Assembly: GCA_016932575.1 (NCBI GenBank) | Contig: JAFGCO010000061.1 | Coordinates: forward strand, 1-63,117 | From: a bacterium | GTDB taxonomy: Bacteria; Zhuqueibacterota; QNDG01; JAFGCO01 | DNA: 63,117 bases | Reading direction: 5' to 3' | In this document: positions 1 through 63,117 of the stretch, in pieces | How the letters are laid out: every line of letters begins with the position of its first letter | Numbering within the stretch: the first letter of the stretch is position 1 | Notes under the pieces: model-generated | The model's database searches: none | Seen by the model: the letters and a program-made list of their open reading frames with translations, nothing else | Told to the model about the DNA's origin: nothing | Made by a program: the position numbers and the translations under genes

Positions 1-91
1 ATAAATTAGTTACCTGTTTTGTCTTAAAGGAGTATAAAACAATGTAACATTTTATAGGACTTTATCAATGACTTTTGATACAGCCCCTTGT

Positions 92-178
92 TGGTGCCGG
101 GGGAGAGACTCGAACTCTCATGGACCGAAGCCCGGGGGATTTTGAGTCCCCTGCGTCTACCAGTTTCACCACCCCGGC
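92..178 (-). tRNA. tRNA-Leu (anticodon CAA)
   Basis: Read on the minus strand, the segment folds as a class II tRNA. The 7-bp acceptor stem is GCCGGGG/CCCCGGC, the D-arm follows, the anticodon loop is CTCAAAA (anticodon CAA, reading UUG), a long variable arm follows, and the T-loop is GTTCGAGTC. The discriminator is A and the 3' CCA is encoded (positions 94-92). The long variable arm and anticodon together identify leucine. A promoter lies immediately upstream, and no other tRNA is adjacent. Confidence 0.95.
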
Positions 179-188
179 AGTGAATCCT

Positions 189-216
189 AATTTAATAAAC
201 TTTCTCTGAATGTCAA
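189..216 (-). promoter_or_regulatory. sigma70-type promoter of the tRNA-Leu gene
   Basis: On the minus strand TTGACA (216-211) is followed after 16 nt by TAAATT (194-189). Transcription would start about 4 nt before the mature tRNA 5' end, a usual arrangement for a stable RNA. Confidence 0.6.
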
Positions 217-715
217 GCAGAAAAAAACCATCTATAATCATTTAATCTTATATGAAATTTGGTTCATTTGGAAATGCAATTTATTTATTCAACAATCTTT
301 GAGTCCCCCGTATTATAAAAAAGATCCTGATTTTCTTTAAATACTGTGAATCCCTTTTACAACCTCAGTTTGTGGGCTGGTAAATGGTTCAACATTTTTA
401 GTCATTATTAAATAGCGATTCAGAATGTAAAATTAGAATCCCACTTTCCCGAAAGGCTTTTTAAAGGGGAAGAAAGTTGAGGGAATTGTTACTCAAGAAC
501 TTGATTATCCTTATGGCAGTTCACTCCATACGGATTATTAAACGGAAATATTCCGGATGCCAGAAGCACCCCGAAGACACAAAATCGTGGAAGCCAGAAA
601 TGATAGTTGATAAAAAATGAAAAAAGCACCTTTTCAGGAAAGTATTAAAAACCAAAGACTCAGGAGGTGGTCGTTGAATTGAAAATATAAACAATTTTAA
701 AACATAAAAAAAATC
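217..715. other. non-coding stretch, possible decayed coding sequence
   Basis: No convincing gene is present between the tRNA promoter and the tetR promoter. A plus-strand frame around 442-600 reads protein-like (PTFPKGFLKGKKVEGIVTQE...) but is cut by a stop, has no start or ribosome binding site and is not recognised. It may be a gene remnant. Confidence 0.4.
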
Positions 716-744
716 TTGACAATAAACGTTGAATTTAATATATT
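716..744 (+). promoter_or_regulatory. promoter of the efflux operon with an A/T palindrome over the -10
   Basis: TTGACA (716-721), a 17-nt spacer and TATATT (739-744) form a near-consensus sigma70 promoter. Transcription would start about 60 nt before the tetR start codon. The palindrome TTAATATATTAA (735-746) covers the -10 box and could be part of an operator for the TetR protein encoded just downstream, which would give autoregulation. The operator role is an inference. Confidence 0.65.
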
Positions 745-809
745 AATGTTCATAAAATAACTATAAGTCATTTTATAGATGATAATTTAAAATATAACAG
801 GGATTCACT

Positions 810-1460
810 ATGGGTATTGCAGAACGAAGAGAACGGGAAAAACAGCAGCGCCAGCAGGACATTATTGATGCGGCCGAAAGAATCTTTTTCAGTAAAGGCA
901 TTCAGCAGGCTACCATGGACGATGTTGCCACTGAGGCTGAGTTGAGCAAAGGCACGCTTTATCTTTATTTTAAAAGCAAAGATGAGCTGTATCTGGCAAT
1001 TACGCTTCGCGGTATTCAGATTATGACCGAATTGTTTCAGAAAGCCGTTCAAAAACCTGCGACCGGCCTGGAAAAAGCATTTGCCATCGGAACGGCGTTT
1101 TTTACTTTTGCACAAAAATACCCGAATTATTTCGATGCGCTCTCTCATTTTGAATTGGATGAACTGCAGTTTGATGACGGATGCATATTGGCCACTGAAT
1201 GCTCTGATGTAGGACAGGGAGCGCTCAATATTTTAATCGGCGCATTAAAGCAGGGGATAGAAGACGGATCCATCCGGAATGATATTGATCCTGTTCGAAT
1301 GGCAGCTATCATGTGGGGCATGAGTTCCGGAATTATCCAGCTTACGGCTCTCAAAGGGAAACATCTGGAACAGGAGCATGGATTCAACATGGAGGGGATT
1401 GTCGAAGAAAGTTTTCAGGTATTCCGGTGTGCCCTGGAAAGGAAAGCAGAGAATGAATAG
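810..1460 (+). CDS. TetR/AcrR family transcriptional regulator
   Basis: This 216-residue protein has the typical TetR length and layout. Residues about 15-60 form the N-terminal helix-turn-helix (IIDAAERIFFSKG, then SKGTLYLYFKSKDEL, the usual recognition-helix signature). The helical C-terminal part would bind a ligand and form the dimer. It is the first gene of a run that continues with a methyltransferase and a TolC/adaptor/RND pump, so it most likely represses the pump until an inducer binds. The promoter at 716-744 carries an A/T palindrome that could be its operator. Its stop codon overlaps the next start (ATGAATAG), which implies translational coupling. The ligand cannot be told from sequence. 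Confidence 0.9.
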   Translation: MGIAERREREKQQRQQDIIDAAERIFFSKGIQQATMDDVATEAELSKGTLYLYFKSKDELYLAITLRGIQIMTELFQKAVQKPATGLEKAFAIGTAFFTFAQKYPNYFDALSHFELDELQFDDGCILATECSDVGQGALNILIGALKQGIEDGSIRNDIDPVRMAAIMWGMSSGIIQLTALKGKHLEQEHGFNMEGIVEESFQVFRCALERKAENE

Positions 1461-2085
1461 GATCGAGGAACATCAGGAAGACACCATTTGTGATATTGAA
1501 TCTGCAGAAGAATACTTCAATTCGGTGATAAAGAAATCAAAACTTTATCATCCCATCATTCATTATATAAAACGACTGAATATTCATGGAAAATATCTCG
1601 AGCTGGGTTCCGGACCCTGTGTATTAACAGCACTTTTGGCAGAAAGCATCCCTGACATCCATATATCTGCCATGGATATATCGCCGTATATGACAGAAAT
1701 TGCGAAAAGGTATATTGAACAGAAACAATTAAATCATCGAATTTTACCTTTTACCGGTGATCCGGAAGATATACAGACATTGGATGGGCTGGAATCCTAT
1801 GATCTTGTCTACAGTACGTATTCAATGCATCACTGGAAGGATGCACAGAATATTTTAAAAAACATATATCAGCGTGTTCGTATAGACGGCAAATTGGTTA
1901 TTGTAGATTTGAAACGCGTATGGTGGTTGTATTATTTACCGATGAAAAATCATTGGTTTACCTCTTCCATTCGTGCATCCTATTCATCAAAAGAAATCCG
2001 GAAGATTATGAATCAACTTAAAATAAATCATTATCAGATCGAGAATTTTTTTCCATTTTCACGTATGATTATCATTGATAAGTAA
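1453..2085 (+). CDS. class I SAM-dependent methyltransferase
   Basis: This is a 210-residue protein with a Rossmann methyltransferase core. Motif I is YLELGSGPC (about residues 48-56), the acidic post-I residue is in AMDISP, and motif post-II is YDLVYSTYSMHHW. The frame is open upstream to 1378, but the ATG at 1453 overlaps the tetR stop and gives a family-like N-terminus, so it is chosen. The substrate is not recognisable; the closest general description is methyltransferase type 11/25. Its place between tetR and the efflux genes suggests it acts on the same small molecule or on a lipid, but that is inference. Confidence 0.8.
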   Translation: MNRIEEHQEDTICDIESAEEYFNSVIKKSKLYHPIIHYIKRLNIHGKYLELGSGPCVLTALLAESIPDIHISAMDISPYMTEIAKRYIEQKQLNHRILPFTGDPEDIQTLDGLESYDLVYSTYSMHHWKDAQNILKNIYQRVRIDGKLVIVDLKRVWWLYYLPMKNHWFTSSIRASYSSKEIRKIMNQLKINHYQIENFFPFSRMIIIDK

Positions 2086-2125
2086 TTGGATAAACTGCTG
2101 AAATCAGCGATGATCGGAGGATAAT

Positions 2126-3514
2126 ATGCGGCATTATTTTGTTTTTGGACTGTGTGTTTTTCAAAGTATGCTATTGTTTGGACAGGCTGCAGTCCTGGAT
2201 GAATATCTACATATCGCTTTAAAACAAAACCTTGCTCTTCAGGAAAAGACTTTTTCTCTGCAGCAAAGCATCGCAGCTTTAAAAGAAGCACGCGGTATGT
2301 TCTTGCCGTCGGTTTCTCTTGAAGCACGATATTCCCGGGCGGGAGGCGGACGTGAAATATCAATACCGGTCGGCGATTTAATGAATCCGGTCTATAAGGC
2401 GCTGAATCAATTATATGCAGAATCCGGAAAGACCGCTGGTTTTCCGGAAAACATTCCCAACGTTTCAGAACCGTTTTTACGTGAAAAAGAACATGAAACC
2501 AAGATTCGTTTCATCCAGCCTGTATTTCAGCCGGGTATTTATCATAATTACAAGATCAAACAGGATTTACTGGATATTGAGCGGGCATCCAGAAATATCT
2601 ATGCCCGGCATTTGGTTGCAGATGTGAAAACCGCCTATTTCAATTATTTGAAAGCCGGTCAGATTGTGACACTTTTCAAAGAAACCGAATTGCTGCTTCA
2701 GGAAAACTTAAGAATCAGCCAGAGCCTTTTTGAAAATGAGAAAGTGACTCAGGCCGTTGTGTATCGCGCAGAAGCGGAACTGCATGCGTTTCATCAGCAG
2801 CAGGCAAATGCCGAAAAAAACCGGGACCTGTCCAGGTCATATTTCAACTTTTTATTGAATCGCCCCCTGGATACATCAATCATAAAAAGCAATACAATAG
2901 AAGGAGCCGGCAGGCAATTTTTAACACCTGAAGAAGCGGAATATCAGGCCATCATCCGCCGGGAAGAGTTGCTTCAGTTAAACAAAGCCATTGAAATTGC
3001 AGATCATCAGACCGGATTGGCCCGTTCCGGTTTCCTGCCGGGAATTACAGCCGTCCTGGATTATGGATACCAGGGGGAGGATTACAAGTTCGGTCCTCAG
3101 GATGATTACTGGATGGCAAATCTGGTGGCCAGCTGGAATTTGTTTCATGGTTTTCAGGATAAGTATAAAATCGATCAGGAGAAATATCAGAAAAAACAGA
3201 GGCAAATTCAGTTGGAAGCACTGAAGACACAAATTCAGCTTCAGGTCAGGGAAACGTGTCATAATCTGCAGGTTGCCCTGAAAAATATTGAGGCTGCACA
3301 CGCACGAAAAAAAGCGGCTAAAAAGTCGTTTCTTATTGTCAAACGTCAGTTTCAGGAGGGCATGGCTTCACATATCGAATTCATTGACGCACGCAATACA
3401 CAGACCCAGGCAGATGTCAACGCCATTGTCGCCCAATATGATTATTGCATTCAACTGGCGGAATATGAAAAAATAACAGCGGATTATCCGATTAATAAAA
3501 TGGATAAAGAATAA
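2126..3514 (+). CDS. TolC-like outer membrane efflux protein
   Basis: This 462-residue protein has an N-terminal signal peptide (hydrophobic residues about 4-20, ending FGQA). It has two long helical outer-membrane-efflux repeats with the usual alternating coiled-coil segments (for example LQEKTFSLQQSIAALKEARG near the start and ALKNIEAAHARKKAAKKSF near the end). Length and architecture match the TolC/OprM family. It would form the trimeric outer-membrane channel of the tripartite pump made with the next two genes. A ribosome binding site GGAGG precedes the start. Confidence 0.9.
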   Translation: MRHYFVFGLCVFQSMLLFGQAAVLDEYLHIALKQNLALQEKTFSLQQSIAALKEARGMFLPSVSLEARYSRAGGGREISIPVGDLMNPVYKALNQLYAESGKTAGFPENIPNVSEPFLREKEHETKIRFIQPVFQPGIYHNYKIKQDLLDIERASRNIYARHLVADVKTAYFNYLKAGQIVTLFKETELLLQENLRISQSLFENEKVTQAVVYRAEAELHAFHQQQANAEKNRDLSRSYFNFLLNRPLDTSIIKSNTIEGAGRQFLTPEEAEYQAIIRREELLQLNKAIEIADHQTGLARSGFLPGITAVLDYGYQGEDYKFGPQDDYWMANLVASWNLFHGFQDKYKIDQEKYQKKQRQIQLEALKTQIQLQVRETCHNLQVALKNIEAAHARKKAAKKSFLIVKRQFQEGMASHIEFIDARNTQTQADVNAIVAQYDYCIQLAEYEKITADYPINKMDKE

Positions 3515-3577
3515 ATGATGCAGTCACTCAGGAACGTTTTAAAAACACTCATACGAAACTGAAACGGAGAGAGTCAA

Positions 3578-4612
3578 ATGAAAAAGGCATTATTGATTAT
3601 AGGGATTGTCATTATCACATTGGCCGGATGTCACTCCAAAAAACCGGCAGAAAACAGAAGAGAGCAAAAGATACCGGTCAGGATCACGCGAATTGAGCGA
3701 AAGTCTTTGTCTTTGCCGATTTCCGGAACCGGCATACTGTCTGCCATGGAAGAATCCAAATTGTCATTTAAGATTGGCGGGATTGTTGATCAACTGCTGG
3801 TTAAAGAAGGAGACCAGGTACACCGGGGGCAGCTTCTCGCTTCACTGAAGCTCGATGAGATTCAGGCCCGGGCCAGTCAGGCGAGAAGCGGATTTGAAAA
3901 AGCATCGCGGGATTATCTGCGTGCGAGAAATCTTTATGCGGACAGTGTCGCCACACTCGAGCAGATGCAGGATGCGAAAACCGGTATGGAAGTTGCCAAA
4001 GCGCAGCTTGAAATTGCCGAGTTTAATTTGAAACATGCAAAAATTGTCTCGCCAGAAAATGGTAAAATTCTAAAACGGCTGGTTGAACGCAATGAAATGA
4101 TTGGTGCCGGTTATCCGGTTTATTTGTTCGGCAGCGGGCAAAAAAATTGGGTGCTGAAGGTGGGTTTGTCAGATCGTGACGTGGTTCGTTGCCAGCCGAA
4201 TGATTCCGCAATCGTTAAGGTCGATGTCTATCCCGATCAAAGTTTCACGGCCAGGATTCAGGAAATTGCAGGGGCTCCGGATCCGATGAGCGGATTGTAT
4301 GAAGTGCAGTTAAAACTCGACCCTGTAAATGTATCACTTATGACAGGATTTGTGTGCAGAATGGTACTTTATCCGTCGGATCGAACCATATACACACTCA
4401 TTCCGATGGTATCACTGGTTAACGGCAACGATCATTCCGGGGAAATCTTTACCGTAAGCGACAGTCAAGCGGCACGAATTCCTGTGAAAATTGCTTTTAT
4501 AAATGGAGAAAAAGTGGCACTGAAAGATTCTTTGGAAAACATTGACGTGATCATTACGGAAGGTGCTTCTTATTTAAAAAACGGGTCGCCTGTAGAAATT
4601 ATTTCGAATTAG
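3578..4612 (+). CDS. RND efflux periplasmic adaptor (membrane fusion protein), lipoprotein
   Basis: This 344-residue protein starts with a lipoprotein signal peptide ending LAGC (lipidated Cys18). It then shows the biotinyl-lipoyl-like half motif KIGGIVDQLLVKEGDQVHRG, a short helical hairpin (about residues 88-150), the second lipoyl half and a beta-barrel/membrane-proximal part, the standard order of the AcrA/MexA family. It would link the inner-membrane transporter encoded next to the TolC protein encoded before. The ribosome binding site GGAGAG lies upstream. It is somewhat shorter than AcrA, as usual for this subgroup. Confidence 0.9.
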   Translation: MKKALLIIGIVIITLAGCHSKKPAENRREQKIPVRITRIERKSLSLPISGTGILSAMEESKLSFKIGGIVDQLLVKEGDQVHRGQLLASLKLDEIQARASQARSGFEKASRDYLRARNLYADSVATLEQMQDAKTGMEVAKAQLEIAEFNLKHAKIVSPENGKILKRLVERNEMIGAGYPVYLFGSGQKNWVLKVGLSDRDVVRCQPNDSAIVKVDVYPDQSFTARIQEIAGAPDPMSGLYEVQLKLDPVNVSLMTGFVCRMVLYPSDRTIYTLIPMVSLVNGNDHSGEIFTVSDSQAARIPVKIAFINGEKVALKDSLENIDVIITEGASYLKNGSPVEIISN

Positions 4613-4669
4613 AAACGGCGAAATATTTCAATATGAAGATTAACTACCTTTGATAAAAAAGGATAACGT

Positions 4670-7600
4670 ATGAAGCTTCCCAAATTTGCAATAGAAAACC
4701 ATCAGTTTACCAATGTCATGGTCTGTTTGCTGGTTCTGTCGGGTGTGGTTTCTGTGATTACCATGCCGCGCTCTGAAGATCCTCCGGTTACTCCGGCGGG
4801 ATCGTCCGTGATTGTTGTTTATCCGGGTGCCAGTCCCTCAGATATCGAACAACTCATCGTGGATCCGCTTGAAGAATCTCTCAATACACTGGAAGATATT
4901 AAAGAACTCACTTCCGAATCATCTGATAATATCGCCACTATAGGTATTGAATTTGCCGGCGGCAGTGATCCCGATGAAAAATATGCGGATGTCGTACAAA
5001 AGGTGAACAGCATTCGCGACCAATTGCCGGATAATTTATTGAGTCTCGATATAATAAAATGGAGCATTTCAAATGTGGCGATTTTTCAATTTGCCCTGAT
5101 GTCCGAAACAGCCGGTTTTTACGCTATGGAAAGTGAAGCCGAAAGGTTAAAAAAAGAATTGGAAAATATCAACGGTATTAAACAAGTTGAATTGTATGCG
5201 ATTCCTGAAAAAGAAGTGCGTGTTTCCATTGATTTGGCCAAGCTGGCTTTATACCGGATTCCATTAACCCGGGTTATGGGTGCAATTCAGGATGCGAATG
5301 CGAATATTCCCGGAGGTCATGTCAATATCGGACAAAAACGGCTCAGCGTGAAAACCAGCGGTTCTTATCGATCACTCAATGAAATCCGAAATACAGTTAT
5401 TCAGTCTGCCCGTGGGAAACCCGTTTTTTTAAAAGATGTGGCTGAGGTGACATTTGATTCAGCGGACATTTCATATATTGCAAGGGTCAATGGAAAACGT
5501 GCTGTTTTTATTACTGCTACACAAAAGGACCAAACAAATATATTCTGGATCAGCAGCGCTGTGAAAGAAAAGATCGAAGCATTTCAAAAAACACTGCCGG
5601 AATCGATGAGCCTGAGCGTGGTGTTTGATCAGTCAAAAAGTGTGTCGCACAGGGTCAGTGGTTTTTTTCAAAATTTATTTATTGGGATTCTGCTTGTGGG
5701 TGTGATCATCTTTGCCGCTATGGGTCCTCGGGCGTCGATTATTGTGATGATGGCCATTCCATTTTCTATCCTGATCGGCATCGGTTTTGTGGATATGAGC
5801 GGATATGGGTTACAGCAGATGACGATTGCCGGTATGGTAATCGCGCTCGGTCTTCTTGTAGATAATGCGATTGTGGTGACCGATAATGTAACACGTTTCA
5901 TGAAAATGGGGTACAGCCGGAGTGAATCTGCGGTTCGCGGAACATCACAGGTTGGCTGGGCTGTGGTGAGTGCCACAACAACAACTCTTCTTGCGTTTAT
6001 TCCCATCATTATGATTCGGGACAATACGGGTGAATTTATACGCAGTATGCCAATGACTGTGGTATTTACGCTGTCAGCTTCTCTGCTCCTTTCCTTGACC
6101 CTCACACCGTATTTATCGGAAAAATTCATTAAAATATCCAACGGGCATCGTGAACGTCCGCTGCGCCGATGGCTGAATTATATGATCAAGAATATATATC
6201 GTCCGGCGCTTGATTACGGATTGAAGCGGCCCTGGCGTCTATTAAGCATGATCACTGCGTTTTTTATCATTGCTCTGATGCTTGCCCGGTTTTTTATCGG
6301 CGTCAGTCTTTTTCCAAAAGCGGAAAAGCCTCTTTTTTATATCAATGTGAATTGTCCTGAAGATACACATATCGACCAGACCGATAAAGTGATCAGGCAG
6401 ATTGAAAAGGAGATCAGTGCATTGCCTGGGGTCAGTTATGTAATCAGCAATGCCGGATTCAGCAATCCTCCGCTGTATTACAATATCATGCGTGAAAGAA
6501 ACAAGGCGTCTCACGGGCAGGTGATTGTCATACTGGAGGCGTTTCACCGGAAAGCGTTTGAATCCATGCTGAATTCGCTTCGGCAAAAATTTAAACTGTT
6601 TACAGGGGCTAAAATTGAGGTTAAAGATTTGGAGCAGGGGCCGCCAGTGGAGGCCCCTGTTGCGGTAAAAGTGATGGGCGAGAACATGACAATGTTAAAA
6701 AATATTGCTTCAGATATTGAAGACATCATTCAGTCACAGAAAGAAACCGTCAACGTTCGAAATCCATTAAGCCTGACGAAATCTGATTTGAAAGTGCATA
6801 TAAATCGAGAAAAGGCAGGCATGCTGGGTGTGCCCCTTTCTGAAATCGACCGGACAATCCGAACAGCCATTACCGGAATTCCTGTAACAGAATTTCGCGA
6901 TGAAAACGGTGAAGAATATGATATTGTGATTCGTCTGCCAATCAGCGATAAACCGTCAATATCAGATTTTGACAGGATTTATGTTCATTCATTAACCGGA
7001 GCGGCTGTTCCGCTAAGTCATGTGGCCAGTATCGAGTTCTCTGCCAGTCCCCTTGAGATTGAGCATTATCAAATGGATCGTTGTGTCACAATCACGGCAG
7101 ATGTTTTCAGGGAATATTCAGTGGCAAAGGTGACCAAGAAAATTGTTGATCAGTTAAAAAAATATCCCTGGCCAAAAGGTTATTCCATGTATATTGGCGG
7201 TGAGCAGGAAAACCAGCAGGAATCATTCGGGGGTATGATGAAAGCTGTGATCATTGCATTGATCGCGATTTTTGGTGTGCTGGTGCTGCAGTTCCGTTCA
7301 TATTTGCAGCCTGTTATCGTTTTTGTGGCTATTCCGCTTGCCGTTATCGGATCCATCCTTGCGCTGCTGATTACGGGAAATACATTTTCGTTTACCGCAT
7401 TTGTGGGCATTACCAGTCTCGTCGGTATCGTTGTCAACAATTCCATTATTCTGGTCGACTATACCAATCAGCTTCGCAGGGAAGGCAAAAAAACCATTGA
7501 TGCCATAAGAGAAGCAGGAGAAACACGCTTTATTCCCATTATTTTGACAACCTTGACCACTGTGTGCGGCTTATTGCCCTTAACTGTAGGCGGCGGTACA

Positions 7601-7741
7601 ATGTGGGCTCCTATGGGTTGGAGCATCATCGGAGGTCTCTTGGTATCCACATTCCTGACATTGGTTGTGGTGCCAATTTTGTATCAATTGTTATCGACAA
7701 AATTGGCTGTGTTTGCAAATGAAGGTGCTGAAGAAAATTAG
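4670..7741 (+). CDS. RND family efflux transporter, inner-membrane permease subunit
   Basis: This 1023-residue protein has the internally duplicated RND fold: TM1 at about 14-35, a large periplasmic domain, TM2-6 at about 335-480, TM7, a second periplasmic domain, and TM8-12 at the end. The proton-relay helix TM4 carries GLLVDNAIVVTDNV, with Asp kept at the first position and Asn at the second, where AcrB has Asp-Asp; this is common in the non-enteric branch. TM10-11 carry GIVVNNSIILVDYTNQL. It is the third part of the pump and the last gene of the operon. The substrate is unknown. No terminator is evident directly after the stop. Confidence 0.92.
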   Translation: MKLPKFAIENHQFTNVMVCLLVLSGVVSVITMPRSEDPPVTPAGSSVIVVYPGASPSDIEQLIVDPLEESLNTLEDIKELTSESSDNIATIGIEFAGGSDPDEKYADVVQKVNSIRDQLPDNLLSLDIIKWSISNVAIFQFALMSETAGFYAMESEAERLKKELENINGIKQVELYAIPEKEVRVSIDLAKLALYRIPLTRVMGAIQDANANIPGGHVNIGQKRLSVKTSGSYRSLNEIRNTVIQSARGKPVFLKDVAEVTFDSADISYIARVNGKRAVFITATQKDQTNIFWISSAVKEKIEAFQKTLPESMSLSVVFDQSKSVSHRVSGFFQNLFIGILLVGVIIFAAMGPRASIIVMMAIPFSILIGIGFVDMSGYGLQQMTIAGMVIALGLLVDNAIVVTDNVTRFMKMGYSRSESAVRGTSQVGWAVVSATTTTLLAFIPIIMIRDNTGEFIRSMPMTVVFTLSASLLLSLTLTPYLSEKFIKISNGHRERPLRRWLNYMIKNIYRPALDYGLKRPWRLLSMITAFFIIALMLARFFIGVSLFPKAEKPLFYINVNCPEDTHIDQTDKVIRQIEKEISALPGVSYVISNAGFSNPPLYYNIMRERNKASHGQVIVILEAFHRKAFESMLNSLRQKFKLFTGAKIEVKDLEQGPPVEAPVAVKVMGENMTMLKNIASDIEDIIQSQKETVNVRNPLSLTKSDLKVHINREKAGMLGVPLSEIDRTIRTAITGIPVTEFRDENGEEYDIVIRLPISDKPSISDFDRIYVHSLTGAAVPLSHVASIEFSASPLEIEHYQMDRCVTITADVFREYSVAKVTKKIVDQLKKYPWPKGYSMYIGGEQENQQESFGGMMKAVIIALIAIFGVLVLQFRSYLQPVIVFVAIPLAVIGSILALLITGNTFSFTAFVGITSLVGIVVNNSIILVDYTNQLRREGKKTIDAIREAGETRFIPIILTTLTTVCGLLPLTVGGGTMWAPMGWSIIGGLLVSTFLTLVVVPILYQLLSTKLAVFANEGAEEN

Positions 7742-7908
7742 AGAATAAATACAATATCATTGCAGAACGGCAGGATTTGTCTCTGTGCAAGGTAAACGTT
7801 CGTATTGCAGCACAATTTAAATTGATCATCGGTATGTATTTCCCGTCCTTTTTTAATCTGCTCAGTCAGTGCATTCGAGCGAATATAATAGCATGATTCA
7901 TTACAGGT

Positions 7909-7941
7909 GAAGATTCCCCGCTGCTTGCGGCGGGGGGCTTC
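7909..7941. repeat. REP-like G/C-rich hairpin in the 343-nt gap after the RND gene
   Basis: GAAGATTCCCCGCTGC and GCGGCGGGGGGCTTC are complementary over 16 positions with one mismatch and three G-T pairs, separated by TT. The GAAG...CTTC outer and CCCCGC...GCGGGG inner arms resemble mobile REP-type palindromes seen in several environmental bacteria. No T-tract follows, so it is not a typical intrinsic terminator. The rest of 7742-8022 shows no gene. Confidence 0.55.
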
Positions 7942-8022
7942 AATTGGTCATGAAAATGAGTCATTATCCGGATGAATCAATGAATCATATATAAAAAATT
8001 ATGCTTCAGTACAATAAAGCCG

Positions 8023-8051
8023 TTGACAATCAAATCTGGAGACCTTAAATT
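8023..8051 (+). promoter_or_regulatory. sigma70-type promoter upstream of mltG
   Basis: TTGACA (8023-8028), a 17-nt spacer and TAAATT (8046-8051) lie about 25 nt before the predicted start of a short leader to the GTG at 8085. Confidence 0.65.
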
Positions 8052-8084
8052 AGATTTTCAAAAAAGGACAAGGGAATATTATTT

Positions 8085-9128
8085 GTGAGAATAAATTTCG
8101 AATTGAATTGGAGTAAACAGAAACTGAACCGCGTTGCTATCATATTTTTATTGATACTGTTCTTTGGATTGGTTTTAAATTGTGGCTTCACTTTATTTCC
8201 TTCCTGGGATCTTCAATCCAAGTATGTTGCCGCAATTGACATTCAAAGGGGCATGAGCCCTGATGAAATAGCCGAACTGTTACATAAACATCAGATTATT
8301 CAGAGTAAAAATTCATTCTTGTGGGCTGCCAAATTGCTGGGTGTTTCGCGCCATCTTCAGGCTGGCAGATACGAATTTTCAGGGCGAATCAATAATTTTT
8401 CGATATTAAAAAAAATAGCAGCGGGAAAGGTTATCACAGAACAGATTACATTTCCCGAGGGTATAAAGGCCATTGAAGTTGCATCGATACTGCAGGAAAA
8501 ATTGAGAATTGATTCAGTTGAATTTGTCAATTTGGTCAATGATCCCGAATTCGTCCGATCTTTGGGCATCCAGGCAGACAGACTGGAAGGGTATTTGTTT
8601 CCAGACACCTATCAATTTTATACGGACGCTTCACCCGCAGAAGTCGTTCAACGGATGGTGTATCAATGGAAACAGGAATTTAACGACTCATTGATTGCAC
8701 GTACCCGACAAATGCAATTGACTGTTCATGAAATCCTGACACTGGCGTCTATTGTTGAAGGAGAAGCGGTCCTTGATTCGGAGAGGCCGATTGTGGCAGC
8801 GATCTATATCAATCGCCTGCACAGAGGGATGCCCTTACAGGCTTGTCCCACAGTACAATATTTGCTGCCCGAAGGCCCCCGACGTCTGTTAAAGAAAGAT
8901 CTTGAAATCGATTCTCCGTATAATACATATCGAAACGTTGGTCTTCCGCCGGGGCCTGTAAACAATCCGGGCATGAAATCCATCTTAGCCGTTCTGAATC
9001 CGGCACCAGTGAATTATCTTTATCTTGTAGCCAATGGTGACGGAACACACACATTCTCAAGAACCATGAATGAGCATTTGGAGGCCAAAAAACGTTTTGA
9101 CCGTATTCGGCGATATTACAGGCAGTGA
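8085..9128 (+). CDS. mltG: endolytic murein transglycosylase MltG (YceG-like)
   Basis: This 347-residue protein has one N-terminal TM helix (about 17-37), a LysM-like segment (MSPDEIAELLHKHQII) and the YceG catalytic domain. That domain includes FPEGIKAIEVASIL, LEGYLFPDTYQFY, LASIVEGEA (with the catalytic Glu) and the C-terminal NTYRNVGLPPGPVNNPG. It cleaves nascent glycan strands and is thought to end peptidoglycan chains at the inner membrane. The GTG start is supported by AAGGACAAGGGA upstream. It precedes the pcrA-type helicase by 66 nt. Confidence 0.95.
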   Translation: MRINFELNWSKQKLNRVAIIFLLILFFGLVLNCGFTLFPSWDLQSKYVAAIDIQRGMSPDEIAELLHKHQIIQSKNSFLWAAKLLGVSRHLQAGRYEFSGRINNFSILKKIAAGKVITEQITFPEGIKAIEVASILQEKLRIDSVEFVNLVNDPEFVRSLGIQADRLEGYLFPDTYQFYTDASPAEVVQRMVYQWKQEFNDSLIARTRQMQLTVHEILTLASIVEGEAVLDSERPIVAAIYINRLHRGMPLQACPTVQYLLPEGPRRLLKKDLEIDSPYNTYRNVGLPPGPVNNPGMKSILAVLNPAPVNYLYLVANGDGTHTFSRTMNEHLEAKKRFDRIRRYYRQ

Positions 9129-9194
9129 TTTTTAAATGATAATTCAATTGAATCATTATATACCAATATAAGATCAATACATAAGGGCATAGCA

Positions 9195-11396
9195 TTGGAT
9201 TCTCCTGCATTTTCTCTTCAGGGGCTAAATAGTGAACAGCGCAAGGCAGTGACGGCGACCGAGGGTCCCGTGCTTGTTCTGGCTGGCGCGGGAAGTGGAA
9301 AGACACGGGTGCTGACCTATCGAATCGCGTATTTGATTCGGGAACTGGGTATCCCGCCTTTCGAAATACTTGCAGTCACTTTCACAAAAAAAGCCGCGAT
9401 CGAGATGCAGGAACGCATTCAGAAACTTGTCGGACAGGTACACGGTGTCTGGCTCGGCACCTTTCATTCCTCATTTGCGAAAATATTGAGACACGAAGCG
9501 CCTGCTTTTCAGTATTCACCCAATTTTGTGATTTATGACACAGACGATCAATGCCGCCTGATTAAAATGATCATGGAGGAGCTTGATATCCCTGTCAGCC
9601 GTTTTCATCCCAAGGCAATTCAGGGCGCTATCAGTCAGGCCAAAAACAGGTTGATTGCCGTGGAACAATATTTTAATCAATCAGGCAATCCATTTGAGGA
9701 TGCTGTCATACATATTTATCCGGAATATCAGAAACGATTGCGTGAGAACCATGCGTTTGATTTTGATGATTTGATTACAGTACCGATCAAGATATTCAAG
9801 CAATATCCGGACATTCTGTGCAAGTATCAGAAGCGTTTTCAATATATATTGGTGGATGAATATCAGGATACCAATAAGGCCCAGTATGAACTGATCCGAT
9901 TCCTTTCGAAAAAAAGCCGTAATCTTTGTGTTGTGGGTGACGATGATCAGTCTATTTACGGATGGCGGGGCGCTAACATAGGGAATATTCTGAATTTTGA
10001 ATCGGATTTTCCCGAAACCAGGGTATTTCGATTGGAACAAAATTATCGTTCCACCAAAAATATACTGGCAGCAGCCCATGCTGTCGTTTCAAGAAATCAG
10101 GGAAGAAAATCGAAAAAGCTCTGGTCTGAAAATCCGCAGGGTGAAAAAATCGAAATTTGGGAAGTGGATGACGAGCGGGAAGAGGCTTTCAAAGTGGTCG
10201 ATAAGATTCAGGAAGAAGTATTTAAACATAAACGGCCTTTTTGCGATTTTGCAATCCTTTATCGGACAAATGCCCAGTCACGGGCGTTGGAGGAAGGGCT
10301 TCGCCGAAGCGGTATGAGTTATATCATTGTTGGCGGTGTCCGCTTTTATGATCGTAAAGAAGTGAAGGATGTCCTGGCCTATATGAAACTTATTGTCAAT
10401 CCCCGTGATACGATAAGCCTGAAGCGAGTCATTAATTTTCCGACGCGTGGAATTGGAGATGCCTCGCTGCGAAATATTGAAATATGGGCCAGAAAAAACA
10501 ATATAAGGTTATTCGAGGCGCTGGCCCGCAGCAATGAAATTCAGGGAATATCCGGTCGGGCCAAAACCGGGATTAAACATTTCTATGATTTGATCGTCAA
10601 GTATACTTCATTAAGTGAAAAAATTTCACCTGCTGAACTGACCCATACACTCATCGAAGACAGCGGGGTACTGCGTAACTACAAAGAAGAAATGTCGCTT
10701 GATGGACAGATGCGCATTGAGAATATCAATGAGCTGTTGAAAGCTGTTCAGGATTATACTGAAGAGACAGAAAATCCGACAATTTCCGGATTTTTAGAGG
10801 AGGTTTCTCTGGTCAATGATGTGGATCAGTGGAATGACAAGAGTAATGCGATTACTTTGATGACACTCCATTCAGCCAAGGGCCTGGAATTTCCAGTGGT
10901 TTTTATTACAGGCTTGGAAGAAAACTTATTTCCTCTTTCAAGATCAATTGAAAAGACGGAAGATCTGGAAGAAGAACGCCGGCTGTTTTATGTGGGATTA
11001 ACCCGTGCAAAAGAAAAGGTAATTCTTCTGGGAGCCCAAAATCGGCGGCTTTATAACAATCATGAAGCAAGGCTTCCGTCGCGATTTTTAGATGAACTGG
11101 ATCAGAATACCTGTAATTTTTTTTCCACACATTCGATACGCTCAACAGGAGATTTGCTTAAAAGGGATCAGCAGTATATTGAAGACGGTATTATGCCCGA
11201 TTATGAGTCTTTTTCGCAAGAGGTCGGTTCAGAGCGTTTGCTGGCCGGACAGTGGGTTATGCATGATATGTTCGGAAAAGGACAGATTCTGAATGTCCAT
11301 GGGCATGGATCTAAAGAAATGGTTACTGTAAAGTTTAAAAACGGTGTTCAGAAAAAATTAATCGTTAAATATGCAAAATTTAAACTGATTGTTTAA
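9195..11396 (+). CDS. pcrA: ATP-dependent DNA helicase, UvrD/PcrA family
   Basis: This 733-residue superfamily 1A helicase has the full motif set: Q-motif LNSEQRKAV, Walker A GAGSGKTR, motif Ia AVTFTKKAA, motif II VDEYQDTN, motif III VVGDDDQSIYGWRGA, motif IV LEQNYRS, motif V TLMTLHSAKGLEF and motif VI RRLFYVGLTRAK. The C-terminal tail (VKFKNGVQKKLIVKYAKFK) is the PcrA/UvrD RNA-polymerase-interacting type. It has no nuclease domain, unlike the second UvrD-like protein at 20027. It would act in nucleotide excision and mismatch repair. The start is TTG at 9195, with AAGGG about 8 nt upstream. Confidence 0.95.
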   Translation: MDSPAFSLQGLNSEQRKAVTATEGPVLVLAGAGSGKTRVLTYRIAYLIRELGIPPFEILAVTFTKKAAIEMQERIQKLVGQVHGVWLGTFHSSFAKILRHEAPAFQYSPNFVIYDTDDQCRLIKMIMEELDIPVSRFHPKAIQGAISQAKNRLIAVEQYFNQSGNPFEDAVIHIYPEYQKRLRENHAFDFDDLITVPIKIFKQYPDILCKYQKRFQYILVDEYQDTNKAQYELIRFLSKKSRNLCVVGDDDQSIYGWRGANIGNILNFESDFPETRVFRLEQNYRSTKNILAAAHAVVSRNQGRKSKKLWSENPQGEKIEIWEVDDEREEAFKVVDKIQEEVFKHKRPFCDFAILYRTNAQSRALEEGLRRSGMSYIIVGGVRFYDRKEVKDVLAYMKLIVNPRDTISLKRVINFPTRGIGDASLRNIEIWARKNNIRLFEALARSNEIQGISGRAKTGIKHFYDLIVKYTSLSEKISPAELTHTLIEDSGVLRNYKEEMSLDGQMRIENINELLKAVQDYTEETENPTISGFLEEVSLVNDVDQWNDKSNAITLMTLHSAKGLEFPVVFITGLEENLFPLSRSIEKTEDLEEERRLFYVGLTRAKEKVILLGAQNRRLYNNHEARLPSRFLDELDQNTCNFFSTHSIRSTGDLLKRDQQYIEDGIMPDYESFSQEVGSERLLAGQWVMHDMFGKGQILNVHGHGSKEMVTVKFKNGVQKKLIVKYAKFKLIV

Positions 11397-11437
11397 ATTA
11401 AAAAAGTCTTGTGATAATGAAAAAAATTGATTATTAT

Positions 11438-11800
11438 TTATTCCACGCCACGATTGGTGAAACTTTTTATTGGATTTCTGATATCGACTTGAGTCGAATC
11501 AATATTGTTTAACCGGTTCTGTACGTCTTGAAGAAAAGCTTTCCAGCGCTTGGGTTTTTTATTGAGCGCATTAATGATTTGTGTGCATTCCAATTGGGTC
11601 AGGTCATGTTTTTGAAGTACAATCAGTGCGGAATCTTCATAGGCGGGTGACGAGGGGTTTACTCTTTCCTGAAGATACAATAAATCGATATATGCATTGA
11701 TAAATTCAGGCTTCGTTTGATAGGTTGAGGTTTTATGTTTATTATTGCAACCTCCCACTGAAATAAGAATAACCAGGATTAAAAAATTAACATTTTTCAT
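11438..11800 (-). CDS. small lipoprotein of unknown function
   Basis: This 120-residue protein has a clear lipoprotein signal peptide (hydrophobic residues 5-16, then VGGC, lipidated Cys18). The rest is a mostly helical, polar domain (AYIDLLYLQERVN..., ALNKKPKRWKAFLQDVQNRL). A good ribosome binding site (GGAGA) lies just upstream on the minus strand, which supports it as a real gene although it stands alone between plus-strand genes. Similar DUF4296-like helical lipoproteins exist in FCB bacteria, but I cannot make that assignment firmly. No function is proposed. Confidence 0.7.
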   Translation of the reverse strand: MKNVNFLILVILISVGGCNNKHKTSTYQTKPEFINAYIDLLYLQERVNPSSPAYEDSALIVLQKHDLTQLECTQIINALNKKPKRWKAFLQDVQNRLNNIDSTQVDIRNPIKSFTNRGVE

Positions 11801-11914
11801 TGCTGTCTCCGGTGGATGATTTTTATATTGTTAAGAAAATAAAAACTTGCATTAAAAGCAAGCAGGAACTATTTTACGAATGAATTTTAATAATGATCAG
11901 AAGTTGAAAGATGA

Positions 11915-12757
11915 ATGTCAATGATGGATTTATGGGTAGACTTGCACGTTCACACATATTATTCGGATGGTTTGCTGAGTCCTTCAAAAATGGTACAAAT
12001 GGCCAAGGAAACCGGATTATCTGCAGTTGGAATCTGTGATCATGATACCATAAATGGTTTGGAAGAAGCGGAAACTGCCGGACAATGTTATGGCATTGAG
12101 GTCGTGCCGGGAATAGAATTAAGCAGTCAATATAAAGGGCGCGATCTGCATATTCTCGGATATTACTTTGATTTGGAAAATTTAGACTTAATTGATTACA
12201 TAGAACGTTTTTGTGCAGAACGTTACCGTCGTGCTGCAAAAATGGTCGGTAATTTAAATCAGGGCGGTGTGCATATTCGCATGGATGATGTTGAGGATAA
12301 GGCCCAGGGCAACTCTATTGGTCGGCCTCATATTGCAGAAGTGCTTATGGAAAAAGGATACGTAGAAACTTTTCAGGAGGCATTTCATCGTTACATTGGA
12401 TATGGCGCTGACTCATATGTTGAAAAGTATAAACTACAGCCCGTTCAGGCAATTCAGCTGGTTTCCAAAGCAAAAGGGATTTCGATACTGGCGCATCCGG
12501 GCCCCGTTATCAGCGATGAAATTATTATTGATCTGGTAAAAATGGGAATCGACGGGATAGAAGTGATACATCCCAACATCAATCAGAAACGTACCCGCTA
12601 TTTAATGGATCTGGCTCAAACATACGGACTTTTAATTTCTGGCGGATCCGATTGTCATGGCGGGCGTACCGGTCAAATCTGTATGGGCAAATATAATGTG
12701 CCATATTCATTTTTGGAGTCGATCAAGGTAAAAAAATCCCGTATGGATGCGGCATGA
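11915..12757 (+). CDS. PHP-domain phosphoesterase (RNase AM / TrpH-like)
   Basis: This 280-residue PHP protein has the metal-binding motifs in order: DLHVHTYYSDG near the N-terminus, CDHDTINGLEEA, PGIELSS, GRPHIA, LAHPGP and GSDCHGG. Size and motifs match the YciV/TrpH family, which removes phosphates from 3',5'-nucleoside bisphosphates and trims RNA 5' ends. The start could be 11915 or the ATG six bases later. It overlaps radC by 4 nt (ATGA) and starts a tight plus-strand run through to 15763. Exact substrate specificity is inferred from the family only. Confidence 0.88.
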   Translation: MSMMDLWVDLHVHTYYSDGLLSPSKMVQMAKETGLSAVGICDHDTINGLEEAETAGQCYGIEVVPGIELSSQYKGRDLHILGYYFDLENLDLIDYIERFCAERYRRAAKMVGNLNQGGVHIRMDDVEDKAQGNSIGRPHIAEVLMEKGYVETFQEAFHRYIGYGADSYVEKYKLQPVQAIQLVSKAKGISILAHPGPVISDEIIIDLVKMGIDGIEVIHPNINQKRTRYLMDLAQTYGLLISGGSDCHGGRTGQICMGKYNVPYSFLESIKVKKSRMDAA

Positions 12758-13473
12758 ACCAATATAATGAAAAATGGTGTGATGTGAATGTTTATCATCC
12801 AAAAATCAAGGACTGGCCCGAAGATGAACGTCCGAGAGAGAAACTCATAAAACACGGGGCCACATTTTTATCAGATGCGGAACTCGTTGCATTAATTATC
12901 GGATCGGGGTCAGACGGAGTTACAGCAGTTGATGTTGCGAAACGTCTTATTCTGGATTATCATGCGTTGGCCGGATTGGCGGAATGTAATCTGGCTGAAT
13001 TATGCCGGATGAAAGGTATAGGATCGGCCCGTGGCGCCCGTTTAATGGCTGCTTTTGAAATCGGAAGACGTGTCGAGTGCTGCCAATCAGCGCTTTCAGT
13101 AAAACTCAGCACACCCGGGGATGTCGCAAAGTATTATCAGCCATCTCTTCGGACTCTAAAACAGGAAATTTTCAAGGTCATTCTTTTAGACTCGGGGAAT
13201 CGGCTCATTCGCGATGTAGACATTACAAAAGGCACATTGAATGCCAGTCTTGTACATCCAAGAGAAGTGTTCAAGGCTGCTGTTGATTACCTGGCCGCTG
13301 GTGTGATTCTATTGCACAATCATCCTTCCGGAGAGGCCCAACCATCAGCACAGGATAAAGCAATGACTGAACAATTGGTTCAGGCCGGTCAGTTGATGGG
13401 TATTCCGGTGATGGATCACCTGATTATTGCGCAGAAGAATTTTTATAGTTTTGCCAATGAAGGATTAATTTAA
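12754..13473 (+). CDS. radC: RadC family JAB-domain protein
   Basis: This 239-residue protein has an N-terminal UPF0758 helix-hairpin-helix part (RPREKLIKHGATFLSDAELVALIIGSG, then MKGIGSARGARLMAA). A C-terminal JAB/MPN metalloprotease-like domain follows, with the complete JAMM motif HNHPSGEAQPSAQD. The family is near universal in bacteria, but the old link to DNA repair in E. coli was withdrawn and the role is unclear. The start overlaps the PHP gene by 4 nt, so the two are translationally coupled. Confidence 0.93.
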   Translation: MNQYNEKWCDVNVYHPKIKDWPEDERPREKLIKHGATFLSDAELVALIIGSGSDGVTAVDVAKRLILDYHALAGLAECNLAELCRMKGIGSARGARLMAAFEIGRRVECCQSALSVKLSTPGDVAKYYQPSLRTLKQEIFKVILLDSGNRLIRDVDITKGTLNASLVHPREVFKAAVDYLAAGVILLHNHPSGEAQPSAQDKAMTEQLVQAGQLMGIPVMDHLIIAQKNFYSFANEGLI

Positions 13474-13495
13474 TCGCACGATTTGGAGAATACGA

Positions 13496-13852
13496 ATGCA
13501 ATTTGATAAAGAAATTATTAATGACGTGCTTGTTGTTCGTGTTCATGAACCAAGAATTACCATGCACGAAGCACCAGATGTCAAGACTGATTTGCTGGGG
13601 ATGATGATCGAGGATGTAAACTGTATATTATTAAATCTAAAAGAAGTTCAAAAAATGGACAGTACAGGACTCGGTGCACTTTTATTTGGAATCCGTCAGG
13701 CGGAGCAGCATGATAAGGATTTTTGCGTGTGTGAACTCAATGATAAGGTCCAGTTTCTCATTCGAATAGCGCATTTGGATGATACGATTGATGTATTCGA
13801 AACCGAAAAAGACGCCATTGACGTTTTAACTGAAGAGAGGGGCGATGACTGA
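13496..13852 (+). CDS. STAS-domain anti-sigma factor antagonist-like protein
   Basis: This 118-residue protein is a single STAS domain. The key segment is MDSTGLGALL with the phosphorylatable Ser at about residue 56, preceded by the strand INCILLNL-like sequence and followed by the helix FGIRQAEQH. The family acts as an antagonist that is switched by serine phosphorylation. No matching kinase (RsbW-like) or phosphatase is encoded nearby, so its partner must be elsewhere. It overlaps the birA start by 8 nt, suggesting coupling. Confidence 0.85.
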   Translation: MQFDKEIINDVLVVRVHEPRITMHEAPDVKTDLLGMMIEDVNCILLNLKEVQKMDSTGLGALLFGIRQAEQHDKDFCVCELNDKVQFLIRIAHLDDTIDVFETEKDAIDVLTEERGDD

Positions 13853-14468
13853 AATTTTTGATGAAGCCATCCTCCTTCCCGCCTTATCCAACTGTTTGTT
13901 TGTTAAAAAATTATATGTATTTCGAGAGATTGATTCGACCAATGATTTTCTGAAAAGCCTTTGTCTTGTTCATATGCCTCCTGAAGGGACATTTGTATAT
14001 GCTGAAAAGCAGACAAAGGGACGGGGTCGATTCAGCAGGCATTGGGACTCACCTGAAGGAAAAGGGCTTTGGTTCTCATGTCTGTTCATGCCTAAAACAA
14101 GAATACTGAACGATTTGGAATGGACCCAGCTGGGAGTAAAAGCCTGTCAAAAGGCAATCGGTGATTTATATCATATACGGTTAAATATACGATGGCCCAA
14201 TGATCTTTTTTATTCGGAGAAAAAAGTGGGGGGTGTGTTAACGGAAACAGTGAGGAAAAAAAATGCCATTCGCCGTGTGGTCATGGGAATCGGAATCAAT
14301 GTGAATCAGGAAGAAAAGGATTTCGATCCCTCAATTCGCGATCATGCGATTTCATTGAAAATAGCACTCAAGCAAAAAATAGACCGGCTTCGCTTACTGG
14401 TACAAATTGTTCGGCAATTGGAGAAGGATTACCTGTATCCGTGCGAACACCCGGTTAAGCCGTTTTAG
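13845..14468 (+). CDS. birA: biotin--[acetyl-CoA-carboxylase] ligase, catalytic domain only
   Basis: This 207-residue protein shows the biotin ligase core: DSTNDFLK, AEKQTKGRGRFSRHWDSPEGKGLWFS (the glycine-rich ATP/biotin loop), IRWPNDLFY and KKVGGVLTE, and GIGINVNQ. It activates biotin with ATP and attaches it to the carboxyl carrier protein. There is no N-terminal helix-turn-helix, so it is not a BirA-type repressor. The C-terminal SH3-like domain of larger ligases is also missing, making it at the short end of the family. It lies between the STAS gene and coaX. Confidence 0.9.
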   Translation: MTEIFDEAILLPALSNCLFVKKLYVFREIDSTNDFLKSLCLVHMPPEGTFVYAEKQTKGRGRFSRHWDSPEGKGLWFSCLFMPKTRILNDLEWTQLGVKACQKAIGDLYHIRLNIRWPNDLFYSEKKVGGVLTETVRKKNAIRRVVMGIGINVNQEEKDFDPSIRDHAISLKIALKQKIDRLRLLVQIVRQLEKDYLYPCEHPVKPF

Positions 14469-14499
14469 ATTGTTTACAGTTATCATTGGGGACCATGAA

Positions 14500-15276
14500 T
14501 TGTTGCTTGTCATAGATATAGGGAACACCGAAACCGTACTCGGTATTTATCATCATGAACAGCTGAAGGCAATATGGAGATTTTCAAGCCGGTCACCCCG
14601 TACTTCAGATGAGTGTTGGGTGCTCATACAGGCATGGTGCAAAAATTCGGGCATTGATTTTGCAGCTTTTTCCTGTATTATCATATCTTCGGTCGTACCT
14701 TCATTAACTGCTGTATTTAAGCAGATGGTTTCGGAATATCTTGATTTAGAACCGATTATTGTCACATCTGAAATTGATACGGGCGTAAAAATACAATATG
14801 ATATGCCGGAGCATGTTGGGTCTGACCGTATTTGCAATGCGGTCGCAGGTTCACTATTATACGGTATCCCTCTCATTGTTGTTGATCTGGGAACTGCTAC
14901 AACCTTTGATGTAGTATCTGCAGAACGTGTGTATTTGGGCGGTGTGATTGCATTGGGACTGATGGGGGCATCCAGTGAACTGCATCGGGTGGCGGCCAAA
15001 CTGCCCCGTGTTGATCTTGTCTTTCCAAAAGAAGTTGTAGGAAAAACCACTGAAAAAAGCATACAGTCCGGACTATTATGGGGAATGGTTGCACTCATCG
15101 ACGGTATGGTAACTAAAATAAAGTATGAAATGAACTGGAAACAAGCATATGTTGTGGGAACAGGTGGGTTGGCCTCGCTTATTGCAGAACATTCAAAAAC
15201 AATACAACATGTGAATCCAGTATTAACACTCGAAGGTATGAGATTGATTTATCATCGTTTGAACGAACAACAGTAG
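14500..15276 (+). CDS. coaX: type III pantothenate kinase
   Basis: The protein shows the CoaX signatures: phosphate loop DIGNTETVLGIY at the N-terminus, PEHVGSDRICNAVAG, and VDLGTATTFDVV followed by YLGGVIALG. It phosphorylates pantothenate in coenzyme A synthesis. The frame is open upstream to 14407, but the family always begins just before DIGNT. The TTG at 14500, 7 nt after GGGGA, therefore gives a 258-residue protein of the correct length. The pairing birA-coaX is widespread in bacteria (often as one operon), and here the two are 31 nt apart. Confidence 0.93.
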   Translation: MLLVIDIGNTETVLGIYHHEQLKAIWRFSSRSPRTSDECWVLIQAWCKNSGIDFAAFSCIIISSVVPSLTAVFKQMVSEYLDLEPIIVTSEIDTGVKIQYDMPEHVGSDRICNAVAGSLLYGIPLIVVDLGTATTFDVVSAERVYLGGVIALGLMGASSELHRVAAKLPRVDLVFPKEVVGKTTEKSIQSGLLWGMVALIDGMVTKIKYEMNWKQAYVVGTGGLASLIAEHSKTIQHVNPVLTLEGMRLIYHRLNEQQ

Positions 15277-15286
15277 AAAGGAGTAA

Positions 15287-15763
15287 ATGTTCATGCCGGT
15301 AATGAAAGATGTGAATGATACCATTTATAAGATTATTGGATCTTGTATGGAAGTTCACAAAACATTGGGACCGGGCTATCCTGTAGATTTGTATAAAAAG
15401 GCACTGGCAGTGGAGTTTGGAGAACGGGAACTGTCAGCCGTACAGGATGTATCGGTCGAGGTTGTTTTTAAGGAAAATTTGGTCGGTACAATCGTGATTG
15501 ATTTTATCGTGAACGAAAATGTCATTGTCGCAATGCGCTGCAAGGAGGAACTGAAGGATATTGAAATTCAACAGGTACTTCGATGTTTGCCTTTGGCAAA
15601 TGCCGCCATGGGATTACTGGTGAATTTTGGCAATATCAAGATCCAATACAAGCGCATTCTTCCCAGTCGCCAGGGTCGACTTGATGTACGCAAGGAGCCT
15701 TCAATCGGTGTGGCAGCCTACAGGGAAATTGGGAAAACACGGGAAGGCAATCCGATTATCTGA
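15287..15763 (+). CDS. GxxExxY-like protein with degenerate motifs
   Basis: This 158-residue protein matches the GxxExxY (PD-(D/E)XK-like) family in layout: IIGSCMEVHKTLGPG, then a tyrosine motif, then a strand-rich core IVIDFIVNENVIV. Key residues differ. The naming motif reads GYPVDLY, so the Glu position is Val (residue 33). The usual E-L-K of the nuclease core reads A-M-R (residues 82-84). Asp72 is kept. It is therefore probably not an active nuclease. It follows coaX by 10 nt with an AAAGGAG ribosome binding site. The role is unknown. Confidence 0.75.
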   Translation: MFMPVMKDVNDTIYKIIGSCMEVHKTLGPGYPVDLYKKALAVEFGERELSAVQDVSVEVVFKENLVGTIVIDFIVNENVIVAMRCKEELKDIEIQQVLRCLPLANAAMGLLVNFGNIKIQYKRILPSRQGRLDVRKEPSIGVAAYREIGKTREGNPII

Positions 15764-15874
15764 TTGTATTTTTTAACCTGATTTTATTTTCACAAAATCA
15801 AATTTCTCGTATAGTCAATGATTGTGTTAATGGAATCGGACAGATTTCAGAGATACGAATGCGAGGTCCGAATA

Positions 15875-16633
15875 ATGAAACACGATAGGATCAGAAAGAA
15901 AATAATATCCTTTTTATTGCTTTGGGGATTGACCTGTCTATTTTCCGGATTATATGCACAGCAATTTCCGGATGTACAAGGATATGTAAATGATTTTGCC
16001 GGTGTGATTTCTTATGCATATGAAAATAAAATACAACAACTGGCCGGTGAAGTGGAGCACAAAACCGGCGCACAGATCGCTGTGGTTACTGTGAATGATA
16101 TGAATGGGATGAATGAAAATGAATATGCATCCCGGTTGTTTAAACAATGGGGCATTGGACATCGGAAACGCAATGACGGACTGTTAATTTTAATCGCTGT
16201 TCAGGAGAGGCGCGTTAAAATCGAAACAGGATACGATATTGAACCGATAATTCCGGATGGAAAGGCAGGAGAAATTTTAGACAGGCATGTTGTTCCTTTC
16301 CTGGCGCAAAATAATTACGAACAGGGGTGTTACCAGGGTGTGCTGGCTGTCTCAGATATCATTGCCAGAGAAGCAGGTGTACAGATAACCGGGACGACTA
16401 CGCGTCCGGTAGTCAGAAACACCCGCAGTCGCGGAACAGGAGGCTGTTTCTCTGTCATTATCATTTTGTTGCTGATTATTTTTACACGAGGCAGGATTAT
16501 TCCCTGGTTGTTCCTCTTGTCATTTGGTGGGGGCAGAGGTGGTGGATTTTCCGGCGGGAGTAACTTTGGAGGAGGATTCGGAGGATTTGGGGGTGGGATG
16601 AGTGGAGGAGGTGGTGCTTCAAGAGGTTTTTAA
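15875..16633 (+). CDS. TPM-domain (YgcG-like) protein with Gly-rich tail
   Basis: The chosen ATG at 15875 (GAGGT upstream) gives 252 residues. A signal peptide (hydrophobic about 10-27) is followed by a TPM_phosphatase domain (VNDFAGVISYAYENKIQQLAGEVEHKTGAQIAVV..., RNDGLLILIAVQERRVKIETGYDIE, IIPDGKAGEILDRHVVPFL). One TM segment comes next (VIIILLLIIFTRG, then PWLFLLSF), and then a glycine-rich tail of about 35 residues. This is the standard layout of TPM proteins, which very often sit beside lemA. Here a nucleotidyltransferase gene lies between them. The domain is extracytoplasmic; its biochemical role is unsettled. Confidence 0.88.
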   Translation: MKHDRIRKKIISFLLLWGLTCLFSGLYAQQFPDVQGYVNDFAGVISYAYENKIQQLAGEVEHKTGAQIAVVTVNDMNGMNENEYASRLFKQWGIGHRKRNDGLLILIAVQERRVKIETGYDIEPIIPDGKAGEILDRHVVPFLAQNNYEQGCYQGVLAVSDIIAREAGVQITGTTTRPVVRNTRSRGTGGCFSVIIILLLIIFTRGRIIPWLFLLSFGGGRGGGFSGGSNFGGGFGGFGGGMSGGGGASRGF

Positions 16634-16652
16634 CCGGTATGGAGGTTTGATG

Positions 16653-17375
16653 ATGGATCACAATGAAAAATTGAACCATTTATGCATGCAATTTTCCAGT
16701 GATATTCACATGATTTTTAATGATGTTCTTTCTATCATTCTTTTCGGCAGCGCTGTGACTGCAGAATACAATCCGAAAAAGTCTGATTTGAATTTTTTGG
16801 TTGTTCTGGGAGAATCGGATATCCGGCGGCTGAATAATGTTCAGAAATTTGTCAAGGATTGGCAGAAAGAAAAGATCAGTCTTCCGCTTTTTCTGACAAA
16901 ATCTTACATTAAAAGTTCCCTGGACAGTTTTCCCATTGAATTTCTTAATATGCAGTCAGCATATCGGCTGATTGACGGAGAAGATGTGCTTAAAGATCTG
17001 AAGATCAGCAAAAAAGATATTCGGTTGCAGTGTGAACGGGAATTAAAAGGAAAACTGCTTAAGCTCCGACAGGGATATATTCTTACAGGAGGAAAAAATA
17101 CGGCTTTAAAATCTCTGATTTCTCAGTCGATTGTCACATTTACGGCCATTTTTAAGGCGCTTCTTTATCTTCAGGAGAAAGAGATTCCCAAAAAGAAAAC
17201 AGATGTTATACTGAAGGCCTGCGATGTATTTGATGATATCGATCGAGATCTTTTTACCATGCTGCTCCTTATACATCATGATCAGGATAAAAAATCAAAA
17301 CATGAACTCGAATCGATCCTGCAACAGTATATTCAATCCATTTCCCGCTTAAGTGAGACAGTGGATAGAATGTAA
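16653..17375 (+). CDS. nucleotidyltransferase-fold protein
   Basis: This 240-residue protein has an N-terminal pol-beta-like nucleotidyltransferase signature, IILFGSAVTAEYNPKKSDLNFLVVL. The GS motif is intact, but the usual D-x-D reads D45-L-N47. The rest is helical (PLFLTKSYIKSSLDSFPIEFLNM..., KGKLLKLRQGYILTGGKN). GGAGG lies 7 nt before the ATG at 16653; an adjacent ATG at 16650 is less well spaced. The D-x-N change also occurs in relatives, so activity cannot be judged. It is inserted between the TPM and LemA genes. Confidence 0.75.
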   Translation: MDHNEKLNHLCMQFSSDIHMIFNDVLSIILFGSAVTAEYNPKKSDLNFLVVLGESDIRRLNNVQKFVKDWQKEKISLPLFLTKSYIKSSLDSFPIEFLNMQSAYRLIDGEDVLKDLKISKKDIRLQCERELKGKLLKLRQGYILTGGKNTALKSLISQSIVTFTAIFKALLYLQEKEIPKKKTDVILKACDVFDDIDRDLFTMLLLIHHDQDKKSKHELESILQQYIQSISRLSETVDRM

Positions 17376-17488
17376 TGCCATAAAAAAAAGTCATTTGAAG
17401 GATATGTATTAAAATGGATCAACACATTATTTATTATAATTGAATCAAATTAAAAACATAGAAATATTACAGATAACAGGAGGAAAGT

Positions 17489-18094
17489 ATGAGCAAAGCA
17501 GGAAAAATAGGCTGCGTGGTGCTGGTTGTTCTGGCGCTGCTTGTGATTATTGGTGCTTTAAGAGCGATTGGGATTTATAACGGCTTTGTTCGCGGCCGGG
17601 AAGCAGTGGACAGCGCATGGGCCCAGGTAGAAAATGTCTATCAAAGGCGATACGATTTGATTCCGAATCTTGTGGAAACTGTCAAGGGATACGCTTCTCA
17701 TGAGCGTGAGACGCTTCAGGCTGTAACTGAGGCAAGAGCCAAAGTCGGCGGTGTAACGCAGCTCGATGCCAATAATCTGACTCCGGAAAATCTGGCACAA
17801 TTTCAGCAGGCTCAGGCCGGTTTAACCAGTGCGCTTCAGCGGCTGATGGTGGTCGTTGAACGGTATCCAGACCTGAAAGCCAGCGAGAATTTTATTCGTC
17901 TGCAGGATGAGCTGGCGGGTACGGAAAACCGGATTGCTGTAGAAAGACGCCGGTTCAATGAGCTGGTGCAATCTTATAATCAAAATCTACGAATTTTTCC
18001 CAATATGATTTTTGCAGGTATTTTCGGATTTACTCCCAAACCCTATTTTCAGGCTGATGAACAGGCTCAGGCTGCACCAAAAGTTGAATTCTAA
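17489..18094 (+). CDS. LemA family protein
   Basis: This 201-residue protein has one N-terminal TM segment (about 7-26). The conserved LemA sequence follows: GIYNGFVRGREAVDSAWAQVENVYQRR, YDLIPNLVETVKGYASHE, ARAKVG, LMVVVERYPDLKA, FIRLQDELAGTENRIAVERRRFNE and YNQNLRIFPN. The domain is a long helical bundle outside the cytoplasm. LemA proteins usually occur with TPM proteins, and one is encoded two genes upstream. Function is not established. A good ribosome binding site (AGGAGG) precedes it. Confidence 0.93.
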   Translation: MSKAGKIGCVVLVVLALLVIIGALRAIGIYNGFVRGREAVDSAWAQVENVYQRRYDLIPNLVETVKGYASHERETLQAVTEARAKVGGVTQLDANNLTPENLAQFQQAQAGLTSALQRLMVVVERYPDLKASENFIRLQDELAGTENRIAVERRRFNELVQSYNQNLRIFPNMIFAGIFGFTPKPYFQADEQAQAAPKVEF

Positions 18095-18124
18095 AGTTTT
18101 TTTAGTGAGTTTCGGAGTTATGGG

Positions 18125-19726
18125 ATGTCTGCTTCGTGGTTATTAATTGTCAGTATTATTCTTTTAATTCTTGCATACCGCTTTTACGGAAAATTTTTAG
18201 TCCGCAAGTTTCGGATTGATCCTGTAAAACAAACCCCTGCTCACGCACAGAGAGATGGGGTGGATTATGTGCCTGCCAAATCTTTTGTGCTGCTGGGTCA
18301 TCATTTTGCCAGCATTGCGGGTGCGGGTCCGATTGTCGGTCCGGTACTGGCTGCAACATTCGGATGGGGGCCGGTCTGGCTGTGGATTATTACAGGCGTA
18401 ATTTTTATGGGAGGCGTGCACGATTTCAGCAGTATGATTGCCTCGGTTCGGCATCAGGGAAAGTCTGTAGGCCAACTTATTGAAGAATATATAGGTAAAT
18501 CGGGAAAATTGTTATTTCTCATGTTTACGTGGTTTATGCTGATTCTTGTTGTTGCTGTATTTGCCAGAGCCGTAGCCACCATTTTTGTTAAAACACCAGC
18601 CAGTGCCAGCTCGAGCGGATTGTTTATGATATTGGCTGTTGCATTTGGACTGGCCACATTTAAATTTCGAATGCCATTTCATTTTGCAACAGGAATCGGT
18701 GTGTATTACCTGATGGCATGTGTTGTACTGGGCGGTGTCATCCACATACATTTGAGTTTTAATATCTGGATTATCATCTTATTTTTATATGTGTTTATCG
18801 CTGCGGTCACACCTGTATGGATTTTATTACAGCCGCGTGACTATCTGAACTCATTTTTACTCTATTTCTTAATGATTGGCGGATTTTTAGGAATTTTATT
18901 CACCCAGCCGAAAATTCAATTCCCGTTTTTTACACAATTTCACACAGATTTAGGCTATATGTTTCCCATTCTTTTTGTTACGGTTGCATGCGGTGCAATT
19001 TCAGGTTTTCACAGTCTTGTTGCCTCAGGAACTACCTCCAAGCAGCTGAATAAAGAAACAGATGCCCGTGTCATTGGATATGGCGGTATGCTGATCGAAG
19101 CTGTTCTGGCCATTATTGCATTAATTACTGCCATTGTTTTAACCAATGATGAATACCTGGGACTTATTTCACGGTCAGGTGGCGGACCCATTGGTGTCTT
19201 CTCTGAAGGTTTAGGCGGATTTATGTCGCATCTTGGCATTCCGCTTGACACGGGAATTACTTTTGCCGCGTTGGCAATTTCGGCATTTGCCCTGACAACG
19301 CTTGATACAGCCACACGTTTGGGACGGTTTGCATTTCAGGAGATTTTTGCAACAATTCCGGCACCAAAAATAATCAGCCAGAATCGTTATGTAGGGACAT
19401 TTGTGACAATTGTAAGCGCAGCCATATTGACCTTTTCAGGCAGCAGCAATGCACTGTGGCCGTTATTCGGATCCGCCAACCAAATGCTTGCTGCCATGGC
19501 GCTGCTGGCAGTGACTGTCTGGCTGGACCATCTGAAAGAAAAAAGTACCTTTGTTAAAATTCCCATGTTTTTCATGCTGTTTGTGACCATGACGGCCCTG
19601 GGCAGTCTGATTGTTAAAAATCTGCTTATAAAAAATTATCTGCTTTTTGGTGTTGGATTGTGTCTTTTTGGTGTGGGATTGGTATTAACGGTGCAGTCTG
19701 TTTTCCGAAAGTCGTTCTGGAAGTAA
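18125..19726 (+). CDS. carbon starvation CstA family transporter
   Basis: This 533-residue protein has about 14-16 TM segments and CstA signatures: HFASIAGAGPIVGPVLAATFGWGP near residue 60, GGVHDFSSMIASVRHQGKS, TPVWILLQPRDYLNSFLLY, and ACGAISGFHSLVASGTTSKQ. It is shorter than E. coli CstA (about 700 residues), like many short CstA/BtsT relatives in other phyla. Characterised members import peptides or pyruvate; the substrate here is not known. It follows lemA by 30 nt and may share its transcript. Confidence 0.9.
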   Translation: MSASWLLIVSIILLILAYRFYGKFLVRKFRIDPVKQTPAHAQRDGVDYVPAKSFVLLGHHFASIAGAGPIVGPVLAATFGWGPVWLWIITGVIFMGGVHDFSSMIASVRHQGKSVGQLIEEYIGKSGKLLFLMFTWFMLILVVAVFARAVATIFVKTPASASSSGLFMILAVAFGLATFKFRMPFHFATGIGVYYLMACVVLGGVIHIHLSFNIWIIILFLYVFIAAVTPVWILLQPRDYLNSFLLYFLMIGGFLGILFTQPKIQFPFFTQFHTDLGYMFPILFVTVACGAISGFHSLVASGTTSKQLNKETDARVIGYGGMLIEAVLAIIALITAIVLTNDEYLGLISRSGGGPIGVFSEGLGGFMSHLGIPLDTGITFAALAISAFALTTLDTATRLGRFAFQEIFATIPAPKIISQNRYVGTFVTIVSAAILTFSGSSNALWPLFGSANQMLAAMALLAVTVWLDHLKEKSTFVKIPMFFMLFVTMTALGSLIVKNLLIKNYLLFGVGLCLFGVGLVLTVQSVFRKSFWK

Positions 19727-20026
19727 TGATCAAAATTTTCGGATTGTCCGGAATTTCCTTATTCAGAGTGCGGATTGAGGAAGGATATCTATCCTGTGTG
19801 GCAATTTTTTAAAGAGAGGACTATTGATTCTTTTACTTGCGCGCCCGATTGTCCAAAAGCCGTGGAGACAAAGCCTTTACGCCTTTTTTTTGTTTTTCAT
19901 TGTAAAATTTTAAACCGCAATTTTGACTTTATTTAATATCTGCAAAGCCTTTCCGGTTGATTTTAATCCGGAAATTTTCTATCATATACCAACCCTTATC
20001 CACTATGTAAAAACAAGACAGGACGT
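19727..20026. other. 300-nt gap with two short dyads, no gene
   Basis: TTTCGGA/TCCGGAA (19738-19754, 3-nt loop) just after the cstA stop may be a weak terminator. TTTCCGG (19950-19956) and CCGGAAA (19968-19974) form a perfect 7-bp dyad about 50 nt before the next gene, which could be an operator or leader hairpin. No promoter of good quality and no coding sequence was found. Confidence 0.4.
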
Positions 20027-22924
20027 ATGTCAGAACCGGATTTAACCCAACAGCAGCTGGAAGCCGTCAATCATGGTGAAGGTCCGCTCCTGATTGTGGC
20101 CGGAGCAGGAACCGGTAAAACCCTGGTGGTTACCCAACGGATCGCCCATCTGATCAGGGACAAACTGGCCAAACCCGAAGAAATCCTGGCACTGACATTT
20201 ACTGAAAAAGCCGCGTCAGAAATGTCCGAACGGGTGGATATACTGCTGCCTTACGGATTTGCCAATGTGGAAATTTCCACATTTCATGCATTCGGTGATC
20301 GAATTCTTCGCGAGTTTGCCCTGGAAATGGGATTAAATCCTGATTTTCAGGTGCTGTCAGAATCGGAACAGGTGATTTTTTTCAGGGAACATCTGTTTGA
20401 ATTTCCCCTGAATCATTATCGCCCGCTCAGCGATCCCGCACGGTTTATTCAGGCGATGCTGAATATCATTTCAAGAGCCAAAGATGAAGATATTTCACCG
20501 GAACAATATGAGCAGTATGTCTGGAGATTAAAAACCGATGATAAAGGGCAGACCCGTCTGATCGTTCAGGAAGACACGGAAAAGCAGGAAGAAATTGCAG
20601 GTACCTACAAAAAATATCAATCCCTGATGTCCGAACAAGGGAAAGTGGATTTTGGTGATCAGGTTTGCCTGTGCCTGAAACTTTTTCGATCTATGCCATC
20701 CGTTCTTAAAAAAGTGCAGCAGCGGTATAAATATATCCTTGTTGATGAATTTCAGGACACCAATTATGCCCAGTTTCAACTGATTCAGTTGTTGGGCGGC
20801 GAGCGGGCAAACATTACAGTAGTCGGTGATGATGATCAGTCCATTTATAAATTCAGGGGTGCTGCCATATCAAATATTCTTAATTTTATGAACATATATC
20901 CCAATGCATCACAACGGGTTTTAACAGAAAATTTTCGATCTACTCAGCGTATTCTGGATACGGCCTACCGTCTCATTGCCAATAATAATCCGGACAGGCT
21001 AGAAGTTCGCAATCACATCAATAAACGTCTCACGGCTCAGAATGAGGGAGATTTTCCCATCGAGCATTTTCATTGCGATACATCAACCACAGAAGCAGAC
21101 CGGGTGGCTCAGATCATCCGCGATGCCGTAGACAGCAAAAAGATTATGTTTTCAGATGTTGCGATTCTGGTCCGTGCAAATGCGGATGCGGATCCCTTTC
21201 TGCGTGCAATGAACATGAAAGACGTCCCCTGGCGTTTTACCGGCAACAGAGGACTTTATTCTCGTCAGGAAGTCAAGTTGATGATTTCCTTCTTGCGCGT
21301 TATTGCAGATCCGGATGATTCCATCAGCCTGTACCATCTGGCCTCTTCAGAACTATATGAAATTGCTGCTATCGAGGACCTGAATCGCTGTCTGAATCTG
21401 GCGCACACCCGGCATCTCTCGCTTTATGACATTTTAAAACAGCTCGATGTGCTGGAGGAGCTCAAGGAAATATCAACAGATTCCAGGGTGACCTTAAACA
21501 AGGTCATCAAGGATATTTATCGGTATCAGCAGGAGTCAAGAAAACATATTACCGGCAATGTGCTTTACCAGTTTATTACGGATTCCAATTATCTGAAACG
21601 TCTTACCCAGCAGGAATGTATCGAGAACAGCATTAAAATCAGGAATATTGCCAATTTTTTTGATGTCATCTGGTCTTTTGCACAGGTTGCGAGGGAAGAC
21701 CGGGTTATCCATTTTATCCGGTATCTTGATTTGCTGATTGATGCAGGTGATGATCCCGCTCAGGCAGAAGCGGATCCGGAACTTGAAGCTGTGAATGTGA
21801 TGACCGTTCATAAAGCCAAAGGATTGGAATGGCCTGTGGTGTTTATGGTCAGTTTGCTTCACAATAAATTCCCGCATACCCGGAGGCGCGATTCCATTGA
21901 ACTGCCTCAGGAAATGGTCAATGAAATTTTGCCTGAGGGGGATTTCCATTTACAGGAAGAAAGGCGGTTGTTTTATGTAGGCATGACCCGGGCGAAGGAA
22001 CAGCTTTATTTCACCAGCGCTGCGGATTACGGCGGAGTCCGCAGGCGAAAAGTCAGCCAGTTTGTCCTGGAGGCGCTTGACCGCCCCAAGGTTGAAGAGG
22101 TGAATGTAAAATCACGGCCGGAAGAGCGGATTCATCGGTTTGCATCGGTCGATGAGAAAAACAACGAAGGCATGAAACCCGTCCCGGATTCCAGTATTCT
22201 GAATCTGTCGCATTATCAGATTGACGATTATACCACCTGTCCCTTAAAATACAAGTATGTGCATGTGCTTCGTCTGCCGTTTTTCCATCATACCATTGTT
22301 TATGGAAAGGCGGTTCATTCTGCTGTAGAGACCTATTTTCGATATAAAATCAGTAATATGCACGTTACACTGGATATTTTAATTCAATCATTTCAGGAGG
22401 CATGGCGTAATATAGGATTCCTTTCCCGTGAACATGAAGAGCGACGCTATGAAGCCGGATTGGATGCGATTCGGCGGTTTTTTAAGCGGGAAGAAAAAAA
22501 TCCGATCGTACCGAAATTTGTGGAAGAGCCATTTAGCTTTATGCTGGATAAAAACCGGATTTCCGGTCGTTGGGACCGGATTGATGAGCAGAAAGATGGT
22601 ATTGTCATTATCGATTTTAAAACTTCGGCCGTTTTTGAACAAAAGACAGCAGACAAACGGGCAAAAGAAAGTCTGCAGCTGACAATTTATGCCATAGCCT
22701 ACGAGCACATTTGCGGATGCCGTCCGGCGAGCCTTGAGCTTCATTTTTTAGAGTCAGGTCTGGTGGGAAAGGCAGAACTGACTGACAAAATGTTTGACAA
22801 AGTCAATGAAAAAATCCAGAACGCTGCACAGGGCATCCGTCGCAGGGATTACACTGCCACACCTTCATATATAAACTGTCAGTATTGTGCCTATGCTGGG
22901 ATTTGTCCGTCAGCTGTGAAATAA
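20027..22924 (+). CDS. UvrD-type helicase with C-terminal PD-(D/E)XK Fe-S nuclease domain
   Basis: This 965-residue protein begins with a complete SF1A helicase (Walker A GAGTGKT, VDEFQDTN, VVGDDDQSIYKFRGA, TVHKAKGLEWPVVF, RRLFYVGMTRAKEQ). From about residue 730 it has a RecB-like nuclease domain with YTTCPLKYKYVHVLRLPF, GKAVHSAVE, RISGRWDRID, IIDFKTS and, at the very end, CQYCAYAGIC. The first Cys and the terminal C-x2-C-x5-C match the four-cysteine Fe-S pattern of AddB/AdnAB/Cas4-type nucleases. It would unwind and cut DNA in break repair. No AddB or other partner gene is adjacent. Confidence 0.9.
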   Translation: MSEPDLTQQQLEAVNHGEGPLLIVAGAGTGKTLVVTQRIAHLIRDKLAKPEEILALTFTEKAASEMSERVDILLPYGFANVEISTFHAFGDRILREFALEMGLNPDFQVLSESEQVIFFREHLFEFPLNHYRPLSDPARFIQAMLNIISRAKDEDISPEQYEQYVWRLKTDDKGQTRLIVQEDTEKQEEIAGTYKKYQSLMSEQGKVDFGDQVCLCLKLFRSMPSVLKKVQQRYKYILVDEFQDTNYAQFQLIQLLGGERANITVVGDDDQSIYKFRGAAISNILNFMNIYPNASQRVLTENFRSTQRILDTAYRLIANNNPDRLEVRNHINKRLTAQNEGDFPIEHFHCDTSTTEADRVAQIIRDAVDSKKIMFSDVAILVRANADADPFLRAMNMKDVPWRFTGNRGLYSRQEVKLMISFLRVIADPDDSISLYHLASSELYEIAAIEDLNRCLNLAHTRHLSLYDILKQLDVLEELKEISTDSRVTLNKVIKDIYRYQQESRKHITGNVLYQFITDSNYLKRLTQQECIENSIKIRNIANFFDVIWSFAQVAREDRVIHFIRYLDLLIDAGDDPAQAEADPELEAVNVMTVHKAKGLEWPVVFMVSLLHNKFPHTRRRDSIELPQEMVNEILPEGDFHLQEERRLFYVGMTRAKEQLYFTSAADYGGVRRRKVSQFVLEALDRPKVEEVNVKSRPEERIHRFASVDEKNNEGMKPVPDSSILNLSHYQIDDYTTCPLKYKYVHVLRLPFFHHTIVYGKAVHSAVETYFRYKISNMHVTLDILIQSFQEAWRNIGFLSREHEERRYEAGLDAIRRFFKREEKNPIVPKFVEEPFSFMLDKNRISGRWDRIDEQKDGIVIIDFKTSAVFEQKTADKRAKESLQLTIYAIAYEHICGCRPASLELHFLESGLVGKAELTDKMFDKVNEKIQNAAQGIRRRDYTATPSYINCQYCAYAGICPSAVK

Positions 22925-22944
22925 CCTGCAACAATTTGATTGTG

Positions 22945-22984
22945 TCAATTATCACAGGTCACTGACTTCAGTGTTGATAATTGA
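22945..22984. terminator. long inverted repeat after the helicase-nuclease gene
   Basis: TCAATTATCA (22945-22954) and TGATAATTGA (22975-22984) pair perfectly. Inside them CACTG-ACTT-CAGTG (22960-22973) makes a second stem. It starts 20 nt after the upstream stop and 40 nt before the next start. T-richness downstream is weak (TTTATTTAT), so it may be a terminator or an operator for the nitroreductase gene. Confidence 0.5.
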
Positions 22985-23024
22985 TTTATTTATAAGTAGT
23001 TAATCGTTTAAAAGGAAACGGACC

Positions 23025-23540
23025 ATGGAACTCTTTGAAGCAATACGAACACGGCAGTCCGTAAGAAAATATGCGGACCGGCCGGTCGAGGAAGAAAAAT
23101 TAAATCGGATTCTCGAAGCGGCCCGGTTGTCACCGTCTGCGAAAAACAGGCAGGCAAGGAAGTTTATCGTGATAAGAGATGCGGAACGCCGGCAGAAAAT
23201 GATTGAGGCGGCACGCGGACAACAGTTCGTAGGATCGGCTCCTGTGATTATTGCCTGTTGCGGACTGGATCCTGATTATCACATGACCTGCGGTCAACCG
23301 GCTGATACGATTGATCTGGCCATAGCCATTGATCATATGACATTGGCTGCAACAGCTTTGGGCCTTGGATCATGCTGGATCGGTGCGTTTTATCAGGATC
23401 AGGTGAAGCAGCTGCTCGGCATTCCGGAGAAGGTTCAGGTAGTGGAACTTTTACTGCTTGGATATGCTTCTGAATCTGAATTCCGGACTTCCCGAAAAGG
23501 ACTGCAGGAGATCGTTGCCTACGAAAGGTGGAACGATTGA
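23025..23540 (+). CDS. nitroreductase family protein
   Basis: This 171-residue FMN-dependent nitroreductase has RTRQSVRKYADRPVEEEKLNRILEAARLSPSAKNRQ at the N-terminus (FMN phosphate and substrate contacts). It also has VGSAPVIIACC, AIDHMTLAATALGLGSCWIGAF and GIPEKVQVVELLLLGYA. It would reduce nitro compounds, quinones or flavins with NAD(P)H; the substrate is unknown. The ribosome binding site AAAGGAAACGG is suitably placed. The stop codon is followed in the same frame by an MFS transporter remnant. Confidence 0.93.
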   Translation: MELFEAIRTRQSVRKYADRPVEEEKLNRILEAARLSPSAKNRQARKFIVIRDAERRQKMIEAARGQQFVGSAPVIIACCGLDPDYHMTCGQPADTIDLAIAIDHMTLAATALGLGSCWIGAFYQDQVKQLLGIPEKVQVVELLLLGYASESEFRTSRKGLQEIVAYERWND

Positions 23541-23825
23541 CAAATTATTTTGTTCGATATTATCATGGGGATTGGCAGTGCATTCGCATTTCCTGCAGCA
23601 GGTGCGGTGGCCAAAATGCTTGGCAGGCGCTATGGCATGGGTTACGTGAAGGGGCAATTTAATATGGGTATGAACGTTGGCGGTATTGCCGGTGCCTTAT
23701 TGGCCGGATGGATAATGGATCTTTTCGGCATCAATTACGTATTCCTGGGTAGTGGTGTTATTGGAATTTACGGAAGCATATTTTGTGGAATAAGTATGCG
23801 AAAACAACCACATAATAATATGTGA
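23541..23825 (+). pseudogene. 3' remnant of an MFS transporter gene
   Basis: The frame directly after the nitroreductase stop reads as the last three or so TM segments of a major facilitator protein: IIMGIGSAFAFPAAGAVAKMLGRRYGMG, then GQFNMGMNVGGIAGALLAGWIMDLFGINYVF, then GSGVIGIYGSIFCG. About 95 codons remain of a usual 400. The 5' three quarters are missing, there is no ribosome binding site, and the frame is the same as that of the nitroreductase. A deletion that removed the start of the transporter is the likely cause. Confidence 0.8.
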
Positions 23826-23851
23826 ATGCATTCAATTCTCATACATGATTA

Positions 23852-25021
23852 ATGAAGATTAATAAATTTTTATTTAAGGATAAAATTGAAAGGAAAGAAT
23901 TGGCAACAGAACGATCGAGTACAGAAAATCCACATCAGATCTTTGATCCGGGCCTGGCAAAAGGCATTATGCGCGCGATACGGTTATATGCTGGCACTAA
24001 TCCCTTTCGTTTATTTCCTTTGTTAAAGCGATCCATGTTTTTTCAGCAGGCTGTTCGACGTCGTCATCATACCTTTCATGATGAGAACGTTATTGTGCCG
24101 CCTTTGCTGATTTTATCTGCAACCATGAAATGCGACCTGAATTGTACGGGCTGCTACAGCCGGAATTATCCTCTCGATAATGAACTGACAATCCATGAAA
24201 TCGATCATCTGTTTTGTCAGGCTGAATCTTTGGGCGTTGCTTTTTTTGTGATAACAGGAGGAGAACCGTTATTAAAAAAAGGATTGATGGATTTATTAAT
24301 ACAGCATGATCGATTAAATTTCTTTTTATTTACAAACGGTTCATTTCATGATGAATCGTGGACCAGGCAGATTTGCAGGCAGAAGCACATCGTTCCACTG
24401 ATAAGCGTCGAAGGCAATTGCCAACATACGGACGACAGACGGGGCCAAGGTGTGCATGCCAGGGTTATTGCCAGTATGGAACGGTTAAAATATGCACACA
24501 TTTTTTTCGGATTTTCAGCTATGGTATCAAGGAAAAATATTAAATGTGTTGGACAGGCCCCTTTCTGGGATGAAATGATCGCGCAGGGATGCCGAATTGG
24601 TTATTTTGTCAATTATGTTCCGTCTGGTCAGGATGATCTTTCTTTGGTTCCATCTCCAAATGAACAAGCCTGGTTTCGGGAGCAGGTCAATCGATTAAAA
24701 AAAGAGAAGAAGATTATCATTATTCACATGCCGGATGATGAGTATGCCAATGGCGGTGTGTGCATGGCTGCAGGTCGGGGTTTTTTGCATATCAATGCAC
24801 AAGGTTTTGTCGAGCCCTGTCCTTTTGCTCATGTTGCCACAGATAATATTCGGACTCAATCATTGAAAGATATTTTAAAATCCCCATTATTTTCGTATAT
24901 TCGAGAACATGAAGTATTGCTTAAGAAACCCACATTGGGATGCGCGCTTTATGAGAATCGGAAGTTACTGATGGATATTGCCGATTCACTCGGCGCGCAA
25001 TCGACTGAAATGGCTGTTTGA
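23852..25021 (+). CDS. radical SAM/SPASM-like protein
   Basis: This 389-residue protein has the radical SAM cluster motif C94-x3-C98-x2-C101 (MKCDLNCTGCYS) and a following VITGGEPLLKKG (SAM-binding GGEP). It has a C-terminal cysteine-containing SPASM-like part (GGVCMAAGRGFLHINAQGFVEPCPFAHV, later GCALYENR). An N-terminal 80-residue extension precedes the core. The start at 23852 lacks a clear ribosome binding site; a TTG at 23900 with AGGAAAG nearby is an alternative. Substrate unknown; such proteins modify peptides or cofactors. A thioredoxin gene follows at once and may be its partner. Confidence 0.85.
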   Translation: MKINKFLFKDKIERKELATERSSTENPHQIFDPGLAKGIMRAIRLYAGTNPFRLFPLLKRSMFFQQAVRRRHHTFHDENVIVPPLLILSATMKCDLNCTGCYSRNYPLDNELTIHEIDHLFCQAESLGVAFFVITGGEPLLKKGLMDLLIQHDRLNFFLFTNGSFHDESWTRQICRQKHIVPLISVEGNCQHTDDRRGQGVHARVIASMERLKYAHIFFGFSAMVSRKNIKCVGQAPFWDEMIAQGCRIGYFVNYVPSGQDDLSLVPSPNEQAWFREQVNRLKKEKKIIIIHMPDDEYANGGVCMAAGRGFLHINAQGFVEPCPFAHVATDNIRTQSLKDILKSPLFSYIREHEVLLKKPTLGCALYENRKLLMDIADSLGAQSTEMAV

Positions 25022-25032
25022 GGCCATTCTTT

Positions 25033-25353
25033 ATGAGAACAACACTTCCAAAATCATTTGATGCCTTAATTGTCGAATCCAAATTGCCGGTTCTGGTGGA
25101 CTTTTGGGCAGAATGGTGTGGTGCATGCAAGATGGTGTCACCTGCCATATCCAGAATTGCCCGAGATCTGAAGGGGCGAATCATCACAATCAAAGTCAAT
25201 GTGGATAAAAAACAGGATATTGCGGTACGTTATCAAATTACCGGCATTCCGACCCTTATGCTTTTTTATAAAAGTAAAATTTTAATGCGGTTATCCGGTG
25301 CACTGCCATATGAATCTATTCGGGCGGAGCTGGAAAAGCACTTGCCGCATTAG
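25033..25353 (+). CDS. thioredoxin-like protein (WCGAC active site)
   Basis: The thioredoxin fold of 106 residues has VLVDFWAEWCGACKMVSP (Cys29 and Cys32), the cis-proline loop TGIPTLMLF, and conserved VNVDKKQDIAVRYQI. The active site is CGAC instead of the usual CGPC, which normally shifts the redox potential. The ATG at 25033 has GAGG 9 nt upstream; a TTG at 25018 overlapping the upstream stop is possible too. It is tightly linked to the radical SAM gene. Confidence 0.9.
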   Translation: MRTTLPKSFDALIVESKLPVLVDFWAEWCGACKMVSPAISRIARDLKGRIITIKVNVDKKQDIAVRYQITGIPTLMLFYKSKILMRLSGALPYESIRAELEKHLPH

Positions 25354-25360
25354 TAAAACT

Positions 25361-26008
25361 GTGAGCATTAATGATTGTTTGGAGATTAACGAAGTATTGA
25401 AACTGATTGAAAATTTACAATATGAGCGGAATCTTTGGGATCAAGGTGTCATGCATGTGGCTGGTATTGACGAAGCGGGAAGGGGGCCCTTGGCCGGACC
25501 TGTCGTGGCCGCTGCTGTTATTTTTCCAAAAGAAATTTTTATTAAGGGGATCAGGGACTCCAAACAACTGTCCGCTCAACAGCGGGAATCACTTCTGGAG
25601 GAGATAAACAACAAGGCACTGTCTGTTGGAATAGGGCAAATCGAAGCTCCGGAAATCGACAAGATGAATATTTTAAAGGCAACGCTCGAAGCCATGAAAA
25701 AGGCAGTCATGTCTTTATCGGTCTCTCCTCAGCATTTATTGATCGACGGCAATCATTTACCTGACTGTTTTATTCCAAAATCAGCGATTATTGGGGGGGA
25801 TCGAAAATGTTACAGTATCGCGGCTGCATCAATCGTGGCCAAAGTGACGCGCGATCGCCTCATGATGCTGTATCATGATCAATACCCGGAATATGGGTTC
25901 GCCAGGCATAAGGGCTATGGAACAAAGATGCATATAAAGGCTATCCAGATATATGGGCATTGTCCTATTCATCGGCGCAGTTTTCATGTCAAGGGATTGA
26001 ATATTTGA
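25361..26008 (+). CDS. rnhB: ribonuclease HII
   Basis: The protein has HVAGIDEAGRGPLAGPVVAAAV (catalytic Asp and Glu), RDSKQLSAQQRE, LIDGNH, GDRKCYSIAAASIVAKVTRDRLM and RHKGYGTKMH, all conserved in RNase HII. It removes ribonucleotides and RNA-DNA hybrids. The N-terminal start is uncertain. The family region begins around LKLIENLQYERNLW, so a GTG at 25361 or a TTG at 25379 or 25397 are the candidates; none has a strong ribosome binding site. It overlaps the next gene by 4 nt (TTGA). Confidence 0.93.
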   Translation: MSINDCLEINEVLKLIENLQYERNLWDQGVMHVAGIDEAGRGPLAGPVVAAAVIFPKEIFIKGIRDSKQLSAQQRESLLEEINNKALSVGIGQIEAPEIDKMNILKATLEAMKKAVMSLSVSPQHLLIDGNHLPDCFIPKSAIIGGDRKCYSIAAASIVAKVTRDRLMMLYHDQYPEYGFARHKGYGTKMHIKAIQIYGHCPIHRRSFHVKGLNI

Positions 26009-26373
26009 ATAAGAAATTAACATATCGCTGTCATATAGGACAATCCGGTGAAGACATGGCGGTCAGGTTTCTGCAAAGAAATGGCTATCGGGTGCTTGCA
26101 AGAAATTACCGGGCCATACGGGGAGAGATCGATATCATTGTACAGGACGGCAGCACCCTGGTATTTGTGGAGGTGAAAACAGGAACCACAGACAAATACG
26201 GTGATCCGGAAACCTGGGTCAATCACAAAAAACAAGCACAGATTGCAAAAGTTGCACAGGCGTACTTATCAAAACATGGTTTGGAAGATATGGACTGCCG
26301 GTTTGATGTGATTGCGATAAAGAAGAAAGATCATCATGAAATTCGTCATTTCAAGGATGCTTTCTGGTTATAA
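26005..26373 (+). CDS. yraN: YraN/UPF0102 family endonuclease-fold protein
   Basis: The chosen TTG at 26005 overlaps the rnhB stop and has AAGGGA 8 nt upstream, giving 122 residues. Conserved family features are GEDMAVRFLQRNGYRVLARNYRAIRGEIDIIVQD, then LVFVEVKTGT and KKQAQIAKVAQAYL. This is a PD-(D/E)XK fold with E-x8-D-x-E-V-K-like spacing. The rnhB-yraN pair is conserved across many phyla. The function is not firmly known. Confidence 0.9.
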   Translation: MNKKLTYRCHIGQSGEDMAVRFLQRNGYRVLARNYRAIRGEIDIIVQDGSTLVFVEVKTGTTDKYGDPETWVNHKKQAQIAKVAQAYLSKHGLEDMDCRFDVIAIKKKDHHEIRHFKDAFWL

Positions 26374-26377
26374 AAAG

Positions 26378-26746
26378 ATGAGAAAAATATCCATGGAAAA
26401 TCATCATTCAATGAAAAAATGCCCGGCATGGGCAGAGATCATACTGGAAATTTTCAAATGGGGATTGGTTCTCTTTTTACTCTGGCCGATGACGACCATT
26501 CAGCGGGGTCAATTCAATCTTGTGCGGGTTCTTGCCGGTATTGTGCTCTTTGTTATTTTTGCAGGAAAATTGCTCTATGATTATATTATTCTGGATCTTA
26601 AAAGATCCCATGACGTATCCGGAAAAAAAGATATTTTTACTTTCCTCGGTGTGGTTTTAGGCGCAGCATTACTTGTGGGACTGGTGCTGTTTGTGTTTGC
26701 TTTATTCATTATAATGTATGTGGCTGAAATGGATCCTCGACGATAG
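26378..26746 (+). CDS. small membrane protein of unknown function
   Basis: About 122 residues with three hydrophobic segments (IILEIFKWGLVLFLLWPM, VRVLAGIVLFVIFAGKLLYDYII and FLGVVLGAALLVGLVLFVFALFII). The short basic loop between the second and third (LKRSHDVSGKKD) is probably cytoplasmic. It follows yraN by 4 nt and may be co-transcribed. The start may be 26378 or the ATG at 26393; neither has a good ribosome binding site. I do not recognise the family. Confidence 0.65.
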   Translation: MRKISMENHHSMKKCPAWAEIILEIFKWGLVLFLLWPMTTIQRGQFNLVRVLAGIVLFVIFAGKLLYDYIILDLKRSHDVSGKKDIFTFLGVVLGAALLVGLVLFVFALFIIMYVAEMDPRR

Positions 26747-26864
26747 GTGTGATACTCCCAAGAGTGGTTAACTTTTGTTTTCAAGTGGAGAATTTTTTAA
26801 AAATAATTAATAGAAAATCCTTACTGTTAAGCAAAATATGGTCTTGTACATTGATGAGGTATTT

Positions 26865-28175
26865 ATGAAAATTCGGACATTAATTTTACTCTCTTTGATT
26901 CTGTTATGGACAGGGTGTGAGAAAGTCAGAAACTGGCCCTGGGAGACCCGGACAATCACCCTTCATGAAGGTTATACCGATCTGCAAACGCCGGGTATTG
27001 TTCATACCAGGGAAGGAGAGTGGCTTGTGGTTTTCTCTGCAAAGACAGATACTCCGAACACGGAAGGGCTTATATTATTGATTCGGTCCGATCATCTGCA
27101 GGGAGTATGGTCAAAGCCGGATACTATTGCCAGAACCTCTAATTTTTGCCGGAATCCCAAAATTGCTCAGATGAAAAGCGGTATGCTCTGGGTTCAGTTT
27201 GAAATCGGTCATATTTCCAGGGATCATCATTGGAATGAGCTGGGAAATGCATATGTGCAATCCTATGATTATGGTCAACGATTTTCTATTCCCAGACTGA
27301 TTCGTGTACCCGAAAGTCAGTCATGGGAAAGTATTCAAACCCTTATCGAATCTGAAACCGGACAATGGATTCTTCCTGTTTTAGAAATTGATTCATTAGA
27401 ACAGAAATCCCCGGGATTCATTACATCTGACGATGAGGGGAAGACATGGTCATCAATAAAACGGATATTCACTGCTGAATCCGGAGAGAACATTCATGAT
27501 TTTTCTCTTGTCATGCTATCTGATCAAACACGATTGGTTCTTATGGAGATAGAAGGGGAGGATCAGATTTATCAGATTTATTCAAAAGACAGGGGACGAA
27601 ATTGGACATGCCCTGTGCCGATAAATATTTACGGAAACCGGCCATGTGCTGTTCAATCGAAATCCGGAGCTGTTTACTGCTGGTATCGGGACCAATGGCC
27701 GCCGGGGACGAGCATAATGCGCAGTTTTGATTTCGGGCGGACATTCGAGCAGAAAAAAAGACTTGATCTGCCGGAGAAATCTTCCTTTCCGGTAATTGTC
27801 GAATATAAAAATGAACAAATGTTGATGCTTTATACAAATAGCCGCGGTATTTATGCCCGGATTTATTTATCGGATAAAATTTCTGCTCCTTCAGGATTAT
27901 CCGCTTCCGCGGATTCATCGTCAGTCACACTTCGATGGAATCCGGTGGAACAAGCCGGATATTACCGAATTTTTCGAGGATTGAATCACGATTCTTTGAA
28001 TTCTGAAATTCCGTTTTATGACATATGTACAAAAACGTGTTATCGGGATTCAATGGTGCAGTCCGATATGATTTATACATACCAGGTTACTGCCATACAG
28101 GGGATTGGCAAGTTGTTTTCCGGTACCGGCAGTGAAAGTATACCCGGTGAGTCATGTGAAATTCATGTTCCATAA
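26865..28175 (+). CDS. sialidase/BNR-repeat lipoprotein with a fibronectin III domain
   Basis: From the ATG at 26865 (GATGAGG upstream) the protein has 436 residues. The lipoprotein signal ends WTGC (Cys18). The main body is a six-bladed sialidase-type propeller with Asp-box motifs SDDEGKTWSS, SKDRGRNWTC and SFDFGRTF. A C-terminal fibronectin type III domain follows (SAPSGLSASADSSSVTLRWNPVE, YRIFRG, YTYQVTAI). Whether it cleaves sialic acid cannot be judged, since the arginine triad is not clearly identifiable. It is anchored outside the cytoplasm and stands alone with its own gap on both sides. Confidence 0.8.
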   Translation: MKIRTLILLSLILLWTGCEKVRNWPWETRTITLHEGYTDLQTPGIVHTREGEWLVVFSAKTDTPNTEGLILLIRSDHLQGVWSKPDTIARTSNFCRNPKIAQMKSGMLWVQFEIGHISRDHHWNELGNAYVQSYDYGQRFSIPRLIRVPESQSWESIQTLIESETGQWILPVLEIDSLEQKSPGFITSDDEGKTWSSIKRIFTAESGENIHDFSLVMLSDQTRLVLMEIEGEDQIYQIYSKDRGRNWTCPVPINIYGNRPCAVQSKSGAVYCWYRDQWPPGTSIMRSFDFGRTFEQKKRLDLPEKSSFPVIVEYKNEQMLMLYTNSRGIYARIYLSDKISAPSGLSASADSSSVTLRWNPVEQAGYYRIFRGLNHDSLNSEIPFYDICTKTCYRDSMVQSDMIYTYQVTAIQGIGKLFSGTGSESIPGESCEIHVP

Positions 28176-28375
28176 ATGAAATCGATATTCTGACAATGCA
28201 ACCAAATCCAGCAAAAAGATATTTGTACTGACTGAATTCATGAGAATTTCATTTTTCTATGCATACGCAATATTTTAGAAAAATAAAATCAGGATGAAGA
28301 TCTAAAAGCGTTTTTTTAATTGAATATCGCTGTTGATATAAAGTATGAAAATAATCGAGAGGATCAATAAGAACA

Positions 28376-29389
28376 ATGAACGACCAGCCTGTTATTGGTA
28401 TAACTGTAGGAGATCCGGCAGGAATTGGACCGGAAATTGTGATCAAGGCATTAATCAAGCATCATTTAAACGATAAATATCGGCTGGTGGTTTTTGCAGA
28501 CCATGCGGTCATTGATCAAGCCTTTTTTCATACAGGATTGTATGCGGATATTCGGGAAGTGCGGAAACCGGATGATTTTCATTTTCAATCAGCAGACATT
28601 CATCTGATGAACTGTGGTATCATTGATCATCATGTACAGATGGGACAAATCAATGCTGACTGCGGAAATTCTGTACTGAGTCACGTATCTTCAGCAATTG
28701 AATGGGCATTGAAAGGATGGGTGGATGCTGTTGCCACTGCGCCTCTTCAGAAAGAATCACTTCAGCAGGGCGGCAGCCCGTATCTGGATCATACAGCGAT
28801 GTTTAAAGCTTTGACAAAATCGAATGATGCAACGACACTTTTTATGGTTGATCAGCTGCGGGTATTTTTTTTAACACGCCATATTCCTCTTCGGGATGTG
28901 GCGGATGCCATTACAGATCACATGCTGTCGGATGCCATTCCCCGCTGTCTCTTATATCTAAGTCAGCTTGGGTTGACAAATCCGGTCTTGGCTGTCGCCG
29001 CATTGAATCCGCATGGTGGAGAAGACGGCCTGTTCGGTACAGAAGAGCGTAATACAATCATTCCGGCCATTAAAAAAGCAAAATCAGCTGGATATCGGGT
29101 TGAAGGCCCGATTCCGGGAGACAGTGTATTTCATCTGGCAAATGAAGGCCGCTATGATGGTGTGCTTTCGCTTTATCACGATCAGGGGCACATTGCTGCC
29201 AAAACACTGGATTTTTACCGAACTGTCAGTTTGACGATGGGATTGCCGTTTTTGCGCACCTCTGTGGATCACGGAACGGCATTTAATATTGCAGGACAGA
29301 ATAAGGCCAATGAAACGAGCATGATCGAGGCCATTCATGCTGCAGTGCTTTATGGACCCATAATAAAGAATTCTCCGGATTCCTCATGA
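28376..29389 (+). CDS. pdxA: 4-hydroxythreonine-4-phosphate dehydrogenase
   Basis: This 337-residue protein has the PdxA hallmarks: ITVGDPAGIGPEI at the N-terminus, TAPLQKESL, YLDHTAMF, VAALNPHGGEDGLFGTEE, GPIPGDSVF and LYHDQGHIAAKTL (metal-binding histidines), and RTSVDHGTAFNIAG. It oxidises 4-phosphohydroxy-threonine in the DXP-independent branch of pyridoxal phosphate synthesis. No other pdx gene is nearby. The stop overlaps the next start (ATGA), so the DUF2156 gene is coupled to it. Confidence 0.95.
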   Translation: MNDQPVIGITVGDPAGIGPEIVIKALIKHHLNDKYRLVVFADHAVIDQAFFHTGLYADIREVRKPDDFHFQSADIHLMNCGIIDHHVQMGQINADCGNSVLSHVSSAIEWALKGWVDAVATAPLQKESLQQGGSPYLDHTAMFKALTKSNDATTLFMVDQLRVFFLTRHIPLRDVADAITDHMLSDAIPRCLLYLSQLGLTNPVLAVAALNPHGGEDGLFGTEERNTIIPAIKKAKSAGYRVEGPIPGDSVFHLANEGRYDGVLSLYHDQGHIAAKTLDFYRTVSLTMGLPFLRTSVDHGTAFNIAGQNKANETSMIEAIHAAVLYGPIIKNSPDSS

Positions 29390-30297
29390 ATGAACTGCCA
29401 AAATTTCCTTATTTTAAGTATCTTTCTCTGGAAGACCGGCCGACTCTCAATCATTATTTAAAAACATATCCTTCAGATGCCTCGGACTATACTTTTACCA
29501 ATATGTTCATATGGAGATCGTATTATCAGGTGCAATGGAGCATTTTGGATAATTGGCTGCTGATTCTGTATAATCCGATGCATTGGGGATATTATTTTCT
29601 GCAACCTATTGGACCTCCCAGCAGATATGAGGTAACGAAAACCATACTGGAGTGGCTTCGAGACGAAATGGATGAGCCGGAAGCCCGTATTGATCGTGGG
29701 GACGAGAAATATTTTCAGGAAATTGACAGCAAATCAAGTTTGACCATTGAAGCAGTCCGGGATCAGTATGATTATGTCTATCAGCGCGCTGATCTCGTCC
29801 ATTTAAGCGGGCGCAAGTATCATAATAAAAAAAATCATGTGAATAAGTTTCAAAAATCGTTTGATTTTATTTATGAACCACTGACAAATGTTGTGGCAGA
29901 TGAATGCATTCATGTACTAAAAAAGTGGTGTAATTGGCGTGAATGTGAGAAGAATCTGCTGATGCGTGCAGAATTTGAAGCGGTTTATGAAGCTCTCTGT
30001 CATTATAATGCGTTAAATATCACTGGAGGACTCATAAGGGTTAATGGGATCATGGAAGCATTTGCCATGGGAGAGATGATGAATGAGGACACAGCGGTTA
30101 TTCATGTAGAAAAGGCCAATCCCGACCTCCAGGGATCTTTTGCTATTATCAACCAGCAGTTTGCTGAAAAGGAATGGCATAACGCGTTCTATATCAATCG
30201 TGAGCAGGATTTAGGGGTTGAAGGATTACGCAAGGCAAAAATGTCATACAATCCTCATCATATGGTCAAAAAGTATCGAATTCGGTTAATGGATTAA
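29386..30297 (+). CDS. DUF2156 (phosphatidylglycerol lysyltransferase C-domain-like) protein
   Basis: This 303-residue protein resembles the soluble tandem GNAT-like part of MprF-type lipid aminoacyl transferases: FPYFKYLSLEDRPTLNHYLKTYPS, DYTFTNMFIWRSYYQ, GRKYHNKKNHVNKFQ, and the C-terminal IHVEKANPDLQGSFAIINQQF, then YINREQDLGVEGLRKAKMSY. Free-standing DUF2156 proteins of this length are common in FCB bacteria and Firmicutes and have no membrane part. The activity is unknown. It overlaps pdxA by 4 nt. Confidence 0.85.
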   Translation: MNELPKFPYFKYLSLEDRPTLNHYLKTYPSDASDYTFTNMFIWRSYYQVQWSILDNWLLILYNPMHWGYYFLQPIGPPSRYEVTKTILEWLRDEMDEPEARIDRGDEKYFQEIDSKSSLTIEAVRDQYDYVYQRADLVHLSGRKYHNKKNHVNKFQKSFDFIYEPLTNVVADECIHVLKKWCNWRECEKNLLMRAEFEAVYEALCHYNALNITGGLIRVNGIMEAFAMGEMMNEDTAVIHVEKANPDLQGSFAIINQQFAEKEWHNAFYINREQDLGVEGLRKAKMSYNPHHMVKKYRIRLMD

Positions 30298-30317
30298 AAA
30301 TGAACAAGGATTTGCGA

Positions 30318-30725
30318 ATGAGCAAGACAATCGATGTGCTGTTTGCCGGTGAAAAAAAAGTGAATGCGAGGATCGGAAACTTTGAAATACAAACCGATCA
30401 ATCCCTGAAGAACGGTGGCGGAGGATCTGCTCCGGAACCGTTCCAGTTATTTTTGTCATCAATTGCGACCTGTGCCGGAATATATGCTTATGAGTTTTGC
30501 AGAACACGACAGATTGATATGACCGGGATGTCTCTGAAGATGGTCTGTGATTTTGATCCGGAGGTGAAACGATATACAAAAATAATATTTGATCTCACGC
30601 TTCCGAATAATTTTCCTGAAAAATACATTAAAGGGATTCAGCGTGCGATGGATTTATGTTCAGTGAAAAGATATATGATGGATCCACCGGAGTTCGACAG
30701 CGTCACACGCAATAATCATGAATAA
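30318..30725 (+). CDS. OsmC family protein
   Basis: The ATG at 30318 has AAGGA 7 nt upstream and is preferred over 30300, giving 135 residues. OsmC features are GGGGSAPEPFQLFLSSIATCAGIYAYEFC and, near the end, the second cysteine of DLCSVKRYM. These two cysteines form the peroxidase pair in Ohr/OsmC proteins. It would reduce organic hydroperoxides, although many OsmC-like proteins of this short YhfA type have no proven activity. It lies 20 nt after the DUF2156 gene. Confidence 0.88.
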   Translation: MSKTIDVLFAGEKKVNARIGNFEIQTDQSLKNGGGGSAPEPFQLFLSSIATCAGIYAYEFCRTRQIDMTGMSLKMVCDFDPEVKRYTKIIFDLTLPNNFPEKYIKGIQRAMDLCSVKRYMMDPPEFDSVTRNNHE

Positions 30726-30883
30726 ATAATATTTTTTATGTGACAGTGCTGATATGTCAATATCAAATCCAATCGGGCACTATTTATATGGTATTTTTTT
30801 AATCAGATATGGTATTAAGGAATAAAGAATAAGCGGGGCGGGCTGTAAAATTTTCAAAACAAATAATATTTCGGAGATAGATA

Positions 30884-31708
30884 ATGAAATTATTCGTATG
30901 GGATTCCCGATTTTGTTTGCTTTTCAGTGCCTTTGTCTTAATGCAATCATGTATGTCTGTTGTTCATGCTGATCCAGGGCGTCGAAAGAAAAAATCTGAT
31001 GAATCAGAGAAAAAGGGAAAACTGGAGCAGTTTAAGGGTGACGATGATGATGAGGAGGATGAGGACGAAGGCACGGGTCATTTTTGGAAAGAATTACTTT
31101 TTGATGCAGGCTGGGAATTTACCAAATTTTTACTGTTTTCACCGTCGATTGATTCAACACGTTTTATTTCATATCCATATGCACAGGGCGAATCCGGACT
31201 ATCGGTTCGGGATGCATCCTTGGTGTATCGGACCGGTTTTGGACAAGTTCAGGTTGCCTATCATTATATCGATGACAATATATACGGGATTTTATTTAAT
31301 TTCAGGGGCAGACTGAATGACATTGCCGGCCTGAATCTGAATATCACTCGTTACCGGGAAGACCTGATGAAAGAGCCCGATGATAACATGATAATGGTTC
31401 GCCTGGGATTGATGAAAAGCCTGCTGATCAAAGAACGGTTGATTTGGGATTTGGATTTAGGGATTCGTTCTTTGGAGAATAATGCGGGTTTCGACGCAGG
31501 AATGCGGTGCCAGATGTTTCCAAAACCGCCATTTAGCATGGATCTCTGGGCATCAGCCGGATCTATGAATCAATCACTTTTTCTGGAATTCAAACCCATG
31601 ATAGGAATCCTCACCGGTCGTTTTCAGTGGGACCTTGGATTCCGGTATTTACGTTGGGAAGATGAAGATTTGCATGGTGTTTTGTGCGGAATGCGAATCT
31701 GGTTTTAG
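30884..31708 (+). CDS. exported barrel-like protein with an acidic linker, unknown function
   Basis: This 274-residue protein has an N-terminal signal peptide (about 8-29, ending VVHA). A Lys-rich then strongly acidic stretch follows (GDDDDEEDEDEG, about 51-62). The rest is alternating amphipathic strands rich in Tyr, Trp and Phe, and the protein ends in ...GMRIWF. The aromatic C-terminal residue and strand pattern suggest an outer-membrane beta-barrel. The ribosome binding site GGAG is well placed. I do not recognise a named family. Confidence 0.65.
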   Translation: MKLFVWDSRFCLLFSAFVLMQSCMSVVHADPGRRKKKSDESEKKGKLEQFKGDDDDEEDEDEGTGHFWKELLFDAGWEFTKFLLFSPSIDSTRFISYPYAQGESGLSVRDASLVYRTGFGQVQVAYHYIDDNIYGILFNFRGRLNDIAGLNLNITRYREDLMKEPDDNMIMVRLGLMKSLLIKERLIWDLDLGIRSLENNAGFDAGMRCQMFPKPPFSMDLWASAGSMNQSLFLEFKPMIGILTGRFQWDLGFRYLRWEDEDLHGVLCGMRIWF

Positions 31709-32006
31709 TATGATTTTAAGCAATCCTTTCTATTTTATTTTTATTATTTTAAACCATTTAATGAAGTTTATGGCTGATAAAAACCATATTCCTTTGCATT
31801 GACATTATGTTTATTCTCCAACCAGAGTTTCACCAGATACTTTACATCCAATAATATACGTGAAGTTATTATAAATTCTCGATTTTATTGGCCGTATTTT
31901 CATTTCGAAGATCATGTCTCTGCTGTGTTTTTTATTTTTGAATTCGATAGAGAATGCAGGGAACAAAACTCAACATTTTTCGGTTAATGAATAAGATATG
32001 TTCCCC
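31709..32006. other. non-coding gap, T-rich
   Basis: No gene is supported between the barrel-like protein and the promoter at 32007. A 62-codon plus-strand frame at 31799-31987 has no ribosome binding site and no protein-like pattern. T-rich sequence at 31720-31755 is not preceded by a hairpin. Confidence 0.5.
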
Positions 32007-32035
32007 TTGACAACAATTTGAAAACGTTGTATTTT
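32007..32035 (+). promoter_or_regulatory. sigma70-type promoter of the TPR lipoprotein gene
   Basis: TTGACA (32007-32012), a 17-nt spacer and TATTTT (32030-32035) place the transcript start about 22 nt before the ATG at 32065. Confidence 0.65.
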
Positions 32036-32064
32036 ATGAATAACCAAGCAAATACGGGTAATTT

Positions 32065-34353
32065 ATGAAAAAGATCACTCTTGTCTTCATTTTGTCAGTG
32101 CTGTTTGGCAGTGGATGTGCCTATTTTAATACCTTTTATAATGCAAAACAGTATTATAAAAAAGCATATGATGAAACGAAAAAAAATTTAAGAGGCAAAC
32201 CTACCTCTACAGAAAATAATTATTATCAGGAATCCATTGATCGGTCACTCACACTGATTGTTCGATATCCAAACAGCAAATATGTCGATGATGCACTTTT
32301 ATTGGCAGGAAAAGCATATTACTACAGGCAGGAATATTTTAAAGCTAAACGAAAATTTCTTGAATTGTTAACGAACTATCCGGAAAGCCCGTTTAAGGCA
32401 GAAGCTCAGTTGTGGATGGCCCGTACACATTTTGCTCTGGATGAATTTGAAGAAGCAGAAGCACTGATCAATCAACTGATTTCATCTAATGTCCCAAAAT
32501 GGATTCAAGGTCAGGCGAATTATTATCGGGGTAAATTTTATGAACGAAAGCGTAATTTTTCTGAGGCTGTGAAGGCTTTTCGGAAGGCCATTGAATATGG
32601 CATCCAGGACCAATTGGCCAATGCATTTTTGTCTCTTGGTACTTCTCTGGATACTTTGGGGCATTACGATGAAGCAAAAAAGGCTTTTGATAAGGTATCA
32701 AAAAATACCCGTATGACAGACATGGATTTTAAGGGGCGGTTTTATTCAGCACAGATGAATAAAAAGCTGGGTCATAAAAAACAGGCACTATCGGATTTTC
32801 AAACCCTTCTTGCAGATGAAGACAATACCAAACATATTCCGGATATCAAGCTGCAAATTGCCGACACCTATTATCGTGGTGATGAACCCGGCACTGCCAT
32901 TGATTATTATGATGAAATTACACAGCTTCATGAGCGGTCTATTCAAGCCGCTGAAGCATTTTTCAGAATGGGGCTCATATATGAAAAATACTATCGGGAT
33001 TATGAGAAAGCACTTGATAATTTTTTAAAGGTGAAAGAAACCAGCAGCCGGTCGGTCTATGCAGATACCGCGGAAATATATGCCAGAGATATTCAGCGTC
33101 TGCAGGCATTGCGTCATATGGCCGATCTTGGCAAACGTGGTGAAACGGGAGAAGCGCTTCTGATTGAGAATGAAGGACTTGAAGAGGATACATTGACACT
33201 GGATTTGGCTTATGATATGATGGACACAACAAAAGGAGATACTGCCTGTTACCGGCTTTTAAGAAAATTTGGTGGAAAAGTGTTTGCAGATTCTGTTTTC
33301 GAAGAAAAAAACAAGACGATGGATGAGCGTCAGCGAGAATACGATTTGAATCTGGGAATTGACAAAGACCTGCTGGTAGATTGGCGAAAATGGGTGGAAG
33401 AGGGAGAAATACCCAGTTATTCAAATTTTGAAATTGAATTTAGTCGGCTACAGAAATTGTTGAAAAAGCGGGAAGAATCAAAAATTGCCGATAATCCAGA
33501 ATTAAGTACATTTCGTGTTGAAGAACTGGACAGGAATCTGTTTTTACTGGCAGAACTGTACATGTTTCGTTTCGAATCGCCGGATTCTGCTTTTAATCAG
33601 TATGATTATCTGGTACGCAAATTTCCACAAAGCCTGTATACTCCCAGGGCTCTTTATAATATGGCCCATCTTTACAAATCTCATTATCAAAATCCGCAGC
33701 AATTGGAATTTATCTATCAGACACTCGCAGATGAATATGGTGATACTGTGTACGGGCATGCTGCGCGAAAATCCCTGGGATATAAAAATAAAATCACAAG
33801 CGAAGACAGTGTGAGAACTCTTTTTACAAATGCGGAATCCATGTTGTTTGAGAATAAATCTCCCCGAAAAGCCATAAGTATTTATGATCAAATCTGGAAT
33901 CAGTATCCAAATACGATGTATGAACCCAAAGTGATGTATGCCATAGGGTATGTGTATGAGAATTATCTTGATTCATTGGATCAAGCGTATGTGATATATG
34001 ACAGTTTACTGACCAAATATCCCGATTCTCCTTATGCAAGGCGTGTTCAGCACAAAGTTACTGCTGTGGACAACCGGCAATTTTCAGTCGATGATGCCGA
34101 GCCATCCAGTCATTTATTGGCAACTGAGTCGATGGATTCCACAATGAGTTCTCCGGATACGACCAAACTGGCTTTATCATCTGCTGAGACAACCGGTGAG
34201 GAGCTATCCGCTGCAGAACCTTCAGATCATCCACAAACAGCATTAAGTAGGCGCGGACGATCCACCAAAAGTCGTATTAAAATTCGATTGGATGTCATGG
34301 CAAAGCGGCGCAGACAAAACCGCTGGATGCAGATGGATTCACAAACTCAGTAA
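32065..34353 (+). CDS. TPR-repeat outer-membrane-type lipoprotein
   Basis: This 762-residue protein has a lipoprotein signal ending GSGC (Cys18), followed by AYFNTFYNAKQYYKKA, a motif seen at the start of FCB-group TPR lipoproteins. At least ten TPR-like repeats follow (for example ALLLAGKAYYYRQEYFKAKRKF, ANYYRGKFYERKRNFSEAVKAF, AFFRMGLIYEKYYRDYEKAL). The C-terminal tail is Ser/Thr-rich and then strongly basic (GRSTKSRIKIRLDVMAKRRRQ). The early repeats recall BamD/YfgL-type scaffolds and the overall type recalls PorW/SprE of type IX secretion. That link is tentative. Confidence 0.8.
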   Translation: MKKITLVFILSVLFGSGCAYFNTFYNAKQYYKKAYDETKKNLRGKPTSTENNYYQESIDRSLTLIVRYPNSKYVDDALLLAGKAYYYRQEYFKAKRKFLELLTNYPESPFKAEAQLWMARTHFALDEFEEAEALINQLISSNVPKWIQGQANYYRGKFYERKRNFSEAVKAFRKAIEYGIQDQLANAFLSLGTSLDTLGHYDEAKKAFDKVSKNTRMTDMDFKGRFYSAQMNKKLGHKKQALSDFQTLLADEDNTKHIPDIKLQIADTYYRGDEPGTAIDYYDEITQLHERSIQAAEAFFRMGLIYEKYYRDYEKALDNFLKVKETSSRSVYADTAEIYARDIQRLQALRHMADLGKRGETGEALLIENEGLEEDTLTLDLAYDMMDTTKGDTACYRLLRKFGGKVFADSVFEEKNKTMDERQREYDLNLGIDKDLLVDWRKWVEEGEIPSYSNFEIEFSRLQKLLKKREESKIADNPELSTFRVEELDRNLFLLAELYMFRFESPDSAFNQYDYLVRKFPQSLYTPRALYNMAHLYKSHYQNPQQLEFIYQTLADEYGDTVYGHAARKSLGYKNKITSEDSVRTLFTNAESMLFENKSPRKAISIYDQIWNQYPNTMYEPKVMYAIGYVYENYLDSLDQAYVIYDSLLTKYPDSPYARRVQHKVTAVDNRQFSVDDAEPSSHLLATESMDSTMSSPDTTKLALSSAETTGEELSAAEPSDHPQTALSRRGRSTKSRIKIRLDVMAKRRRQNRWMQMDSQTQ

Positions 34354-34391
34354 ATATTGATCGTTTTGTAATACCAATAAGAGGTTATTCA

Positions 34392-35177
34392 TTGATCCAT
34401 ATCTGCGAGATTACAGAGCAGCATTCAATTACAAATAATATATATCGTATGCGATTAAAAGCGCCGATGATTGCAAGCTCTGCTAAGCCGGGACAGTTTA
34501 TTCATATTAAAGTCCGGACAGGAATCGATCCTCTGCTTCGGCGCCCTTTCAGTATTCATCGAATTGATCCCGGGAATGAAGAAATTATATTGCTTTATCG
34601 CAAGGCAGGCCGGGGGACATCAATACTGAGTCAAATGTCACCGGGTGATTCTCTGGATCTTATGGGACCTTTGGGACAGGGATTTGATCTGCAAACTTCG
34701 TTTGATCATGCGATTATTGTGGCTGGCGGAATGGGAAGTGCACCAGTTTTTTTCCTCATAGATGAATTGTTAAAAGCAAAGAAAAAAATAACACTCTTGT
34801 GGGGTGTCCGCGCGGGCGAGGAAATTTTTAATGAAAATGAAATCCGAAAGCAGGGAATTGAACTCAAAGTGGCTACAGAAGATGCCAGCAAGGGTCATTG
34901 CGGGTTTGTTACGGATTTGTTGTCGGAATATTTGTCGAAAAATATTACAAAAAATACCTATAGCGGATTTGTTTGCGGACCGGAGTGCATGATCCATGAG
35001 GTGCAGAAAATAGTCGAATCAGTTGACTTTCGATGGCAGGCATCTCTGGAAGCACGCATGGCCTGTGGCGTCGGTGTTTGTCTGGGCTGTGCAGTTTTAA
35101 TCCGGGAAAGAGGGTTTCAGATGGTATGCAAAGATGGACCGGTTTTTGATCTCAGGGAGGTTCAATTCAATGGTTGA
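34392..35177 (+). CDS. pyrK: dihydroorotate dehydrogenase electron transfer subunit
   Basis: This 261-residue flavoprotein has an FAD-binding part (PGQFIHIKV, DPLLRRPFSIHRI, LLYRKAGRGTSILS), an NAD-binding part (IIVAGGMGSAPVFFLIDEL, FVCGPECMIHEVQ) and a C-terminal [2Fe-2S] site (MACGVGVCLGCAVLI then MVCKDGPVF). It passes electrons from class 1B dihydroorotate dehydrogenase to NAD+. The next gene is that dehydrogenase and overlaps by 8 nt. The TTG start at 34392 has AAGAGG upstream. Confidence 0.95.
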   Translation: MIHICEITEQHSITNNIYRMRLKAPMIASSAKPGQFIHIKVRTGIDPLLRRPFSIHRIDPGNEEIILLYRKAGRGTSILSQMSPGDSLDLMGPLGQGFDLQTSFDHAIIVAGGMGSAPVFFLIDELLKAKKKITLLWGVRAGEEIFNENEIRKQGIELKVATEDASKGHCGFVTDLLSEYLSKNITKNTYSGFVCGPECMIHEVQKIVESVDFRWQASLEARMACGVGVCLGCAVLIRERGFQMVCKDGPVFDLREVQFNG

Positions 35178-36084
35178 TCTGTCAGTAAAAATAGGATCAT
35201 TGAGGTTGAAAAATCCCGTTTTAACAGCTTCCGGGACATTTGGATATGGGCGAGACTATGATGAATATCTGGATATTGCACAACTCGGCGGGATCGTTAC
35301 AAAAACCATCACTCTTAATCCCCGGGAAGGAAATCCTATGCCCCGGATTGCCGAAACCCCGGCTGGCATGTTAAATTCCATTGGATTATCAAATGTTGGC
35401 GCTGACCGATATCTGTCAGATAAATTACCTGCATTAAAAAATGTGGATACCGTCGTTATTGCCAATGTGGCCGGAGATACAATAGAAGAATACGGAGAAA
35501 TCGTTTCCCGGATTCAGGATCAGTCCCGTATAGACGGTATTGAAATAAATGTATCGTGTCCCAATGTTAAGCAAGGGGGGCTGGCCTTTGGAACCAATCC
35601 TGATATTACAGCCGAAGTGGTTCGTATTTCACGTCTTGAGACGGAAAAACCACTGATTGTTAAATTGACACCAAATGTGACAGATATTACAGAAATCGCA
35701 CTTGCTGCTCAAGAGAGCGGTGCAGATGCGGTATCCTGCATGAACACATTGGTGGGAATGGGCATTGATATCTCTACCAGAAAACCCCTCTTACATCATA
35801 TTTTAGGCGGATTGTCAGGACCCTCCATCAAACCTGTGGCATTGGCAAAAGCGTATCAGATCGTTCAGGTACTGGATATTCCTGTTATTGGCATTGGCGG
35901 TATTATGACATGGGAGGACGCGGTTGAATTTCTGTTGGCGGGAGTCACCGCCGTACAAGTGGGCACCTTAAGTTTCGTGGATCCTTACGGTTCGATAGCG
36001 ATCATTGAAGGATTGAGATTGTACTGTCAGAAAAATGGCATCAGCAAGGTTGAAAATCTTATTGGCGGGATGATACAATCTTAG
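35170..36084 (+). CDS. pyrD: dihydroorotate dehydrogenase, class 1B catalytic subunit
   Basis: The ATG at 35170 (GGGAGG 9 nt upstream) gives 304 residues beginning MVDLSVKIGSLRLKNPVLTASG. FMN-binding and catalytic features include LNSIGLSNVG, EINVSCPNVKQGG (the class 1 catalytic Cys), VKLTPNVTDI, LSGPSIKPVAL, and IGIGGIMTWEDAVEFLLAGVTAVQVGT. It oxidises dihydroorotate in pyrimidine synthesis and needs the PyrK subunit encoded just before. The overlap implies balanced synthesis of the two. No other pyr genes are nearby. Confidence 0.95.
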   Translation: MVDLSVKIGSLRLKNPVLTASGTFGYGRDYDEYLDIAQLGGIVTKTITLNPREGNPMPRIAETPAGMLNSIGLSNVGADRYLSDKLPALKNVDTVVIANVAGDTIEEYGEIVSRIQDQSRIDGIEINVSCPNVKQGGLAFGTNPDITAEVVRISRLETEKPLIVKLTPNVTDITEIALAAQESGADAVSCMNTLVGMGIDISTRKPLLHHILGGLSGPSIKPVALAKAYQIVQVLDIPVIGIGGIMTWEDAVEFLLAGVTAVQVGTLSFVDPYGSIAIIEGLRLYCQKNGISKVENLIGGMIQS

Positions 36085-36301
36085 GATCACACTATTTTTT
36101 CATATTGATCTTAAAAAAACTGGTGAGCCGCGTACAACATATTTACTGGACAGTTTGAATTAAGACACTTCATACGAACAGAATAACTTTCTTAGGTATA
36201 AAATTTGCAATTTAATCATATGATTATTACACGCGTTGTTTTTCTGCATCGGATATTGACTGACTTGGTTTAAGCAAGAAAAGTTGACAAGGAAAAGCCC
36301 C

Positions 36302-37012
36302 ATGCGAATTCTTATGACGATGCTTTTTTTTCTGATCATGCTTATAACCACTTTATGCACACCTCCTGTAAGTGTGGGTACGTTGCCTTCTGAGATTGAT
36401 ATCCAATTGAAAAAATTAAGTCCGCCAATGGATAAGGCACTCATTTATGTGATTCGTCCCGAGCAGATCATCCGTAATCATAAGATACAAATAACCTGTG
36501 ACAGTGAATTCATTGGCTATACACTTGGAGGTACATATCTTGCCTTTTTGACTGATCCGGGATTGCACATTCTTACATCTGAAGATTCGGTACGTATAGT
36601 GGATAATTTCGATGCCTTTTATAAAAAACGGAAAGCAAATACATTTCGGCTTCTGCCCGGTGGCGGGGGAAAAGAAGATGAAGAAAAGCAGACACAAGAC
36701 CATATTCTCTTTATCAAGAAACATAATTATATCATGAAATGCCTTCGCTCACAGAACTGCAATGTGAATGATATGAATCGCATTCTGAAAGACAAACCCA
36801 TGCCTCTGGAAATGTATCTTGCCATTTCGGTTCAGGGGGGAGAAACATACTTTTTAATTCAATCGTTCAAATCGGGCTGGGATCATCCTCAATATTTACT
36901 GAACGACTGTGATACAAATGTCGGATGGGATTTTCTGAAAAAACTCCGGCATACACGATATGTCAATCCCGATGTTTTTCCAAAATCCTATATCAAATTT
37001 CCGCAACAATGA
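36302..37012 (+). CDS. DUF2846-like exported protein
   Basis: The ATG at 36302 with AAGGAAA upstream gives 236 residues. After a signal-like N-terminus (hydrophobic about 2-17, then TTLC, a weak lipobox) comes KALIYVIRPEQIIRNHKIQITCDSEFIGYTLGGTYLAFLTDPGLHIL. That is the DUF2846 pattern (short beta-domain found on lipoproteins). The second half is not recognised. It lies alone between pyrD and the secreted propeller gene. No function can be proposed. Confidence 0.7.
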   Translation: MRILMTMLFFLIMLITTLCTPPVSVGTLPSEIDIQLKKLSPPMDKALIYVIRPEQIIRNHKIQITCDSEFIGYTLGGTYLAFLTDPGLHILTSEDSVRIVDNFDAFYKKRKANTFRLLPGGGGKEDEEKQTQDHILFIKKHNYIMKCLRSQNCNVNDMNRILKDKPMPLEMYLAISVQGGETYFLIQSFKSGWDHPQYLLNDCDTNVGWDFLKKLRHTRYVNPDVFPKSYIKFPQQ

Positions 37013-37126
37013 TCAGGTGAATCCGAGTTAGGGCGTTTTAACAGCACTGCAGGATTCATTGAATTTGAATCGTCTCCTAACCGAAGAATAATATGGAATG
37101 TTTAAAATAACTGATTGATAATAAAA

Positions 37127-37155
37127 TTGTCTTTTATTAAAATATCAATTAAATT
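37127..37155 (+). promoter_or_regulatory. candidate promoter of the secreted propeller protein
   Basis: TTGTCT (37127-37132), 17 nt, TAAATT (37150-37155). It leaves a leader of about 110 nt before the ATG at 37274. Confidence 0.5.
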
Positions 37156-37273
37156 GTGTGTAAATTATAATCAAAGGTATCAATGAATCAAGGCATGATT
37201 TCATCCTGGATTCAGATACTCGTATAAACAATATAGCAATGATCAAGCATATACCTGGAAGGAGGACAAGAAG

Positions 37274-39769
37274 ATGAATCGATTGTTCAAGGGATTTTTA
37301 TTATTTTTATTATGCGCCAATGTGATTTTCGGCCTGGAACCCGGAGAATTGATCTGGAATGCAGAAGATAATGCTTCATCCTATTCTCCGCCTGCAATCG
37401 GACCGGACGGTACAATTTATGTGGGTTTGAATTTTGGTAGCTGGACCAAAGATGGCAACCTGTATGCATTTGATCCTGACGGAAGTATTCAATGGGCATT
37501 TGACGCTGCTGGAGAGATTGAACGAGCTCCATCAGTCGATTCTGACGGGACCATCTATTTTGGAACCGCCTCCGGCAGGACTTCAATTGATGACGGGGTT
37601 TTTGCATTGAATCCTGATGGAGCTTTAAAATGGAGTTATATTACAGATACAAATGTAGAATCTCCGATATCAATCGGATACAATGGTACCTTGTATTTTA
37701 TTTTTAATAGCCGATTATTGGCACTCAATTCAGACGGCATTTTACAATGGGAATATCTTATCGGAAGTTGTTCCTATTATGCGGCCGCGGTGATTGGATC
37801 GGACAGCACAATTTATCTGGGAAATGAAAGGGGAGAATTGCACGCGATCAATCCGGACGGTACTCAAAAATGGATATTCGACCGGGGAGGGGAAGTTGGC
37901 GGACCTGCCGCGGTTGGATCTGATGGTACAATTTATATTGGATATCAAGGAAGATATTCCTATTCTTCTGAACACTGCCTCTATGCAGTGAATCCGGATG
38001 GAACGGAGAAATGGAATTTCAAGCCGGAAGAAATGGAATTTTTAAGTTCAGCTCCTGTTATTGGTCCGGACAGTACAATTTATATTTCTGATAATGATGT
38101 CCATTTATATGCGATCAATTCAAATGGCGAAGAAAAATGGCACGTCGACAAGAGTTCTACCGGTTACGGAAGAGCACCTGCAATCGGTGCAGATGGACGT
38201 ATCTACACTGGCTGTATAATAAACGGATATTTATATGCTTTTAATCCAGATGGCTCTGAAGAATGGGTAGCAAAACTGGGTGATGGTGATTTCACTTCGT
38301 GTGCTATTGGAAAAAACGGAACTATTTATGCTGCGAATGAAGATTATGGTTTTTGCGCCATTTCTTCAGAAGCCTATGGATTGGCCAATTCTGAGTGGCC
38401 AAGATATATGGGAGGCAATTCAGGACGAGGCAGGCCGGATGATCCTGCACCGCCGAATGATATCGGTGTGGTCTCCATTGAAATGAATTCTGTTGTTCAG
38501 ATCAATAATGATTACAATCTGAAAGTGATGGTCCACAATTACGGGTCAGAAAGTCAGTCAAATTTTCAAATCGGCTACCAGGCAGGCGATTCTGAATCTG
38601 TGATAGAGGAATATGCCGGAATCCTTCGACCAAACAGTATGGCCGAATATACTTTTCAAACCGTATGGACACCGGATCGGATTGGAAATATTGAACTGAC
38701 TGTTTTTACGGATTTAAACGCTGATGCCTATACTTCCAATGATACATTGCAAAAATCCCTCAGGATTGCCTATCAGAAGGATGTGAACGTTTCGATGATT
38801 CAGGTTCCTTCAAAAGTGGGTATCGATCGGTCCGTTACCCTGAAGGTCGGGCTCTTTAATAATGGTACGGATCAGCTGAGTAACTTTCCGGTCAGTTATC
38901 AAATTGATACTGGGACCTGGATCACAGAAAATTATTCTGGCACTCTTTCCCCTCAGGAAGAGGACATCTTCAGCTTTTCAGAGACATGGACACCTGATGC
39001 ATTGGGATCCTATCAGATCTCAGTGAAAACAGAGTTGGAAGGCGACCAGAATTCTGAGAATGATCAAAGGACAAAGATGGTGGAAGTTGTCAACGCAGCC
39101 TATATGGGGACCTGGGAGGGATCAACGAGTCAGAATAAATCATTATCGTTTACAGTCAATGATCAGGATGAAGTTATTTCTGTATCGGTTGAGCTCAAAG
39201 TGGATATGGGCTCGATTTACTGTACAACAACATTCAGCAGTTCCCAAAAAGTTCCCGTTGTGGATGATACTTTCAGTGTGTCTTTATCAATGCCGACAAT
39301 CAGTGCCAATCCGGATTTTATCGGGCGGTTTACTTCGATCGAAACCTGTACGGGGGAAATTCCAAAATATACGTGTGCCGGCGGTTTTTGCGGAGATACC
39401 TTTGTCTTTGGAACGGGTGTCACAAACAAAGCAATGACATGGTCGGCAGACCGGACATCCTATGTGGGAATCGATGAAAAACGGGTTGAATCATCTGGCT
39501 GTCCGGATCATTTCACAATGAATCAAAACTATCCGAATCCTTTCAATCCATCCACGGAGATTTTGTATGAACTTGCCAAAGCCGCAAATATCAAACTGAC
39601 TGTATATGATGCCTTGGGGCGACAAGTGACTGTTTTGTTCCAGGGAAAGAGGGAACCGGGAATACACCGTGTCATTTTTGATGCCGGTCATTTGAGTTCG
39701 GGTGTATATATTGCAGTTTTGAATGTGGATGGTAAAACCATGAAACGAAAAATGATATTGATGAAGTAA
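37274..39769 (+). CDS. secreted PQQ-type beta-propeller protein with CARDB domains and a type IX sorting domain
   Basis: This 831-residue protein begins with a signal peptide (about 6-21). Residues about 30-365 hold at least seven repeats of the type AIGPDGTIYVG...LYAFDPDGSIQW, the PQQ/YncE-like propeller. Two CARDB domains follow (NDIGVVSIEMNS..., KDVNVSMIQVPSK...), then a Cys-containing domain I do not recognise (about 613-735). The C-terminal sorting domain is MNQNYPNPFNPSTEILYEL ... VYDALGRQV ... GVYIAVLNVDG. That domain directs export through type IX or related systems in FCB bacteria. A strong ribosome binding site (GGAGG) precedes it. It is probably surface-bound or released; the ligand is unknown. 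Confidence 0.9.
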   Translation: MNRLFKGFLLFLLCANVIFGLEPGELIWNAEDNASSYSPPAIGPDGTIYVGLNFGSWTKDGNLYAFDPDGSIQWAFDAAGEIERAPSVDSDGTIYFGTASGRTSIDDGVFALNPDGALKWSYITDTNVESPISIGYNGTLYFIFNSRLLALNSDGILQWEYLIGSCSYYAAAVIGSDSTIYLGNERGELHAINPDGTQKWIFDRGGEVGGPAAVGSDGTIYIGYQGRYSYSSEHCLYAVNPDGTEKWNFKPEEMEFLSSAPVIGPDSTIYISDNDVHLYAINSNGEEKWHVDKSSTGYGRAPAIGADGRIYTGCIINGYLYAFNPDGSEEWVAKLGDGDFTSCAIGKNGTIYAANEDYGFCAISSEAYGLANSEWPRYMGGNSGRGRPDDPAPPNDIGVVSIEMNSVVQINNDYNLKVMVHNYGSESQSNFQIGYQAGDSESVIEEYAGILRPNSMAEYTFQTVWTPDRIGNIELTVFTDLNADAYTSNDTLQKSLRIAYQKDVNVSMIQVPSKVGIDRSVTLKVGLFNNGTDQLSNFPVSYQIDTGTWITENYSGTLSPQEEDIFSFSETWTPDALGSYQISVKTELEGDQNSENDQRTKMVEVVNAAYMGTWEGSTSQNKSLSFTVNDQDEVISVSVELKVDMGSIYCTTTFSSSQKVPVVDDTFSVSLSMPTISANPDFIGRFTSIETCTGEIPKYTCAGGFCGDTFVFGTGVTNKAMTWSADRTSYVGIDEKRVESSGCPDHFTMNQNYPNPFNPSTEILYELAKAANIKLTVYDALGRQVTVLFQGKREPGIHRVIFDAGHLSSGVYIAVLNVDGKTMKRKMILMK

Positions 39770-39781
39770 GCGTTGTGAATA

Positions 39782-39815
39782 CGTCTCCCCGGAAAGATCC
39801 ATTGCCGGGGAGACG
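39782..39815. terminator. strong hairpin between convergent genes
   Basis: CGTCTCCCCGG (39782-39792) and CCGGGGAGACG (39805-39815) form a perfect 11-bp stem with a 12-nt loop, followed by CTCTTATTTT on the plus strand. It sits between the convergent genes ending at 39769 and 39824 and may stop transcription from both sides, though the T-tract is clearer for the plus strand. Confidence 0.8.
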
Positions 39816-39823
39816 CTCTTATT

Positions 39824-40837
39824 TTAAATTAATTTTTCCTGTATTCTTTTCAACTCTTTTTCTGCATCTGCTATAAGATCAGAAAGCAAATTCTTTATGG
39901 GTTTAATCTCTTTTGCCAGACCAACGCTTTGACCGGCCATGAGCGATCCAGTCTCAGTATCTCCTTCTATGGCCGCGCGCCGCAATGCCCCAACCCAGTA
40001 TCGTTCAACCTCAAATTGTGCCTCTTCCTGTGATATTTGTCCGTGCTTTCGAGATTGAATGAGTCTCATTTGCAAATCAGCGAACTGATCCATGCCTTTA
40101 TTTCTTAAAGCGCGTACCGCTACGACGTGAAGCTCGGATCCGATTTGCGGGGTCGCAACAGCATCTCTTGCTCGTGCACGAATAAAGGCCTGCTTAAATT
40201 TGGGATTCACATTGCATTCTTCGCTAAGGACAAATAAAGTGCCCAATTGCACACCGAACGCACCCATTAAAAGCAGATGCGGAATAATCCTTCCCGTTCC
40301 AATACCCCCGGCTACAAATATCGGAAAATCAGGGAATTCAAAAAGGATTTGCTGAAGAAGGATGATCAATGACACATGACCGATATGACCGCCAGCTTCA
40401 CTTCCTTCCAGCATCAGCGCATCTGCGCCCCTGTCAATCATTCGTTTGGCAATGGATTCTGTGGAAGCAAAGCAGAGCACCTTGGCACCGGATAATTTCG
40501 CCTTTTGTATCTCATCGGCTTTGGGAATTCCCCCGGCAAAAATGATGTATGGCACTTTTGTGGCGTTTATCAGATCCAGCTGTTTTTTGTAATTCGGAGC
40601 AATTGTGATTAAATTCACTGCGAACGGTTTATTTGTTAATTGTTTTGTATCGTCGATTTCCTGTAGTAACAATTCCGGATCCATATTACCGCCGGCAAGG
40701 CAGCCAAACGCACCTGCATTGGATACATGAGCGACCAAACGGCTTTCAGAAATCCATGTCATAGCACCGCACATTACAGGAATATCCACGTTCAGAAAGT
40801 TTTTTCCTGCTTTCCATAAGTCATCGAGTGTTTTCAT
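39824..40837 (-). CDS. nitronate monooxygenase / 2-nitropropane dioxygenase family protein
   Basis: This 337-residue FMN-dependent TIM barrel has VDIPVMCGAMTWIS near the N-terminus, SNAGAFGCLAGGNM, PFAVNLIT, GADALMLEGSEAGGHIGH (the family's GxEAGGHxG FMN loop), IFVAGGIGTGR and GAFGVQLGTLF. It would oxidise alkyl nitronates or, as a FabK-like relative, reduce enoyl groups; the sequence does not decide. It is encoded 11 nt downstream of fetB on the same strand, probably the same transcript, but with no clear functional link. Confidence 0.9.
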   Translation of the reverse strand: MKTLDDLWKAGKNFLNVDIPVMCGAMTWISESRLVAHVSNAGAFGCLAGGNMDPELLLQEIDDTKQLTNKPFAVNLITIAPNYKKQLDLINATKVPYIIFAGGIPKADEIQKAKLSGAKVLCFASTESIAKRMIDRGADALMLEGSEAGGHIGHVSLIILLQQILFEFPDFPIFVAGGIGTGRIIPHLLLMGAFGVQLGTLFVLSEECNVNPKFKQAFIRARARDAVATPQIGSELHVVAVRALRNKGMDQFADLQMRLIQSRKHGQISQEEAQFEVERYWVGALRRAAIEGDTETGSLMAGQSVGLAKEIKPIKNLLSDLIADAEKELKRIQEKLI

Positions 40838-40848
40838 ACAGTTTCCTT

Positions 40849-41685
40849 TTATTGCTTGTTTTCAAGTTTAAAAATATCTTCCCGGATTAAATAATATTTA
40901 TCGAAAAATTGGTGATATTCCAATGAAAGAATCATATAAACAGTGACTGCCAGACTTCCCAAAATAGCGCCCATAATGGCGATCTGGTATTTTATTGCGA
41001 CAAGGGGTGATGATCCGCCCAGAATTTGTCCGGTCATCATACCGGGGAGAAAAACAAGACCCATGCCTGACATACTCATCATCATCGGCAGAAGGGCAGA
41101 ACGAAAAGCCTTACGGAAGGATGACTGAGCCGCTTCTCGCCCGGTCGCACCGAATGAAATCATCGTTTCTATTTCAAGGCGGCGAACATGGACATCGTCG
41201 AAGAAACGTTCAAGTGCCAATGCGCTGCCGTTCATGGAATTTCCCAGAATCATACCGCCTAGAGGAATAAAATATCTTGGATCGTACCAGGGGGTATTGT
41301 TGATAATCATAAAAATGAAAAATACGAAAACTGAGCCGGCACCGCCCAGAAGAGAAATGAAAAGAAGACGGTAAATATGAGGAAATGAAATTCCCGAGCG
41401 CTTGACGATAGCTTGAACGGCAAAAAAAAGCATAGCCAGATAAATGAATGTGATGAGCCACCAGGAATCGATTTGAAATATTTCGGTCAAGATGAATCCC
41501 ATGAGTGTCAGCTGTATTGTCATTCTGCCAATTGAAAAGAAAAGATCCCGCGAAAGATCAAGTTTTTTCCACCAGGCCATAACGAACACAAAAAAGAAAA
41601 GTCCGTAGCACAGGCTCAATCTCCAAAGGGGAATATCAATGACGGCTTTCATATCGAATTTAATGCTCCGGATATAATATAGCAT
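40849..41685 (-). CDS. fetB: ABC transporter permease, FetB/YbbM (UPF0014) family
   Basis: This 278-residue membrane protein has about seven TM segments and the conserved UPF0014 features: GGMILGNSMNGSALALERFFDDV, SFGATGREAAQSSFRKAFRSALLPMM and GLVFLPGMMTGQILGGSSPLVAIKYQI. With FetA (next gene upstream on this strand) it forms an exporter; the E. coli pair is linked to iron export and resistance to oxidative stress. The N-terminal start may be 41685 or the ATG at 41652 (KAVIDIPLWRLS...); neither has a clear ribosome binding site. Confidence 0.9.
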   Translation of the reverse strand: MLYYIRSIKFDMKAVIDIPLWRLSLCYGLFFFVFVMAWWKKLDLSRDLFFSIGRMTIQLTLMGFILTEIFQIDSWWLITFIYLAMLFFAVQAIVKRSGISFPHIYRLLFISLLGGAGSVFVFFIFMIINNTPWYDPRYFIPLGGMILGNSMNGSALALERFFDDVHVRRLEIETMISFGATGREAAQSSFRKAFRSALLPMMMSMSGMGLVFLPGMMTGQILGGSSPLVAIKYQIAIMGAILGSLAVTVYMILSLEYHQFFDKYYLIREDIFKLENKQ

Positions 41686-41726
41686 ACATTGAGGATTTGT
41701 TTTTGTGTTCTCTTTGATTCAAATGA

Positions 41727-42380
41727 TCAGGTTTCCTTATTGATTATTGAAAGGTTTCCGGATTTAATCCGGATATGCATATGACAGTAATCAATTAATT
41801 CTGTTGCGTGGCTAACCAGGATGATTGTTAAATCTGGAAAGTATTGAATGATATTTTTCATGATGGATTGCGCCGTATCGATATCCAATGCAGATGCCGG
41901 TTCGTCCATCAACAGCACTTCAGGATTGATCAATAGTGAACGGCCAATGGCCAGTCTCTGTTTCTCTCCTCCGGATAATGTCCTGCTGTCCTGATTTAGA
42001 AGAGAATCGGACAGTTCACATAATCTGCAGATCTTCATTAATTGATTATCGGATATATTCCTCTGCCATTTTTTCATCTTAAACGGCATAATCAGATTGT
42101 CACGAACGGTGCCGGATAATAAGACCGGTTCCTGAAATACCATTGCGATTTTCCGTCGATATGAACAGAGGTCTCTATCAGGAATGGGATGATTCTTATA
42201 TTGAATTTCTCCTGTTGTTGGTATTGTCATTCTATTGAATAATCTGATTAAAGTTGTTTTTCCTGCACCGCTGGGGCCTGTGATAGAGACATTGGTTTTT
42301 TCAGGAATAGAAAGGTTAAAAGAATGCAGCAAATGCTTCCTGTTTTTCGAAATTGAAATGTCGTTAAGAACAAATAGCAT
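41727..42380 (-). CDS. fetA: ABC transporter ATP-binding protein, FetA/YbbL-like
   Basis: This 217-residue ABC ATPase has Walker A GPSGAGKTTL, Q-loop FQEP, signature LSGGEKQRLAIG, Walker B VLLMDEPAS and H-loop VSHATEL. It pairs with the FetB-type permease encoded 41 nt downstream. The ATG at 42380 is chosen. A TTG five codons earlier lies upstream of the -10 element of the only visible promoter and so cannot be in the message. The transcript would begin at or next to the ATG, so no Shine-Dalgarno sequence is available. Confidence 0.9.
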   Translation of the reverse strand: MLFVLNDISISKNRKHLLHSFNLSIPEKTNVSITGPSGAGKTTLIRLFNRMTIPTTGEIQYKNHPIPDRDLCSYRRKIAMVFQEPVLLSGTVRDNLIMPFKMKKWQRNISDNQLMKICRLCELSDSLLNQDSRTLSGGEKQRLAIGRSLLINPEVLLMDEPASALDIDTAQSIMKNIIQYFPDLTIILVSHATELIDYCHMHIRIKSGNLSIINKET

Positions 42381-42386
42381 GTTTTT

Positions 42387-42415
42387 ATTGTACAAAAATG
42401 GAGAATGAAAGTCAA
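42387..42415 (-). promoter_or_regulatory. promoter of fetA predicting a leaderless mRNA
   Basis: On the minus strand TTGACT (42415-42410), a 17-nt spacer and TACAAT (42392-42387). A start site 7 nt after the -10 box falls on the A of the fetA ATG (42380). Confidence 0.7.
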
Positions 42416-42531
42416 GATGATCTCATTGAAATGTCCCCAGAAGAAAAGAACAATTTATCGGAATGTTGATAAAAATTATTATCAATAAGCAATATATTAA
42501 ACCAGGACCTTTGTTTCTTTGGAAAAATATC

Positions 42532-42560
42532 TTGATTATCACGCTTTTGTTTTTTATCAT
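42532..42560 (+). promoter_or_regulatory. promoter of lipA predicting a nearly leaderless mRNA
   Basis: TTGATT (42532-42537), a 17-nt spacer and TATCAT (42555-42560). The lipA ATG begins 9 nt after the last base of the -10 box, so the transcript would have a leader of 0-3 nt. Confidence 0.6.
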
Positions 42561-42568
42561 AATAGGTT

Positions 42569-43471
42569 ATGAAAAACAATCAACCAATTGCTCATAATGT
42601 TCGCCGTTCCCGTTTACCTGAATGGATGCGGCGGCGTGTTTCTCTATCGAGTGATGTGCTTAAAATGAAGAATTATCTTCATAATCACGGACTGAATACG
42701 GTCTGTGAATCAGCCGGATGTCCCAACTTGTCGTATTGTTTTCAAAAATCGACGGCCACATTTATGATACTCGGGCATGTTTGCACCCGGCATTGCCGAT
42801 TTTGCGGTGTCTGTCAGGGCAAACCAGTGCCTGTGGATGAAAACGAGCCGATACGCGTAGCCGAATCTGTTCAAATGCTGGGTTTAAGCCATGTTGTTAT
42901 TACGTCGGTTACCCGTGATGATTTACCAGATGGCGGTGCTTTTCATTTTGTCTCGACGATAAAAGCAGTAAAAAAGTTAAATCCAAATACCACTGTGGAA
43001 GTCCTTATTCCGGATTTTCAGGGAAATGCAGCCGCACTGAAATGTGTATTGGACTGTTGCATTGATGTGTTGAATCATAATGTCGAAACTGTGCCCCGCC
43101 TCTATCCTTCGATTCGTCCGGAAGCCGATTTTGACCGGTCTATGAAAATATTGTCTTATGTCAAGAAATATCGTTCTGATGTTATTACAAAATCCGGTTT
43201 TATGCTTGGATTGGGAGAAACCGAAGAAGAAATTATTGAAGTTTTAAACGCTTTACGCCAAACGAGTTGCGATGGGGTGACCATCGGACAATATTTGACA
43301 CCGGCATTAAACAAGGCGAAGGTTCGTAAATATTTACATCCTGTACTCTTTCAATATTATCAAAAAATGGCTGAAGATATGGGATTTAAATGTGTCACAG
43401 CCGGCCCATATGTGAGAAGCAGTTATGAAGCAGATGAAATGCTTAGGAAGATTAGAGGAGCCAAGACGTGA
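42569..43471 (+). CDS. lipA: lipoyl synthase
   Basis: This 300-residue radical SAM enzyme has the two lipoyl synthase cluster motifs. The first is C-x4-C-x5-C in TVCESAGCPNLSYC (auxiliary cluster that donates sulfur). The second is C-x3-C-x2-C in CTRHCRFCGV (SAM cluster). Other conserved parts are TSVTRDDLPDGGA, VEVLIPDFQGN, DVLNHNVETVPRLYP, KSGFMLGLGETEEEI, TIGQYLTPA and the C-terminal serine region GPYVRSSYEADEM. It inserts two sulfurs into octanoyl groups. No lipB is nearby. The next gene overlaps its stop (GTGA). Confidence 0.96.
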   Translation: MKNNQPIAHNVRRSRLPEWMRRRVSLSSDVLKMKNYLHNHGLNTVCESAGCPNLSYCFQKSTATFMILGHVCTRHCRFCGVCQGKPVPVDENEPIRVAESVQMLGLSHVVITSVTRDDLPDGGAFHFVSTIKAVKKLNPNTTVEVLIPDFQGNAAALKCVLDCCIDVLNHNVETVPRLYPSIRPEADFDRSMKILSYVKKYRSDVITKSGFMLGLGETEEEIIEVLNALRQTSCDGVTIGQYLTPALNKAKVRKYLHPVLFQYYQKMAEDMGFKCVTAGPYVRSSYEADEMLRKIRGAKT

Positions 43472-45003
43472 ATAATTTGTATTGTATGCTGGAGAAGAGT
43501 TGTGAAAAGCATGGAAACAAGTCAGCCATTATTTTTGGGAATCATTCAATCAGTTATAAAGATCTCATTGATGCATGTGATCGTTTTGCCTGCGCTCTCC
43601 AGGAGATGGAACTTGGTCCGGGTGATCGTATTGCCCTGATGCTGCCGAATGTACCGCATTTTATCATCAGTTATTTTGCTATTTTAAAAATTGGTGCTAT
43701 CATTGTTCCAATTTCAATTTTTGATAAGGCCAATGAAATTCATCATCAGCTAGAAGATAGTGAAGCCAAGGGAATCATCTATTGGGATCAATGCAGACGA
43801 ACGGTTCATGAAGCTGTCCAGGGGCTTGAACGGTGCAGTAAACTGATTGTACTTGGAGAGAAAGCGGAGCATGGAGAGGTTCGGTTACCCTATCTGATGG
43901 AAATTCATTCTCCTCAAAAATTAACCCATGAATCGGCACAGGATGATACGGCGCTGATTGTATACACGGCCGGCACCACTGGACGGCCAAAAGGTGCTGA
44001 ACTGACTCATGGTAATATTATTTCAAATATTGAGTCTCTGGCTGGACTGCTGAAATTAAAAAGTAGCGATCATGTAGCGAGTACAATTCCGTTCTTTTTT
44101 CCAGCGGGTCAAGTTCTGGTTATTGGCAGTTTTCTGTTTTCAGGTGCAACATTAACGCTATCACCGCATCTTGACGCAGATCACGTCATTTCCCTGATAG
44201 AATCCCAAAAACCAAGTTATTTTGTGAGTTATCCGTCATTGCTTCAGGAATTATTAAATATAACAGAAGAAGCGCTTCCGGATTTCAGTTGTCTGGATTA
44301 TTGGATAACCAGCGGTGATGCAATAAAAGCGGATGTAATGAAGGCATTTGAATCACGGTTTAAAATACCAATTCTGGAAAGTTACGGACTGACAGAAGCA
44401 TCTTCTGTTGTTTCAATGAACGTTGCGACCCTCGAAAGAAAGCCCGGTTCCATAGGCCTTCCATTACCCGGTGTTGAAATTAAAATCGTCAATCATCAGG
44501 ATGAAGAAGTCATGAGCGGGGAAGTTGGCGAAATCATTGTCCAGGGACCGAACATAATGAAAGGCTATCTGAATCGTCCCGAGGCTACCAAAGAAGCAAT
44601 TCGAAATGGATGGCTGTATACTGGCGATTTAGCACAATTTGATGAATCCGGATATGGATTGATTGTGGCACGTAAAAAAAATGTCATCATGAAAAGTGGA
44701 TTTAGCGTGTATCCGACCGAGGTTGAAAAGTGTCTCGTGGGGCATCCAAAAGTTAAAGAAGCCGTGGTTGTCGGATTGCCGGACAATCTTACAGGAGAAG
44801 AAATTCATGCAGGTGTTGTCTTAAAAGGAAATGAAACAGCCACACCTGCAGAAATTATTGATTATACAAAAGAGCGCATGGCTGCATATAAATGTCCAAA
44901 GACTGTTTTCTTTTTACTGTCGCTTTCGAAAGGACCTGGCGGCCGGATAATGCGTGATCAAGTGAAACAAATTTTACAGGATAAAATGAATCAACACTTA
45001 TAA
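43468..45003 (+). CDS. AMP-dependent acyl-CoA synthetase/ligase family protein
   Basis: This 511-residue protein has the adenylation motifs: IVYTAGTTGRPKGAELTH (P-loop), ITSGDAIK, ESYGLTEASSVVS, YTGDLAQFDESGYGLIVARKKNVIMKSGFSVYPTEVE and YKCPKTVFF. In the C-terminal A10 motif the usual P-x-G-K reads GPGGR (Arg493), so the catalytic lysine appears replaced. The GTG start overlaps the lipA stop, with GAGGAG upstream. It probably activates a fatty or related carboxylic acid; a link to octanoate or lipoate is suggested by position only. Confidence 0.88.
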   Translation: MNNLYCMLEKSCEKHGNKSAIIFGNHSISYKDLIDACDRFACALQEMELGPGDRIALMLPNVPHFIISYFAILKIGAIIVPISIFDKANEIHHQLEDSEAKGIIYWDQCRRTVHEAVQGLERCSKLIVLGEKAEHGEVRLPYLMEIHSPQKLTHESAQDDTALIVYTAGTTGRPKGAELTHGNIISNIESLAGLLKLKSSDHVASTIPFFFPAGQVLVIGSFLFSGATLTLSPHLDADHVISLIESQKPSYFVSYPSLLQELLNITEEALPDFSCLDYWITSGDAIKADVMKAFESRFKIPILESYGLTEASSVVSMNVATLERKPGSIGLPLPGVEIKIVNHQDEEVMSGEVGEIIVQGPNIMKGYLNRPEATKEAIRNGWLYTGDLAQFDESGYGLIVARKKNVIMKSGFSVYPTEVEKCLVGHPKVKEAVVVGLPDNLTGEEIHAGVVLKGNETATPAEIIDYTKERMAAYKCPKTVFFLLSLSKGPGGRIMRDQVKQILQDKMNQHL

Positions 45004-45015
45004 AGGAGGATTCAC

Positions 45016-47097
45016 GTGAAAGTATACTCGGCAGATCATATTCGGAATATTGGTTTTGTGGGGCATGGAGGCGTTGGCAAGACTACACTCGCCGAGGCAA
45101 TAGTCTTTTCTATGGGAAGCGTAAACCGTATGGGAAAAATTGATGATGGAAATACGGTTTCAGATTATCATGCAGACGAAATTGAAAGAAAGATTTCCAT
45201 CAATACGTCTTTATTGCATGGTGAATGGAAAGATTGTAAAATCAACTGTCTCGATATGCCTGGCTATTCTGATTTTATGGGAGGTGCAAAAGGCGCATTA
45301 CGTGTTATCGACTTGGCTATTGTTCTGATTAGCGCCATTGAAGGTGTTGAAGTAGGAACCGAGCAGGTCCTGGAATTTTCTGATGAATATAAAAAGCCCC
45401 GCATATTTTTTATGAATCGCATGAATAACGATCAGACAAATTTTAATAATATTCTGTCCAATTTGAAAGACCGTTATGGCACAGGTACGGTAGCGATTAA
45501 TTTTCCAGTGAATTCTGGAGAAGGATTTAATAAAATTGTAGATGTGCTGAAGATGAAAATGTTAACGTATGAACCGGATAGTAAAAATAAACCCAAGCTG
45601 GAAGATATTCCTTCAGATTTGCAGTCAAAGGCTGAGGAATATAGAAATCAGGTCATTGAAGCAGCAGCCGAAAGCGATGATTCATTAATGGAAGCTTATT
45701 TTGATGCAGGAGACCTGACAGAAGATGAGATAACCAAGGGTTTAAGGCAAGGCGTTTTAAAGGGAACCTTGTTTCCGGTACTTTGCGGCGCTGCGAATAC
45801 GAATCTGGGTATAACCGAGTTGTTGGATTTTATTGTTGCCTATGGTCCTTCACCTGTGAATTTTGAAAAAATTATGGGTACTTATCAGAATCAGGAGATT
45901 GAAAGAAAAATATCGGATCAGGAACCTTTATCGGCTTTTGTCTTTCAGACGGTTTCTGAAGCACATATTGGTGAATTGTCGTTGGTTAGAATATATTCCG
46001 GCAGCCTCAAGTCGGGAGATGAAATTTTAAATTCGACAAAAAAAATATCAGAAAAGATAGGTCAGATTTATACACTGAACGGCAAAAATAGGAATGAAGT
46101 GGGACATTTGCTGTCAGGAGATATCGGGGCGCTTGTAAAACTGAAAAATACCAAGACCAATGATACATTATGTGATAAACGTTCTCCGATGATTATTGAT
46201 CCGGTTGAATTTCCTAAACCTGTAATCAGTGTGGCTGTTCGCCCAAAAAGCCGTGGAGACGAAGAAAAGATATCCACAGGTCTGCATGTGCTTCAGGATG
46301 AAGATCCGAGTTTTATTGTTGTTCAGGATCCGGAATTACATCAAACCATTGTTTCTGGTCAGGGCGATCTTCATTTGAAGGTTATTATCAATCGGTTGCA
46401 TGAAAAATATGGAGTTGAAGTGGATGAAGAAAGGCCAAAAATACCTTACCGTGAAACCATTACTGCGAAAGCCGATGATAAATATCGTCACAAGAAACAA
46501 ACAGGGGGCGCAGGTCAATTTGCTGAAGTATGGATGAAAATTGAACCACGGATGCGGGGTGAAGGTTTCGAATTCGGAAATGAAGTCAAGGGCGGAAATA
46601 TTTCTTCTGTATTTATTCCGTCTATAGAGAAAGGCATTAAGCAAGTACTTGAAAATGGGCCGGTGGCTGGTTATCGTGTTGTAGATGTCAAAGCAATTGT
46701 GTACGACGGGAAGGAGCATCCTGTGGATTCAAAAGATATCGCATTTCAAACCGCCGGAAGAGAAGTGTTTAAGTCGGCTTTTCTTAAAGCAAGACCTATT
46801 CTTCTTGAACCCATCTATGATGTGGAAGTTAAAGTCCCTGAGGACCATATGGGCGATGTTATGGGAGATTTATCAGGTCGGAGAGGCAAGATTATGGGAA
46901 CCGAATCCAAGGGAAATTTTCAACTTATCAAGGCCAAGGTTCCACTGGCTGATTTGGATCGTTACGCAACAACGCTGCGTTCTATTACATCCGGCCGTGG
47001 TATTTATCGCCGCAGTTTCTCTCACTATGAACAAGTGCCTAAAGATCAGGAATTAAAGATTATTGAAAATTCGAAAAAAGCCAGAGAAGAGGAATAA
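45016..47097 (+). CDS. elongation factor G paralogue (EF-G2-like)
   Basis: This 693-residue translational GTPase has the complete five-domain EF-G layout. G1 is GHGGVGKTTL (16-25), the G2 region is DYHADEIERKISI, G3 is DMPGYSDF (about 80-87) and domain IV-V is present (KQTGGAGQFAEVWMKIEP, GDVMGDLSGRRGKIMG). The G4 motif, normally NKxD, reads NRMN (134-137). The first residues and the switch resemble the EF-G-like subgroup (FusA2-type), and it lies outside any str operon. The substrate ribosomal step is unknown. The GTG start has AAGGAGG upstream. Confidence 0.9.
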   Translation: MKVYSADHIRNIGFVGHGGVGKTTLAEAIVFSMGSVNRMGKIDDGNTVSDYHADEIERKISINTSLLHGEWKDCKINCLDMPGYSDFMGGAKGALRVIDLAIVLISAIEGVEVGTEQVLEFSDEYKKPRIFFMNRMNNDQTNFNNILSNLKDRYGTGTVAINFPVNSGEGFNKIVDVLKMKMLTYEPDSKNKPKLEDIPSDLQSKAEEYRNQVIEAAAESDDSLMEAYFDAGDLTEDEITKGLRQGVLKGTLFPVLCGAANTNLGITELLDFIVAYGPSPVNFEKIMGTYQNQEIERKISDQEPLSAFVFQTVSEAHIGELSLVRIYSGSLKSGDEILNSTKKISEKIGQIYTLNGKNRNEVGHLLSGDIGALVKLKNTKTNDTLCDKRSPMIIDPVEFPKPVISVAVRPKSRGDEEKISTGLHVLQDEDPSFIVVQDPELHQTIVSGQGDLHLKVIINRLHEKYGVEVDEERPKIPYRETITAKADDKYRHKKQTGGAGQFAEVWMKIEPRMRGEGFEFGNEVKGGNISSVFIPSIEKGIKQVLENGPVAGYRVVDVKAIVYDGKEHPVDSKDIAFQTAGREVFKSAFLKARPILLEPIYDVEVKVPEDHMGDVMGDLSGRRGKIMGTESKGNFQLIKAKVPLADLDRYATTLRSITSGRGIYRRSFSHYEQVPKDQELKIIENSKKAREEE

Positions 47098-47099
47098 CA

Positions 47100-47627
47100 G
47101 TGACATCGTTTTCGAAGGAAAAATATAAAAAAAATATTCTTTGGGCACCGTGGAGAATGGAGTATATTGAAAAATGCGATTCACCTGGAGGATGTATTTT
47201 CTGTGAAAAACCGCGCCAAAATAAAGACAAGGAAAATTTAATTGTTTTTCGCGGTGATTCTGCATTTGTAATTATGAACCGTTATCCATATAATAATGGC
47301 CATTTAATGGTTGTACCATATCGGCATACAAGTGAGCTGACTTCGTTACGATCCGAAGAAAAAACAGAAATGATGGATTTGCTGATTGTTTGTCAGAATG
47401 TATTGAATCAAGTAATGCAGCCACATGGATTTAATGTCGGAATGAATATCGGCCGGGTCGCAGGCGCAGGCATTGCAGACCATATTCATTTCCACATTGT
47501 CCCACGATGGGATGGGGATACCAATTTCATGCCGATTTTGGGTCACTCTAAAGTCGTTTCAGAGGCTTTGGAACAAACATGGGCTAAATTGAATGATTTA
47601 TTTTCATCATTTGCTTGTGAGGAATAA
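47100..47627 (+). CDS. HIT family nucleotide hydrolase/phosphorylase
   Basis: This 175-residue protein has CIFCEKPRQ (the Cys pair of a zinc site), FVIMNRYPYNNGHLMVVPYRH, GMNIGRVAGAGIADHIHFHIVPRW (HxHxxPRW, the HIT triad with PRW typical of Ap4A phosphorylase-like proteins). It would act on diadenosine polyphosphates or a similar nucleotide. The GTG at 47100 begins 2 nt after the EF-G-like stop, so the genes are co-transcribed. Confidence 0.92.
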   Translation: MTSFSKEKYKKNILWAPWRMEYIEKCDSPGGCIFCEKPRQNKDKENLIVFRGDSAFVIMNRYPYNNGHLMVVPYRHTSELTSLRSEEKTEMMDLLIVCQNVLNQVMQPHGFNVGMNIGRVAGAGIADHIHFHIVPRWDGDTNFMPILGHSKVVSEALEQTWAKLNDLFSSFACEE

Positions 47628-47753
47628 ATTCAAATCAATATCTGAAGATAATTGTATTTATGATATATAAGTCATTGTTTATGGAAATGTTGATTTTTGA
47701 TATCTCTGGCTGGCTTTGCGACGAAAACAAATCTTAATCATATGGAGGACTTG

Positions 47754-48377
47754 ATGAAATTGAATTTCATTTTTTTGATAATGATTGTAACGGGTATTAT
47801 TTGCATGTGCCTGGCACAGCAGGGAGAGGTCAATCGGTCAAGTAAGAGTGATAAGAAAACCATATCGAAGAAACCCCATATATTGATTAAAACCAGTATG
47901 GGAGAAATTGAAGTCGAATTGTATCGTGAAAAAGCACCAGTCTCTGTGAATAATTTTCTTGATTATGTAAACAGCACGTTTTATGACAATACTGTTTTTC
48001 ACCGTGTGATTTGTAATTTTATGATACAAGGCGGCGGTTTCAAGGAAAATCTGGTCCGAAAGGAAACCAGAGCTCCCATTCCATATGAAGGGGATAATGG
48101 ACTGAGCAATTTAAGGGGAACCATTTCTTATGCGAGAACAGCCGACCCAAACAGTGCCACCTCTCAATTTTTCATCAATCACCGTGATAATTTTGGTTTG
48201 GATCATGGCAATACAAGAGATGGATATGGCTATGCTGTATTCGGAAAAGTTGTTCGTGGCATGGATGTGGTGGACCAAATTGCCTCTGTAAAAACCGGAA
48301 CACGTCCCAATGGTATGCAGGATGTCCCAATCAAGCCTGTGAAAATTTACCATATCAGACTGATTGATAACAAGTAA
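47754..48377 (+). CDS. exported cyclophilin-type peptidyl-prolyl isomerase
   Basis: The ATG at 47754 has TGGAGG 4 nt upstream, giving 207 residues. A signal peptide (hydrophobic about 4-20) is followed by a cyclophilin domain: [71 protein letters not shown] and [17 protein letters not shown]. The conserved FHR and QFFI segments that line the active site are present. It would catalyse proline isomerisation in the periplasm. Confidence 0.93.
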
Positions 48378-48394
48378 CCCATTATCGGTATTTT

Positions 48395-48673
48395 ATGACT
48401 CGCAATCGGATAAAATTGAAAAAACTGGCCCATCATCTGAATCCTGTTGTTTTTGTTGGTCGTCAAGGCATCACAAAAAAGGTTGTTTCCAAAACAGAAG
48501 ACAGTCTTTCACATCATGAACTGATAAAAATTAAATTTCATGACCATCAGGAAGATTTGCAATCAATGGCGGAGCTACTATCGAATTCAACTCACAGCCT
48601 GCTTGTGGATATCATCGGTCATATCGTGATTCTCTATCGCAAGAATCCGGATCTGCAGAATCAAAAAATCTGA
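48395..48673 (+). CDS. yhbY: YhbY/CRS1-domain RNA-binding protein
   Basis: This 92-residue protein is a single CRM domain: RIKLKKLAHHLNPVVFVGRQGITKKVVSKTEDSLSHHELIKIKF with the GxxG loop (GRQG), then SNSTHSLLVDIIGHIVILYRKNP. YhbY binds the 50S ribosomal precursor in other bacteria. It follows the cyclophilin by 17 nt. The initiation site lacks a clear ribosome binding site. Confidence 0.9.
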   Translation: MTRNRIKLKKLAHHLNPVVFVGRQGITKKVVSKTEDSLSHHELIKIKFHDHQEDLQSMAELLSNSTHSLLVDIIGHIVILYRKNPDLQNQKI

Positions 48674-49115
48674 ATTTAATCATTCATGGGACCATTTCAT
48701 GATCATCGAAATCGAGAAATAATTTGAGAAAGCAGTTCTTCAAATTCGTGATATGTTGATTTTGCTTGATTGATTGCCTTCCGGATATGTTTTATTATGA
48801 TTTGTATACAATTATTGCTCTGGAAACGCATGTCGTTTAGATAGAAAAAGAGTATATCGAGAATTTTCCCGGTGTGGTGCGTTCATTAATTGATAATACA
48901 ATTTGAATCACATTATATAATAATATCAATTTTAATGAATCGTGTATATATTAAAATAACAAGTTGGCTGAAGAACCTTTGTTTTCGTTCATTTTCTCTA
49001 TCATATTGGAATGGTTATACAGGGAACACATAAGGTTCTTTACGGAATTTCAAAATGCGATATTTTTGCTCACTTTAATGTCCAGAAATATATACGAAGA
49101 GTGCAAGGAGTCGAT
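48674..49115. other. 442-nt gap with a promoter-like element, no gene
   Basis: TTGATA (48890-48895) followed after 17-18 nt by TTATAT/TATATA (48913-48919) is a possible promoter for the flavin reductase gene, with a leader of about 190 nt. The apparent frames around 48964-49194 have no ribosome binding site and no protein-like pattern. No hairpin terminator was seen after yhbY. Confidence 0.4.
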
Positions 49116-49628
49116 ATGGCACGTCAAACAGTTACATTTGATCAGTTGCTGGTACATTCTCAGGATCTTTGGGCAAATCAATGGATGCTGTTAACAAGCG
49201 GTGATTTTTTAGATGGCTCCTTTAATTGCATGACGATTGCATGGGGAAGCCTTGGTAATATGTGGAACAGGCCCTTCGCACAGGTGGTTGTCCGTCCGAA
49301 TCAGTTTGCATATGACTTTATTGAGCGGTATGAAACATTTACATTATGCGCATTTCCGTCTGAATATCGAGGATCCCTGGAAATGATTGGATCTGTTTCA
49401 GGTTCTTCCAGAAGTAAAATTACGGAAGCAGGATTAACACCGGTGGCTTCCAGTGTCGTTGCAGCACCGGCATATTCAGAAGCTGAATTGGTTTTAGAGT
49501 GTCAGAAAATCTATTGGGATGATATAAACCCTGCACACTTTTTGGATTCCGGGCTAAATGCACATTATCCAAATCAAGATTATCATCGAATTTATTATGG
49601 CGAAGTAATTGCGATTGTTCATAAATAA
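49116..49628 (+). CDS. flavin reductase-like FMN-binding protein
   Basis: AAGGAG sits 6 nt before the ATG at 49116, giving 170 residues starting MARQTVTFDQLL. The open frame runs further upstream but that part is not protein-like. Family features are FNCMTIAWGSLGNMWNRPFAQVVVRPNQFAYDFIERYETFTL, GSVSGSSRSKITEAGLT and the C-terminal YHRIYYGEVIAI. It would bind FMN and reduce it or a related acceptor; no partner oxygenase is encoded nearby. Confidence 0.85.
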   Translation: MARQTVTFDQLLVHSQDLWANQWMLLTSGDFLDGSFNCMTIAWGSLGNMWNRPFAQVVVRPNQFAYDFIERYETFTLCAFPSEYRGSLEMIGSVSGSSRSKITEAGLTPVASSVVAAPAYSEAELVLECQKIYWDDINPAHFLDSGLNAHYPNQDYHRIYYGEVIAIVHK

Positions 49629-49788
49629 TTGGAAATGTACTGAAGAAAATAGAATTTATCATGTTTTGTAAAATCTGACTGCCTGAATATTTTTAAATTG
49701 TCACGTTCACTTTCACTTAATATATTAGATTTAATCAGATTGATTGATGTCCATTGTATAAAATTGCATCGAAAGGTGGTCGGTATTA

Positions 49789-50235
49789 TTGAAATATAGT
49801 GAAGCTAAACTGGGTCGGGTGTTCATCTTACGTTTAGAAGATGGAGATATACTGCATGACTGTGTGGAAAGGTTCGCCAGAGAAAAACAAATAAAAGCTG
49901 CTTCACTGATTGGGCTTGGCGGAGCGGATAAAAACAGTGTTCTGATCGTCGGGCCAAGACAAGGAAGAGCCAGAGTCATTGAGCCAAATGAAATAATTCT
50001 CAACCATGTTCATGAAGTGACCGGCGTCGGCACACTGTTCCCAAATAAAGAAGGAAATCCTGTCCTGCATATGCATTTGGCTTGCGGGCGTAAGAGTGAG
50101 ACATACACTGGATGTGTACGCCGTGGTATAAAAGTATGGCATGTAATGGAAATTATTATATTTGAATTGATCAATTGTACTGCAATGAGAAAAAAGGATA
50201 CTTCGACTGGGTTTGAATTGATGAATCCTTCATAA
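49789..50235 (+). CDS. PPC/DUF296-domain protein
   Basis: This 148-residue protein is a single PPC domain: GRVFILRLEDGDILHDCVERFAREKQIKAASLIGLGGADKN, HVHEVTGVGTLFPNKEGNPVLHMHLACGRKSETYTGCVRRGIKVWHVMEIIIFEL. Three histidines in HVHE and HMH are the metal-binding set seen in bacterial members. Plant relatives (AT-hook proteins) bind DNA through added motifs that are absent here. The TTG start has AAAGGTGG upstream. The role in bacteria is unknown. Confidence 0.88.
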   Translation: MKYSEAKLGRVFILRLEDGDILHDCVERFAREKQIKAASLIGLGGADKNSVLIVGPRQGRARVIEPNEIILNHVHEVTGVGTLFPNKEGNPVLHMHLACGRKSETYTGCVRRGIKVWHVMEIIIFELINCTAMRKKDTSTGFELMNPS

Positions 50236-50268
50236 TCTGTATCGTATTGATACGGACTTTTCAATGTG

Positions 50269-50292
50269 AAATGTTACACTTCTGTAACATTT
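50269..50292. promoter_or_regulatory. perfect 10-bp inverted repeat, possible operator or terminator
   Basis: AAATGTTACA-CTTC-TGTAACATTT lies 33 nt after the PPC-gene stop. The symmetry without a T-tract suits an operator as well as a hairpin. A GTATC-GTATT-GATAC stem (50239-50253) lies just before it. The remaining sequence to 50526 is A/T-rich with no gene. Confidence 0.5.
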
Positions 50293-50526
50293 AAAATCGT
50301 GTTATTGAAGAGGACGATGTGATATCAGGATGTGATTTTGTATATAAGTAAAGAAATAATAAATTATTAGTGTTATATTTTAACAACGCTTTTATCGAAA
50401 ATATACAATTAAGGCACAAGTTTTGCGGATTGACAAGAAATGGATCTGAGAGAACCTGAATAGGCAACATTTTATTGCTTCAATGATTGTTTTTTTTTAG
50501 TTTATTGATTGTGTCGGAGAAGATGT

Positions 50527-50799
50527 ATGGAAATCGTGGTAGAGAAAAATGCGGATAAAACGCGCCTGAGGAATCTTGGCGTGGAGAAGTGGCCAATCTG
50601 GGAGAAGGAGGCTTCTGAATTTCCCTGGCATTATGATGCAGATGAAACCTGTTATCTTTTGAAGGGCGAAGTTGAGGTGATACCTGAGAAGGGTATGCCA
50701 GTCAAGTTCAGTGCCGGTGATTTGGTTATTTTTCCGGCAGGTTTGTCATGTACATGGAAAATCCGAAAAGCTGTAAAAAAGCATTATAAATTAGGATAA
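50527..50799 (+). CDS. small cupin (DUF861-like) protein
   Basis: This 90-residue single-domain cupin starts at the ATG at 50527 (GGAG 7 nt upstream). The pattern is ekwpIWEKEASEFPWHYDADETCYLLKGEVEVIP, then FSAGDLVIFPAGLSCTWKI. This is the DUF861/EutQ-like short cupin with the fold's two conserved motifs, but the first motif keeps only one histidine and one glutamate. Substrate unknown. It precedes the next exported protein by 18 nt. Confidence 0.88.
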   Translation: MEIVVEKNADKTRLRNLGVEKWPIWEKEASEFPWHYDADETCYLLKGEVEVIPEKGMPVKFSAGDLVIFPAGLSCTWKIRKAVKKHYKLG

Positions 50800-50817
50800 A
50801 TACCAAGAGGTGATGCC

Positions 50818-51630
50818 ATGCATTCGATGCCATCCAGACGGTTGTATTGGATGTTTTTATGCATCCTAATTATAAGACAGCCTCTGCTCCCTCAGCAGGC
50901 AAAAATCATAAAAGCAATAGGCAGGATTGCCGTGATTGATGCCGGAATAAGTGCAGGTATCCGGGTCGGCAATTATTTTACGGTCTATCGCCATGTAGGT
51001 GCCCGATGGAAACCTTTTACATATGTTCAGGTAACGAAATCAAGTCCACGACTGGCCCGGGTGGAATTGGTACCAGTGGCACCCAAAATTAATTTACAGA
51101 CAGGAGACAGGGTGTTGCCTGCAAAACTGTCAAAAAAAACACGCGAATCTTTGTCCCGAATGAATCAACCGGAACTGCTCGTCCCGAAACGCAATTCTTC
51201 AACAGGAATCAAAGGTGTATATCTTGGGCCCTCTACCGGTTTATTCATGCCCCTGGGAGAGATGGAGGATGTGTTTGAAACCACATATAGTTATGGCGGA
51301 GTTTTAGGGCTTCAGTTTCGGCCGGATCTGGATGTTAATGCCCGATTCCTTTATACAGTACATGGCGATGAATGGTCCCTTTGGAATATTCAATTATTAG
51401 GACGAAGATACGCACAGGACGGATTTATGTTTGATCTTGGATATGGTATTTTGTACCCGCAGATCTGGGAAGGCGGATACATTTCTCTGGGATTTTGCGG
51501 GGGACTCGGTTATACATTTCCCATTGCTTATAATACATGGTTTGAATTTGGAGTTTTATATTCTTATTATCCACATTTTATTCGAAATACCGCACAATTT
51601 ATTACAATGGAGTTGCGGTTAATTCTCTGA
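50818..51630 (+). CDS. exported protein with a FlgT-C-like domain and a beta-barrel-like C-terminus
   Basis: This 270-residue protein has a signal peptide (hydrophobic about 10-26, ending PQQ). It then has GRIAVIDAGISAGIRVGNYFTVYRHV and RLARVELVPVAPKINLQTGDRV, the pattern of FlgT C-terminal and similar small beta-barrels. From about residue 140 it has amphipathic aromatic-rich strands ending ITMELRLIL, suggesting an outer-membrane barrel. The next gene encodes a CsgG/TPR lipoprotein and the two may form one envelope unit. No family name is certain. Confidence 0.7.
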   Translation: MHSMPSRRLYWMFLCILIIRQPLLPQQAKIIKAIGRIAVIDAGISAGIRVGNYFTVYRHVGARWKPFTYVQVTKSSPRLARVELVPVAPKINLQTGDRVLPAKLSKKTRESLSRMNQPELLVPKRNSSTGIKGVYLGPSTGLFMPLGEMEDVFETTYSYGGVLGLQFRPDLDVNARFLYTVHGDEWSLWNIQLLGRRYAQDGFMFDLGYGILYPQIWEGGYISLGFCGGLGYTFPIAYNTWFEFGVLYSYYPHFIRNTAQFITMELRLIL

Positions 51631-51688
51631 TTTATTAAATTATTAAGGAATTTGAATAGTAATCAAATGATGGATCAGGAGGGGTTAA

Positions 51689-52747
51689 ATGAATAATATG
51701 CGATATGCAAGCAGCCTGTTTATTTTGATTGTTTTATTACTTGCCTGTTCATCCACTTCGAGAGTCAATGTTCAAGTGATGAAACCCGCTGAAATTCATC
51801 TGACAGGTGTTAAAAAACTGGCCGTTGTGGATTTTCAGGGGCCGGGCCGGTCTGGAAGTCAGATAGCCACGACAATGCAGTCCCTCCTGCTTCAGAAGCA
51901 GCAATATGATATGATTGAAAGGGATCGGTTAAAACAAATTCTTGATGAGCAGAATCTGAGTATGACAGGAGTGGTGGACGAAGCTTCTGCAGCTGAAATT
52001 GGAAAAGTCTTAGGTGTGGATGCCATGATTTTTGGAGAAGTAACCACTTATCAAGTGGAAAGGGATGAACGTGGTGTGGAAAAGGTGGAAAGAAAAGAGG
52101 GTACTGGTAAATACGAATGGGTAGAACAGAAAAATATTTTTACCGGCAGAAAGAAAAAAGTGAAAAAAGAAATCATGAAAACCGTGCTGGTTGATCAACA
52201 TTATAAAATTCGCCGGGGAACCGTATCTATTAATTTTCGCGTTGTAAATGTGGAAACCGGGCAGCTTTTGGCTGTACACAGTGATTCAAAAAGTTATGAC
52301 AGCGGCAAGGTTATTGAGGGAAGCGGAAAATCCCTGAAACCCCAAGGTCAGATTCTGGCTGAATTGTCTCGCGATATCACGAGAAAATTCGTCAATATGG
52401 TATCTATCCATGAAGTCACTCAGCAATTATTTGTCGAGCCGGGGAAAGACAATATCGACGTGGGAAGAAAATATGCGGAAAACGGACTCTGGCCCGAAGC
52501 AGTCGAAGCATGGAAACAGGCTGTTCAGATATTGCCGAATGAATCGGCAGGATATTATAATTTGGGTGTTGCTTTTGAAATTGATGGTGACTATGATAAA
52601 GCAGAAGCCATGTACAAGAAAGCAATGGCTCTTAAACAGAAAAAGCGGTATATGCAGGCGATATCACGTATTCGTGATGCACGTGCGGATCAGGCTAAAC
52701 TCGAACAGCAATTATTGGATCAGACAGATGACGAATGGATTGAATGA
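51689..52747 (+). CDS. CsgG-domain lipoprotein with C-terminal TPR
   Basis: This 352-residue protein has a lipoprotein signal ending LLAC (Cys20). A CsgG/DUF799-like domain follows: VKKLAVVDFQGPGRSGSQIATTMQSLLLQKQQYDMIERDRLKQILDEQNL, EIGKVLGVDAMIFGEVTTY, and GTVSINFRVVNVETGQLLAVHS. One or two TPRs follow at about 255-320 (AENGLWPEAVEAWKQAVQILPNES, YYNLGVAFEIDGDYDKAEAMYKKAM). CsgG itself forms an outer-membrane secretion pore; family members with TPRs are common in FCB bacteria and their role is unclear. AGGAGGGG lies upstream of the start. Confidence 0.85.
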   Translation: MNNMRYASSLFILIVLLLACSSTSRVNVQVMKPAEIHLTGVKKLAVVDFQGPGRSGSQIATTMQSLLLQKQQYDMIERDRLKQILDEQNLSMTGVVDEASAAEIGKVLGVDAMIFGEVTTYQVERDERGVEKVERKEGTGKYEWVEQKNIFTGRKKKVKKEIMKTVLVDQHYKIRRGTVSINFRVVNVETGQLLAVHSDSKSYDSGKVIEGSGKSLKPQGQILAELSRDITRKFVNMVSIHEVTQQLFVEPGKDNIDVGRKYAENGLWPEAVEAWKQAVQILPNESAGYYNLGVAFEIDGDYDKAEAMYKKAMALKQKKRYMQAISRIRDARADQAKLEQQLLDQTDDEWIE

Positions 52748-52787
52748 AATTGATATTCAAATCAAATCGTTATAGTATAAATTTTTC

Positions 52788-52816
52788 TTGACATCTATAG
52801 TAAATTTTATTAAATT
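52788..52816 (+). promoter_or_regulatory. promoter of the ilv-leu operon
   Basis: TTGACA (52788-52793), a 17-nt spacer and TAAATT (52811-52816). Transcription would start near 52823, leaving a leader of about 290 nt before ilvD, within which lies the leader ORF at 52857-53009. Confidence 0.75.
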
Positions 52817-52856
52817 TTCAAACCTAAATAGAATAAAATAAGATATATCTATCAAT

Positions 52857-53009
52857 ATGCGGCGGACAATGACACAAATTCTGAATATTTATCGTGGTGA
52901 AACCGTTCTTCAGATTCCATCCGTACGCATTCTTGACAATTTTTTTTCTCTCGTGCTTCTTATTTTAGTAGGTTTGACCCTCTTGGTACTCGTAGTGGTA
53001 CGGGACTAA
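52857..53009 (+). CDS. leader peptide of the ilv-leu operon, rich in Leu/Val/Ile
   Basis: A 50-codon frame opens at ATG 52857 (or at a second ATG, 52869, giving 46 codons). Its last part reads LVLLILVGLTLLVLVVV-Arg-Asp-stop, with 15 of the 17 hydrophobic codons being Leu, Val or Ile. It begins about 34 nt after the predicted transcript start and ends 104 nt before ilvD. This is the classical arrangement of a branched-chain amino acid attenuator leader such as IvbL/IlvL, though no homologue is recognised by sequence. The first ATG has no ribosome binding site; the second has a weak GGCGGA just upstream. A tiny single-helix membrane protein is the alternative, since such a helix would also be rich in these residues. 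Confidence 0.6.
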   Translation: MRRTMTQILNIYRGETVLQIPSVRILDNFFSLVLLILVGLTLLVLVVVRD

Positions 53010-53110
53010 GCATCGGGGTCATTCCTACATACCTCATAACTTTAATAATCACATTCACGTAGGAGTGGCCTCGATATGAGGGATGCAAAGGACTATGATC
53101 CGAAAGGAAT
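52975..53110 (+). promoter_or_regulatory. competing RNA stems between leader ORF and ilvD
   Basis: Four pairings share or interleave segments. TGACCC (52975-52980, within the Leu/Val codons) can pair with GGGTCA (53016-53021). ATTCCT (53021-53026) can pair with AGGAAT (53105-53110), which includes the ilvD ribosome binding site. CCTAC (53024-53028) can pair with GTAGG (53059-53063). CCTCAT (53032-53037) can pair with ATGAGG (53076-53081). No hairpin followed by a T-tract is present, so control at the level of ilvD translation is more likely than termination. The mechanism is inference. Confidence 0.45.
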
Positions 53111-53113
53111 ATT

Positions 53114-54790
53114 ATGCGAAGCGATATGATTAAAAAAGGTTTTGAACGTGCTCCGCATCGAAGTTTATTACGTGCATGCGGTATTAAAAAGGAAGATTTT
53201 GGCAAACCGTTTATTGGCGTTTGTAATTCATATGTGGATATCATTCCCGGTCATGTGCATTTGCAGGAATTCGGTCGACTGGTAAAAGAGGAAATCAGAA
53301 AAGCGGGCGGAGTGCCGTTTGAATTCAATACAATCGGGATCTGTGATGGCATAGCGATGGGACATATCGGTATGAAATATTCATTGGCCAGTCGTGAATT
53401 GATTGCCGATTCTTTGGAATCCATGGCAATTGCCCATCAATTTGATGGATTGGTATTAATTCCTAATTGTGATAAAATTGTGCCCGGAATGCTGATGGGT
53501 GCGCTTCGTGTCAATATACCGACGATTGTGGTCAGTGGCGGAGCCATGGCCGCAGGTAAAACAAAAGACGGTCGTATAACCGATCTGATTTCTGTTTTTG
53601 AAGGAGTGGGTGCATGTAAAGTCGGTAATATCAGTCTTGAGGAACTGAATGAATTGGAAGAAACAGGATGTCCGACCTGTGGATCCTGTTCCGGAATGTT
53701 TACAGCAAATTCCATGAATTGCCTTACAGAAGCGATTGGGTTGGGATTACCCGGGAACGGTACACATTTGGCGACTTCAAAAGAACGCAAAGCGCTCGTT
53801 CAAAAGGCCGGTAAACAGATTTTGGCACTCGTTGCTAAAGATATTAAACCGAGAGATATCGTAAATCAGGCATCACTGGACAATGCTTTTGCTGTGGATA
53901 TGGCCATGGGTGGATCCACCAATACAGTACTTCATCTCTTGGCTATTGCTCATGAGGCAGACGTGGAATATCCTATGGAACGTCTCCATGAAATCGCCTG
54001 CAATGTTCCTCAAATCTGTAAAGTATCGCCAGCATCTCACTGGCATATTGAAGATGTGGACGCTGCAGGAGGTATCCAGGCGATCATGAAAGAGATCAGC
54101 AAAATCAGGAATGTGCTCAATACAGAATTAATGACGGTGAATTTACAGACAGTGGGCGAGAACATTCAAGCTGCAGAAATAAAAAATCAGAACATCATCC
54201 GCAAATTGGATCAAGCTTACAGCAAAAGCGGAGGGCTTGCGATTCTGTTTGGTAATTTGGCCCCTCTCGGATCGGTTGTAAAAACAGGCGCAGTCGATCC
54301 CGGTATGATGGTTCATCAGGGGCCTGCTGTAATATTTAATTCACAGGAAGATGCCTGCAGCGGAATTTTAGACGGCAAGGTGAAATCCGGTGATGTGGTT
54401 GTTATTCGTTATGAAGGTCCGCAAGGGGGGCCTGGTATGCAGGAGATGCTGGCACCTACCGCAAATCTTATGGGAATGGGTCTCGGAGATAAAGTTGCAC
54501 TCATTACCGATGGACGTTTTTCCGGAGGAACACGGGGTGCCTGTATTGGTCATGTTTCTCCTGAAGCCGCGGCAGGCGGTCCTATTGGATTATTAAAAGA
54601 CGGTGATATGATATCGATTGACATTCCGAATCAAAAATTGAGTGTGGAATTGACAGATGATGAGTGGAAAATACGCAATTCAGAATGGAAGCCGCATGTA
54701 CCTAAAATAAATTATGGATGGTTACAAAGATATGCTAAAATGGTAACTTCTGCAAATACAGGCGCTGTATTATCGCCTAAACGACCATAA
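53114..54790 (+). CDS. ilvD: dihydroxy-acid dehydratase
   Basis: This 558-residue protein has the IlvD/Edd signatures: [51 protein letters not shown] (with Fe-S cluster cysteines), [27 protein letters not shown] and [20 protein letters not shown]. It removes water from dihydroxy-isovalerate and dihydroxy-methylvalerate, the third shared step to valine and isoleucine. It is the first gene of the operon; AAAGGA lies 6-7 nt before the ATG at 53114. Confidence 0.97.
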
Positions 54791-54830
54791 GCGAAATCGT
54801 CTCAATCAAATTAACATAGAGGACAGGACC

Positions 54831-56540
54831 ATGACAGAAAATAAAAAGAATCCGGGAAAAAGTATGACGGGATCAGAGATACTGGTTCAAACATTGGTTG
54901 ATCTGGGTGTGACAAAAGTATTTGGATATCCCGGTGGGAAAGTGATTGGTCTTTATGATGTTCTCGACCGGACACCGGGAATTCAGGGAATTCTATTTCG
55001 TCATGAGCAGGGAGCTACCCACGCCGCTGATGGATTCGCACGGGCAACAGGAATGCCTGGAATTGTGATTGTCACATCTGGTCCCGGAGCCACAAATACT
55101 GTTACCGGAATTGCCACTGCTTATATGGATTCAATTCCGATCATCGTATTCACGGGACAGGTTCCATCTGCTATGATTGGTAACGATGCTTTTCAGGAGG
55201 CGGATATTATTGGAATTACACGACCGGTTACAAAGCACAGCTATCTGGCTCAGGATCCCGGCCAGATTGGTCAGATTGTCCGGGAAGCTTACCATATTGC
55301 AATTACCGGTAGGCCAGGTCCTGTATTAATTGATCTTCCCAGTGATGTCCTTGCAGCAAGTGGAGAACATCATCCCAATGAACATGTTATGATCCGAGGA
55401 TATAATCCGACATACAAAGGGCATAGCCAGCAAATTAATAAAGCCGCTGATATGTTGAACACAGCCAGGCGTCCATTGATCTATGCAGGGGGTGGTGTCA
55501 ATATTGGCCTGGCATCTGAAGAAATAACCGAGATTGCAAACAGAGGGCAGATTCCTGTAACAACAACTTTATTGGGATTGGGTGCTTTTCCTGAGGATAA
55601 TCCGTTATCGGTGGGCATGGTTGGTATGCATGGGACTTGGTATGCCAATATGGCAATGATGGAATGCGACGTTTTGATGTGTGTCGGTGCACGTTTTGAT
55701 GATCGTGTCACAGGTCGTCTGAATCATTTTTCCCCGAATTCAAAAAAGATACATATTGATATTGATCCTTCCTGCATTGCAAAAAATGTGGCTGTTGATA
55801 TTCCGATTGTTGGGCATGTAAAAAAAGTATTGCCGGATATTGTAAAAAAGATAAAGCCTGCAAATACGAAAGAATGGCTTGAGCAAATCAACTGCTGGAA
55901 AAATGAGCATCCCTTAAAGTATTCGAAAAGAGGCGAGGAAATTCTGCCGGAATATGTTGTTGAAAAAGTTGCTGAAATGACCAATCATCAGGCGATCGTT
56001 GTAACAGATGTTGGTCAGAATCAGATGTGGGCCGCTCAGTATTATGGATTTAAACGCCCGAGACAGATTCTTTCATCAGGAGGATTGGGTACCATGGGAT
56101 ATGGACTTCCTGCTGCACTTGGAGCAGCGATTGGATGTCCTGATGAAACGGTTGTTTGCTTTACTGGGGATGGCGGTTTTCAAATGAATATTCAGGAATT
56201 AACAACTGCGGTTCAAAATAAAATTCCATTAAAAATAGTATTATTGAACAATGGCTATCTGGGAATGGTTCGACAATGGCAGGAACTGTTTTTCGAAAGG
56301 CGGTATGCCATGACTGTTTTATCTGATGGCAATCCAAATTTTATGAAGTTGGCTGAAGGATACGGCGCTGTCGGATTACAGGCACAAAAATTATCGGATG
56401 TGGAAGATGTGATTAAAGAAGGGCTTAAGATTAAAAGACTTCCTGTGGTGATGGAATTTATCATCTGTCCTGAGGAAAATGTTTTCCCCATGGTGCCCGC
56501 GGGTGCTTCTTTGGATGAAATGCTTGAAAACGGAAAATAA
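54831..56540 (+). CDS. ilvB: acetolactate synthase large subunit
   Basis: This 569-residue ThDP enzyme has SEILVQTLVDLGVTKVFGYPGGKVIGLYD at the N-terminus, the catalytic Glu in RHEQGATHAADGFARATG, the FAD-binding middle domain (GRPGPVLIDLPSDV, ARFDDRVTGRL) and the ThDP-binding motif GDGGFQMNIQELTTAVQNKIPLKIVLLNN. The C-terminal RQWQELFFERRY typical of acetolactate synthase is present, setting it apart from glyoxylate carboligase. It makes acetolactate and acetohydroxybutyrate. It works with the small subunit encoded next. Confidence 0.97.
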   Translation: MTENKKNPGKSMTGSEILVQTLVDLGVTKVFGYPGGKVIGLYDVLDRTPGIQGILFRHEQGATHAADGFARATGMPGIVIVTSGPGATNTVTGIATAYMDSIPIIVFTGQVPSAMIGNDAFQEADIIGITRPVTKHSYLAQDPGQIGQIVREAYHIAITGRPGPVLIDLPSDVLAASGEHHPNEHVMIRGYNPTYKGHSQQINKAADMLNTARRPLIYAGGGVNIGLASEEITEIANRGQIPVTTTLLGLGAFPEDNPLSVGMVGMHGTWYANMAMMECDVLMCVGARFDDRVTGRLNHFSPNSKKIHIDIDPSCIAKNVAVDIPIVGHVKKVLPDIVKKIKPANTKEWLEQINCWKNEHPLKYSKRGEEILPEYVVEKVAEMTNHQAIVVTDVGQNQMWAAQYYGFKRPRQILSSGGLGTMGYGLPAALGAAIGCPDETVVCFTGDGGFQMNIQELTTAVQNKIPLKIVLLNNGYLGMVRQWQELFFERRYAMTVLSDGNPNFMKLAEGYGAVGLQAQKLSDVEDVIKEGLKIKRLPVVMEFIICPEENVFPMVPAGASLDEMLENGK

Positions 56541-56563
56541 GGATTGGCAATAGGAGATTTGTA

Positions 56564-57046
56564 ATGAGACATATACTTTCAGTAATTTTCGAAAATAAGT
56601 TCAATGCAATTCCGCGTATTTCCGGTCTGTTTAGCGGCCGTGGCTATAACATGAACAGTATGAGTTTCGGCGAAGGAGAAGATCCCGAAACAACGCGTGC
56701 AACAATCACCAGTGAAGGTGATGATCAGATTATCGAACAAATCGCAAAGCAGCTGAATAAGCTGGTCGATGTTATTAAGGTGGTTGAGCTTACCTATGAG
56801 CCCTTTGTTGAACGTGAACTGGCTCTGGTAAAGGTTCAGTCGTCCGCGTCGACCCGTGCAGAAATTATGCAGGTCGCTGATATTTTCAGAGCGAAGATTA
56901 TTGACTTGAGTCATAAGACAATTACGATTGAAGTGACCGGAAAGGAAGACAAAGTCAACGCTATTATTGAGATGCTCCAACAGTTCGGTATTCGGGAAAT
57001 TGCACGAACGGGAATTGTCGCCTTGAAGCGTGAATTTCAGAAATAA
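56564..57046 (+). CDS. ilvN: acetolactate synthase small subunit
   Basis: This 160-residue protein has an N-terminal ACT domain (HILSVIFENKFNAIPRISGLFSGRGYNMNSMSFGEGEDPETTRATI) and the C-terminal ALS_ss_C domain (RELALVKVQ, EIMQVADIFRAKIIDLSHKTITIEVTGKEDKVNAI). It is the IlvH/IlvN type of about 160 residues. The valine-binding glycine-rich loop GRGYNMNSM is present, so valine feedback is likely. A 23-nt gap separates it from ilvB. Confidence 0.96.
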   Translation: MRHILSVIFENKFNAIPRISGLFSGRGYNMNSMSFGEGEDPETTRATITSEGDDQIIEQIAKQLNKLVDVIKVVELTYEPFVERELALVKVQSSASTRAEIMQVADIFRAKIIDLSHKTITIEVTGKEDKVNAIIEMLQQFGIREIARTGIVALKREFQK

Positions 57047-57064
57047 TAAATAATTAAAAAATAA

Positions 57065-57078
57065 AAGGCTAAAGCCTT
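57065..57078. promoter_or_regulatory. short hairpin between ilvN and ilvC
   Basis: AAGGCT-AA-AGCCTT is a 6-bp perfect stem (effective loop TAAA), followed by AACTCC rather than a T-tract. It may be an RNA processing or stability element. Confidence 0.35.
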
Positions 57079-57126
57079 AACTCCAATAAAAAAATAAATA
57101 ACCATACTGTTTGAAAGGAAATAAAA

Positions 57127-58116
57127 ATGAAAATGTATTATGATTCAGATGCTGAGATAAGTCAATTATCCGGTAAAACAGTGGCCATCGTGGGATATGG
57201 AAGCCAGGGGCACGCGCAGGCACAAAATCTTCGGGACAGCGGTGTCAATGTCATTGTTGCTGAAATGCCTGATACATCCAACTGGAAACTTGCTGTTTCT
57301 CATGGATTTACACCGATTTCAGCTGAGGAAGCTGCTGAGAAAGCGGATATCGTTCAAATTTTAATCCCGGATGAATTGCAGGGCAAGGTATACGCTCAGT
57401 CTATTGAAAAACATATGAGTACGGGCAAAGCACTGGTTTTTTCGCATGGATTTAATATTCATTACAAACGGATTCAGCCGAATTCTGAGATTGATGTTTA
57501 TATGGTAGCGCCGAAAGGGCCCGGACATCTTGTGAGACGGACATATGCAGAAGGTGCAGGTGTACCGGCATTGATTGCTATATATCAGGATGCAACAGGA
57601 AAAGCCAAAGATTTGGCCCTGGCGCATGCATGCGGTATTGGTGCAGGACGTGCCGGTATTATTGAAACAACCTTTAAGGAAGAAACTGAAACTGATCTTT
57701 TCGGAGAGCAGGTCGTGCTTTGTGGGGGGGTTACAGAATTGGTAAAGGGTGGATTTGAGACCCTGGTGAATGCCGGATATCAGCCGGAAATCGCTTATTT
57801 CGAATGTCTGCATGAGTTAAAGCTTATTGTGGATCTTTTTTATGAAGGTGGTATTGCAGGCATGTATTATTCTGTAAGCGACACAGCAGAATATGGGGGG
57901 ATGACCCGGGGCCCAAGAGTCATTGATGCTGATACAAAAAAACGTATGGAAAAAATTCTTCAAGAAGTTCAGGATGGATCATTTGCAGAAGAATGGATAA
58001 GTGAAAATGAATCCGGGCGTCCAAATATGAAAAAGCTGCGCGATGAGCATCGGGCATTAAAAATTGAAGAGGTAGGTAAAAAATTACGGGAAATGATGTC
58101 ATGGATTAAAAAATAA
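57127..58116 (+). CDS. ilvC: ketol-acid reductoisomerase (class I)
   Basis: This 329-residue enzyme has the Rossmann glycine motif [45 protein letters not shown], and the C-terminal knotted domain ([39 protein letters not shown]). It isomerises and reduces acetolactate and acetohydroxybutyrate. The loop after the second strand reads [12 protein letters not shown] (residues 42-53). Against the common GLRxGSxSW, the phosphate-binding Arg and last Ser are replaced by Met47 and Asn52, and acidic Glu46 and Asp49 appear, which suggests NADH use. The catalytic residues are intact. Confidence 0.96.
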
Positions 58117-58200
58117 TTAGAGCAGCATTTAAAAATAAGACTTGCACTGACTGAGTGAATATAGTAAAAATAAAAGTTGTCTTTGTGAATGGAGGCAATG

Positions 58201-59745
58201 ATGGATAATCGGGTAATCATATTCGATACAACACTCCGGGATGGTGAGCAGGCACCCGGATGCAGCATGACCATGGAACAGAAATTACGCATGGCCAGGC
58301 AGCTTGAAAAACTTGGTGTGGATGTGATTGAAGCCGGCTTTGCCATCGCCTCCGAAGGTGATTTCGAAGCTGTAAAACGCGTTTCAATGGAAATAAAAGA
58401 CTGCACAATTTGCAGCCTGGCTCGTACAAAAAAAACGGATATCGACAGGGCATGGCAAGCATTACAATATGCAGAAGATCCATTGATTCATACATTTATT
58501 GCCACTTCAGATATTCATATCCTGCATAAACTGCATATGAATCGCGACCAGGTCTTAAAGACAGCAGTCGAACATGTCAAATACGCAAAGCAATATTCTG
58601 AAAAGGTCGAGTTTTCTGCTGAAGATGCAGGACGGAGCGATGTTGACTTCCTTTGTAACATTTTTGAAGCAGTCATTGATGCAGGTGCCACAGTCATCAA
58701 TGTGCCGGATACAGTGGGGTATGTCATACCTGATGAATTTGGTAATCTAATTAAAACCATCCGCGAGAAGGTTCCGAATATTCATAAAGCGATTCTTAGT
58801 GTGCATTGTCATAATGATCTGGGGCTGGCTGTCGCAAATTCAATTGCGGCCGTTGCCAATGGAGCTCGTCAGGTTGAAACGACCATCAATGGTATTGGAG
58901 AACGGGCCGGAAATGCATCTATGGAAGAATTTGTTATGGCATTAAATACACGAAAGAATTTATTGGATTTAGAAACAGGTGTTGTGACGACAGAGATTTA
59001 TCGATCGAGCCAGCTGCTGACCAGTCTGACAGGGATGACAGTACAGCGAAACAAGGCCATTGTAGGAGCCAATGCCTTTGCTCATGAAGCCGGCATCCAT
59101 CAGGATGGTATGCTCAAGAATAAACAAACGTATGAAATTATGACACCTGAATCCGTAGGCATTCACAAAAGTGCTCTTGTCCTTGGAAAACATTCAGGAC
59201 GGCATGCTCTCGGAGAAAGATACAAAGAGCTTGGGTATGAATTGAGTAAAGATGATTTGGAAGTCGCGTACAAATCGTTTATCAGACTGGCAGATAAAAA
59301 GAAGGATATTTATGATGCGGATTTAATTGCGATTATTCAGGATGAAATCTCAGAAATTCCTGAAATTTATGAATTTGAGTCACTACAGGTAGTCAGCGGT
59401 ACAGAAATCACTCCGACAGCAACGATAAAATTAAAAAGGGGAGATCAATCTTTGATGGACTCTTCCATAGGAGATGGCCCTGTCGATGCTGCCTGCAGAG
59501 CGATTGACCGTATTACCGGAATTCAGTGCAAATTAATTAACTATTCTATCCATGCGGTGACAAAAGGCAAGGATGCACTCGGAGAAGTTCTGATCCAGGT
59601 TGAGTATAACGATCGGTCCTACGCAGGACGGGGCGCAAGCACGGATATTATCGAGGCCAGCGCTAAAGCTTATATTAATGCCATTAACCGAGTGGTTCAT
59701 ACAAGTGAATCCGATTCGGGTGATGATACTATCGATCAGATATGA
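58201..59745 (+). CDS. leuA: 2-isopropylmalate synthase
   Basis: The ATG at 58201 follows GGAGG by 5 nt and gives 514 residues starting MDNRVIIFDTTLRDGEQAPG (metal-binding, catalytic). The barrel continues with FSAEDAGRSDVDFL and SVHCHNDLGLAVANSIAAVANGA (metal-binding His-x-His), and GERAGNASMEE. The linker contains HEAGIHQDGMLK, and the C-terminal LeuA dimer domain (from about residue 390) carries the leucine feedback site. It condenses acetyl-CoA with 2-oxoisovalerate. It begins the leu half of the operon. Confidence 0.96.
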   Translation: MDNRVIIFDTTLRDGEQAPGCSMTMEQKLRMARQLEKLGVDVIEAGFAIASEGDFEAVKRVSMEIKDCTICSLARTKKTDIDRAWQALQYAEDPLIHTFIATSDIHILHKLHMNRDQVLKTAVEHVKYAKQYSEKVEFSAEDAGRSDVDFLCNIFEAVIDAGATVINVPDTVGYVIPDEFGNLIKTIREKVPNIHKAILSVHCHNDLGLAVANSIAAVANGARQVETTINGIGERAGNASMEEFVMALNTRKNLLDLETGVVTTEIYRSSQLLTSLTGMTVQRNKAIVGANAFAHEAGIHQDGMLKNKQTYEIMTPESVGIHKSALVLGKHSGRHALGERYKELGYELSKDDLEVAYKSFIRLADKKKDIYDADLIAIIQDEISEIPEIYEFESLQVVSGTEITPTATIKLKRGDQSLMDSSIGDGPVDAACRAIDRITGIQCKLINYSIHAVTKGKDALGEVLIQVEYNDRSYAGRGASTDIIEASAKAYINAINRVVHTSESDSGDDTIDQI

Positions 59746-59755
59746 GCCTGTCCAT

Positions 59756-59869
59756 ATGGAACATGTTAAATCGCATTTTGCAATGCTGATTTATTTGATG
59801 TTATATGGAAATATTATAATTATGCCGTTTATTGCGGCTGTAAGGATTAAAATAACAGGAATTGTGTAA
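59756..59869 (+). CDS. possible small hydrophobic ORF between leuA and leuC
   Basis: A 37-codon frame starts at ATG 59756, is rich in Ile, Leu, Met and Val (AMLIYLMLYGNIIIMPFIAA), and ends in TAATG, so its stop overlaps the leuC start. No convincing ribosome binding site precedes it. It may be chance sequence in the 123-nt gap, a single-helix peptide, or a coupling leader. Confidence is low. Confidence 0.25.
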   Translation: MEHVKSHFAMLIYLMLYGNIIIMPFIAAVRIKITGIV

Positions 59870-61164
59870 TGACAATTACAGAAAAAATATTAGCAAAACA
59901 CGCAAATACATCTCATGTGAATCCAGGTGAAAATATCTGGATTGATGTGGATGTATTAATGACTCACGATGTATGCGGACCTCCCACCATTGGCATCTTC
60001 AAAAAACAATTCGGAGAAAATGCAAAAGTATGGGATTCTCAAAAAATTGTTATTATTCCGGATCATTATATTTTTACAAAAGACAAGCATGCGCATCGTA
60101 ATGTTCAGATACTTAGAGAATTTGTCCAGGAACAGGGACTGCCGTATTTTTATAATCCGGGAACAGAACAATATAAGGGTGTTTGTCATGTTGCTTTGGC
60201 AGAAGAAGGATTTAATCTACCGGGTTCTGTGCTATTTGGTACAGACTCGCATACATGCACAGCAGGTGCATTCGGCATGTTCGGTACAGGTATTGGAAAT
60301 ACGGATGCGGCATTTGTTATGGGTACAGGAAAGTTATGGATTAAAGTACCTGAAACAATGAAATTTATTATTGAAGGGGAGCTTCCGCCTTATCTCATGG
60401 CTAAAGATATTATACTGAAAATCATTAATGATATCGGTGTGGACGGGGCAACTTACAAAGCCATGGAATTTGACGGAGAAGGTATTTTTTCTCTTAATAT
60501 GGAAGAACGAATGACGCTGTGCAATATGGTCATCGAAGCTGGAGGAAAGAATGGTATCATTCAGGCAGACGAAAAAACGATTAAATATGTCAAGGCGCGT
60601 ACAGATCGTGAGTTTGAAATTTATCAAAACGATTCAGATGCCACGTTTGAGAGTATCCATATTTTTCAGGCTCATAAAATTGAGCCTATGGTGGCAAAAC
60701 CTTACCTGCCCAGTAATGGTGTTCCGGCAAAAACGCTGAAGGATATTCAATTGGATCAATGTTATATCGGATCATGTACCGGTGGTAAAATTACCGATTT
60801 TATTGCGGCAGCGAGAATATTAAATAATCAGCAGGTTAAAGTAAAAACAATTGTTGTCCCGGCTACAAGAGAAGTGGATGCAAAATTTGATTCGGAAACC
60901 ATTCATGGAAAAACTCTGAGAAAAATTTTTACGGATGCAGGTGTCGAGTTGGGACCTCCTTCATGTGCAGCTTGCCTCGGAGGTCCTCCGGATACCTTTG
61001 GCCGTTTAAATTCGGATGAAATTTGCATTAGCACCACCAATCGGAATTTTCACGGTCGCATGGGATCCAAAAAATCCCAAACATATTTGGCATCGCCATA
61101 TACAGTGGCTGCGTCAGCAATTACCGGTAATATCACAGATCCAAGAGAATATTTAGAAAAATAA
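59869..61164 (+). CDS. leuC: 3-isopropylmalate dehydratase large subunit
   Basis: This 431-residue aconitase-superfamily subunit has DVDVLMTHDVCGPP, the substrate/cluster segments LFGTDSHTCTAGAFGMFGTGIGNTD, CYIGSCTGGKITDF and PPSCAACLGG (Fe-S cysteines), and the closing STTNRNFHGRMGS. The length and the C-x2-C arrangement match the shorter LeuC type common in archaea and many bacteria, rather than the 466-residue E. coli type. It isomerises isopropylmalate with the LeuD subunit. AGGA lies 8 nt before its start. Confidence 0.95.
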   Translation: MTITEKILAKHANTSHVNPGENIWIDVDVLMTHDVCGPPTIGIFKKQFGENAKVWDSQKIVIIPDHYIFTKDKHAHRNVQILREFVQEQGLPYFYNPGTEQYKGVCHVALAEEGFNLPGSVLFGTDSHTCTAGAFGMFGTGIGNTDAAFVMGTGKLWIKVPETMKFIIEGELPPYLMAKDIILKIINDIGVDGATYKAMEFDGEGIFSLNMEERMTLCNMVIEAGGKNGIIQADEKTIKYVKARTDREFEIYQNDSDATFESIHIFQAHKIEPMVAKPYLPSNGVPAKTLKDIQLDQCYIGSCTGGKITDFIAAARILNNQQVKVKTIVVPATREVDAKFDSETIHGKTLRKIFTDAGVELGPPSCAACLGGPPDTFGRLNSDEICISTTNRNFHGRMGSKKSQTYLASPYTVAASAITGNITDPREYLEK

Positions 61165-61212
61165 TAAAATAAGATCTGCTAATGGATTCAGGAAAGAAGA
61201 AGGTAACGCAAA

Positions 61213-61776
61213 ATGAACAACATGATCAGTGGAAAAGCATATGTATTAGGAAATGACGTCGATACAGACCAGATCATTCCGGCAGAACATCTGGTTTATA
61301 ATATGGATGAACCTGAAGAACGCCGGTTATATGGTATGTACGCTCTCTCGGGTGTGCCGCCGCAGAAATCCGGGCTTCCTAAAGGAAACATACCATTTGT
61401 TCCGAAAAATTCTGATAAATCGATATATAAGATTATTATCGCGGGCAAGAATTTCGGATGCGGTTCGTCAAGAGAACATGCCCCCGCTGCTTTGAGTATT
61501 GCTGGGGTTCAAGCAGTTGTTGCATTGTCATACGCCAGGATTTTCTATCGAAATACTGTGGACGGCGGATTTCTGATCCCCTTTGAGAGTAAAGATAGCT
61601 TGTTTAATAAAATCCGAACAGGTGATGAAATTACCATTCGTCAGGATATGTACATATTGAAAAACATTACAACAGAGAAATCATACAATCTGAAATCTCT
61701 GGGAGAAGTTGCTGGAATTGTTGAAACGGGAGGACTTTTTCTTTACGCAAAACGAAAGAACCTGATATCAAAATAG
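61213..61776 (+). CDS. leuD: 3-isopropylmalate dehydratase small subunit
   Basis: This 187-residue swivel-domain protein has GKAYVLGNDVDTDQIIPAEHL, the substrate loop GKNFGCGSSREHAPAALSIAGVQAVVALSYARIFYRNTVDGGFLIPFE and the short type C-terminus. GSSREHA is the conserved substrate-binding segment. It pairs with the LeuC encoded 48 nt upstream. GAAGAAGGTAA precedes the ATG. Confidence 0.95.
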   Translation: MNNMISGKAYVLGNDVDTDQIIPAEHLVYNMDEPEERRLYGMYALSGVPPQKSGLPKGNIPFVPKNSDKSIYKIIIAGKNFGCGSSREHAPAALSIAGVQAVVALSYARIFYRNTVDGGFLIPFESKDSLFNKIRTGDEITIRQDMYILKNITTEKSYNLKSLGEVAGIVETGGLFLYAKRKNLISK

Positions 61777-61788
61777 AAAGGAAATATT

Positions 61789-62874
61789 GTGTCAGAAACT
61801 ACCTATAAAATTGCTGTTATTCCGGGAGATGGCACAGGACCGGAAGTTGTCAGAGAGGGTCTGAAAGTACTTCAAGCTGCTGCAGAAAAATTTAATTTTA
61901 CACTGGATACCCGGGAATATGATTTTGGCGGAGACAGGTACTTACGTACAGGCGAAGTACTTCCCGAAACAGCTGCTGATGAGATGCGTCAATTTGATTC
62001 TATTTTTCTTGGCGCTATTGGTCATCCGGATGTGAAGCCGGGTATCCTTGAAAAAGGTATTTTACTGAAATTGCGATTTGATCTGGATCAATATATCAAC
62101 CTTCGTCCTGTTAAATTATATCCGGGTGTGGATACACCGTTAAAAGACAAAGGGCCTCAGGATATAGACTATATAGTGGTCCGTGAAAATACAGGCGGTC
62201 TTTACACCGGAATTGGCGGTTTTACAATGAAACATACGGAACATGAAGTGGCCGTTCAGAGCATGGTATATAACCGACATCAGGTTGAACGTTGTTTACG
62301 TTATGCATTTGACTATGCACGAAAACACGGTAAAAAAGCCAGGGGAAAAGGGGAATATAATACATTGGGACTGGTTGGAAAAACCAATGTGCTGACATAT
62401 GTTTATGATCTATGGGAACGTGCTTTTCATGAAATCGGTGATTCTGACTATCCGGATATACAGAGAGAATATTATCATGTTGATGCAACATGCATGTGGA
62501 TGGTGAAAAGTCCTGAGTGGTTTGATGTGCTGGTCACCGGTAATATGTTTGGTGATATAATTACGGATCTGGGTGCGATAACACAGGGTGGCATGGGGAT
62601 AGCGGCCGGGGGCAATATTAATCCGGAAGGCGTCAGCATGTTCGAGCCCATTGGCGGTTCTGCTCCAAAATATACAGGAAAGAATATTATCAATCCTCTT
62701 GCTTCAATTTGCTGCGGCGCGATGATGCTCGAACATCTTGGCGAGACTGCGGCGGCTGAAGCCATTGAAAAAGCCGTCATGGAGGTGACAGGCAGTAAAC
62801 TGAAAAGCATGAGCGCCGGAAAGATGGGGTATTCTACATCTGAAGTGGGAGATCTGGTGGCTGAAGGGATCTGA
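61789..62874 (+). CDS. leuB: 3-isopropylmalate dehydrogenase
   Basis: This 361-residue beta-decarboxylating dehydrogenase has VIPGDGTGPEVVREGLKVL, LRFDLDQYINLRPVKLYPGV (substrate Arg residues), VVRENTGGLYTGIGG, GLVGKTNVLTYV, the metal-binding Asp in VTGNMFGDIITDLGA and NINPEGVSMFEPIGGSAPKYTGKNI. The LRFxLDxYxNLRPVKLY form fits LeuB of the actinobacterial/archaeal-like subgroup; tartrate or D-malate dehydrogenase is the main alternative, but operon context settles it as LeuB. The GTG start has AAAGGAAA upstream. It is the last gene before the terminator. Confidence 0.94.
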   Translation: MSETTYKIAVIPGDGTGPEVVREGLKVLQAAAEKFNFTLDTREYDFGGDRYLRTGEVLPETAADEMRQFDSIFLGAIGHPDVKPGILEKGILLKLRFDLDQYINLRPVKLYPGVDTPLKDKGPQDIDYIVVRENTGGLYTGIGGFTMKHTEHEVAVQSMVYNRHQVERCLRYAFDYARKHGKKARGKGEYNTLGLVGKTNVLTYVYDLWERAFHEIGDSDYPDIQREYYHVDATCMWMVKSPEWFDVLVTGNMFGDIITDLGAITQGGMGIAAGGNINPEGVSMFEPIGGSAPKYTGKNIINPLASICCGAMMLEHLGETAAAEAIEKAVMEVTGSKLKSMSAGKMGYSTSEVGDLVAEGI

Positions 62875-62902
62875 ATATCCGGTAATAGATTTTTATTTGT
62901 GT

Positions 62903-62929
62903 GACCGCTCCAAATGGGCGGTCTTTTTT
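62903..62929 (+). terminator. intrinsic terminator of the ilv-leu operon
   Basis: GACCGCTC-CAAAT-GGGCGGTC is an 8-bp stem (one G-T pair) with a 5-nt loop, immediately followed by TTTTTT (62924-62929) and further T-rich sequence. It lies 29 nt after the leuB stop and is a textbook rho-independent terminator. Confidence 0.93.
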
Positions 62930-63006
62930 ATTTGTTTTTTTATACTGATTTCTGTAAAATGAATCATTCTTACAGAACTTTGGCAAATTTTGAGTTTGAG
63001 CAATGT

Positions 63007-63068
63007 TTTCAGAAGGTAACCTTTTCAGATAAGCACACTCCATTAAATAAAAAGGTTACCTTCTGAAA
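63007..63068. repeat. 19-bp perfect inverted repeat beyond the leuB terminator
   Basis: TTTCAGAAGGTAACCTTTT (63007-63025) and its exact complement (63050-63068) are separated by 24 nt. Each arm contains AAGGTWACCTT, itself nearly symmetric, so the element could be either one long hairpin or two operator boxes. It is 78 nt past the operon terminator, near the right edge of the window, and the sequence beyond is not visible. Confidence 0.7.
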
Positions 63069-63117
63069 CGATAGTTTGCTATCCGGTGTGTGGGAAAGAA
63101 AGATTATTCCTTTTGAA

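Follow-up and report, generated by a model that had tools for sequence, protein, structure and literature searches.

A candidate leader-peptide RNA switch without a U-tract terminator upstream of the ilvD operon in FCB-group bacteria

Introduction

The attenuators of the E. coli trp, ilv (IlvL, IvbL) and leu (LeuL) operons have a leader ORF rich in codons for the operon product and RNA pairings that exclude each other, with one arm lying in the leader; leuL also has rare CUA codons. Here we analysed a comparable locus in the window, which is the whole stretch of 63,117 nt of contig JAFGCO010000061.1 (assembly GCA_016932575.1, forward strand). It likewise has a product-codon-rich leader ORF before a biosynthesis operon and RNA arms, one of them inside the leader, whose alternative pairings are incompatible, and the rare CUA codons in the leaders of its family are a further likeness to E. 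coli leuL. It differs from the E. coli attenuators by the lack of a U-tract terminator, by the length and low G content of the loop that joins arms 2 and 3, and by the phyla in which it is found.

Several other systems are close to it. The ilvD attenuator of S. aureus has a Leu/Ile-rich leader 5' of ilvD and the ilv-leu operon, and its terminator stem-loop with poly-U lies 52 nt past the stop (PMC5794164). The placement of the leader is shared with the window, whereas the poly-U terminator is not, and no three-copy arm design has been described for the S. aureus system. In Corynebacterium ilvB-II and the ilvB-OMG motif, an ORF with many branched-chain codons lies ahead of ilvB, and ilvB-II also has a strong terminator, a stem with a U stretch (PMC10272879); ilvB-II is like the window in the first respect but not in the second. 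The actinobacterial LEU element and cys leaders are amino-acid-rich and have no obvious terminator, and the LEU element is a pseudoknot in which Leu codons pair with the leuA Shine-Dalgarno box (PMC1262725). They share with the window a rich leader without an obvious terminator, but the LEU arrangement and the phylum are different. A ribosome on a leader ORF also sets the access to downstream RNA in ermC-type translational attenuators and tnaC-type Rho-dependent leaders; in the window, by contrast, the signal would be the supply of charged tRNA, and site occlusion and Rho dependence are putative.

According to a 2010 survey, Proteobacteria and Actinobacteria were until then the only groups with demonstrated leader-peptide systems, and the survey added Firmicutes (PMC2965389). 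Later work added Staphylococcus (PMC5794164) and Listeria, where another branched-chain leader-peptide attenuator was described (PMC5864092). The first-pass annotation of the window regarded such a leader as new in an FCB-type bacterium, and we found no earlier description for this pathway in the FCB group in the literature searched; a 2010 comparative attenuation study (Lopatovskaya et al.) may contain earlier predictions. Branched-chain leader-peptide attenuators are thus known, but this family, its phyla and its missing U-tract terminator were not found in the literature searched or in Rfam. The switch would extend branched-chain leader-peptide control to the FCB group.

Results

A Leu/Val/Ile-rich leader ORF precedes the ilvD operon

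The features of the locus are collected in Table 1. Family models upheld the gene identities of the ilvD-ilvB-ilvN-ilvC-leuA-leuC-leuD-leuB operon. Judged from these families, the operon makes the same amino acids for which the control codons of the leader stand. In the part at 59869-62874, LeuC and LeuD had top scores with HacA/archaeal-type families, and LeuB scored best with PRK03437, not TIGR00169. An inverted repeat, AGAAGGTAACCTTTT ... AAAAGGTTACCTTCT, was observed at 63010-63070, shortly past the operon's terminator.

The promoter and the frame of 46-50 codons reported in the first-pass annotation are both present upstream of ilvD. The ORF encodes 50 aa, or 46 aa when read from a second in-frame ATG at 52869, and has no clear Shine-Dalgarno sequence by sequence inspection. 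As counted before, its last 20 codons comprise 8 Leu, 6 Val and 1 Ile (15/20). When the intergenic region was shuffled 2000 times with its dinucleotides kept, a tail as rich as this one (13 Leu/Ile/Val in the last 17 codons) appeared once. Transcription would start near 52823. At a comparable place upstream of the leader, 27 of 33 family members match TTGACA/TATAAT at 10 or more of 12 bases.

Two minor regularities were seen at the end of the leaders. The final sense codon is mostly NGC (GGC in 24, AGC in 5 and CGC in 4 of 52 members, across phyla), and the stop is TAA in 44 of the 52.

Table 1. Features of the leader region and the operon (positions in the window)
Feature	Position	Strand	Basis or remark
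Sigma-70-type promoter of the operon, TTGACA-N17-TAAATT	52788..52816	+	sequence; similar site in relatives
Leader ORF, 50 aa, MRRTMTQILNIYRGETVLQIPSVRILDNFFSLVLLILVGLTLLVLVVVRD	52857..53009	+	Leu/Val/Ile-rich C-terminal tail; ORF listing and comparison with relatives
Arm 1, GTAGGTTTGACCCTCTTG, within leader codons, pairs with arm 2	52968..52985	+	1:2 duplex -23.5 kcal/mol
Arm 2, ATCGGGGTCATTCCTAC, common to both exclusive hairpins	53012..53028	+	inverted repeat, pairing overlap
Arm 2-arm 3 loop, no G	53029..53058	+	sequence
Arm 3, GTAGGAGTGGCCTCGAT, pairs with arm 2	53059..53075	+	inverted repeat and two-sided changes
Shine-Dalgarno-like AAAGGAA of ilvD	53103..53109	+	sequence
ilvD, dihydroxy-acid dehydratase, first gene of the operon	53114..54790	+	family model
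ilvB, ilvN, ilvC, leuA, leuC, leuD, leuB	54831..62874	+	ORFs and family models
Intrinsic terminator with U-tract, operon end	62903..62932	+	standard type; none in the leader

The leader is conserved while its codons drift

The search for IlvD covered 39 genomes of the window's phylum, counting the window's own. Twenty-four ilvD upstream regions, the window's among them, were long enough to judge. In 19 of these a Leu/Ile/Val leader with a repeat directly after it was found, and these 19 leaders end 100-157 nt 5' of ilvD. Leader and repeat are absent upstream of ilvD in four of the 24 regions (L014, L015, L017, L019), and L023, also among the 24, is a distant paralog. Within the window's order, the frame and the repeat are both present in each of the 8 genomes whose ilvD upstream region is intact. 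In G005 the end of the contig truncates ilvD, and no ilvD was found in G001, G004 and G011.

Between related leaders, 239 codons have changed. Among these changes 79 are synonymous, versus 33.5 expected, and 56 are interchanges between Leu, Ile and Val, versus 29.7 expected. The conservation check proposed with the first-pass annotation asked whether frame and Leu/Ile/Val tail persist in relatives while the codons drift synonymously, and it gave a positive result.

The control codons are skewed toward rare codons. Of the Leu codons, CUA makes up 66% in the leaders versus 3% in genes in the Bacteroidota set, and 11% versus 1% in the window's phylum, where GUA reaches 52% of the Val codons in the leaders versus 12% in genes.

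Three RNA arms allow two exclusive pairings

A 17-bp inverted repeat, formed by arms 2 and 3 around a 30-nt loop, begins 3 nt after the leader stop. The first-pass annotation described the frame correctly but missed this repeat and its third copy inside the frame. This third copy, arm 1 (GTAGGTTTGACC, inside Leu/Val codons), closely resembles arm 3. Arm 2 therefore has two possible partners, arms 1 and 3, of which it can bind only one at a time, and about 75% of the arm 2 bases in 2:3 are also used in 1:2. The leader would thus form mutually exclusive pairings with one arm within its codons, as is predicted for an attenuator. On average the loop of the family has 5.8% G, 24% C and 45% A.

The 2:3 helix is supported by compensating changes. 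In a plain MAFFT alignment of 13 members, two-sided changes occur at 9 of 15 pairs, and sliding the partner destroys the signal. When 30 sequences were fitted to the model, such changes were seen at 12 of 15 modelled pairs. In this 30-member alignment 88% of the helix cells are paired, versus 72% in shuffles, and the covariation score is 0.37 versus 0.16, a value reached by 0 of 500 shuffles; after a slide of one column it falls to 0.06-0.11. The 30-member alignment was fitted to the structure, and the plain, unfitted 13-member alignment (A1) gave the same picture.

Across the family, the 1:2 duplex has a mean energy of -20.4 kcal/mol. Set against random synonymous recodings that leave the leader peptide unchanged, it exceeds their mean strength in 31 of 33 members (mean z -1.9), and on average it is better than swaps with the arms of other species (mean z -1.5); both z values are averages over related sequences, whose shared ancestry makes these values overstate independence. 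The duplex of the window was equalled by 2% of synonymous redraws. In several members (L011, L012, L016, L036) arm 1 pairs no better than redraws.

The element probably senses the supply of Leu, Val and Ile

We consider it likely, with good confidence, that the element is a ribosome-read RNA switch sensing the supply of Leu, Val and Ile; this confidence concerns the switch as such and not its output step. Sequence comparison backs the frame, the tail, the promoter, the 2:3 helix and the complementarity of arms 1 and 2 in this predicted switch. RNA polymerase would start near 52823, and a ribosome would then follow on the leader ORF. When charged Leu, Val and Ile tRNAs are plentiful, the ribosome would read to the stop and leave, arms 1 and 2 would pair, arm 3 would stay free, and the expression of the operon would be low. 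When these tRNAs are scarce, the ribosome would stall in the Leu/Val/Ile codons and cover arm 1, whereupon 2:3 would pair and the operon would be expressed.

We infer the stalling and its direction from the design of the element. The order of the arms, with arm 1 in the control codons, arm 2 past the stop and arm 3 further on, is of the trp type, so full reading should favour 1:2 and stalling 2:3. Because the operon is biosynthetic and stalling favours 2:3, 2:3 would have to be the ON state.

The output step and rival explanations

No terminator-like site was found in 52600-53300, hence no U-tract terminator between leader and ilvD, and the arm 3 hairpins of the members inspected have no U-tract directly behind them. 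The output that we favour, but hold loosely and give an even chance, is premature transcription termination without an intrinsic U-tract terminator, possibly by Rho. It would take place in the roughly 100 untranslated bases between the leader stop and ilvD. Rho is encoded in the genome. The C-rich, almost G-free loop would suit Rho loading, yet it could also simply keep the loop open, and it is short.

Ranked next, as a distinctly less probable output, is occlusion of the ilvD ribosome site in an ermC-like translational attenuator, in which 1:2 pairing frees arm 3 to hide this site and stalling leads to 2:3 and exposes it. Such a mechanism fits the lack of a U-tract. With arm 3 freed, opening the ilvD start region costs 1.4 kcal/mol more on average, and the accessibility of the ilvD start against shuffled or swapped arm 3 gives a mean z of about 0.6 ± 0.26 over the family, with a strong effect in L010, L013 and L024 and a weaker one in L008 and L009. 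However, direct pairing between arm 3 and the start region is no better than in swaps (family mean z -0.24 ± 0.19), most Calditrichota members show no sign of occlusion, the effect in the window is only about +1 kcal/mol (z about 1), and to reach the seven genes behind ilvD the effect would have to involve coupling or polarity. As a general output, Shine-Dalgarno sequestration was set aside, since direct pairing fails against swaps and the accessibility effect is weak.

It is improbable that the element is a classical attenuator with an intrinsic terminator, of the IlvL/IvbL/LeuL type. The logic of control codons and competing arms is the same, a local 3:4 hairpin occurs in part of the family (the Bacteroidota set, mean z -1.33 ± 0.31, and several Calditrichota), and three other loci (L044, L096, L104) have U-tract hairpins after a Leu/Ile/Val leader. 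Against this reading, the leader region has no terminator-like site though a standard terminator ends the operon in the same genome, and the arm 3 hairpins inspected are not directly followed by a U-tract. The attenuator reading of the first-pass annotation is thus supported in part: the conserved leader with its coding-type drift and the competing arms fit ribosome-mediated control, but an equation with the classical IlvL/LeuL attenuator is not supported.

Very unlikely is a reading of the hairpin as a binding site for a protein or small molecule to which the frame would be secondary. The long conserved stem, the conserved bases in it and the open loop would suit such a site, but the kept Leu/Ile/Val codons, the enrichment of rare codons and arm 1 would be left unexplained, and Rfam 15 gave no match of the window's element to a T-box, riboswitch or other relevant family. 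The least probable reading takes the hydrophobic tail for the transmembrane helix of a small membrane protein, with incidental RNA arms: a stretch of about 20 hydrophobic residues suffices for one helix, but the tails consist of Leu, Ile and Val with Gly and Ser and hardly any Phe, Ala or Met, the N-terminal parts and lengths vary among members, the leader always adjoins genes of this pathway, and the codon choice serves RNA pairing.

Returning to termination without a U-tract, we suggest as a tentative and rather doubtful extension that the element represents an FCB-group family of branched-chain attenuators, in at least three phyla, whose OFF state would use neither a U-tract nor simple Shine-Dalgarno occlusion; the conserved TATATCTG that lies roughly 8-16 nt behind a small 3:4 hairpin in the Bacteroidota and Calditrichota branches might then be a new pause or termination signal. 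In the window's phylum, a 3:4 hairpin (arm 4) was rejected as no better than shuffles for most members.

The octamer TATATCTG is conserved 8-16 nt past arm 3, and its position is fixed relative to the hairpin and not to the start codon. It was seen in L182-L184, L188, L189, L192, L195-L197, L036, L039, L145, L146 and L009, and 14 of 51 members match it at 7 or 8 of 8 positions, versus 1.5% of shuffles; it is absent in the window. The TTGAC of arm 3 and the octamer behind it were also considered as the two boxes of an internal promoter; this reading was rejected, the spacing being 3-4 nt too short for sigma-70.

The predicted switch family spans at least three phyla

The spread of the element was surveyed by covariance models built in this analysis. 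Of the 82 genomes in the window's phylum, 21 have the element. For Calditrichota, 12 of 40 genomes reach the model threshold; on inspection about 8 of these matches were taken as leaders (including L152 before leuB) and three as other sequence, and L149 was assigned to neither group. The phylum of Bacteroidetes-labelled MAGs (the Bacteroidota set) gave matches in 19 of 296 genomes, L200 being false. In the control phylum, the one around a Desulfobacterales MAG, none of 198 genomes matched. After sequence inspection, the weak matches L126-L128, L139, L153-L155 and L200 were rejected as leaders. Compared in this way, the candidate switch family spans at least three bacterial phyla. The genes behind the element are ilvD, ilvB, leuB (L152) and threonine synthase/thrC (L117), all of which belong to this pathway or feed it. 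The L117 case (genome G041) has the same leader and hairpin before the threonine synthase gene and not before an ilv gene.

By RpoB, the window's phylum lies beside Calditrichota, Bacteroidetes MAGs and Neomarinimicrobiota, and this placement confirms that the bacterium is of the FCB type, as the first-pass annotation had it. The closest IlvD among named genomes is that of a CSSED10-310 MAG (L028, JAFGJC010000489.1), which has the same leader before its ilvD operon. Because this MAG is far from the window's phylum by RpoB and is the sole carrier of the element among the 8 genomes of its own phylum, its element suggests horizontal transfer or a misbinned contig.

In two members, L124 and L202, the stretch that separates the switch from ilvD contains additional repetitive sequence (in L202, for example, repeats of GTGAGTGGTGAGTTGT), so that the distance from arm 3 to ilvD is about 150 nt or more. 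Other Leu/Ile/Val-rich frames stand before ilvD in L044, L096 (Gemmatimonadetes) and L104 (Desulfobacterales), where hairpins with U-tract terminators overlap the frame or come after it.
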